The notes beneath the pieces are model-generated. The model did not search any database and was not told the DNA's origin. It was given only the letters and a program-made list of their open reading frames with translations. A stretch of DNA of 39,633 nt, from contig PLRJ01000194.1 of assembly GCA_003163855.1 (NCBI GenBank), forward strand, positions 79,197 to 118,829, in the 5' to 3' direction. Shown one piece after another: positions 1-39,633 of this stretch (position 1 is its first letter; each line of letters opens with the position of its first letter). Origin of the DNA: Bryobacterales bacterium (lineage in GTDB: Bacteria > Acidobacteriota > Terriglobia > Bryobacterales > Bryobacteraceae). The position numbers were made by a program, and so were the translations under genes.

Positions 1-2
1 TC

Positions 3-872
3 TTGGCGCGCGAAAAGTGTCGACTCATCCTGGTGGCCAGAGACCAGCAGCGGTTGGAACGAACTGCCGCTGAATTGCGCGCCTCAGGCGCCGAGGTGTC
101 GGTCATAGCCTGTGACCTGTCAGATGAAGTCGCGCTGGAGCATATGATTGACCGTGCGCTAGCTATTTACGGTGAGATCAATATCATCATCAACAATGCG
201 GGCCGGATCGTCGTCGGTCCGATCGACTCATTTGAGAAGTCTGAGTACAGGGCATCCATGGATCTCATGTTCTGGGCACCGGTTCGAATCACGCTCAAGT
301 TGCTGCCGCACCTGCTTCATCATGGCAACTCCGACATCGTGAACATCGCCTCCATCGGAGGAAGGATCTCGGTGCCGCATATGCTGCCCTACTCGTGCGC
401 AAAGTTCGCGCTCGTAGGCTTCTCTCATGGCGCCGACTCCGAACTGCGTCCGAGGGGCATTCACGTTCTAACGGTCACACCTGGCTTGATGAGAACTGGC
501 TCACATAAACATGCCCTGTTCACAGGTGATGCGGAAAAAGAGTACCAATGGTTTTCTCTTGGCGCAACGGTGCCTGGAGTGGCCATGAATGTGAATCGTG
601 CAGCGGAACAGATTGTAAACGCGCTTAAACATCGCCGCCACTCATTGACCATCACCTGGAGCGCACAGCTAGCCTCGCGATTTCATGGAGCTTTCCCTGA
701 GACCGCCTGCGCTGCAGTGGGATTGGCACAACATCTTCTGCCTGCACCGAACGCTGGCAAAAAACAAAAAAAGGGATACGAGTTAGAAGCACAGGAGCCG
801 GCTCTGATTGGCGCCCTCACGGCGCTTGGCGAGGTGGCGGCCGAAAGACAAGCAGAATTACCAATAGTATGA
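3..872 (+). CDS. SDR-family oxidoreductase, 5' end cut by the window
   Basis: This is a short-chain dehydrogenase/reductase, an NAD(P)-dependent oxidoreductase of unknown substrate. The visible part has the NNAG motif at residues 64-67 (counted from the TTG at 3), catalytic Ser117 in an NIAS context, and the YxxxK pair Tyr130/Lys134. The N-terminal glycine-rich nucleotide motif (TGxxxGxG) is absent and the frame is open to the window edge. The true start therefore lies upstream and the TTG at 3 is only the first possible start codon in view. The C-terminal extension of about 120 residues after the active site is longer than in classical SDRs and carries a lysine-rich stretch. A zinc alcohol dehydrogenase follows 13 bases downstream on the same strand, so the two are probably co-transcribed. 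Family is certain; substrate is not. Confidence 0.88.
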
Positions 873-885
873 GGAAGAAATCATC

Positions 886-2076
886 ATGATGAAAGCATTG
901 ACATGGCACGGTAAACACGACGTACGCGTCGATAGCGTGCCTGACCCTGAACTCCAAGCTCCAAACGACGTGATTATAAAGGTAACCTCCACCGCTATCT
1001 GTGGTTCGGATCTGCACCTCTACGACGGCATGATGCCCACCATGGAAGAAGGCGATATTCTGGGTCATGAACCGATGGGAGAGGTGGTTGAGGTTGGGAA
1101 AGAAGTGAAGAACCTCAATAAAGGCGATCGCGTTGTAGTTCCTTTCACTATCGCCTGTGGAGCATGCCGATTCTGCAAAATGGGACTTACTTCATTGTGT
1201 GATACCTCTAATCCAAATGCTGAGATGGCGAATAAGGCGATGGGCCACTCTCCGTCTGCGCTGTTCGGCTACTCACACATGTTAGGTGGAATTCCGGGCG
1301 GACAAGCCCAATACTTGCGTGTTCCTTTCGCGGACGTAGGCCCAATCAAGATTCCGGATGGGCTGAGTGACGAGCAAGTCCTCTTCCTTTCTGATATTTT
1401 CCCGACTGGCTATATGGCTGCCGAGAATGCACAAATCGAGCCCGGCGACACGGTTGCCGTCTGGGGTTGCGGCCCCGTTGGTCTCTTTGCAATCAAAAGC
1501 GCCTGGATGTTCGGTGCCGGCCGTGTCATTGCAATTGATGGCGTACCCGAGCGACTGAACCTGGCGAAATCGTGGGGGAAAGCGGAAATCATCGACAACA
1601 CTAAGGAACACGTCCAAGACCGCCTGAACGAGATGACCGGCGGTCAAGGACCCGATCGTTGTATCGATGCTGTTGGCACCGAAGCTCACTCCACCGGCAC
1701 AGCCGACGCAGTCATAGACCGAGCGAAAGAGATGGTCAAACTTGGCACTGACCATCCCCACGTTCTGCGAGAGACCATTATGTGTTGCCGAAAGGGTGGC
1801 ACTCTGTCAATTCCTGGAGTCTACATCGGCTTTCTCGATAAGGTGCCTTTCGGAGCCCTTATGAATAAGGGGCTGACTGTCAAAACAGGTCAGACTCACG
1901 TGCATCGTTACTTGAAACCGCTTCTGGGCAAGATAGAAGCGGGAGAGATCGATCCCTCAGTGATCATTTCTCACACTGTGAGTATTGAGGACGCACCCAA
2001 AATGTATAAGACTTTCCGGGATAAAGAGGATAGTTGTATCAAGGTTGTACTAAAACCTCATGCCGAGGCGGCCTGA
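886..2076 (+). CDS. Zinc-dependent alcohol dehydrogenase (formaldehyde dehydrogenase-like MDR)
   Basis: This is a medium-chain dehydrogenase of 396 residues with a GroES-like fold followed by a Rossmann domain. Catalytic zinc ligands are visible as Cys39 (CGSDLH context) and the His61-Glu62 pair. The structural zinc lobe has the CxxCxxCx7C pattern at Cys91, 94, 97 and 105. The NAD-binding glycine motif GCGPVG lies near residue 190. The inserted segment around residues 265-290 and the overall length resemble glutathione-independent formaldehyde dehydrogenases and related ADHs, so oxidation of a short or toxic aldehyde or alcohol is likely but not proven. The start follows a GAGGAAGAA stretch that fits a ribosome binding site. 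It sits 13 bases after the SDR gene and converges on recQ, leaving 8 bases between the two stop codons. Confidence 0.9.
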
Positions 2077-2084
2077 GTTGCAAC

Positions 2085-3563
2085 TTAAATAGCTCTCCGA
2101 TTTGTTCTGCAGTTGTCGCAATTACCACAGGGTCCCCGGAAGCTCTCGCCAAAATACTGAAGCAGTATTTCGCGCCGGCAGACACTTGTTTTGGCGTACT
2201 CCTCCATCTTCTGCAGTCGCTGCCGCTTCATCTCTCGGCGGCGGTCCTGTTCCTGCGCCGCATCTTCGGCCGACTTGGCGGGATCGATATCTGCCGCCGG
2301 TCGAACCATGCCGCCTGGAAGAACCTCAAGTGCCCCCACATCCTGAAGGCGGGCAATCACTTTTCTCACCTTGCTACCCGGCAGTTTGCTGTGCGTTGCC
2401 ACGTCTTCAACTTCTATTGGTCTACCGTGATCGGTTATAGCAACTGCTATCTCTTCAACCTCTGCCGGGTCGAGCTTGCCTTCTCCCGTCTTAAACGCCT
2501 GCGATCCTATATCTTCGGGACGAAAGAAAAGAATCGCCTGTGCTGGCGCGCCATCGCGACCGGCCCGTCCTATTTCCTGGTAGTAGGCGTCGACCGAGTC
2601 AGGCGCGTCGTGATGATAGACAAATCGTATATCGGCTTTGTCTATGCCCATTCCGAATGCATTCGTCGCAACGACTACAGCTTTGTCGCTTGACATGAAC
2701 TGGTCTTGAACCTGGTTCCGTTCCAAGCTCTTCAGACCGCCATGATAGGACAGCGCCTCCATGCCCTCTTCCACCAGAATTCCCGTAATCTGCTCTGCCC
2801 TTTTTCGTGTCGCCGTGTAAACAATGCCCGGTTTCGGCGCCCATCGTACGCGGTGAAGCAGACCTTCCAGCTTTTGGTCCTCGCGGGCAAAATGCTCAAC
2901 GCTCAACTTAAGGTTCGGTCTATCGAAGCCGTGGACCAGCACCCTCGGTTCTCGCATCCCCAGACGTTGCACGATCTCGTTGCGCACCTCTTGCGATGCG
3001 GTTGCCGTCATGGCAAGCACCACTGGATGCCCCAGTTGCTCGACTGCTGCTCCTAGCTGAAGATACTCGGGGCGGAAATCGTGTCCCCACTCACTAATAC
3101 AGTGCGCCTCATCAACCACGAACAATCTAATGTGCGCTTTCTCCAGAGCTTTCATGGTTTCTTGCTTACTTAATTGCTCTGGTGCCAGGAAGACGTACTT
3201 GCCTACGCCATCCTCGATCTTTTCGAAAGCCAGGCTCGATTCTGCCGCACTCTGCATAGAATTTAGCACCACGGCTTCTGTGCCAGTGGCTTTTTGATTG
3301 ATCGAATCCACCTGGTCCTTTTGGAGCGCGATCAAGGGGGAGATCACCAGCACCGTACCCTCAAGAACAAGGCCGGAAACCTGGTAAATAGCAGACTTGC
3401 CGAAGCCTGTCGGCATTACCACTAAGGTGTCGTTCCCGGCCAGGAGTGATTCAATGGCTTCTTCCTGCCCGGGGCGAAAGCTCTTGAAACCGAACGACCG
3501 CCTTGCTCGTAAAAGAATTGGGTCTGCTCTGTTTGCGGTAAGTCGCTTTACGTCGGAAGACAT
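2085..3563 (-). CDS. recQ: RecQ-family ATP-dependent DNA helicase, short form
   Basis: This superfamily 2 DNA helicase unwinds DNA 3' to 5' during recombination and fork repair. Motif I is MPTGFGKS with Lys56, and the Walker B box is DEAH at residues 151-154, followed by the RecQ loop CISEWGHDFRPEY. Motif III MTATA and the C-terminal ATNAFGMGIDKAD and QEIGRAGRDG motifs are present. At 492 residues it is shorter than E. coli RecQ (609) and has no HRDC domain. A four-cysteine zinc site (Cys462, 479, 482, 485) lies at the extreme C-terminus, only seven residues before the stop. About 110 residues with a winged-helix-like stretch (about 375-425) lie between the helicase core and the zinc site, where canonical RecQ has almost nothing. 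The gene stands alone, convergent with the ADH gene. Confidence 0.93.
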   Translation of the reverse strand: MSSDVKRLTANRADPILLRARRSFGFKSFRPGQEEAIESLLAGNDTLVVMPTGFGKSAIYQVSGLVLEGTVLVISPLIALQKDQVDSINQKATGTEAVVLNSMQSAAESSLAFEKIEDGVGKYVFLAPEQLSKQETMKALEKAHIRLFVVDEAHCISEWGHDFRPEYLQLGAAVEQLGHPVVLAMTATASQEVRNEIVQRLGMREPRVLVHGFDRPNLKLSVEHFAREDQKLEGLLHRVRWAPKPGIVYTATRKRAEQITGILVEEGMEALSYHGGLKSLERNQVQDQFMSSDKAVVVATNAFGMGIDKADIRFVYHHDAPDSVDAYYQEIGRAGRDGAPAQAILFFRPEDIGSQAFKTGEGKLDPAEVEEIAVAITDHGRPIEVEDVATHSKLPGSKVRKVIARLQDVGALEVLPGGMVRPAADIDPAKSAEDAAQEQDRRREMKRQRLQKMEEYAKTSVCRREILLQYFGESFRGPCGNCDNCRTNRRAI

Positions 3564-3654
3564 CGCAAATGAGAGTCGGACGACGTTCCGCTAGTTTCTA
3601 TTACTGAGCCTCGAAGCTTTTCCGGCGCCACTCAGCTAGTTAAGCTAAGTTGCT

Positions 3655-5130
3655 CTACCCTTGCAACACCGGAACCTCAACCGCCTTGGCGGCCGCGGGC
3701 AGTATAACTTCAAACCTCGATCCCTTGCCGCTTTCACTCCTCACCTGAATTTCGCCGCCGTGAGCCTTCACAATACTCGCTACAAAACTCAGTCCCAATC
3801 CTAAGCCCTTTTCCGGATTCGGATCGGGCACGCGATAGAACCGATTGAAAATATGCGGCAGGTGGCTCTCCGGAATTCCCACCCCGCTGTCCTCCACAAT
3901 CAGCCGCACGTTATCTCCGGACACCTCCGCACAAGCTTTCACCCAGCCGCCGCTGGTCGTGTACTTAATCGCGTTCGATAGTAAGTTGGTGACCACGCGT
4001 TCAATCTGGGTGCGATCCACCTCGCAAAGCACCGGGTCCCTCGAAGTCTGCGTCAGCCTGACCTCGCTCGCTTCGGCCGGAATTTGGAATTGATCAACCA
4101 AGTCTTCCACCAGCTTGTTCAAATCAAGCACGCTCTTATTCATGGGTATCTGGCCCGACTCCGATTGCGACAGCAGCAACAGCGCGCGTACCAGGTTCGA
4201 CAACCTTTCGACATCCTGCAGCGCATTCTCAATCGCTTCCTGCAACTGCTCCTTGCGGGTAGCGGTGAACAAGGCCACTTCCAACTGACCCTGGATGGCC
4301 GTCAGCGGCGTACGCAGTTCATGCGATACGTCGGTCGAAAACTGGCGCATCTGATCGAACGAGGCTTTCAAACGGCCGCTCATCTGGTTGAACGAATCAA
4401 TCAAACGGTCGAGTTCATCGTCGGCTCCACGCTTGGGAATCTGCACACCTAAGCGCGACCCGGTAATGGCTTGAGCCGCCTTCTCTACCGACTGCAACGC
4501 GCGCAAGGCGCGGCCGGCCGAATACCAACTGATGACCGTGCAGGCCAACAGCGCGATGGGAATAAAGATCAGGAAGTTTTTGCGGAAATTGCGCAGCACC
4601 GTCCGGTCCTCCAGCAGAGGTCTTCCTTCCACCACGTACCAGCGTCGCCAATGATAAGGATCGACGATCGTACTGCAGATTATCTGGTAGGGAACTTTGT
4701 CTGAACTGGTCACAACCTTGATAATCGGTTCCTTGGTGCGGTTCATCTCCTCAAGATCAGCCTTGATCGTTTTTGGATCCTCCAGAAACGACAAAGAGCG
4801 GTCAACCGAGGATTTATCATTGACGTGGCCCTTATCATCTACCAGCAGAAAGACGTTTTGCAGGCGGGCCACCGTCTGCAGTTCTTCGGGATCGCTGCGA
4901 TCGGCAAACCAATAAGGATTGCCATCCTGCTCATCGAAGTGCAAATAGCCTTTTAACGCGCCCAGTTCATCGCGCAGTATCTGTTCGCTGCCTGTGTTCA
5001 GGACGAAGCGCAACGTGGCCGTGACCGCAAGGCCCGACGACGCCAACACCACCGCCATCAGCAGCATGAAGGTGCTGGCTAAGCGAAACCGCAAAGTACG
5101 AACGACTTTGATCTGGTCGGGCCAGCGCAT
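3655..5130 (-). CDS. Sensor histidine kinase (HAMP-HisKA-HATPase)
   Basis: This transmembrane histidine kinase is the probable partner of the response regulator immediately upstream. It has a membrane helix near residues 18-40, an extracytoplasmic sensor of about 145 residues, a second helix near 184-205, then HAMP, HisKA with the H-box VSHELRTPL (His270) and a HATPase_c domain with N-box NLLSNAIKYT, DSGVGI and GLGLGLS. The frame opens 20 codons earlier at 5190, but those codons overlap the regulator's stop. I chose the ATG at 5130, 28 bases past that stop, although no clear Shine-Dalgarno is visible for either. The layout matches CusS/BaeS/MprB-type kinases that sense envelope or metal stress; the actual signal cannot be read from the sequence. 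Confidence 0.93.
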   Translation of the reverse strand: MRWPDQIKVVRTLRFRLASTFMLLMAVVLASSGLAVTATLRFVLNTGSEQILRDELGALKGYLHFDEQDGNPYWFADRSDPEELQTVARLQNVFLLVDDKGHVNDKSSVDRSLSFLEDPKTIKADLEEMNRTKEPIIKVVTSSDKVPYQIICSTIVDPYHWRRWYVVEGRPLLEDRTVLRNFRKNFLIFIPIALLACTVISWYSAGRALRALQSVEKAAQAITGSRLGVQIPKRGADDELDRLIDSFNQMSGRLKASFDQMRQFSTDVSHELRTPLTAIQGQLEVALFTATRKEQLQEAIENALQDVERLSNLVRALLLLSQSESGQIPMNKSVLDLNKLVEDLVDQFQIPAEASEVRLTQTSRDPVLCEVDRTQIERVVTNLLSNAIKYTTSGGWVKACAEVSGDNVRLIVEDSGVGIPESHLPHIFNRFYRVPDPNPEKGLGLGLSFVASIVKAHGGEIQVRSESGKGSRFEVILPAAAKAVEVPVLQG

Positions 5131-5158
5131 GCTTATTTGTTTATCACGGCTGTGGTCT

Positions 5159-5869
5159 TCAGGCGGTTCCGGCGTCCACGCCCGAAGCATAGGAATGCAT
5201 CTCGGGAATGTCGAGCATATAGCCGATGCCGCGCACGGTGTGAATCATCTTGGTGACGAACTTGTCGTCAATCTTGCTGCGCAGATGGCGGATGTAAACG
5301 TCCACGATGTTGGTCAGCCCGTCGTAATCCATGTCCCAGACATGTTCGACAATCATGGTGCGGCTTAACGGACGCCCACGATTGCGCATCATGTATTCGA
5401 GTATGCTGAACTCCTTGGGCGCCAGTTCGATGCTTTCGTTACTGCGTGTAACCTTGCGGCGAATACAATCGAGCGTCAGATCGCCAACCTGCAGTTTCTC
5501 TGGCGTTGGTTGTCCTCGGCGCAGCAGGACTCGCGCGCGAGCCAGCAGTTCGACGAAGGCAAAAGGCTTAACTAAGTAATCGTCGGCACCCTGTTCAAGC
5601 CCTTTTACACGGTCGTCCACCGAGTCGCGCGCGCTCAAAATCAGTACCGGCGGAATCGTTTTGCGATTCTTGATCTTCTGCAGAACCTGCAGGCCATCCA
5701 CATCCGGCAGACCGAGATCGAGAATCACAAGATCGTATTCCGTCGCGTGGACTCGTTCAATGGCATCGTTGCCCGTATGGGCAAAATCCACCGCATAGCC
5801 GGCACTCTGCAAACCGCGGGTTAGGAAATCCGCAATCCGTTTTTCATCTTCCACCACCAGCAGACGCAT
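5159..5869 (-). CDS. OmpR-family response regulator
   Basis: This DNA-binding response regulator of 236 residues has a receiver domain followed by a winged-helix trans_reg_C domain. The receiver has the acidic pair Glu7-Asp8, phosphoacceptor Asp51, Ser79 and Lys101 (in LVKPF). The output domain shows the recognition-helix region typical of OmpR/PhoB, with the VDVYIRHLRSKID stretch and the VRGIGYML wing. It is the first gene of a pair with the kinase downstream. Because the receiver is complete and the kinase has a matching HisKA domain, they are very likely cognate. Regulated genes are unknown; the adjacent envelope genes at 5959-8161 are possible but unproven targets. Confidence 0.95.
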   Translation of the reverse strand: MRLLVVEDEKRIADFLTRGLQSAGYAVDFAHTGNDAIERVHATEYDLVILDLGLPDVDGLQVLQKIKNRKTIPPVLILSARDSVDDRVKGLEQGADDYLVKPFAFVELLARARVLLRRGQPTPEKLQVGDLTLDCIRRKVTRSNESIELAPKEFSILEYMMRNRGRPLSRTMIVEHVWDMDYDGLTNIVDVYIRHLRSKIDDKFVTKMIHTVRGIGYMLDIPEMHSYASGVDAGTA

Positions 5870-5958
5870 GCTTTCAGTCTATAAAAGCCTGAGAAGCGCA
5901 AAAGGCACAAGGCCCTGACGCCCCAAAACAAGGAACCCGTGAACAGAGGCGGCGGCAA

Positions 5959-7050
5959 TCAATCGCCTGAGGCGCGTTGCGGTGCGATAGCCGGAGTGGG
6001 CCGGAATAACGAACCGAGATCTGTAAACCTCGTTTGCAGCATGGAAAGCAGCAGCATCAGGCCAATGAGGCAGATAGTGAATACGACAACCTGAGGAGTA
6101 GAAAGATTTTCCTTCCAGAAGCCGAACCAACGGCCGTACACAAGTTCGATATGGACCCAATAAACCAGCAGGGAGGTTGTACCTATCTGCCGTACAAAGC
6201 TCCAACGGCTTGGATCTCCCGCCAGGTTTACCCAGACGTAGGCGCCAGCCATCAGGCACATCACTACACCCAACTTGATGATGGTCAAGGCCGGACCGTT
6301 CAACCAGAAGTCACTCTTCTGGTACAGCGAGTAGGGAAGGCTTTCCATATACTGCGCCGCCATCGCCATCGCCACCCCGAGGCCCAGCGCCCATAGCATA
6401 ACCTTCTGCATGTCTTCTTGCTTTACCAGTCGCAGCACGCTGCCTGCCGCCATGCCAAAAGCCAGGAACGCGGCCCAGGGGAAGAAGGCAAAGTAGTTCA
6501 AGCTGGGAACAAAATAGGCGCGTACGATCCAGGGAATGCCGTTCCCATCCAGTGCGCTGATTACAGGCGCCATACCTGCGATGACCAATCCCAATACCGT
6601 ACACAAACGGGCTCGCTCGAGAGTTGAAAACACTGCCATAGGGGCGAAGATCAGCATCGCCAAACCCATGCAATTTAGGATGTCCACTTTCAGTATTTCG
6701 CTGGCCGGACTGCTTGGATAGCCAAAAACAAAAAGCTGGATACGGAACAGGAAAGCCACCAGGAACAAGTAACGCGAGCGCTTCAACGCCGCAACAATGC
6801 GCTGCCAGGACGATGCAGTCTTGCGCTCCTGGCTGTGCATCAGGAAGGCAAACGTAATACCCGTCAGGAAGAGGAAAATGGCGGGCGGGAGTCCGCCGGC
6901 AAACTGCGACAATACGTACGCCGATTTATCCCGCAGATCGGTACGCGCGAACGAATTGAAGGTGTGGCCCTGCAGCATGACCAGCGCAGCCAGCCCGCGC
7001 GTCCAGTCAATAAATTGCAGCCTTCCTGCTGATTTGTTCGGCGCGCTCAT
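5959..7050 (-). CDS. DUF1624/HGSNAT-like polytopic membrane protein, putative acyltransferase
   Basis: This 363-residue integral membrane protein has about ten hydrophobic segments. The N-terminal signature RLQFIDWTRGLAALVM followed by LQGHTFNSF resembles the DUF1624/heparan-alpha-glucosaminide N-acetyltransferase family (membrane acyltransferase-like proteins), including the conserved Asp-x-x-Arg-Gly and a His in the first helical pair. By family analogy it may move an acyl group across the membrane onto a sugar or other envelope acceptor, but the substrate is unknown. It follows the LolA-like gene with a 15-base gap, so the two are probably co-transcribed. The start ATG at 7050 has no strong ribosome binding site. 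Acyltransferase family 3 is an alternative assignment, but the N-terminal signature fits DUF1624 better. Confidence 0.75.
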   Translation of the reverse strand: MSAPNKSAGRLQFIDWTRGLAALVMLQGHTFNSFARTDLRDKSAYVLSQFAGGLPPAIFLFLTGITFAFLMHSQERKTASSWQRIVAALKRSRYLFLVAFLFRIQLFVFGYPSSPASEILKVDILNCMGLAMLIFAPMAVFSTLERARLCTVLGLVIAGMAPVISALDGNGIPWIVRAYFVPSLNYFAFFPWAAFLAFGMAAGSVLRLVKQEDMQKVMLWALGLGVAMAMAAQYMESLPYSLYQKSDFWLNGPALTIIKLGVVMCLMAGAYVWVNLAGDPSRWSFVRQIGTTSLLVYWVHIELVYGRWFGFWKENLSTPQVVVFTICLIGLMLLLSMLQTRFTDLGSLFRPTPAIAPQRASGD

Positions 7051-7065
7051 TTGACGGTGGACAGC

Positions 7066-7746
7066 CTAAGAGGTCCTCTTCTGTGCCCCAGGTTGCATCT
7101 TCATCTCCAAATTACCTTTGATTGACGGATTAACCTTCATATTTGAGTACGTGACCTTCCGGTAATTACCCGGCGGATCTGGTTCATAAAATTGCTGTTG
7201 CACTGGGTTTGTTTGCCCTTCTGGGATCCAGATTTCAATCTTGGCTAGACGTTCTTTAGCCTTGGGATCTTTCGGTATAAGCAGTAACTTGGTGGTCTGG
7301 ACCCCGGCAACTTTTTCCGTACCTTCCGGTGTTATGTCGTAATTTTGCGCCAGATCGCGGCCCGAGGAGCCAAAGCCCAGCAGCAGGAACTGGTTGAGTA
7401 CATCGCTATTGTTACCCACCGGGTAATCCTGGTATACGTTTAAACCTGGATAGTAAATGCGAATCATCTTCCCCAAAAAGCCAATTTCGCGAGCCGAGTC
7501 TTTTTGTCCTGAAAAATCGATGACCGCACGGACCGATCCCCCTTTCAGACGCTGCATCTTAAGAGTGCCGTCCTCTACTATTTTGTCGTCGATTACTTTT
7601 GTCCAGGTCAGCATCTGGATATCGGCGGACATGGCATGGAAGCCCGGTGCAGCGGCGTCCATGCGGGCCAGTATCGCCGACAAGTCTTCTGCCTGTGACA
7701 CAGCGCCGCACGCCAGCAGGCCAACTACGGCTAATACGTTTCGCAT
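7066..7746 (-). CDS. LolA-like outer-membrane lipoprotein-sorting protein
   Basis: This exported protein of 226 residues has the LolA/LolB-like fold signature: an N-terminal signal, an ILARMDAAAPGF stretch, then beta-rich repeats with GTLKMQRLKG and a carboxy half built around KVAGVQTTKLLLIPKD and IWIPEGQTNPVQQQF. The family carries lipids or lipoproteins, or binds hydrophobic ligands, in the periplasm. The signal could be type I, cleaved after VSQA. A lipobox-like LLAC ending at Cys13 is also present, but so early that lipidation is uncertain. It lies between a one-helix membrane protein gene upstream and a DUF1624 membrane protein downstream with short gaps, so an envelope function is likely. 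The true LolA of the organism could be elsewhere. Confidence 0.8.
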   Translation of the reverse strand: MRNVLAVVGLLACGAVSQAEDLSAILARMDAAAPGFHAMSADIQMLTWTKVIDDKIVEDGTLKMQRLKGGSVRAVIDFSGQKDSAREIGFLGKMIRIYYPGLNVYQDYPVGNNSDVLNQFLLLGFGSSGRDLAQNYDITPEGTEKVAGVQTTKLLLIPKDPKAKERLAKIEIWIPEGQTNPVQQQFYEPDPPGNYRKVTYSNMKVNPSIKGNLEMKMQPGAQKRTS

Positions 7747-7771
7747 TCTACTGTCTTTGAGTAAATTTCGT

Positions 7772-8161
7772 TCAGTTTGGTTGCGAGGTATAGGCGATAT
7801 AGCCTTTTACCTCATGTTCCGCTTCATCACGTATCGGCTCAACATGGTCGACTCGCCAATTTTTGCCCGTGCGCTGACGAATTACTTTTTCCGCCACGGC
7901 GTTGCGATCCGCCTCGGCGACATTGGATAACAGATCGTTATCAATGAACACCCGGTTGCTGCCGTGGCCGGAAGACAGAAGCACCACCGACGAGGCTTTA
8001 GGTTGGTCTTTGAACCAATCGCGCGGAATTGCGAAAATGCAGATAAGAATCAGCGCGACCACGACATCATACTGCCAGGACGCGCGTGCGAAATCCCAAA
8101 AGATAAACCTACGGAACGATCCAGTAGAGGCAGGAACCCTCTCTTCGCCTTCTTTTGCCAC
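7772..8161 (-). CDS. Small single-pass membrane protein, unknown function
   Basis: I do not recognise this family. The 129-residue product has a short cytoplasmic lead, one strong transmembrane helix at about residues 30-46 (VVVALILICIFAIP) and then about 80 soluble residues. These contain VFIDNDLL, a charged stretch and an RTGKNWRVDHVEP segment. The start is a GTG at 8161. It is placed 25 bases before the LolA-like gene on the same strand, suggesting a three-gene envelope operon with the DUF1624 protein. The reading frame is long, has ordinary codon use and shares the neighbours' orientation, so I think it is real. Confidence 0.7.
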   Translation of the reverse strand: MAKEGEERVPASTGSFRRFIFWDFARASWQYDVVVALILICIFAIPRDWFKDQPKASSVVLLSSGHGSNRVFIDNDLLSNVAEADRNAVAEKVIRQRTGKNWRVDHVEPIRDEAEHEVKGYIAYTSQPN

Positions 8162-8171
8162 TACTTAGAGG

Positions 8172-8442
8172 TTAACATTTCAGCGGCTTTTTATGTGGGA
8201 CAGCTTCTATAGTTCCGGCCCAGATGTCGGTCAAATCTAGAACAAAACTTGAAAGCGGGCCAGAACCCGTCACCGACAGCACTTCCTGCAAGAGATGTTT
8301 ACCGCCACTACGATAAATTTCGACCCTTTTAGATTCCGGGTTAATCAGCCACGATTCGAAGGAGCCACCTTGAACATAACGGGCACATTTGTCCTGCAAC
8401 TCACGTAATTTATTTGACGGAGACTTCACGTTCCAACGTCAT
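8172..8442 (-). pseudogene. Uma2-family (DUF820) endonuclease remnant, N-terminal half lost
   Basis: The open frame from a GTG at 8429 encodes 85 residues that match the C-terminal part of Uma2-type PD-(D/E)xK nucleases: KSPSNKLRELQDKCARY, then FESWLINPESKRVEIYR and a final LDLTDIW. In intact relatives the stretch before SPSN reads like VVEVK, carrying the catalytic ExK. Here the frame reads NVK, with in-frame TGA stops just upstream, so the glutamate and everything before it are missing. A short frame starting at 8442 encodes MTLEREVSVK and stops; it looks like a relic of the original start. The remnant begins 4 bases after the lexA stop. No catalytic activity is expected. Confidence 0.65.
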
Positions 8443-8445
8443 CAC

Positions 8446-9075
8446 TTAATTATATTTCCGCATCACCGCCAGTACACGTCCCTGGATTTCGACATCTCCA
8501 GGCTGCACGTAGATGGGTCCCATGGAAGCGTTGGCGGGCTGCAGGCGCACACGGCCGTCCGCCTCCAGATAGTAGCGTTTTAAGGTGGCATCCGTTCCAC
8601 CCACGAGAGCCACTACGATGTCTCCATTCTTTACCCCGTCTACGCGTTCCGCCAGCACATAGTCGCCGTTGCAAATATGATCGTCGATCATAGATTCCCC
8701 GCGGACTTCCAGCGCGAAGGTGCCCTCTCCCCCCACAAAATCCGAAAACTGCAAAGGTTCCGAATTTGGGATGGCCTCCACCGGCGTACCGGCCGCGATT
8801 CTTCCCAGCAACGGAATGGTTTGTTCTGCTGGCTTGGGTTCGCGCGCTTTTTCTTCCTTAAAGTAGCGCTCGGCCACCTCTAAGGACCGGCTATGGTTGT
8901 AGCTTCGTTTCAGGTACTGCTTTGCTTCCAGTGCCTGAACGTGTTTGTGAACTGTAGCTAGTGAAGCGAGCCCCAAGCCGCTGGCGACCTCTTCGTAGCT
9001 GGGGCTGTAGCCATTCTTGTTGATGAAAGTAGCCAGGAATTCCATTACTTCCTTTTGCCGTCTGGTGAGCGCCAT
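8446..9075 (-). CDS. lexA: LexA, SOS-response repressor and self-cleaving protease
   Basis: LexA represses DNA-damage genes and inactivates itself when RecA filaments form. The 209-residue product has an N-terminal winged helix (residues 1-65, opening LTRRQKEVMEFL, with SYEEVA and a recognition helix near 38-52) and a C-terminal S24 peptidase domain. The Ala95-Gly96 cleavage bond in GRIAAGTP, nucleophile Ser128 (GESM) and general base Lys166 (ATLKRYY) are all present, so autocleavage should be intact. A GGAG about 11 bases upstream supports the ATG at 9075. It is divergent from a CheY-like regulator across a 189-base gap that probably holds its autoregulatory operator. Confidence 0.97.
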   Translation of the reverse strand: MALTRRQKEVMEFLATFINKNGYSPSYEEVASGLGLASLATVHKHVQALEAKQYLKRSYNHSRSLEVAERYFKEEKAREPKPAEQTIPLLGRIAAGTPVEAIPNSEPLQFSDFVGGEGTFALEVRGESMIDDHICNGDYVLAERVDGVKNGDIVVALVGGTDATLKRYYLEADGRVRLQPANASMGPIYVQPGDVEIQGRVLAVMRKYN

Positions 9076-9098
9076 CTTCTGGAAAACTCCTACACGTT

Positions 9099-9150
9099 AT
9101 AGTATTGGCGAAGAAATTACGAATATCAAGAGAAAAGTTCTAGCTGAGAA
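9099..9150 (-). promoter_or_regulatory. Candidate lexA promoter and inverted repeat
   Basis: On the minus strand upstream of lexA there is TTGATA (plus positions 9124-9129), and 19 bases later TACTAT (9099-9104), a loose sigma-70-like pair. Just upstream lies an imperfect palindrome, TTCTAGCTGAGAA (9138-9150), with TTCT/AGAA arms. LexA usually binds palindromes in its own promoter, so this is a possible operator. The spacing is long and the consensus for this organism is unknown to me, so this is only a suggestion. Confidence 0.25.
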
Positions 9151-9264
9151 GTCCTTTTCCCTCCTATACTTATAATTTCTGAGTAATCATTCGGCGAGAG
9201 GAAGACTCTACAGTTTTCAAGAGATGTCAAGCCAGCGGCAGTCTGTAGGTTCTGTGTGTTTCTA

Positions 9265-9684
9265 ATGTCCGAACAAGTGTTGCTTTACGTCGAAGACGAA
9301 GACGCCGCGGTCTTCCTTTTGGAAACCGCGCTCAAAGAGGCTGAAATCAAGGTGACTTTGCTTCGCGTAGCCGACGGAGAAGAGGCGCTCGCCTTCTTAC
9401 GTAGAGCAGGCAGCTATAGTCATGCTCCGCGACCTGACATGATTCTGCTCGACCTGAATCTGCCGCGGAAAACCGGCCACGAAGTACTTTCCGAGATGCG
9501 TGAAGACAACGCACTGCATGGCATCCCGGTGGTGGTTTTTACCTCTTCCGCCGCGCCTTCCGATCGGCGGAAGTCAATGGCTCTGGGCGCGTTCAAGCAC
9601 ATTACAAAACCATCTTCTTTCGATGGATTTGTGGAGGCGATTAAGGACGCGTGTTCGCCTTTGCTGAACGGTTCCGCTGCCTAG
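9265..9684 (+). CDS. CheY-like single-domain response regulator (Rcp1 type)
   Basis: This stand-alone receiver domain of 139 residues has no output domain. Acidic residues Glu10/Asp11, phosphoacceptor Asp63 (LLDLNLP), Thr93 (VFTSS) and Lys115 (ITKP) are visible. The longer loop between helix 2 and strand 3 (AGSYSHAPRPD) is typical of Rcp1-type regulators, which usually work with phytochrome-like or PAS histidine kinases. A GTG at 9256 is in frame, but the ATG at 9265 begins the family-typical MSEQVLLYVEDE, so I use it. No kinase is adjacent; the PAS kinase at 31571 has the kind of HisKA domain that often pairs with this regulator type. It converges with the FmdB gene, 5 bases between stops. 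Confidence 0.92.
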   Translation: MSEQVLLYVEDEDAAVFLLETALKEAEIKVTLLRVADGEEALAFLRRAGSYSHAPRPDMILLDLNLPRKTGHEVLSEMREDNALHGIPVVVFTSSAAPSDRRKSMALGAFKHITKPSSFDGFVEAIKDACSPLLNGSAA

Positions 9685-9689
9685 CGGGT

Positions 9690-9935
9690 TTAGTTCATAT
9701 TCATACCGCACATACCGCCCCCGCACATACCTTGTCCACATGCCGCCGCGCCACAACCGGTCGCCGGTTCGGCACTCTTGGAGCTGCCCGCGCGGGCTGC
9801 GAAGGTGGAGTACTCCGTCGTCAGGTGGTCCTGACCGCAACCGGGACATCGGACGGCATCCGCGTCGGCGCTGCGCCGGACTAGCTTCTCGAACTTGGTT
9901 CCGCAGTCGTCACAAGAATATTCGAAAATAGGCAT
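9690..9935 (-). CDS. FmdB-family zinc ribbon protein with Cys/Met/Gly-rich tail
   Basis: The 81-residue product starts MPIFEYSCDDCG, the hallmark of the FmdB/CxxC_CxxC_SSSS regulatory zinc ribbon. The zinc ligands are Cys8, Cys11, Cys30 and Cys33. After residue 55 it changes to a low-complexity tail with four more cysteines and several methionines in the pattern CGAAACGQGMCGGGMCG. FmdB was proposed as a regulator of formamidase genes, but the family's general role is unknown. The tail looks able to bind a metal. The gene is divergent from msrB across about 109 bases. Confidence 0.88.
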   Translation of the reverse strand: MPIFEYSCDDCGTKFEKLVRRSADADAVRCPGCGQDHLTTEYSTFAARAGSSKSAEPATGCGAAACGQGMCGGGMCGMNMN

Positions 9936-10044
9936 AGATTTAGCCTAGCAGGATTGCAGAGTTTGAAAGATCCTGGGGCGGGTTGTAGAGCGTACATTCC
10001 ACAACCGTAACTTCCTCTCAACCCATCCGAATTACCATGTAGAT

Positions 10045-10596
10045 ATGCGACGCAGAACATTTCTCTCAAGATCGATTAGTCTGGCTGCGGGCGCTGGGCT
10101 GCTATTTGCAAGCGGAAAAACGGCCAGCGCCTTCGGTAAGGCTCCCAAGATGGTGAAGCTGGTTGAGTTCACTGAGGCAGGTCAGCGCAAAGGAGTTGTG
10201 GAAGTGGAAAAGGTACAGAAGACCGACGCTGAGTGGAAGGCGCAGTTAAGCCCGGAGCAGTTTGACGTCACACGAAAAGCGGGTACCGAACGCCCGTTCA
10301 CCGGTAAATACTGGAACAATCATGAACACGGCCTCTACAAGTGCATCTGCTGCGGCAACGCCTTGTTCACCTCTGAGACTAAGTTCGAATCGGGCACTGG
10401 TTGGCCCAGCTTTTATCAGCCGATCGCCAAAGAAAACGTGACCACTCACAACGATATGTCTCTCGGCATGATCAGGAGCGAGGTTCTCTGCTCCAAATGC
10501 GATGCCCATCTAGGCCACGTGTTCGACGATGGTCCGCGTCCAACCGGGCTGCGCTACTGCATGAATTCGGCCTCGCTGGACTTTGTAAAAATCTAA
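10045..10596 (+). CDS. msrB: Peptide-methionine (R)-S-oxide reductase, exported by Tat
   Basis: MsrB reduces methionine-R-sulfoxide in oxidised proteins. This 183-residue version starts with a twin-arginine-like signal (RRRTFLSRS, then a hydrophobic stretch and AxA before residue 30), so it should act in the periplasm. The zinc site is complete: Cys100, Cys103, Cys149, Cys152. The catalytic Cys172 lies in RYCMNSASL, and the substrate-pocket signature GTGWPSF is at 117-123. No resolving cysteine is obvious among the zinc-free residues. An esterase gene follows after 15 bases and may be co-transcribed. Confidence 0.94.
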
Positions 10597-10611
10597 GGAC
10601 CTGCTGCTTCG

Positions 10612-11412
10612 TTGCCTCATACCTTAACCGGGATCTTTAACCTTCATCAAAGCGTTAGATCCCGATTTCTGCCCGCTGCTCGAGACATTATCGTTTACCT
10701 GCCACCTCAGTACAGCACCTCGCCGCAGGCGCGCTTTTCGGTGCTGTATATGAACGACGGTCAGAATCTTTTCGACTCGGCAACCGCGTTCCTGGGCAAT
10801 GAGTGGGGATTGGACGAGACGGCCGAAGAGCTGATCAATGCGGGTGAAATACTGCCGATTATTATCGTCGGTGTCTACAACACCGGCACGCAGCGTCTTA
10901 CCGAATACACGCATGTAAGGGACCGCGCACGTCGCGGTGGACGTGCTTCGGCCTATGGCAAGTTCCTGGTGCGCGAGTTGAAACCGTTCATCGACGCGGA
11001 ATATCGTACCCTTTCGGGCGCAGACGATACCGGACTGGGAGGATCGTCTCTCGGTGGGCTGGTCAGCCTTTACCTCGGCCTCGAACATTCCAAGGTATTT
11101 GGCAAACTCGCCGTCATGTCGCCGTCAGTCTGGTGGGGCGGCCGGGCCATTCTTGAAAACGTCCGGCGCTACCGCGGAGCCGAGCACGCAAAGATATGGC
11201 TGGATATCGGGACAGCGGAGTCTGCAAGCGGCGAAAAGACCGTGCGCGACACCGAGGACCTGCGCGATGCACTCATTGAAAAGGGCTGGCAGCTAGGTTC
11301 GAACCTTTCCTACTTACGCGACCACGGAGCCGGCCATAACGAACGAGCCTGGGGCTCGCGCATTCGCGATGCGCTGAAGTTCCTTTTCCCGCCCGTAGAT
11401 CCTGCGGCCTGA
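10612..11412 (+). CDS. Alpha/beta-hydrolase, enterochelin esterase/esterase D-like
   Basis: This is a predicted serine esterase of 266 residues from the Fes/IroE/esterase D superfamily. Strands leading to IIVYLPPQY and FSVLYMNDGQNLFD are family hallmarks, the nucleophile elbow is GSSLG with Ser146, and a candidate catalytic histidine lies in the RDHGAGHNERAW segment near the end. The substrate is unknown; relatives hydrolyse siderophore trilactones or small esters. There is no signal peptide, so it should be cytoplasmic. The start is a TTG at 10612, 15 bases after the msrB stop; no ATG is available before the first conserved strand. The weak start codon is the main doubt. Confidence 0.87.
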   Translation: MPHTLTGIFNLHQSVRSRFLPAARDIIVYLPPQYSTSPQARFSVLYMNDGQNLFDSATAFLGNEWGLDETAEELINAGEILPIIIVGVYNTGTQRLTEYTHVRDRARRGGRASAYGKFLVRELKPFIDAEYRTLSGADDTGLGGSSLGGLVSLYLGLEHSKVFGKLAVMSPSVWWGGRAILENVRRYRGAEHAKIWLDIGTAESASGEKTVRDTEDLRDALIEKGWQLGSNLSYLRDHGAGHNERAWGSRIRDALKFLFPPVDPAA

Positions 11413-11456
11413 ACTTTTCGTTTCCTCTTTTCGTAGCATAGATCAGAGGAAAAGCC

Positions 11457-12359
11457 ATGGCCTTCTGTACGAACTGCGGTACCCAGATTCCCGATGCATC
11501 ACGATTTTGCGTCAACTGCGGAACACCTCTCTCTGGCGCGCCGGTAGCGCCGATCGGAACCGCCAGTTACGGACCCCCGCCGCCTCCCCCGCTGAAATAT
11601 GACATTGAGGGTCACAACCTGCAGATCGCCCGCGTTCACATGCAGCCGGGCCAGGAGATCTATGCCGAAGCAGGCAAGATGATTTACAAGACCGCCTCTG
11701 TCGATTGGACCACCCGCATGACAGGCCAGAGCTTCGGCGACAAGATTCTGGGCGCCATCAAGCGCAAGCTGATGGGGGAATCACTATTCTTCACTTACTT
11801 CCGCGCGCAGATGGGTCCGGGTGAAGTTGGCTTTGCCGGCCATTATCCGGGCAAAATACAGGTTTTCGATTTAGCTCCGGGCCAGACCATGATGGTCCAG
11901 CGGGATGGCTTTCTATTCGCCCAAAGTTCCGTCACGTTGGATATCGCGCTGGTGAAACGCCTGGGTGCAGGCATTCTCGGCGGCGAGGGTTTCATTCTGC
12001 AAAAGCTGACCGGTCCAGGATTAGTCTTCATACACGCGGGCGGCGATCATGTCGATTTCAACCTCGCCCCTGGAGAGACGCTGCAGGTGCAGACGGGACA
12101 TCTGGTGGCGTTTGAGCCTTCTGTGAACTACGACATTCAGATGGTGGGCAGCATCCGTACGGCCATCTTCGGCGGGGAAGGATTGTTTCTCGCAACCCTG
12201 ACAGGACCGGGACGCGTGCTGCTTCAATCCATGACGTTGGAACGCCTGCGCCATGAACTGGCTCCAGCCGAACACCGCGGTGCAGGTCAGGAAAGTTCCA
12301 ACCCCTTGGGAGCGCTGGTCAGCGGCAACTTCGGCAGTTTCTTTGGCAACGACGAGTAA
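11457..12359 (+). CDS. AIM24/TIGR00266-family protein with N-terminal zinc ribbon
   Basis: This 300-residue protein carries a zinc-ribbon tip (Cys4, Cys7, Cys18, Cys21; CTNCG and CVNCG) and a short proline-rich linker (about 37-46). A long domain with the AIM24 signature follows: QEIYAEAGKMIYKT, then paired GPGEVGFAGHYPGKI and repeated GILGGEGFILQKLTGPGLV / AIFGGEGLFLATLTGPGRV blocks. The family forms a trimeric beta-barrel-like fold of unknown biochemical role; mitochondrial AIM24 affects MICOS stability. An AGAGGAAAAGCC stretch sits before the ATG and gives a good ribosome binding site. It is the last plus-strand gene before the decayed region and the exopolysaccharide operon. Confidence 0.9.
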   Translation: MAFCTNCGTQIPDASRFCVNCGTPLSGAPVAPIGTASYGPPPPPPLKYDIEGHNLQIARVHMQPGQEIYAEAGKMIYKTASVDWTTRMTGQSFGDKILGAIKRKLMGESLFFTYFRAQMGPGEVGFAGHYPGKIQVFDLAPGQTMMVQRDGFLFAQSSVTLDIALVKRLGAGILGGEGFILQKLTGPGLVFIHAGGDHVDFNLAPGETLQVQTGHLVAFEPSVNYDIQMVGSIRTAIFGGEGLFLATLTGPGRVLLQSMTLERLRHELAPAEHRGAGQESSNPLGALVSGNFGSFFGNDE

Positions 12360-12760
12360 GCTTTCCTCTTCTGGGGGACGACAACCGCGCTTTACCTAAA
12401 AGTGGAGAATAGCTTTGCCGCAATGCACTGATTAACCCTTCGTGCCACTGTGCATGTCCAGGCTTCCTGCGTGACGCTCATCTTTTATCTCCTGCTCATT
12501 CAAAAGCGAAATCCAAACACGCCCGTCAGCGAGATACGCCGTAAGATACTCTGGCTCAAGAATTGTGCAGCCGAAGTCGAACGCGAGAAGGGCTTCGCAC
12601 ATGATGTTTGCGGAGAGGAAAAGTGGAAAAAATAGAAAGAACGAGTCCATTCATTGCAATCGTAAAGGGCCCCAGCTTGGCGAGCAAAAGCTACTTTTGA
12701 ACCCGTCAATGGAGCAAGAATCAAAATAAGCGCCGAACTCCGGCTTCTGACTGACGGAGT
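12360..12760. other. Gene-poor stretch with possible DUF2442-like remnant
   Basis: I see no intact gene in these 400 bases. On the minus strand a frame from 12650 to 12432 contains YLTAYLADGRVWISLL, which resembles the core of DUF2442 proteins (often found next to toxin-antitoxin genes). The frame around it does not look like the rest of that family and stops soon after, so at most it is a decayed copy. The other frames give only short peptides without recognisable motifs. No terminator hairpin was found after the AIM24 gene. Confidence 0.3.
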
Positions 12761-13124
12761 TTATAGCTGCGCTGGCTTCAGGACGGTGATTCCCGAATAG
12801 CGCTTAAAATCATCGCCATTGAACGTCAATAGCTGCTGCACTCCCTAAACGCCCATCGCTGCTACCAGGTGCGCGTCATGCGCCTGCTTGCCAGAAACAA
12901 TCTGGTCACTGACTAGCTTTGTCCATGCTTCAGCGAGACCTGCCGCGCCATCCAGCAGAGAGAAAATACTGCGCAATTCCGCATTTCATCCATGTGACGA
13001 TGCAGCGATCAAAATTCTGCGTCAGCAGCTTATCCAAGGCCGCCAGCCCTATCGCATGATGCACATGCGAAGTTTGCGCGACCCGCAGCAGAATGTTGCT
13101 GTCAGCCAGAAGAGGGGAGGGCAT
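12761..13124 (-). pseudogene. Decayed PIN-domain toxin (VapC-like)
   Basis: The start reads MPSPLLADSNILLRVAQTSHVHHAI, with the first PIN aspartate in LLADSN. The frame then runs into LLTQNFDRCIV and loses the family pattern. A second frame resumes at VFSLL and continues LDGAAGLAEAWTKLVSDQIVSGKQAHDAHLVAAMGV. It hits a TAG (12845-12847), then reads through to GVQQLLTFNGDDFKRY and a natural stop at 12761. The pieces are the N- and C-terminal thirds of a PIN RNase of about 140 residues. The middle, normally about 35-40 residues with a conserved acidic position, is missing. Frameshift, stop codon and probable internal deletion make a working toxin very unlikely. It directly follows the antitoxin remnant. 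Confidence 0.75.
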
Positions 13125-13398
13125 TTAGCGACCGTGGTCGCCGTAAATGGATTCGCGCTCCATGTCCTCGTCGGCCAAGACGACGGTGTTGCCGGCATGG
13201 CTTTGCGCCCATGCCTGAAGATTCTGACGGCGCTGCTCAAATGAAAGCTCATGTGCCGGCCGGGAAAAAATCAGCCGATGTTTTCGCAAGTATTTGGCCG
13301 CGCACCAGGTTCCGAACGTAGTCGGACACGTCAACGCCTTCCGCCCGTGCTTGCGCAAGCAGGCATGCCTCCATGTCGGGTGGAAAATGGATGGTCAT
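13125..13398 (-). pseudogene. Frameshifted VapB-like antitoxin gene
   Basis: From the ATG at 13398 the frame reads MTIHFPPDMEACLLAQARAE, continues with VDVSDYVRNLV, and ends early at 13249. The ending typical of such antitoxins, HELSFEQRRQNLQAWAQSH then DEDMERESIYGDHGR, is in another frame and stops at 13125. The distance between the start and that stop is 274 bases, not a multiple of three. The switch must fall near the six-A run at 13265-13270 on the plus strand, a classic slippage site. A one-base sequencing error there would restore the gene. Its ATG overlaps the TGA of the flippase gene (ATGA). Confidence 0.72.
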
Positions 13399-14672
13399 TT
13401 GTTCTCGCGCAGATAGTGCAGCGGCGCCCATCGGGCCGGATCTTTGCGCAGTGCCAGCGCGTATGCGCCTATAACTACTGCTGTTGCTGCTGCATTCGCC
13501 AGAATGATGCTCCACAAAGCTCCGGCCAGTCCGAATTTCTTCAGCAGTGCAAAAGCTGATCCCACGCCGACCACCGAACCGGCTACGCCCGAAACAAACT
13601 GGTGCGCGGAATTCTGCGCCGCGCGTAAGAGCGTTGAAAACCCTCCTGCCAAAACGGCCAGCAACGCACCGGCTGCCAACAGCGGCAAATAGCCCAGATA
13701 CTCGGCCATCTTACCGGCGTACAGAACCTTCTCCAGAAACGGGCCTGCCATTATCAAAACCGCCATATAAGCCATGCCGGCGATCAGCATCAATGCCGGA
13801 AAGAAAATAACGTGCCGCAGACCTGGTCCCGTTCCCGATTGTTTGATTCGCCTGGCAAACCTCGGCAACGCATAAACGTTGAACGCGGTCATAAGTTGCG
13901 ACAGCGGCAGCACAAAATTCATCAGCGCGCGCAAGGCGCCCGCTGACTTTAGATCCACCAGCAGGGAAAGCATAATGGTCTGCACGTCGGGTATACCGAC
14001 CGCAAGAAGCGAGGACGCTAATAGCCATTTGCCATAGCGCCAATGCTCCTTTGCGACTTCCATCATCCCGCCAGAGTCGGCCTTCGGCATGCGCCCGGCG
14101 AATCCGGCTATCCAAGAAACACCTATCGCTAAGGTACCGCTGGCTGCCGACAACATACTCGTGGCGTTCAACGTCCACAGTACGGCGCCAACTAAAACGG
14201 CGTAGATGAGACTGTACCGCAGCGCTTTCCCGGGTTGGTGCATAACGTGTTGCTCGCGCCGCCTGGTCAACAGCAGCATATAGCCGGGCAGGCACAGGGC
14301 GAGTCCCAGCAACGACCTTCTCACCACCGGTTCGCGATAGAAAAAGCCGAGCAGCGCTGCCACAACACTCAATGCCGCCGCCACCAGCCATTGAAGGCGA
14401 TTCACGCGCGCCAGGTAGGGCTTCAGTTTGTCGCCAAACTCGCTGGGACCGATGATGATCATCGGTTCCACGATCAATGCATTGTGAAACGCCGCAAAGA
14501 CCAGGCAGAACGACCATGCAACGGAAAACGCGCCATAATCCGAGCGCGTCAGCCAGCGCGCCAACAGCACATTCATCACGAAGTTGGTGGACGACGCAAC
14601 GCCCTGATCAGCCACGCTCGCCAGCACTTTACCAAACAGCGGCCGCCAGCGCCGCCTCCCCACGTTGGTCAA
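13395..14672 (-). CDS. Polysaccharide flippase (Wzx/MATE-like)
   Basis: This polytopic membrane protein has about 12 predicted helices and is the likely flippase that moves lipid-linked repeat units to the periplasmic face. The N-terminal VADQGVASSTNFVMNVLLAR matches the first helix of Wzx-type proteins, followed by the LTRSDYGAFSVAWS segment. The frame continues upstream to 14858, but those 62 codons overlap the glycosyltransferase gene in another frame. I therefore start at the TTG at 14672, four bases after the TGA of that gene; a GTG at 14663 is an alternative. The gene ends in an ATGA overlap with the decayed antitoxin gene. It is the last gene of the exopolysaccharide operon. Confidence 0.87.
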   Translation of the reverse strand: MTNVGRRRWRPLFGKVLASVADQGVASSTNFVMNVLLARWLTRSDYGAFSVAWSFCLVFAAFHNALIVEPMIIIGPSEFGDKLKPYLARVNRLQWLVAAALSVVAALLGFFYREPVVRRSLLGLALCLPGYMLLLTRRREQHVMHQPGKALRYSLIYAVLVGAVLWTLNATSMLSAASGTLAIGVSWIAGFAGRMPKADSGGMMEVAKEHWRYGKWLLASSLLAVGIPDVQTIMLSLLVDLKSAGALRALMNFVLPLSQLMTAFNVYALPRFARRIKQSGTGPGLRHVIFFPALMLIAGMAYMAVLIMAGPFLEKVLYAGKMAEYLGYLPLLAAGALLAVLAGGFSTLLRAAQNSAHQFVSGVAGSVVGVGSAFALLKKFGLAGALWSIILANAAATAVVIGAYALALRKDPARWAPLHYLRENK

Positions 14673-14676
14673 CGGA

Positions 14677-15849
14677 TCACCCGTTTCCGGCGTCAATTGC
14701 TTGCTGATAGATGTCGAGCAAAGTCGCCAGATTATCTTTAGCGCCGAAATGACTTTCAAAATACTGGCGGGTTGGATAGCGCATCCGGGCCAGTTCGTCG
14801 CCATTCTTGAATGCCTCTTCAACGCACTCGGCCAAAGCGGAGGCATTTCCGCTTTCAAACAGGTGACCGTTCACTCCCTCGGTGACAATCGTTGCCAGCA
14901 CACCTTGATTTCCGGCGATAATGGGCGTGCCGCATGCCATGGCCTCAACCATCGACATAGGCGAACCTTCGTACCACTCAGAGGGAAACATAAGCGCGGA
15001 TGCATTGCGCATCAACTCAAACACGCGCTCCCGTTCGCAGCGTCCCAGATAGGTCGCGTTGGGAATTTCGGTCGTTCTCTCCGCCACAATCTCTTGCAGC
15101 GGACCGGTGCCCACAATTTGCAGCCGGATGCGTCCTTCAAGCTTTTCCCAGGCATCCAACAGCGTTATCACGCCCTTTTCCGGTGACAACCGGCCCACAA
15201 ATAACGCGTAGCCGCCGTAACCGCTCCCGATGCCTGGATCTTCCACCAGAAAATTAGGCTTAACGCGCATAAGCTGTTCCGGCAGGCCACCTTCGATGAA
15301 TTTATCTTTCGCGAATTCACTAAGCGCTATGTAGGCATTCACCTTGGAATCGTAAGTGCCCCACATCCGGTGCACGCTCAGCATGGCCACCGTCACCACA
15401 CTTGCCGGAAAACTTCCGCGATAACAACTATGTAGAGCGGCAGGGAAGGGGATTCGCTTGCCGACGCAATCCTCGCAGACGTCGCCCGCTCGATAAAGTG
15501 TTGCCGCCGGGCAGATCAGCCGGTAATTGTGCAACGTCTGGACTATTGGCGTTTTTTCCGCGCGCGCGGCATAGTAAATGGAGGGCGACATCAAAGGGAA
15601 CGTGTTGTGCACATGCACCACATCCGCTCCCAACTGGCTGATCTTCCTTCTTAGCGACTCGTACGATTCCTTATTCCAGAAGGCCTTAGCAGCAATCTCC
15701 AGTGCCGGCATCTGCTGAATGGCGTTATTGTGCAGCGTGTATTGCGAGACTTCGTGGCCTGCGCGCGTCAGCAATCGCTGCTCATTTTCAACGACCCAGT
15801 CTTCGCCTCCGGCCTGTTGATAGAAGTTGTGAACCTGTAGAATTCGCAT
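14677..15849 (-). CDS. Glycosyltransferase family 4 (GT-B)
   Basis: This is a retaining, nucleotide-sugar-dependent GT-B enzyme of 390 residues. The N-terminal domain begins MRILQVHNFYQQAGGEDWVV with the acceptor-side glycine-rich loop, and VVHVHNTFPLMSP follows. The C-terminal domain has FVGRLSPEKGV, IVGTGPL and the donor-binding EWYEGSPMSMVEAMACGTP with the E-x7-E pair. A cysteine-containing stretch (residues 125-145, CEDCVGKR) is present in a subset of GT4 enzymes. It should add one sugar to the repeat unit in the cytoplasm; donor and acceptor cannot be predicted. The polymerase gene lies 23 bases upstream. Confidence 0.93.
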   Translation of the reverse strand: MRILQVHNFYQQAGGEDWVVENEQRLLTRAGHEVSQYTLHNNAIQQMPALEIAAKAFWNKESYESLRRKISQLGADVVHVHNTFPLMSPSIYYAARAEKTPIVQTLHNYRLICPAATLYRAGDVCEDCVGKRIPFPAALHSCYRGSFPASVVTVAMLSVHRMWGTYDSKVNAYIALSEFAKDKFIEGGLPEQLMRVKPNFLVEDPGIGSGYGGYALFVGRLSPEKGVITLLDAWEKLEGRIRLQIVGTGPLQEIVAERTTEIPNATYLGRCERERVFELMRNASALMFPSEWYEGSPMSMVEAMACGTPIIAGNQGVLATIVTEGVNGHLFESGNASALAECVEEAFKNGDELARMRYPTRQYFESHFGAKDNLATLLDIYQQAIDAGNG

Positions 15850-15872
15850 GCGGTGTGCAGACGGGCCTTTGT

Positions 15873-17225
15873 TTAACCCGTCGCCATCGCGTCGCGAAGC
15901 ACGTATTCTTGTAGCACGCCGCTAGGGCCATCCTGCTGCGCTCTGACAAAGCGCGTTCTATAAGCGATGCCGGCCAGCGCAATCAGCAGCAGGATTCCAA
16001 TGTTCTCCGCGTGGCCAGCCCCGGCCAGAATATTCTCCCCGGTCACTCCTATGCAGAACGCGGGCACATAGCTAAACAATGGCTTTGCATAGCCGACTCC
16101 ATCCACTTTCATTCCCTTGTACGCGTACATCATCAATGACCCCAGGAACAGCAGCCACAAAATCAATCCGACAATTCCCCATTCATAAATGATGCGGAAC
16201 CACTCATTATGTACTGCCCGGTTCGGATCTCCGATACCGCGGCTTAAACTCCCGCCCAGCATGCGACCATTCGAAGTTCCATGCCCGAAGATTATCTCCA
16301 TGCCTGAGCTTTCACTGATCATCTCAATTGCGCGCGCATCCAGTGCACGCCGGAAACGGAAGGTTCCCAAGCCCGTATCTTTTTGATCGCCATCATAGGC
16401 GTCTACAATCGCCGCTGCAATTCTATATTGGTGCATTCCACGCAGCACACTGATAATAGGCGCAGCCGCCCAGAAAACCGCAACCACCGTCAGCATGACA
16501 CTTGCCAGCACAAAAATCTTGGTTGAGGCTCTAAGTTCCGAGATAAGCAGCGCGATGATGGTTGCCACCGCCATGGCAATCAGCCAGATTCTGCTGCCAT
16601 CGAAGAAAATCACCACAGCTATTGAGATGGATAGCGAGGTCCGCACCCAAGGCAAAAGACTGCGCGAGCACAGCGCGATGACGTAAAAAGCGGCCATGAG
16701 AGCGGCGAAAGCTTGGGCCGAGGTAAAAGCGGTAAAGCGGTCGGTAGAATCGCCCCCGGCTTTAAAGATGTCACCTTGCGTGTGGATAATGATCATGCGC
16801 AAGGCTGCGATGCCAATGCATCCGGCGGCTGAAAAGAAAGCTATGGCCGGCGTCAGGAATCTGCCCTTAGTGGCGCGCATGAAAACCATGCAGATGAGGA
16901 ACGACCCGGCCATCTGCATCACCAGTTTCGCGGCGGCCAGCGGGAAGAGCGACCACATGGAGGCAACCGACGCATAAGCCATTAAGAACAACCAGGCGAT
17001 GGGCGCCACAACAATCTGCCTATGTCCGGCATAGGCGCGCAAGCGCCACAGCATAATAATCGGCCACACTAGGCCCTTGGTGGCATTGAGTACCCCAACG
17101 TCTGCGCTGGCACTCGCAAAGTCGACCGTGGAAAGCATCAGGTAAGCCACCAGCGCCCAGCGTATGGGCAGCACGATCGCGGCGGTCAGCAAGACGCCGT
17201 AAAGAATAAGCGGTAAATAGATCAT
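15873..17225 (-). CDS. O-antigen polymerase/ligase-like membrane protein (Wzy/WaaL)
   Basis: This 450-residue protein is hydrophobic throughout with about 11-12 predicted helices and a large loop near residues 275-350. The loop holds FRFRRALDARAIEMISESS, then GHGTSNGRML and VHNEWFRIIYEWGIVG. This HNEW block followed by a helix is a recognisable feature of O-antigen ligase/polymerase (Wzy_C) proteins. In a cluster with a flippase and two glycosyltransferases it is most likely the polymerase that joins repeat units. Its ATG directly follows the TAA of the upstream GT4 gene. Confidence 0.87.
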   Translation of the reverse strand: MIYLPLILYGVLLTAAIVLPIRWALVAYLMLSTVDFASASADVGVLNATKGLVWPIIMLWRLRAYAGHRQIVVAPIAWLFLMAYASVASMWSLFPLAAAKLVMQMAGSFLICMVFMRATKGRFLTPAIAFFSAAGCIGIAALRMIIIHTQGDIFKAGGDSTDRFTAFTSAQAFAALMAAFYVIALCSRSLLPWVRTSLSISIAVVIFFDGSRIWLIAMAVATIIALLISELRASTKIFVLASVMLTVVAVFWAAAPIISVLRGMHQYRIAAAIVDAYDGDQKDTGLGTFRFRRALDARAIEMISESSGMEIIFGHGTSNGRMLGGSLSRGIGDPNRAVHNEWFRIIYEWGIVGLILWLLFLGSLMMYAYKGMKVDGVGYAKPLFSYVPAFCIGVTGENILAGAGHAENIGILLLIALAGIAYRTRFVRAQQDGPSGVLQEYVLRDAMATG

Positions 17226-18392
17226 TTATGCCAGCGCCTCAGCTGAGCAGACGGCAAGTGCCCGGTCGATCAAATCGGCAACATACTCGGGCGAGATACC
17301 GAGTGCACGTCGGCGCGCCAGGCTTCGCATGTGGTCCAGATCTTCTTCCGGGCACAGCAGCGCCCTGTCGATGGCGCTGTAAACCTCGTCTTCCACTTGC
17401 GGCCGGAATGTCCAGCCCGTTTTCCCGTCTTCTATCATCTCTTCCACTGCCTGACTGCACAAACTTCCCATCACAGGCACAGCGCTAGCCAGCGCTTCGT
17501 TCACCACCACCCCCCAGGTATCGGCCAGCGTAGGCATAACAAAAATGCCTGCCTGCCCATACAATTCTGGAAGATCCTCATACTGCACCGCGCCCCGAAA
17601 GATCAGCTTAACGTTATTAGGAACCGGCAGCGCACGTAATTCGTCTTCCAGCGGCCCATTCCCCGCAACCATAAACTCGATTTGCTCTTCAGGATGCGCC
17701 GACGCCCATCTCGACATCGTGGCAAGGAAGGGCATCAATCCCTTACGCTGCACCAGTTGGCCCGCATAAAGCAGCCGCCGTGCCGCCGCTCCAACTCGTG
17801 TTGCACTAAGGCAAGTGAAGCGTTCAATATCTGTTGTATAAGCAAGTCGGAAAATCTTATCCTCGGCCACGCCCAGGCTGCGTATGTAGTCGGCGCCGCC
17901 CGTGCCCAGCGCCAGAATGCCATCTACGCGCTGCGCTAGCGCTTTTCGTAACAGGCTTCGCAAGACACCACGGCCCTGCTCGGTGGTCTTTGTTACCTCG
18001 CTCCAGATAAGCAGTTTGCAACTGCCGGTCAATTTCCGATAAATGAACGCCAGCAAAGTGCGCGTGCCCATCTCGCCCGACATCACTACGTCAGGTCTAT
18101 ACCTCGCCAATTGTGAGATTGTATCGAGCGGAATGTGAACTGTTACAGCTTCGCGGAAGCCTTTCGGATGGCGCCAACTTTGGTTGACTGCAAGCCCTTT
18201 CTGCACCACCACATCCAGGCCCTTCCACTCCGCTTTCCATGGGCGATTGGCCTCCATCGCGGTCGAAATAAAAATGCGCAAGCCCCCATAGCGTTGTGTC
18301 AGCAGCTTCAACACCGGCTTATGATAGGGCGGCACCATGTTGGTAAGAAAGGCTATCTTCACTCGCCCGCGCCAATCGTCATCGCCGGTCAC
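17226..18392 (-). CDS. Glycosyltransferase family 4
   Basis: This is a second GT4 enzyme of 388 residues. The N-terminal fold shows KIAFLTNMVPPYHKPVLKLL, an acceptor-side loop, and RYRPDVVMSGEMG. The donor domain has LLYAGQLVQRKGL, VAGNGPLEDEL and the usual NEALASAVPVM / SLCSQA region in place of the classic EGxPxxxxE motif. The start is a GTG at 18392 that overlaps the upstream stop (GTGA); a GTG at 18362 just before KIAFLTN is an alternative and loses only the variable tip. Probable role: transfer of one sugar in repeat-unit assembly. Confidence 0.9.
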   Translation of the reverse strand: MTGDDDWRGRVKIAFLTNMVPPYHKPVLKLLTQRYGGLRIFISTAMEANRPWKAEWKGLDVVVQKGLAVNQSWRHPKGFREAVTVHIPLDTISQLARYRPDVVMSGEMGTRTLLAFIYRKLTGSCKLLIWSEVTKTTEQGRGVLRSLLRKALAQRVDGILALGTGGADYIRSLGVAEDKIFRLAYTTDIERFTCLSATRVGAAARRLLYAGQLVQRKGLMPFLATMSRWASAHPEEQIEFMVAGNGPLEDELRALPVPNNVKLIFRGAVQYEDLPELYGQAGIFVMPTLADTWGVVVNEALASAVPVMGSLCSQAVEEMIEDGKTGWTFRPQVEDEVYSAIDRALLCPEEDLDHMRSLARRRALGISPEYVADLIDRALAVCSAEALA

Positions 18393-19201
18393 AGCGCGTT
18401 AAGTTCCACGTGCGGCTTGCGCAAGCTTAACCACTTAGACAAACAAAAGGAGTGCGATCGTCTGACTGCGCCCGTTATCTTCTTCTTCCAGGCGCGCCCA
18501 GGCGTCATCACGGGCCGGGCGCTCATATCGCAGCCTATCTGCTCGCCCTCGTATCGTCGTGCAGCCGCGCGGAACCATTCGCCCCGTTCAACGACATGCT
18601 CATAGTGCAGCGCCGGCCGCTTCACGCAATAGTAGCCGCCCGCCTCCGTGCGCGATCGCTTCGTGCCGTTGACTTCAAACTCCCAGCTGGACTCCGAATC
18701 GCTTATCAACTCCTGCAGCTTTGCTTTGTTCCATAACGCGGCTTGCAGCGAAACGCGGTACTGCGCCAAGGTATGCAGACCGCCCAAACCGTCCTGGCCG
18801 CTCAGCGCATAGTCGAACGGCGGATTCGGAAACAACCGCAGCACGGTTCCGCCTAAATTATGCAGAGTGTTTACGTGATTTTCGATGATCCCGGCATCCA
18901 CCTGCTCATCCAGAAAAAAATCTTCCAACAGCAGCAGAACGTATTCAGATGGTATCTGCTGCAGAAAGAAACGCAGGTTCCTACTCCAGCTTTTGTCTTC
19001 GCCCGCATGCAGGCTGGTCACGCCCGGATTGTCAACGCTCAGGAAATTCGCGCCCAGGTAGATGGGGAAGCGGCAATCGGGCCAAAACTTGCTGAAGAGG
19101 TGAAAGAACGGTTTCCAGAGATCGCGGTATCGGTCACACGAGACTACCAGCACTGAACAACTTGGCGGGGTGTTAGGCCTGACGGTCGGATGCCTCGGCA
19201 T
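18389..19201 (-). CDS. Putative glycosyltransferase-like protein of the EPS operon
   Basis: The product of about 270 residues starts in a typical nucleotide-binding beta-strand, SVLVVSCDRYRDLWKPFF, and later has EYVLLLLEDFFLDEQVD, where a DxD-type metal site might be. A long C-terminal part contains PALHYEHVVERGEWFR. I am not certain of the family; it looks like a GT-A-related protein from polysaccharide clusters. The frame extends upstream to 19261 inside the kinase gene, so I start at the ATG at 19201, which still overlaps that gene by 29 bases. Its TGA overlaps the next gene's GTG. Confidence 0.72.
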   Translation of the reverse strand: MPRHPTVRPNTPPSCSVLVVSCDRYRDLWKPFFHLFSKFWPDCRFPIYLGANFLSVDNPGVTSLHAGEDKSWSRNLRFFLQQIPSEYVLLLLEDFFLDEQVDAGIIENHVNTLHNLGGTVLRLFPNPPFDYALSGQDGLGGLHTLAQYRVSLQAALWNKAKLQELISDSESSWEFEVNGTKRSRTEAGGYYCVKRPALHYEHVVERGEWFRAAARRYEGEQIGCDMSARPVMTPGRAWKKKITGAVRRSHSFCLSKWLSLRKPHVELNAL

Positions 19202-21479
19202 AATATTTGCGGTAATCGTTGTAGTAATAGTAGCCGTGCGTGGACGCGCGATCCACTTCATTCAGCACGAGGCCCACTACATGTGCACGCAACCGTTTCA
19301 AGGTCGCGAGCACCGTTGCCACGGCCCGCTTGCTGGTTTGGCCCGCGCGCGCCATCACAACTACGCCATCCACCGCTTTGGCCACCTGCATGGCCTCAGC
19401 AAAGCCCAGCAGCGGCGGCGCATCCACCAGAATCAGGTCGTACTCTTTTGAAGCTTCTGCCAGAATCTCCAGCATCATGGGGCCGACAAGGTCCGACGCG
19501 CGCCGTGAAGCCGTGCCCGACGGCAAGACATGCAGATTCGGCCACTGCTCCATCGAGATCACAGTCTCATGCCACTTGAATTCGCCCAGAAGAACATTAG
19601 ACAGGCCAAGCGTCCCCAGGATACCCAGCTTCTTGTGAATACTGGGACGCCGCAGATCGGCATCGATAATGAGCGTCTTTTTTCCTTGCTCGGCGTGGGC
19701 AATACCAAGATGGATGATCGCCGTGGATTTACCTTCGCTCGGTGTAGCGCTGGTTATCAGCAGCGACTTCATTCCCCGATCCAGGTCCGGCAATAGGATG
19801 GAATGCCGCAAGGTCCTGATCGCTTCCTCATACGAGGAGATGGCATCGGAACCCGCCGTCGGAATGCGCACCAGGCTTTTCTTTTTTCCGGCCTTCTTGG
19901 CCGCTTCTTCCGCGTTATATTTGATCAGCTTTGTCGAGGAATCGAGGCTTGCCGCGCCCACCGCGAATTGATCCATCGACTCCAGTCCGGTAGCGATGCT
20001 GCCACTCAGCAGCCTTCGCATTTCCTTCACAGCCGGCAGCGTACCCAGCACGCTGGTATCCAGCGCCCTGGCCACCTGTTCCGGATCGCGGATGGTGTTG
20101 TCCATCACATCTACCAGAATTGCCACGCAGATGCCAATAATGCTCGACGCCAGGAAAGCCAGCAGCATATTCAGCTTCTTATTCGGAAACACCGGTTCAT
20201 CCGGCGGACGCGCCGTATCCGCAATGCGAATAGAACTGTTGCGGAAGCCTGAATTGATGGTTGCTTCGCGAATTTTACGTTCCAGGTCCGCGTACACGCC
20301 CTTATCCGACTCAGCTTCACGCTTCAACTGCTGATACTCGAACTGCTTGGAATTCAGCTGATCGTATTCGGCTTTGGTCGTCTGCACCGCCTGCCGCAGC
20401 ATATCTTCACGCGCCTGCGATTCCTTATAGTCGGCCTCCACGCGCTGCCCCACGTTTTTTCGCGCCTCTTCAAATTGCCGCTCTACTTCATCCAAATCGC
20501 TCTTGGCCTTGCGGTATTCGCTATGGTTGGGGCCATACACTGCCGATACATCGGCCAGTTTCTGCTTTGCGACGTTCACTTTATCCTGCAGGCGGCCCAA
20601 ATCTTCGCCTTGCTCAGTGACCATAGCCGCCGCCACACTGCCGTCCTTCATGGCTTTAAAGGCGGCCTGTTTTGCCATCCGGTCTGCCTGCGCTTTGGTG
20701 TAATCCTCGTTCAACTGCAGCAATCGCTGCGACAGAATGTTGGTCTTGTCTTCCGGATTGATCACATTCAACTGCTGCTCAAACTTCGCCAGCGCCAGGC
20801 CGGAGCTTTCCATGCGCGCTTTCAGTTCTTCAAGTTGCGCCTGCATGAAGGCCGACAACGCGCCTGATGACTTCATCCGAATGTCGAAAGTGTGCTCGTA
20901 ATAGGACTGCGCCACGGCGTTGGCGACATCTGCCGCCAGTTGCGGGTCTGTCGAGCGGTAACTTACATTCAGCAGGTAAGTGCTAACCGGCCGCGTGACC
21001 TTTAAATTCTTCAGAACCACGGGCGCATCCGACTTTTTGCGAATACCCTCAGCGCTCTTACCCTCCGTCTGCCGCTCCCGTTCCAGCAGGCGGAACCTTT
21101 CAGCCACCGGGCGCAGCACGGCATCGGATTGCAGAATTTCCATCTGCGTCGCCATAAAAGCGTCGGAATCGTCCGTGGCAAGAGATTGTGTGGACTCTTG
21201 ACCCACTACTCCGGTAGGAACGCCGCGATCGACATCAATCTTCGTTACTGCTTCATACACCGGCGTCAAGCGCGACGAGACAAGATAAGTAACCATCACC
21301 GATGTGGCTACAAATGCCAGAATTTTCCATTTCTGCCGCCAGACAACCAGCAGATAGTGGGAAGGTGAAACCGCAGGTGGAGCCGGGTCGAGTTCGGGGT
21401 AAGACGAATGCGGAACTAGGTATTGCGAAGGCCGCGCCCATTCGGCTATTTCAGACAGGGGCCTTTCCAGTTCTCTCAT
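19173..21479 (-). CDS. Wzc-like polysaccharide co-polymerase and tyrosine autokinase
   Basis: This is a bacterial tyrosine kinase of 768 residues that spans the inner membrane and controls chain length and export. A Wzz domain (about 35-150) and a first helix near 52-68 lead into a long periplasmic coiled coil (about 200-400). A second helix lies near 440-460. The cytoplasmic kinase domain has Walker A ATPSEGKST (578-586), Walker A' IIDADLRRP (604-612) and Walker B LILVDAPP (682-688). The C-terminus carries a tyrosine cluster, HGYYYYNDYRKYY, with seven tyrosines between 750 and 760, the usual autophosphorylation tail. It follows the export gene after 40 bases. Confidence 0.95.
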   Translation of the reverse strand: MRELERPLSEIAEWARPSQYLVPHSSYPELDPAPPAVSPSHYLLVVWRQKWKILAFVATSVMVTYLVSSRLTPVYEAVTKIDVDRGVPTGVVGQESTQSLATDDSDAFMATQMEILQSDAVLRPVAERFRLLERERQTEGKSAEGIRKKSDAPVVLKNLKVTRPVSTYLLNVSYRSTDPQLAADVANAVAQSYYEHTFDIRMKSSGALSAFMQAQLEELKARMESSGLALAKFEQQLNVINPEDKTNILSQRLLQLNEDYTKAQADRMAKQAAFKAMKDGSVAAAMVTEQGEDLGRLQDKVNVAKQKLADVSAVYGPNHSEYRKAKSDLDEVERQFEEARKNVGQRVEADYKESQAREDMLRQAVQTTKAEYDQLNSKQFEYQQLKREAESDKGVYADLERKIREATINSGFRNSSIRIADTARPPDEPVFPNKKLNMLLAFLASSIIGICVAILVDVMDNTIRDPEQVARALDTSVLGTLPAVKEMRRLLSGSIATGLESMDQFAVGAASLDSSTKLIKYNAEEAAKKAGKKKSLVRIPTAGSDAISSYEEAIRTLRHSILLPDLDRGMKSLLITSATPSEGKSTAIIHLGIAHAEQGKKTLIIDADLRRPSIHKKLGILGTLGLSNVLLGEFKWHETVISMEQWPNLHVLPSGTASRRASDLVGPMMLEILAEASKEYDLILVDAPPLLGFAEAMQVAKAVDGVVVMARAGQTSKRAVATVLATLKRLRAHVVGLVLNEVDRASTHGYYYYNDYRKYYAEASDRQA

Positions 21480-21519
21480 GGGCTACCGTTTACTCTACAA
21501 TGCATGCGGTCAAGGCACC

Positions 21520-22482
21520 TTAGTGGAAGACCAGCAAGCCCGAAGCGGTAGACGATCCGAAGCCGACGATGCGCTCTAAAGTCTGCGCAGTCATTTTCCG
21601 CGCGTGATTGTCAGGAATGTACAGAATATCGTTCGCCTCCAGTCGCACATCGGGGCTCTTCCGGCGCATAATCTCGTTCAGGTCCACTGTGATCTCTTCG
21701 CGATCGGTCTTGCCTGCGGCTTTGCGATAGATGTAAGCTTCTTTACTTGTATAAGGCAGCAGCCCCTCAGATAGAGCAATAACCTTCATCACAGTTGAAT
21801 CATTATTATCGGTGATTGGAAACGAACCGGACTTCTTCACATTGCCCAGTACGTACACCTTGCCGGCCGGCGGCACGCGCACTTCTTCCCCGCCATACAG
21901 CCTGACATTCAAAGTTGGATCGGCTTCATCAATCAAACCCTTCACTGGAATGTGCTGAACCGCGGCTGTGTCCGACGCTACTGCACCCGCTACGCGCGGC
22001 CGGGTAACCAGGATTTCCGAACCCGCTTCCGGACCCAACCCCTCAGCCCTGGTCAGCGCATCCAGCAGCGTCGTGTAACCCACAGCTTGAAACGTTACGG
22101 GCTTCTTCACCGCGCCGAGCACACTCACCGGAACACTGCGGTACTCGACGACCGAGGCCGAAACAACCGGGCGCACCAGTATCTCGTCGCGCACCAAAGC
22201 TTCGGCGACTTCGCCTTCAATTTCGTCCGGCTCCTTACCTGCGGCTCGTATCTTTTCCTGCAATAACGGCAGTGTGAGAAGCCCGTCCGAGGAAACGCGG
22301 AAGCTCTTCGACATCTCCGGCAAGTCAGCCACCGAGATGGAAATAAGATCGCCTGGACCGATCTTCTGCGACGGTAAAACGGTCAGCACTTCCGCCGTCG
22401 TTTGACGTGACTCGGTGCGAGCTGGAGTTTGTCCATAAACGGCAATACCCCAAATCGCCACTATGACTGCTGCTTTTGGCAT
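21520..22482 (-). CDS. Outer-membrane polysaccharide export protein (Wza/GumB-like)
   Basis: This exported protein of 320 residues has a Poly_export domain (KIGPGDLISISVADLPEMS, about residues 42-125) and two SLBB-like units, one near 120-150 (SVPVSVLGAVKKPVTFQAVGY) and one near 215-260 (KVYVLGNVKKSGSFPITD). The frame opens at a GTG at 22524, but the ATG at 22482 begins a proper signal peptide (MPKAAVIVAIWGIAVYG), so I use it. There is no lipobox cysteine, unlike E. coli Wza, so the protein should not be lipidated. The C-terminal helix may be the outer-membrane segment. It is the first gene of the exopolysaccharide operon and is divergent from lipA. Confidence 0.92.
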   Translation of the reverse strand: MPKAAVIVAIWGIAVYGQTPARTESRQTTAEVLTVLPSQKIGPGDLISISVADLPEMSKSFRVSSDGLLTLPLLQEKIRAAGKEPDEIEGEVAEALVRDEILVRPVVSASVVEYRSVPVSVLGAVKKPVTFQAVGYTTLLDALTRAEGLGPEAGSEILVTRPRVAGAVASDTAAVQHIPVKGLIDEADPTLNVRLYGGEEVRVPPAGKVYVLGNVKKSGSFPITDNNDSTVMKVIALSEGLLPYTSKEAYIYRKAAGKTDREEITVDLNEIMRRKSPDVRLEANDILYIPDNHARKMTAQTLERIVGFGSSTASGLLVFH

Positions 22483-22659
22483 GAACTCTACTTTGCTGCA
22501 GGCCTGTTCAAAAGAAAGTGACACTTCCCCATAGCATAAAGGAAGGTGGCTCTATCCTCACCCAGCCCTGACTGTATCAGTACCAGATTACACCTGTCAA
22601 CGCTGCTACTTGCAACAAAATGAACCACTTGCTCCGATATCTCGCCCGTTCTAGTACCT

Positions 22660-22690
22660 TGCTTCTCTTTGTCATTCTAGATGAGAAGCA
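22660..22690. promoter_or_regulatory. 8-bp inverted repeat between the EPS operon and lipA
   Basis: TGCTTCTC at 22660-22667 and its exact complement GAGAAGCA at 22683-22690 are separated by 15 bases. They lie in the 244-base divergent gap between the export gene and lipA. It could be an operator or an RNA hairpin in either leader. No clear promoter boxes were found around it. Confidence 0.35.
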
Positions 22691-22726
22691 GCGTCGAAAT
22701 TCACAAATGTAAAAATATTGTGTGTG

Positions 22727-23642
22727 ATGGGCGAATCTCTTATCCAAATAAATGATGCCGTTCTTGAGCCTGCCCGTCCTCATCTGCCCCCTTGGCTACG
22801 TAAGAATCACACACATTTTGAATCCGTCCATAACCTGAAAATCGAGCTGCGCCGGCGCAAACTCCACACCGTTTGCGAGTCGGCGCGCTGTCCTAATATT
22901 CACGAATGTTTCCATCGCGGCGCCGCTACCTTCATGATTCTAGGCAATTTGTGCACGCGCGGCTGCGGCTTTTGCTCGGTTCCCAAGGGCTCGGCGGCGA
23001 AGCGCGAATTTTTTCTCGACCCGGACGAGCCGGCACAAGTTGCCAATATGGCTGCGGAACTGGGTCTTCGCTACGTTGTAATCACCTCCGTGAATAGGGA
23101 CGATCTCTCGGACGGAGGCTCTCATCATTTCGCAGACACAGTACGCCAGGTGCGCCGGTCACTTCCGGAGGCGCGCGTAGAAGTACTTACTCCGGACTTC
23201 GACGGGAATTTTGACGCAGTAGCCAGGGTGCTCGACGCCGGACCCCATGTTTATAACCACAACATGGAGACGGTAAGCCGCCTCTACCGTCGCGTGCGCC
23301 CGCAGGCGGATTATCGCCAGTCGCTGGAGGTGCTGCGTTTTGCCAGGCAACATCGTCCGGAAGTCTTAACGAAATCAGGCCTTATGGTTGGACTTGGCGA
23401 GACACAAGACGAAGTTCACCAGCTTCTGCGTGACATCCATACCGCCGGTACCGACGTCGCCACCATTGGCCAATATCTTCAGCCGACCCGCCGCAATCTG
23501 CCGGTGGCTGAGTTCATCACGCCGGCCCAGTTCGACGCTTATCGCGATTACGGCCTCTCGCTGGGATTCAAAATGGTGTTTAGCGGTCCTCTGGTGCGCA
23601 GTTCCTACATGGCCGATCAAGTGAGCGAAGAAGCTTCCGCGC

Positions 23643-23650
<8 letters not shown>
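22727..23650 (+). CDS. lipA: Lipoyl synthase LipA
   Basis: LipA inserts two sulfur atoms into octanoyl groups on lipoyl domains, using radical SAM chemistry. It binds two 4Fe-4S clusters: the auxiliary one through CxxxxCxxxxxC (CESARCPNIHEC) and the radical SAM one through CxxxCxxC (CTRGCGFC). The LipA signatures VLTPDFDGN, DVYNHN-like VYNHNMETV, KSGLMVGLGET and YLQPTRRNLPV are all visible. The frame also opens at a TTG at 22718, but the ATG at 22727 gives a normal N-terminus of 307 residues. Its stop overlaps the lnt start by 8 bases. No lipB is in the window. Confidence 0.96.
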
Positions 23651-26358
<2,708 letters not shown>

Positions 26359-26364
26359 AGGCTT

Positions 26365-26931
26365 TTACAGTTTCATCAGACTAAGCACGAAGCCTTCGGG
26401 CATCGTTATGTTCTCATCATGCTTATAGGTGACAACTCGCGTCCATCCACCCTCAGTTGTCGGCGCTAAATGAACAAGCAGAAGGGGACAAGCCACTTCC
26501 CGAACGTCAAGCACCCACAACTCACTAATTCCAGCGCGAGCGTAAAGCCGTGCCTTAATCGTCCTATCGTACTCGTAGGTTGTATCCGAAACCTCCACCA
26601 CGAGACGTAAGTCTTCTGGTTTTGGATTGATCCCATGTGTGGCATGGATAGACTGGTAAGTGACGATAAGGCCTGGTGCTGGCTCACTAGTCGGGTTATC
26701 TTCCGGTGCGACATCAATCGGGTCTTCCGACCGAACGTACTCATCGCCGAACATTTCCCTCAACCATCCTCCAAGAATGGTCTTCCAGTAGACATGAGGT
26801 GGCTTTTTTCCCATCCGGTCAAGCAGTTCTCCATTCACGAGTTCGAGCGACAGGCCGTTGAGTGAAAGGCGATCCACTTCTGTCCTGGTCCAAATCTTGC
26901 GGGGAACTACTACAGATTCCGTAGCGCTCAT
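26365..26931 (-). CDS. Uma2-family (DUF820) putative endonuclease
   Basis: This product of about 188 residues belongs to the Uma2/DUF820 PD-(D/E)xK-like family, whose role is unclear; members are abundant in Acidobacteriota and Cyanobacteria. The motifs are LELVNGELLDRMGKKPPHV near the N-terminus, EPAPGLIVTY in the middle and LRLVVEVSDTTYEYDRTIKA toward the active-site core, then RLYARAGISELWVLDV. The middle motif usually reads PDxxVV, so the first catalytic aspartate is apparently replaced by glycine here, and the ExK lysine position reads EVSD. A GTG at 26934 precedes the ATG at 26931. It converges with metY, 6 bases between stops. Confidence 0.85.
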   Translation of the reverse strand: MSATESVVVPRKIWTRTEVDRLSLNGLSLELVNGELLDRMGKKPPHVYWKTILGGWLREMFGDEYVRSEDPIDVAPEDNPTSEPAPGLIVTYQSIHATHGINPKPEDLRLVVEVSDTTYEYDRTIKARLYARAGISELWVLDVREVACPLLLVHLAPTTEGGWTRVVTYKHDENITMPEGFVLSLMKL

Positions 26932-26934
26932 CAC

Positions 26935-27268
26935 GTTCAGAATAGCGCGCTCCCGACCCTCTTATCCGCGTTGTTCTGAAAACAACTTAGCCAGGCTCTA
27001 ATTCCAACTCTTCCCGCAACCGAAAAGTCCCTCGGGGACACTCCGGGCTTGTCGTCCACCAAACCACCCAAGTCCGAACCGCAGGCGTGTCCCCTCACGG
27101 CAAGGCCGTAGTTCGTCGTCTTTCCAAACCTTTCATCACCCCACGTGGGCCGCTCATGGCGCGGCCCATGGCGGTTTATCCGTGTTCATCTGGCCCATTC
27201 ATCTTGAAAAGCCGACGATCCGCTGAACACCCCCAAGCAGCGCCGCTCGCCCGGCCGCTCAAAGCGCC
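26935..27268. other. Intergenic stretch without a gene; one hairpin
   Basis: I see no coding region in these 334 bases. The only notable structure is a perfect 8-base stem at 27146-27168 (TGGGCCGC, loop of 7, GCGGCCCA). It has no following T-run, so it is not a standard terminator. The stretch lies upstream of the Uma2 gene and downstream of the coiled-coil gene stop. Confidence 0.5.
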
Positions 27269-28918
27269 CTAACCTTTAAAACCCGTAATCCCCTGCCGCA
27301 ACTTCCTAATCCGCTGCGCCGAACTAACCTTCAACCGAGTCAAGTCCGTCTGATGTTTCTCCGTCAAATCCTGCAACTGTTCCGGCAGTGGCGCCAGTTC
27401 TTGCAACTTCGCCTGCAGCGATTCAATTACCGCGGCCTTTTCCGCATGTGCCGATTCCAGTTCCGCCAGCGCCGCCTGCTTCTGCTCCAGTTCCCTCTCC
27501 AGGCTCCCGGCTCTGGCTGAAAACGCCTCCAGATCCGCCGCGCGCTGCCTGACTAATTCCGCCAGTTGCTGCCGGGTTTCCGCATTCTCTGATTCCTTCG
27601 CCTTGAGTCCATCTTCAACTTGCTGCATGCGAGCATGCGCCTCGTCCAGTTCCTGCGCCTGTGCCAGTTTATGCTGCTCCAACTCCGTTTCACGCGCCTG
27701 CAACTGCGTCTTCAACTCCGTCAACCGGTCGCTTAACGGTTCAAGCTCGGTCAATCTTCGCAGCAGCGTGCGAATATGCGAATCGCGTTCCGCCGCCTCG
27801 CCTGCCAGTTCGGCAATATGCGCATCCTTGGCGCCTAACGCCTTCTCTAGTTCGGGCAGCCGATTGGCGAAAGATTCAAGTTCCGTAACGCGCCACAACA
27901 AGCGCTCGCCGCGCGCCACCTGCTCCATCAGTTGCGAATCTTTGCTCTGCAGCGACTCCTGCAATTCGGCCACTTGCACCGGAATTTGACCCGATCCATT
28001 CTTATGTCCGGCGATTTCCGCCGCCATAGCATCGCGTTCCTGCAAGGCATGCTCAAGGCGCTGTTTCAACTCCACTAACTCCGCGCCATCATGGCTCCGC
28101 AACTTCGCTGCTTCTGCCCGAACCGAGAACGCCAATTCGCTTTTCGCCTTCTCCCATTCCTCGGCGGAACGTTCCAGGTCATGAATACGTTTCGTCATCC
28201 AGGACGACCGCTTTTCGAAGTCTGCCTTCGCCGCCCGCAACTCACCGGCGGCCCTTTCCTTTTCTTCTGCGGTAAGACTGGCTTCCGAACCCGCTGCCGC
28301 GAGTTGACGTTCCAAATCACCGCGCTTTTCCGACTCGGCGGCCTGCTCCTGTTCCGCCCGTGCCAGTTGCGCCCTAAGCTTCTCAATCTCCTCGCGCAGT
28401 GCCTGCTGCGCCGGATTTACCTGCGTCTTGGCCGCAATCAATTGCTGGTTCAAACTCTGTAGCTGGTTCTTCAGTTCCAGCACCTCGGCTTCCTTGCGCG
28501 ACCCAAGCGTCGCCAGTTGCGTCTTCAATGTGTCGACCTGCCGTTTTAAATCCGCCACCACGGCATCCTTGGCTTTAAGAACCTCCTGCAGGCCCTCCTC
28601 CTCGTAAGGATCGGGAGGAAGCGGCGCCAGCGGCGGCAGGTCAGTTAGCAGCGACTCCGGCCCACCTGCCAACAGCGCTTCGAGTTTGCGGCTATCGTGC
28701 CCCGCCGGCAGACTTACGCCCGGCAAACTGATTCTTGGCGCGGCTTCATCCAGCGGCTTCAGCGATTGCACCGCAACATCCGTCATCCGCTTCTGCAACA
28801 ACGCAACTTCTTTCTTACGCTGCGAAGCGCTATAACCCCACAACAACCAGCCCAGCAACAGGCCTAGCAATTGCGCGAAGAGCAGGTAGGAAGCTAAGTT
28901 AAAAACCAGGTAAGTCAT
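27269..28918 (-). CDS. Membrane-anchored long coiled-coil protein, unknown function
   Basis: I recognise no named family. The 549-residue product has one N-terminal transmembrane helix (about residues 5-28), a basic SASQRKK stop-transfer stretch, a proline-rich linker (about 60-105), then coiled coil almost to the end. A 14-residue motif recurs at 345, 390, 461 and 506 (TELESFANRLPELE, TELEPLSDRLTELK, ADLEAFSARAGSLE, QELAPLPEQLQDLT), spaced 45, 71 and 45. The end is basic (SSAQRIRKLRQGITGFKG). By the positive-inside rule the coil is cytoplasmic. The BON-OmpA-like gene lies 4 bases upstream, so the two are surely co-transcribed. Confidence 0.88.
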   Translation of the reverse strand: MTYLVFNLASYLLFAQLLGLLLGWLLWGYSASQRKKEVALLQKRMTDVAVQSLKPLDEAAPRISLPGVSLPAGHDSRKLEALLAGGPESLLTDLPPLAPLPPDPYEEEGLQEVLKAKDAVVADLKRQVDTLKTQLATLGSRKEAEVLELKNQLQSLNQQLIAAKTQVNPAQQALREEIEKLRAQLARAEQEQAAESEKRGDLERQLAAAGSEASLTAEEKERAAGELRAAKADFEKRSSWMTKRIHDLERSAEEWEKAKSELAFSVRAEAAKLRSHDGAELVELKQRLEHALQERDAMAAEIAGHKNGSGQIPVQVAELQESLQSKDSQLMEQVARGERLLWRVTELESFANRLPELEKALGAKDAHIAELAGEAAERDSHIRTLLRRLTELEPLSDRLTELKTQLQARETELEQHKLAQAQELDEAHARMQQVEDGLKAKESENAETRQQLAELVRQRAADLEAFSARAGSLERELEQKQAALAELESAHAEKAAVIESLQAKLQELAPLPEQLQDLTEKHQTDLTRLKVSSAQRIRKLRQGITGFKG

Positions 28919-28922
28919 GCGG

Positions 28923-29603
28923 CTATCTTTCTTTCACCACGAATTCAATCTGATGCTGCCCGCTCGCACCTGTACCCGTGCGGAATGCCTGCGCCGACAA
29001 CCGCCAGTCCGCCACGCCTTTGCCAACTAGGTAATCCTCGGTCGCCAGCGCGCGTTGCAGGCTCATCATCCAATCCCGTTGCTCGTTAGACGAGGCTTGG
29101 CTGATGCCGCGAATCTCGCAACGCGAATTCGGCGCTTTCGACAAGATGGTCGCAATAGAATCCAGCACAATCCGGCTGCGCGGCGTCAAGGCTGCGCTAT
29201 CCGGCTTAAACTCTATGCGTTCATTCTGCAACACACCGTCGATCATCTCCTGAATTACCCGTGCCCGGTCGTCTGCCGGTTCCTCCTGCTTCGTGCCGGC
29301 GTACGCGCCGCTTGGTTCGCCGCTTGTGTACTGAACTTTCACCACGCGCACGCCCTTGACGTGTTCCAGCATGATGCGCGTCTCTTCGCTGGCAATCGCC
29401 GAAGTCTCCGTTCCTGTCAGCAGTACATCCCTTCCGCTGACACTCAGTCCCTCCGGCCTTATCTGATGCGATACCAGCGCGGCACGGCAGCGCGCGGCGA
29501 TGTCTTCCTCAATCATCGGAGCCCTGCTTGCAATACACAGGTAATCCAAAGCGAGAGTAATCGCCACGCACAGGCCCACACTGATACGGCTATTCAATCG
29601 CAT
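28923..29603 (-). CDS. BON plus OmpA-like domain envelope protein
   Basis: This envelope protein of 226 residues has a membrane or uncleaved signal helix (about 7-27), a BON domain (about 31-93, with LSVSGRDVLLTGTE and HVKGVRVVKVQ) and an OmpA-C-like domain (about 120-222). The OmpA domain begins RIEFKPDSAALTPRSRIVLD and retains SLQRALATEDYLVGKGV with the arginine used in peptidoglycan binding. The usual GHTD segment with the binding aspartate reads RGISQASSNE, so binding to the peptide may be altered. The combination resembles ArfA-type proteins. It shares a 14-base overlap with the secreted protein gene upstream. Confidence 0.85.
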   Translation of the reverse strand: MRLNSRISVGLCVAITLALDYLCIASRAPMIEEDIAARCRAALVSHQIRPEGLSVSGRDVLLTGTETSAIASEETRIMLEHVKGVRVVKVQYTSGEPSGAYAGTKQEEPADDRARVIQEMIDGVLQNERIEFKPDSAALTPRSRIVLDSIATILSKAPNSRCEIRGISQASSNEQRDWMMSLQRALATEDYLVGKGVADWRLSAQAFRTGTGASGQHQIEFVVKER

Positions 29604-30201
29604 CCTTCATTGTTGTCCCGAATGCCAATCGCTGCCGCCTTACCGAAATTGCTGGAAATGGCAGCTCATTAGCATTCGTGTACTCCGGCGCCTCCGGATC
29701 AAACAATTTTGACCAATCTTCCCGCCCTTTAGCAAGCGCATGATGGGTCAGCCGGGCCTTGAACTTTTTGCCGTTTATGTAGTACTTCGACTCATCTACC
29801 GCTGAATTGGCAGCCACATGCTCAAGATGCCGCTCCCTTTTGACAATCTTCCCTTCGAAATCGAAGTAATAGTCCACCTTTTCGTACCAGCCGTTTGCCT
29901 CGGTGCCGCCGCCTCCCTGTAACTCCAGCACCACCCACTGAATCCGCGTGCCGTCCATGTACGCCGTGGCTACCGCCGCATCTTCGAAGTCCGGCGGCAG
30001 CTCCGGCAACTCAGCCCACGGATCGGGACCGGAGAAATAGTAAGGCGGCACATCTTTGAACTGCTGCCTCAACTGCTGGCAATAAACATCGATCTCCGCT
30101 TGCTTATTCGTCCACGCCTGCGTTTGCAAAGCGGCTGCCGCCAGCAAAAGCAGCAGCCCCGTTTGCCGCCTAGACAGTAACCCAGCTTCGCTTCTCGGCA
30201 C
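29590..30201 (-). CDS. Secreted protein of unknown function
   Basis: I do not recognise the family. The 203-residue product has a signal peptide (SRRQTGLLLLLAAAALQTQA) and a soluble part with many aromatic residues, including DVPPYYFSGPDPWAELPELP and GWYEKVDYYFDFEGKIVKR, suggesting a beta-rich periplasmic domain. The start is a GTG at 30201 inside the upstream oxidoreductase gene (32-base overlap). No ATG is available before the signal. It overlaps the BON-OmpA gene by 14 bases, so it may belong to the same envelope unit. Confidence 0.75.
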   Translation of the reverse strand: MPRSEAGLLSRRQTGLLLLLAAAALQTQAWTNKQAEIDVYCQQLRQQFKDVPPYYFSGPDPWAELPELPPDFEDAAVATAYMDGTRIQWVVLELQGGGGTEANGWYEKVDYYFDFEGKIVKRERHLEHVAANSAVDESKYYINGKKFKARLTHHALAKGREDWSKLFDPEAPEYTNANELPFPAISVRRQRLAFGTTMKDAIE

Positions 30202-31312
30202 TTTCAGAAACTTTTTCCAGCAGAATCATGCCGTGCAAACCATCCTCAAACGTCGGATAATCCACCGGCGCATTCGCATCCGCAACCTTGGCATAGAACC
30301 GCTTGAAGACCTGCTTATGCGAGTCGTCGTAGCCTTCGCTGTGTCCTCCCGGCAAGTCGGCGAAACTGGCTGCCGCCGGATGGAATAACGATCCATCCTT
30401 TATCAGAATCTGATTCGGCTCATTGCGGTGCCCTATCCAAAGGGTGTCCGGCTGCTCCTGGTTCCACGCCACGCCCGCCTTCGTGCCAAAAATCTGGAAG
30501 GCGAAGTAGTTCTTGCATCCCGCCGACATCTGGCTTACCGTGAACGCGCCGCGCGTGCGTTCGCCTAAATGCAGCAGCACCATGCCGAAATCTTCTGTCT
30601 CGATGGGAAAGCTGTCCACTTCCGCATCCGTGGCTTTCTTCCCGGAAAAAGTCTCCACCGATCCTTTCGGCCGCTTACGGTTTTTGTGAAAGATGGACAA
30701 GTCGGCGCACAACTCCGTGATCTCTTGCCCGGTCAGGTGCTGGATCATATCCATCCAGTGCGATCCGATATCGCCCATCACCCGCAGCTTGCCATTCGAC
30801 TTCGCATCCAGCCGCCAGTTCCAGTCCGTGTCGTAAAGCAGCCAGTCCTGCGAATAAGTGCCCTGCACAATCAGAATCTCGCCCAGTTCGCCGCTCGCTA
30901 TCATCTGCCGCATCTGCTGCACCACCGGGTAGTAGCGCAAATTATGCTGAACGCAGTTCACCGCATTCTTAGCTTTCGCCCCCGCTACCAGTTCACGCGC
31001 TTCCTTCACCGTCATTGTCATCGGCTTCTCGCAAAGCACGGCTTTTCCCGCTTCAATCGCTGCCAGCGACATAGGAAAGTGGTCCACATTCGGAGTACAA
31101 ATGTGAACCGCTTCAATTTCCTTGTTTTCCAGCACGACCTTTAGGTCGCTGGTGGCAAATGGTATCGACATAGCCTCGGCAAACTTGTCCGCCGTTTCCT
31201 GGCGGCTTCCCACCACCGCCGCTATCTCGACATTGCCCAGGCGTCTCACATTTTCGGCATGAACCTTGCCCATAAATCCAGTTCCGACAATCGCAGTCTT
31301 TATTTTCTTCAT
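30170..31312 (-). CDS. Gfo/Idh/MocA-family oxidoreductase
   Basis: This NAD(P)-dependent sugar-type dehydrogenase of 380 residues has a Rossmann domain beginning KIKTAIVGTGFMGKVHAENV, the family lysine in VLCEKPMTM, and a C-terminal alpha/beta domain with GDIGSHWMDMIQHLTG. Typical substrates are sugars or inositols; the specific one cannot be told. The frame opens at 31339, but the ATG at 31312 gives the proper N-terminus. It is the first gene of a minus-strand run ending at 27269, divergent from the PAS kinase across 258 bases. Confidence 0.92.
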   Translation of the reverse strand: MKKIKTAIVGTGFMGKVHAENVRRLGNVEIAAVVGSRQETADKFAEAMSIPFATSDLKVVLENKEIEAVHICTPNVDHFPMSLAAIEAGKAVLCEKPMTMTVKEARELVAGAKAKNAVNCVQHNLRYYPVVQQMRQMIASGELGEILIVQGTYSQDWLLYDTDWNWRLDAKSNGKLRVMGDIGSHWMDMIQHLTGQEITELCADLSIFHKNRKRPKGSVETFSGKKATDAEVDSFPIETEDFGMVLLHLGERTRGAFTVSQMSAGCKNYFAFQIFGTKAGVAWNQEQPDTLWIGHRNEPNQILIKDGSLFHPAAASFADLPGGHSEGYDDSHKQVFKRFYAKVADANAPVDYPTFEDGLHGMILLEKVSESAEKRSWVTV

Positions 31313-31570
31313 AAATTGGTCTCTAAAATCGTATGCCACAGGGAAGTCCTGCTCTCGCTTGCGGCACTCAGAGAAGTATATCGGCGGGCATTATTCCGGC
31401 ATTGCGCAAGGATTCAAACCGCGGGGCGCCAAACCCAATTACGCCCTATCGGGAACGAACACACTGAACGCGGAGTGTATCCTACGTTTACCAGTATCCG
31501 TCTAAAAGCGGCCACAAAAGAAGTCGAACAGTTGAAGATTGGCATCCAATAGCGGATCAAAGGCTGGCTT

Positions 31571-33559
31571 ATGAATGAAGTTGCGGCTGATAGCGCGAAG
31601 TACGATCACACCAGGTTGCAGGCCAGCATTGTTGAGGCCACCAGTGACGTCGTCGTAGCTTTGGACAGCAGCATGAACATACGATACTGTAACCCGGCCG
31701 CCGAGCAACTTTACGGGGTACGGTTGCAGGACGTCGCCGGCAAGCCACTGACGGCCATGCATGGTTATGCCTGGATTCATCCGGACGACGAACAGCGGTG
31801 CCTTAGTGACTTGGCAAGACATGGCAGTTGGAGGGGCGAGTACATCCATATCCTCAACAGCGGTTACCAGCTTGTGGTCGAATCCACCGTCAACATGCTG
31901 ACTCCGGAGACAGGTGGCGGAATGGTGGCGGTCATCCGTGATGTCACCCAAACAAAGAGACTCGAAGCTAAGGCTCGGAAGCGGTCGGAAGAACTGACGC
32001 GAGCCAATGAAGATCTATTGCACTTTGCCTATGCCGTCAGTCACGATTTGCAGACGCCTCTGCGAAACATCGTGAGCTTCGTGCAGTTGCTGTCTGCGAA
32101 ATGCAGGCAAAGTCTGGACGGACAATTGAACGAGCTTATCGGCTTCACTGTAGAAGCCGCCAAACGCATGAGCCTAATGCTTGACGACCTCCTGCGATTT
32201 GCCCAGGCTGCAGGCGAAAAAGCCGATATCACTGAAGACGTGAAGCTGGAGGATGCGCTGTCAGCCGCCCTGGAAGTTTTACAGAGCGCGGTAGAGGAAA
32301 GCCATGCGGTTATTACTCACGATGCCCTTCCGGAGGTCCACTTCGAGAAGGGGCAGATGGTCCAGCTACTCCAGAACCTGATTGGCAATTCTCTTAAGTA
32401 CAGCAGGCCCGGCACAGCACCCCGCGTTCATATAACATCGACCCGCTCAGGACAAGAGTGGCTGGTAACCGTGCGCGACAACGGGATTGGCTTCGATAGT
32501 CAATATTCGGAGCGCATCTTTGGCGTGTTTAAGCGGTTGCACGACAAAGAAGTCGCCGGAACAGGACTTGGGCTAACCATTTGCAAGAGAATCGTGGAGC
32601 GGCGCGGAGGAAGGATCTGGGCCGATGCGGAACCAGGTAAAGGAGCCGCCTTCCACTTTACGATACCGGACCTGGAGCAACAGATACAGGGTGCGCCGGC
32701 AATGACGTGGGATGAAATGCGCTCCTTTCTGGTTCAGAGGTCCTTTCAGCCCAGCCACATTGGCGAGGTCTCGAAAGCGATCGATCTTGCTCCGGCCATT
32801 TTGAGAGAGCCGGACGGCACTATCATGTTTTGGACGCAAGGAGCAAAACGGCTCTTTGGGTTCGATGAGGCTGAAGCGTTAGGGAAACAACTATCTGTGC
32901 TATTGCGCAAGGAGCTGTCAGTTTCGCGCGATGCCGAAGAATCCGCTCTGGCGCGTGACGGGGAATGGAAAGGAGAAATGAAGGCATACCGAAGCGACAA
33001 CAGTGTTGTCTGGCTGGCAGTTCATGAAGTTCTCTATCGCGATGGTAATGGCCGGCCCAAATCGGTAGTTGAGGTCTATAGCGATATCACGCCATTAAAA
33101 CAAGCGGAGGCTGCCCTGATGCACAGTATCGAGCAGCGAGATTTGGCCTTGAGTGCCGCCCAGTTGGGTGTTTGGCGCTGGGATCAGCGGACTGGTGCCG
33201 TGGAATGGTCGCCGACTTTGGAAAGGATGCTAGGAATGGCGCCCGGGTCGTTCGAGGGCACATTTGAGGCTTTTCAAGAGCGGCTTCACCCTGACGACAG
33301 GCGTCCACTTGATGAGCAAATTGAGCGGGCTTTCGCGGCGGCTGCGGATTATCACATCGAGAACCGCTTGCGCCACGTGAACGGCAAGTACGTCTGGGTG
33401 AGAGGTCAGGGTGGAGTCATTCTCGATGAGGAAAAGCGCAAGATAGGTTTAGTCGGCGTTGTGTGGGATATAAGCGAACGCAAGCAGCGAGAGAACGAAC
33501 CCACTGCGCGCGTTGAACCTGGTCAGCCTGAGATGCCTTCCAACAGAGCAGACCTCTAA
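31571..33559 (+). CDS. PAS-HisKA-HATPase-PAS-PAS histidine kinase
   Basis: This soluble kinase of 662 residues starts with a PAS domain (about 16-128), followed by a phytochrome-like HisKA (VSHDLQTPLRNI, His158) and a HATPase domain (N-box Asn273, DNGIGF 303-308, GTGLGL 330-335, ending near 370). Two more PAS units follow, at about 395-515 and 520-645, each ending in a PAC-like stretch (VVEVYSDITPLKQAE; GLVGVVWDISERK). No second kinase core follows. There is no transmembrane segment. An AAAGG about 8 bases before the ATG supports the start. Such HisKA types often pair with CheY-like regulators; two are in the window (9265, 36735). Confidence 0.92.
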   Translation: MNEVAADSAKYDHTRLQASIVEATSDVVVALDSSMNIRYCNPAAEQLYGVRLQDVAGKPLTAMHGYAWIHPDDEQRCLSDLARHGSWRGEYIHILNSGYQLVVESTVNMLTPETGGGMVAVIRDVTQTKRLEAKARKRSEELTRANEDLLHFAYAVSHDLQTPLRNIVSFVQLLSAKCRQSLDGQLNELIGFTVEAAKRMSLMLDDLLRFAQAAGEKADITEDVKLEDALSAALEVLQSAVEESHAVITHDALPEVHFEKGQMVQLLQNLIGNSLKYSRPGTAPRVHITSTRSGQEWLVTVRDNGIGFDSQYSERIFGVFKRLHDKEVAGTGLGLTICKRIVERRGGRIWADAEPGKGAAFHFTIPDLEQQIQGAPAMTWDEMRSFLVQRSFQPSHIGEVSKAIDLAPAILREPDGTIMFWTQGAKRLFGFDEAEALGKQLSVLLRKELSVSRDAEESALARDGEWKGEMKAYRSDNSVVWLAVHEVLYRDGNGRPKSVVEVYSDITPLKQAEAALMHSIEQRDLALSAAQLGVWRWDQRTGAVEWSPTLERMLGMAPGSFEGTFEAFQERLHPDDRRPLDEQIERAFAAAADYHIENRLRHVNGKYVWVRGQGGVILDEEKRKIGLVGVVWDISERKQRENEPTARVEPGQPEMPSNRADL

Positions 33560-33614
33560 ATCAACTGAGTGCGCTGATTGATTCCTGCTAGCCTAACTGT
33601 AAGGGCTACCAGCA

Positions 33615-33962
33615 TTGCGAATCCGAATCCGCTCTGCCAAAATCCGGGTCAGACTGCCCCTTCAAGAAACAGCCTCGTTTAACGGCTTTTCTCCTCTTCA
33701 CCTCTGGCAAAAGCTCTCGCTGCTTCTGTCTTCCTGCTTTGCCGTGGCTGCTCTTGCTGTTTTTAACCTCGTTCTTTGGCATGTGGCCTTTGCTCAATCC
33801 CGCGTAAACAAAACAGATCAAGCGCTGTGGCTCGCCGCGGCAACTGTTTTCTTCCTTCTTTCTTGTCTATGCGCCTGGCCCCCGCGGCGCTCCTCTGCAA
33901 ACGCGTACTTCTACTCGCGCTATCGAATAGAGAACCATTTGCCGAATCCTTATCCGAAATAG
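33615..33962 (+). CDS. Possible small membrane protein
   Basis: The frame from a TTG at 33615 encodes 115 residues with two hydrophobic segments (near 34-58, LSLLLSSCFAVAALAVFNLVL, and near 70-88, LWLAAATVFFLLSCLCAW). I do not recognise it. The weak start, the absence of a clear ribosome binding site and the presence of another hydrophobic frame in the same DNA make it doubtful. If it is not a gene, the stretch 33560-34087 is intergenic. Confidence 0.35.
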   Translation: MRIRIRSAKIRVRLPLQETASFNGFSPLHLWQKLSLLLSSCFAVAALAVFNLVLWHVAFAQSRVNKTDQALWLAAATVFFLLSCLCAWPPRRSSANAYFYSRYRIENHLPNPYPK

Positions 33963-34087
33963 TTACCGGTTTCGGAAGTTCGCGCCTAGCGACCGGTGTG
34001 TTAAGTCAATCAAAACAAACAACACATCCAGGCGACAACTTTCGGTACTTAACGTGCATCAGAACTTGTGTGAAGGGTTTTTCTTCG

Positions 34088-34429
34088 ATGACTGAACCGC
34101 AACTTACCGCTGTTGCTATCCAGCCAGAGTCCACGCGTACTCCGGCTTTCAACTTTATTCAATCTTCGACACTGGTTGTGGAGCGCGTAGGCGCTTGGGC
34201 AGGAGATACTGCCCAGCAATTCGGTGTCCTGGTGGCTGTTCTGATGGCGCCAGCCGTTTTCTCCGTTTATGCCTTCGCGGTTTGGGCCTTGGCCAGTAAC
34301 CTCGGTTTCACAGATACCTTTATCTTTACCTCCGGTGCATTATCCAACTGGTTAATCTGGCTTGCCCTGGCAGTCATGGTTCACATGGCCGCCACCGTTC
34401 TCAAGCGGCATACTCGCCTCGACCGCTAA
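34088..34429 (+). CDS. Small two-helix membrane protein, unknown function
   Basis: The 113-residue product has two transmembrane helices (about 49-73, VLVAVLMAPAVFSVYAFAVWALA, and 84-103, LSNWLIWLALAVMVHMAATV) after a soluble N-terminal third. The frame extends upstream, but the ATG at 34088 has a GAAGGG about 11 bases before it and begins a clean N-terminus. A strong terminator follows 35 bases after the stop, supporting a real transcription unit. Family unknown. Confidence 0.68.
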   Translation: MTEPQLTAVAIQPESTRTPAFNFIQSSTLVVERVGAWAGDTAQQFGVLVAVLMAPAVFSVYAFAVWALASNLGFTDTFIFTSGALSNWLIWLALAVMVHMAATVLKRHTRLDR

Positions 34430-34463
34430 CCTCTTCAAATCTTATAAAGGCTCCGGCTAAAAC

Positions 34464-34499
34464 GGGCGCGATTCTGCAATGGAATCGCGCCTTTTGTTT
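34464..34499 (+). terminator. Rho-independent terminator
   Basis: A perfect 10-base stem (GGCGCGATTC at 34465-34474, GAATCGCGCC at 34482-34491, loop of 7) is followed by TTTTGTTT. It ends the transcript of the small membrane protein gene and lies before the rhomboid gene start. Confidence 0.9.
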
Positions 34500-34533
34500 G
34501 ATATCCTCAAAACTGAGGTTGTCTTCCCACCCG

Positions 34534-35292
34534 ATGGCGTTTAGTTCCCGTCCGTACGTGAATAGGTATCGACCATCTAATCGATTTCCGGTCGGTGTGA
34601 AGTGGCTGCTGATTGTCACTATCAGCATCTCCATCATCTACTATCTCCTCTCGGCACGTTCAGCCAGCTTTCTCGATAATTTTGCCTTGGTTCCTGCTCA
34701 GGTTGTTCAGACTTTCGCCATCTGGCAGCCGGTTACTTACCTTTTCTTGCACGCCGGCATCACCCATCTTCTCTGGAACATGCTGGCTCTCTGGATGTTT
34801 GGCATGGAACTGGAGCGTACCTGGGGCACTGCGCGCTTTCTCCGCTATTACTTTGTTTGCGGTATCTCGGCCGGCCTCTGTGTTGTGCTCGCCGCGTATC
34901 TGTTCGGCGGTACAAACTTGGCAACAGTCGGCTGTTCGGGTGCCATTTACGGTATCTTAGTCGCCTATGCCATCGTTTTTCCGGACCGCACGTTGCTCTT
35001 TGGCTTTCTCATCCCCATCAAAGCCAAATGGTTTGTGATGATTATCGGAGCCGTAGTGCTGCTGCAGTCGCTTGGTGAACTCTTCGGGGGCAAAGCGTCA
35101 GGCATAGCCGTACTGGCCCATTTAGGTGGTCTGGTAACTGGTTTCTTTTATCTCCGCGGACGCCGTCTTTACGCCCAAAGCCAGCATTTGGCTTCGTCCA
35201 GCTATAAAGACTACAAACTGCGCCGGGCCAAGAAGAAGTTCGCCGTTTATCTAAAGAAGCAGGATACGCGCCGCGGGCCGTGGGTTAACTAA
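34534..35292 (+). CDS. Rhomboid-family intramembrane serine protease
   Basis: This rhomboid protease of 252 residues has about six helices. It would cut transmembrane substrates in the membrane. The conserved FLHAGITHLLWNM loop (His73, His78, Asn82), the GCSGAIYG nucleophile motif (Ser135) and AHLGG with catalytic His196 are present. The nucleophile motif has Cys in place of the usual Ala or Phe before Ser. The frame opens at 34498 in the terminator, so the ATG at 34534 is preferred. A basic C-terminal tail follows the last helix (KLRRAKKKFAVYLKKQ). Substrate unknown. Confidence 0.93.
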   Translation: MAFSSRPYVNRYRPSNRFPVGVKWLLIVTISISIIYYLLSARSASFLDNFALVPAQVVQTFAIWQPVTYLFLHAGITHLLWNMLALWMFGMELERTWGTARFLRYYFVCGISAGLCVVLAAYLFGGTNLATVGCSGAIYGILVAYAIVFPDRTLLFGFLIPIKAKWFVMIIGAVVLLQSLGELFGGKASGIAVLAHLGGLVTGFFYLRGRRLYAQSQHLASSSYKDYKLRRAKKKFAVYLKKQDTRRGPWVN

Positions 35293-35398
35293 GCTCTTTA
35301 ACTAACAAGGCCTTTAACCAAGTCCCTGTCTGCTACGTCAATACTTATTAAGCTAAAGTTACTTTTGAGTTCTCCCACAGAGTAAAGGTGAAATTGAC

Positions 35399-36532
35399 AT
35401 GACTTCCCGCCCCTTTCTATCCGCACTTGCCCTGACCGGCCTTTTGGCGCTTCCTTTCTTCATTCCAGCCATCAGCGCCCAGGATCCTACTCCTGCTCCC
35501 TCGCAAAATGGCGAGACAGTGGCGAAGCCAAAAAAGAAGCCCGACGAGCCACCACCGCCCGATCAGCAGAGTATCCCCTCCGAGTTTAAGAAAGCCAAGG
35601 AACCCTCCGGCGACAACCCTACCTACCGTTCGACAGCCACCACCGTTACCGTAGATGTTTCTGTGCTGGACGATCACAATCACTTCATCCCCAGGATTCC
35701 TCAGGCGAACTTCCGCGTGCTGGAGGATGGCGTCCCGCAGGAGATTTCGCAGTTCGGTCAGGGGGAAGCGCCCATGACCATTTGCATGGTCATTGAATTC
35801 AGCGGCCGCTTCCAAGCCTATTGGAGCCGCGGCTGGTACGAAACAAGACAGGCTTCTTACGGCTTCCTGCAAACCTTAAAACCCGATGACGCCATAGCCG
35901 TTGTCGCCTACGATCTGCGCCCGACCATTCTTTCCGATTTTTCCACCGACAAGCGCGGCGCCGAAGAAGCCATGTCTCGTTTAACTATTCCCGGCTTCAG
36001 TGAATCGAACGTCTTCGACGCCCTTACCGACATGGCCAGCCGTATGGAAGCCATTGAGGGCCGCAAAGCCATTTTGTTGCTTGGCACCGGCCTCGATACT
36101 TTTAGCAAGATTACTTTCGACAAAGCACGCAAGTCTTTGCAGGAATCGGGCGTTCCCATCTACACCATCAGCACGTTGCAGATTGCGCGCATGATGGCGG
36201 AATCTCGCGGCGCCATGGACATGGACTTCCTGCAGGCTGACAACGAAATGCGCACCTTCTCCAAAGAAACCGGCGGTCTTAGTTTCTTTCCGCGCTTTCC
36301 CGGCGAATATCCCGACATCTTCCGCCAGATTGAGAACGCACTGCGCGACCAGTACTCGCTTGCCTATCACCCCACCAACGTCGCCAAGGATGGAAAATTC
36401 CGCCGCATCAAAGTCGAGCTTGTTCAAACGAATTCCACCGAGCCGCTGCGCATGGTAAACGAAAAAGGGAAACCGTTTAAATATCAGGTCATCGCTAAGG
36501 CCGGTTACAAAGCTCCGCGCGAAGTGGAATAG
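35399..36532 (+). CDS. Secreted VWFA-related Acidobacterial domain protein
   Basis: This exported protein of 377 residues has a signal peptide (cleavage near ISA-QD, residue 27) and a proline/lysine-rich linker (about 30-75). It then shows the VWFA-related pattern typical of Acidobacteriota: TVTVDVSVLDDHNHFI, NFRVLEDGVPQEISQFGQGEAPMTICMVIEFSG, and later GRKAILLLGTGLDTFSKI, and EIRNALRDQYSLAYHP-like ENALRDQYSLAYHPTN. The usual DxSxS metal site reads EFSGR, so the MIDAS is changed. An AAAGGTG about 9 bases before the ATG supports the start. The role is unknown; copies are highly amplified in the phylum. Confidence 0.9.
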   Translation: MTSRPFLSALALTGLLALPFFIPAISAQDPTPAPSQNGETVAKPKKKPDEPPPPDQQSIPSEFKKAKEPSGDNPTYRSTATTVTVDVSVLDDHNHFIPRIPQANFRVLEDGVPQEISQFGQGEAPMTICMVIEFSGRFQAYWSRGWYETRQASYGFLQTLKPDDAIAVVAYDLRPTILSDFSTDKRGAEEAMSRLTIPGFSESNVFDALTDMASRMEAIEGRKAILLLGTGLDTFSKITFDKARKSLQESGVPIYTISTLQIARMMAESRGAMDMDFLQADNEMRTFSKETGGLSFFPRFPGEYPDIFRQIENALRDQYSLAYHPTNVAKDGKFRRIKVELVQTNSTEPLRMVNEKGKPFKYQVIAKAGYKAPREVE

Positions 36533-36611
36533 CGCAAAGGCCACGGCTGCGCGCCGCCAGGGAGGAAGCAACACGCTAGCCCTTTCGGCGGGCGCTCGAC
36601 ATGTTTCTTAA

Positions 36612-36633
36612 AAGTGAAATCGGTTTTTCACTT
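36612..36633. other. AT-rich hairpin after the VWFA gene
   Basis: AAGTGAAA (36612-36619) pairs perfectly with TTTCACTT (36626-36633) across a 6-base loop. It lies about 80 bases after the VWFA gene stop, has low GC and lacks a following T-run, so it is a weak terminator candidate or an operator-like palindrome for the receiver gene. Confidence 0.3.
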
Positions 36634-36734
36634 GGTACTACTTTTCCTGTCAAGAACTAAATCTTACGCCGTTTGTGTTTGATAGCGACACATTGACACC
36701 CTGCCTGAGGCTCTGCTAACTTCGGCAAGGTTCG

Positions 36735-37202
36735 ATGCGATCTGTCTCTCCTCTCCGTGCTTCTTCCCAGGCCTTGATTCTTATGGTCGATGACAATCGC
36801 GATGGTGTTATCGCGCGCCGTTCTGTCCTTGAGGAACTTGGTTACACGGTCATCTCCGCAGCTTGTGGCGGCGATGCGCTCAAGCTTATGGACGAACATG
36901 ACTTCGACCTTGTCGTAACCGACTTCAGAATGGAGCCTATGGATGGCCTTGAGCTTATCAAGGCCCTGCGCGGCCGCGATTTCGTCAAGCCCATCATCCT
37001 GCTGAGCGGCTTTGCCGAGGCGCTGGGCTTGCGTGCGGATGCCATTGGCGCCGATGCTGTGGTGCAGAAGAGTGCCAATGAAGTGGCTAACCTGCTGCGC
37101 CACACCAAACGGCTGTTGAACACGCCGAAGAAGCCCGCTGCTTCTCAAGTGGGAAGTGATGGAAAGCCGACACGCGCCCGCGGTAACAGCTCAGGATCGT
37201 AA
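36735..37202 (+). CDS. Receiver-only response regulator
   Basis: The 155-residue product is one receiver domain with a short basic tail. Asp19/Asp20 (VDDN), phosphoacceptor Asp63 (VVTDFRMEPMDG), Ser91 (LLSGF) and Lys112 (VVQKSA) are all present. There is no output domain, so it probably acts through protein contacts or relays a phosphate. The tail after about 130 (TPKKPAASQVGSDGKPTR) is disordered. The start ATG at 36735 has no clear ribosome binding site. The nearest histidine kinase is the PAS kinase at 31571, but no close linkage proves a pair. Confidence 0.9.
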   Translation: MRSVSPLRASSQALILMVDDNRDGVIARRSVLEELGYTVISAACGGDALKLMDEHDFDLVVTDFRMEPMDGLELIKALRGRDFVKPIILLSGFAEALGLRADAIGADAVVQKSANEVANLLRHTKRLLNTPKKPAASQVGSDGKPTRARGNSSGS

Positions 37203-37280
37203 GTATACATAGGTTCTGGTGCTTCAAGTACCGCTGCCACCAAGGTCGTGAACGTACTCGTACTGCCCTATATTAGGACC

Positions 37281-39035
37281 ATGTTGTCTTTTCGACTTTG
37301 CGCTCTCGTCGTGTTCGCCTGCGTAAACCTTTTTGCGCAATCTTCCGTCGCGGTCATTCAAAGCCTGTCGCTGCACGACCGCATTGCCCAGCTTATTGTT
37401 GTGCGCGGCTACGGCGACTATCCTGCACCAACCGACGCCGATTATGTGCGCTTTCTCCGCTGGATTCAGGACGACCACGTCGGCGGCTTCATTGTCGCCG
37501 GACACATTCGCAACGGCAACGTCATTCCCGCCCAGCCTTTTGAAATGGCCGCATTCATTAATCATGTGCAGACCCTTGCTCCGCTTCCCCTCCTTGTAGC
37601 CTCCGACTTTGAACGCGGCGCCTCCATGCGTGTTGCCAACACCGCCCACTTCCCTTATCAAATGGCTTTTGGCGCAGCGCGCGACTTCAAAGCCGTCCGC
37701 GAATTCGGCGCTGACACTGCCCGCGAAGCCCGTTCGCTCGGCGTCACCTGGGTCTTTGCGCCCGATGCTGATGTCAATAACAACCCCGCCAATCCCGTTA
37801 TCAATACACGTTCCTTCGGCGAGGACCCCAACGCCGTAGCGGAGAATGTAGCCGCGTTCATTGACGGCGCGCACTCCAACCCCGCCTTCCCCGTGCTGCT
37901 CTCCGCGAAACATTTCCCCGGTCACGGCGACACCGCTGAAGACAGCCACATGCAACTGGCGCGCCTCGATCAGCCCAAAGAACGCATCGAGTCGCTCGAA
38001 CTCGTCCCCTTTCGCGCCGCCATCGCCCACGGCGTCGATTCCATCATGACCGCGCATCTCGCCGTTCCTGCTCTTGAACCGCAACCCATTCCCGCCACCG
38101 TCTCACATAACATCCTCACCAATCTGCTGCGCGACGAACTAAACTTCAAAGGCATCATCGTCACCGACGCCATGGAAATGAAAGGCGTCGCGTTGTTGTT
38201 CCCCGAAGGGGAAGCCGCTGTGCGCGCCATCGAAGCTGGCGCGGATGTTCTGCTCATGCCCACCAATCCCGACGTCTGCATCAAAGCCATTGAAGCCGCC
38301 GTCACCAGCGGTCGCCTCTCCGCCGCACGCATCGATCAAAGCGTGTCTAAAATTTTAGAGGCCAAGCAACACCTCGGCCTGTTTGAAAATCGCAGCGTCA
38401 ATCTCGACCACCTCACCGCCAATCTCGATGACAACCAAGAACCCTTCCAACTCGCCCAGACAGTCGCCAACGAAGCCGTAACGCTGGTGAAAGATGACAA
38501 GCACCTGTTTCCTATGCCCGCCAGCACCGCGCCCTGTCTGGTCATTCTTGGTGAAGGCGCATTCTCCTCGCGTGGCGAAACACTGGCCCGCACCCTGAAG
38601 CGAAAGGTGCACTCGCTAAAAGTATTTCCCGCCAACTCCGCCATGCCCGACAGCCTTCTCGCCGCCTATGCGGCCCAAACTTCTAGTTGCAAGCAAGTGT
38701 ACGTAGCCGCCTTCGTTACCGTGGAAGCTTCACGCGGCAGCGTAAACCCGGAAGGCGGTCTTAGCGGTCTGCTCACCACACTCGTTCGCGCCACTGCTCC
38801 CGTGGCTCTTATTTCCTTCGGCAATCCTTATATGTTTAAAGACTTTCCTCAGGTCGCCGCCTACGCCGCCACCTTCAGCACGGCGGACACATCGGAAATG
38901 GCCGTTGCCCAGGCTATCCTCGGTGAAATTCCCATCACCGGCAAGCTGCCCGTCTCCATCCCTGGCCTCGCCAAGATCGGCGAAGGACTCTCTGTACCAG
39001 CCAAGTCCAAACCAGCATCTAATTCGGTGCAATGA
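37281..39035 (+). CDS. Secreted glycoside hydrolase family 3, beta-N-acetylhexosaminidase-like
   Basis: This GH3 enzyme of 584 residues resembles NagZ/NagZ-like N-acetylglucosaminidases that trim peptidoglycan or muropeptides. A signal peptide (LSFRLCALVVFACVNLFA) is followed by the TIM barrel with VGGFIVAG and KHFPGHGDT. The DSH at 221-223 is the His/Asp pair that replaces a classical acid-base residue in NagZ, and nucleophile Asp296 lies in GIIVTDAMEMKGV. A second domain (about 390-580) follows, as in two-domain GH3 enzymes. The frame opens at 37248; the ATG at 37281 with AGGA five bases upstream is the better start. Its stop overlaps the next gene's ATG. Confidence 0.92.
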   Translation: MLSFRLCALVVFACVNLFAQSSVAVIQSLSLHDRIAQLIVVRGYGDYPAPTDADYVRFLRWIQDDHVGGFIVAGHIRNGNVIPAQPFEMAAFINHVQTLAPLPLLVASDFERGASMRVANTAHFPYQMAFGAARDFKAVREFGADTAREARSLGVTWVFAPDADVNNNPANPVINTRSFGEDPNAVAENVAAFIDGAHSNPAFPVLLSAKHFPGHGDTAEDSHMQLARLDQPKERIESLELVPFRAAIAHGVDSIMTAHLAVPALEPQPIPATVSHNILTNLLRDELNFKGIIVTDAMEMKGVALLFPEGEAAVRAIEAGADVLLMPTNPDVCIKAIEAAVTSGRLSAARIDQSVSKILEAKQHLGLFENRSVNLDHLTANLDDNQEPFQLAQTVANEAVTLVKDDKHLFPMPASTAPCLVILGEGAFSSRGETLARTLKRKVHSLKVFPANSAMPDSLLAAYAAQTSSCKQVYVAAFVTVEASRGSVNPEGGLSGLLTTLVRATAPVALISFGNPYMFKDFPQVAAYAATFSTADTSEMAVAQAILGEIPITGKLPVSIPGLAKIGEGLSVPAKSKPASNSVQ

Positions 39036-39633
39036 TACAAATCACCTGGCTTGGCCACGCCACCTTCAAAATCGAATTCGAGACCGGCGAAGTGCTCATC
39101 CTCGATCCCTGGATAACAGGCAACCCTGTTTACCCAACTGCAATAAAGCTCGATCGCGTAGACGCCATCGCACTGTCTCACGGCCATTTCGATCATGTGA
39201 ACGACGTGCTGCCGCTTGCCAAACAGTTCGAGCCTAAGATCGTCGCCATCTACGAAGTCGCCAGTTACTTCGATGACAAGGGTGCCAAGAACACCATCGC
39301 CATGAATAAAGGCGGTACCGTCGATTTGGGTTTCGTCAAGCTGACCATGACGCACGCCCTGCACAGTTCAGCCATTAAAGACGGTGACAATCTCATTTAT
39401 GGCGGCGAAGCGGCAGGCTATATCCTCACTCTGAAAGATGGCCGAAAGGCTTACTTTGCCGGCGATACCACCGTCTTCTCCGACATGACGCTCTACGCCG
39501 AAATGTACCAGCCCGAAATTGCCTTTCTGCCCATCGGCGACCACTTCACCATGGGTCCGCATGAGGCGGCTCATGCGGCTCGTCTGCTCAAGGTGAAGAA
39601 AGTAATTCCCATGCACTTTGGAACTTTTCCGGC
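39032..39633 (+). CDS. Metallo-beta-lactamase-fold hydrolase (UPF0173-like), 3' end cut
   Basis: This gene starts at an ATG overlapping the GH3 stop (ATGA) and runs off the window. The visible 200 residues start MIQITWLGHATFKIE and contain DPWITGNP, the metal motif SHGHFDH, then YFAGDTTVFSDM and FLPIGDHFTMGPHEAAHAA. That order matches the UPF0173/YtkL type of metal-dependent hydrolase, of unknown substrate. The last visible residues, KKVIPMHFGTFP, carry the final metal histidine, so only a short tail is missing. The ATGA overlap suggests translational coupling to the GH3 gene. Confidence 0.93.
   Translation, partial: MIQITWLGHATFKIEFETGEVLILDPWITGNPVYPTAIKLDRVDAIALSHGHFDHVNDVLPLAKQFEPKIVAIYEVASYFDDKGAKNTIAMNKGGTVDLGFVKLTMTHALHSSAIKDGDNLIYGGEAAGYILTLKDGRKAYFAGDTTVFSDMTLYAEMYQPEIAFLPIGDHFTMGPHEAAHAARLLKVKKVIPMHFGTFP

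Follow-up and report, generated by a model that had tools for sequence, protein, structure and literature searches.

Sensor domains of histidine kinases usually precede the kinase core, and in soluble PAS kinases a helix typically links the driving sensor to HisKA. Of the characterised layouts that we found, the one nearest to the gene described here is that of the TodS-like kinases (TodS, TmoS and StyS), with TodS being the one useful double-module kinase returned by our literature search. The accessible part of PMC4861429 describes TodS as a soluble kinase with two supradomains, each made of a PAS domain and a kinase, and the TodS-like layout as a receiver between two PAS-HK supradomains with no transmembrane region. 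According to the same excerpt, deletion of a short dimerisation stretch in the inner PAS2 of TodS gave higher basal activity with weak agonists. An inner PAS domain that looks silent can thus matter. The accessible part of an archaeal census (PMC5847659) yielded nothing on trailing PAS domains, and our search, which reached few subscription journals, found no published account of the double-kinase family described below.

The gene lies in a stretch of 39,633 nucleotides (the window, meaning the whole stretch analysed) and encodes a protein with one PAS domain ahead of its kinase core and two behind it. Three long relatives resemble TodS in having two kinase modules with PAS domains between them, but in contrast to TodS no receiver was listed by Pfam in these relatives (E up to 1e-5) or in the window protein (11 families, E up to 1). 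Like the TodS-like kinases, the window protein lacks a transmembrane segment, its highest 19-residue Kyte-Doolittle mean of 0.91 being too low for a membrane helix. However, it has a single core, and neither the two supradomains nor the receiver of that layout.

Results

Domain architecture of the window kinase

The gene (31571..33559, forward strand, as are all features given in this paragraph) is a single open frame of 662 amino acids encoding a soluble histidine kinase with the Pfam order PAS1-HisKA-HATPase-PAS-A-PAS-B. The N-terminal sensor PAS1 (residues 18-132; 31622..31966), delimited by Pfam and per-domain BLAST, is followed by HisKA (residues 151-213; 32021..32209), in which H158, an invariant alignment column, is the likely phospho-acceptor. 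HATPase_c (residues 262-367; 32354..32671) has intact ATP-binding motifs, as judged from Pfam and invariant columns. A linker (residues 372-402; 32684..32776) with 37% identity to the same-genus relative G007 leads to PAS-A (residues 403-516; 32777..33118) and PAS-B (residues 517-643; 33119..33499), both placed by Pfam, per-domain matches and rate counts. The frame closes with a 19-residue tail and the stop codon (33500..33559), which is 5% identical to G007 and marks the point where similarity to the longer relatives stops. The Pfam ranges themselves are 31-127, 408-505 and 544-631 for the three PAS domains (the best of three PAS models), with one HisKA stretch at 151-213 and one HATPase_c stretch at 262-367. 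With no fused receiver in the Pfam results, the protein is not a hybrid histidine kinase. The first-pass annotation had described this unusual order, with no receiver, second core or membrane segment, and the order is real.

Residues H158, N269, N273, D303, G305, G307, G330, G332 and G334 are invariant across the five aligned family members, and the protein has the HisKA and HATPase_c domains, acceptor histidine and ATP motifs of a HisKA-type kinase. As the catalytic residues are intact, it is likely to be an active autokinase. Among solved structures, the core is similar to a histidine kinase (8f71), to bacteriophytochromes and to further HisKA kinases, and we take it to be of the common soluble PAS-HisKA-HATPase type (Cph1-like). 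Single-sequence structure prediction gave a mean pLDDT of 36.4, too low for a usable model. A second histidine kinase with the order HAMP-HisKA-HATPase, distantly similar to the gene under study, lies elsewhere in the window (3655-5190, reverse strand).

Rarity of trailing PAS domains in the same genome

Purpose-built profiles were used to scan 69 stretches of the same genome, comprising 868 frames of at least 100 residues; among the matches listed, 77 frames, a few of them short, had a core match at E < 1e-3. Among these listed matches, the window gene alone (1/77) carries a PAS domain behind its last core. Tails of at least 90 residues were seen in 36 of the 77, and the other 35 tails gave no PAS match and by eye were mostly receiver-like. 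PAS domains ahead of the core were seen in at least 27 of the 77 frames and two cores in at least three, both figures being lower bounds with many fetched stretches starting near the core. Three double-core frames of this genome, C102:2578-7215, C117:21145-25017 and C28:26641-29958 (G000), resemble the long relatives in that a single frame encodes two HisKA-HATPase cores flanking PAS domains. Their first cores are distant from the window core, with 23-26% identity to it, and group tightly in a clade of their own (100/100).

Relatives with one and two kinase cores

The family is known from five members: the window protein, G007 from the same genus, and G491, G492 and G185, which belong to three other genera of the same family. 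The last three are long double-core forms with frames of 2070–2578 residues (G185, 2070-residue frame; G492, 2087 residues from the ATG; G491, 2578-residue frame) and the layout PAS...-HK1-PAS-A-PAS-B-...-PAS...-HK2. In Pfam, all three have two HATPase stretches, compared with one each in the window protein and G007. HisKA was called twice in G492 and in G491 and once in G185, where a profile scan placed the second core at 1836-2053. The second core is terminal in every long protein. Between PAS-B and HK2 the long forms have a GAF or GAF-like stretch and then further PAS domains; Pfam calls the GAF in G185, G492 and G007; at E <= 1e-5 it gives none for G491, although by eye that protein has a comparable stretch. 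G007 (1365-residue frame) has HK1, PAS-A and PAS-B, continues with the GAF and a further three PAS domains and then stops, with a single HATPase and no HK2 remnant in the following 2.9 kb. The frame ends are therefore nested, the window frame ending after PAS-B and G007 after the third PAS behind GAF. The window protein has HK1, PAS-A and PAS-B in the family order, and lacks the GAF or GAF-like stretch, the further PAS domains and the second HisKA-HATPase core; it is a shortened relative of the G185/G492/G491 double-core family rather than a full member.

Matches at E <= 1e-60 were found in 25 of 60 near relatives (own genome included), and only those of the own genome and G007 cover the PAS pair; within the genus, two of 17 genomes (own included) give a match of this kind, at E <= 1e-72. 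Across the family, with five candidates scored per genome, nine of 237 genomes match at E <= 1e-74, and the match extends beyond residue 500 in five of the 237, own included. An even sample of the class, with three candidates scored per genome, gave four matches in 399 at E <= 1e-80, two of which (own and G185) reach into the PAS pair. A search of a phylum sample with the family alignment at E <= 1e-110, with three scored per genome, returned the window's own genome alone (1/396), although that sample may not have included every family member. A scan of genome contigs added L016, a 1446-residue frame with by eye one terminal core, and L017, a core match only.

The window frame aligns in one piece with G007 (59%, residues 13-644), G492 (48%, 127-642) and G185 (47%, 113-641). 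The alignment with G491 (45%, 94-531) has one extra PAS inside, between PAS-A and PAS-B. Colinearity with G007, G492 and G185, interrupted in G491 only by the extra domain, rules out a frameshifted fusion of two genes, a check that had been asked of the frame. PAS-A corresponds to the PAS directly behind core 1 in the four longer relatives and PAS-B to the next conserved PAS, and identities to the colinear domains of G007, G492, G185 and G491 are 54-62% for the core, 49-62% for PAS-A and 34-56% for PAS-B. PAS1 has a strong match only to the second PAS of G007 (67% by per-domain BLAST and 70% in the other comparison, the latter making it the best-conserved domain against G007); its other match is one PAS of its own genome at 23%. 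In the comparison with G007, every domain is better conserved at codon positions 1 and 2 than at position 3, and the HATPase-PAS-A linker is the least conserved internal stretch.

Phylogeny of the kinase cores

A tree was built from 84 kinase cores (five HK1, three HK2, G514 and 75 from the window's own genome, with weaker or shorter own-genome matches omitted). The five HK1 cores form one clade (support 100/91), branching as (G185,(G492,(G491,(window,G007)))), with inner forks of 100/64 for the window protein and G007, 97/74 with G491 and 94/54 with G492. The HK2 cores sit in a separate fork (100/75) alongside three own-genome cores. The short forms thus appear to nest among the long ones, with mixed support for the inner forks; the bootstrap had not converged, and the placement is good but not final. 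Neighbouring genes, compared by eye, differ between species, and the locus itself is therefore not comparable.

Search for the missing second half

Six-frame searches downstream of the gene with the C-terminal parts of the four relatives, and with the window core and the three HK2 regions, found no remnant; the best match (E 0.010) is on the reverse strand under a gene at 35399-36532 and the rest have E of 0.4 or more. An adjacent HisKA fragment, which the first-pass annotation had named as a sign of a lost kinase, did not turn up in these searches, and the loss is visible solely by comparison with relatives. Upstream, no remnant of the extra N-terminal PAS of G007 was found (best E 1.8).

A detached second half was sought in the same genome, but none of five matches (E <= 1e-60) covers residues 1-583 of the query (the GAF and following PAS), a region over which G007 matches 2-567 at 46%. 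The nearest candidate, C190, is 48% identical over residues 991-1286 of the 1292-residue query; it was rejected, its core grouping with C102 and C79 and not with HK2. Of its PAS domains, two have 45-46% matches to PAS domains of G491, in one case to the PAS before HK2, a further one matches C102 of the same genome at 43%, and the remainder give a weak match or none. This multi-PAS kinase frame (G000:C190:2-3889), which resembles the second half of a double kinase, is cut by the contig start and may be part of a longer gene. The genome is assembled in 253 contigs (89.33% complete, 5.66% contaminated), and as it is 89% complete the other half could sit in a gap. The gene itself is well inside a contig of 170,046 bases.

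Constraint on the PAS pair

Against G007, PAS-A and PAS-B are 65-81% identical at codon positions 1 and 2 and 35-36% at position 3, which argues for protein-level constraint during much of the time since the split; much of this constraint may predate the loss. We then counted changes specific to either protein using G492, G185 and G491 as outgroups, which share history and are not independent. In PAS-A, 20, 22 and 24 changes are confined to the window protein, compared with 6, 6 and 5 in G007 (p 0.009, 0.004 and 0.0005). The corresponding counts do not differ for the core (21, 26 and 27 against 21, 18 and 20) or for PAS-B (10, 12 and 15 against 9, 9 and 11), and G007, also without HK2, shows no acceleration. 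Direct tests give weak evidence for a difference between PAS-A and the core (Fisher p 0.041, 0.124 and 0.026, in the same outgroup order) and no significant difference between PAS-A and PAS-B (p 0.116, 0.129 and 0.073). The three long forms share 54 invariant PAS-A columns, of which nine are lost in the window protein alone, two in G007 alone and five in both; the figures are eight, four and eight for 105 core columns, and four, two and two for 33 PAS-B columns. These data fit relaxed or changed constraint on PAS-A in the window protein, though they do not amount to proof.

Discussion

Judging from sequence comparison, the window gene is probably a C-terminally shortened descendant of a soluble double-core, multi-PAS histidine kinase. 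The ancestor would have had the layout (variable PAS)-HK1-PAS-A-PAS-B-GAF-(PAS)n-HK2, and with the loss of everything behind PAS-B, HK1 would have kept its own front PAS together with the two sensors that had stood first in the lost second kinase. The odd domain order is thus best read as the front part of a longer double kinase that lost its second half. This agrees with the earlier suggestion of a fused, truncated second kinase, as the PAS pair opens the inter-core sensor array in three other genera and the window protein lacks the rest. The simplest reading of the direction of change is loss, through one or two shortenings within the window's genus.

The opposite direction, in which a single-core kinase with trailing PAS domains was ancestral and GAF-PAS-HK2 was added behind it in the long forms, draws on a family of only five members and on modestly supported inner forks in the core tree. 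We consider it improbable: the short forms are nested within the long ones, and the GAF and three PAS domains of G007 match the middle of the long forms, so that stepwise additions would be needed, one of them placing a GAF and PAS array onto G007 without a core. Even less probable is that an assembly or sequencing error conceals a true gene running on to a second core. A genome in 253 contigs with 89.33% completeness and 5.66% contamination would be open to such errors, but the stop lies deep within a 170-kb contig, no convincing GAF, PAS or HK2 piece lies downstream in any frame, and G007 likewise lacks HK2 yet stops elsewhere.

Whatever its origin, the PAS pair could have been retained as a functional unit that controls the kinase from its C-terminal side, perhaps by forming dimers and holding the ATPase domain in check. 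Both PAS domains can still be recognised and have kept their reading frame; identity is 65-81% at codon positions 1 and 2 and 35-36% at position 3, PAS-B is not accelerated, and in TodS tuning is affected by the dimerisation stretch of its inner PAS2 (PMC4861429, accessible part). This is possible but doubtful, given that nine of the 54 PAS-A columns invariant in the long forms are lost in the window protein alone and that no internal stretch is less conserved than the linker joining the pair to the core. A bolder and rather unlikely version is that HK1 took over the orphaned pair, with the fast-changing PAS-A docking on its own ATPase domain and signalling backwards; if true, this would be a kinase with sensors at both ends.

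Under the favoured reading of C-terminal shortening, the protein probably functions much as other soluble PAS kinases do, carrying its inherited extra domains along. PAS1 would signal through a helical linker into HisKA, and the core would autophosphorylate on H158 and hand the phosphate on to a receiver that is a separate protein. The long forms have the PAS pair at the head of the array leading to HK2; in the window protein, with no output module behind them, PAS-A and PAS-B would provide contact or dimerisation surfaces at most, or be on their way out. A stand-alone receiver (Response_reg) lies 3.2 kb downstream in the window (36735-37202), with other frames between, and is a possible partner of the kinase. 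In G491 the double kinase frame overlaps at its end with another stand-alone receiver (Response_reg; L060:1206-1643), which is a candidate for the output of the second core.

The case seems to be one of gene shortening and not a new kind of kinase. It provides a three-step series in one bacterial family, from long double kinase through an intermediate to a short form, and raises the questions of how a kinase behaves once the output behind half its sensors is gone and whether trailing PAS domains decay or find a new use. It also cautions that relatives should be checked before a trailing PAS is taken as a designed feature. In G492, an alpha/beta hydrolase gene (Abhydrolase_6; L059:4993-5808) overlaps the start of the long kinase, which begins at 5805, in an operon-like arrangement reminiscent of the RsbQ-PAS pairing, and the first PAS of this kinase may read a hydrolase-borne signal.
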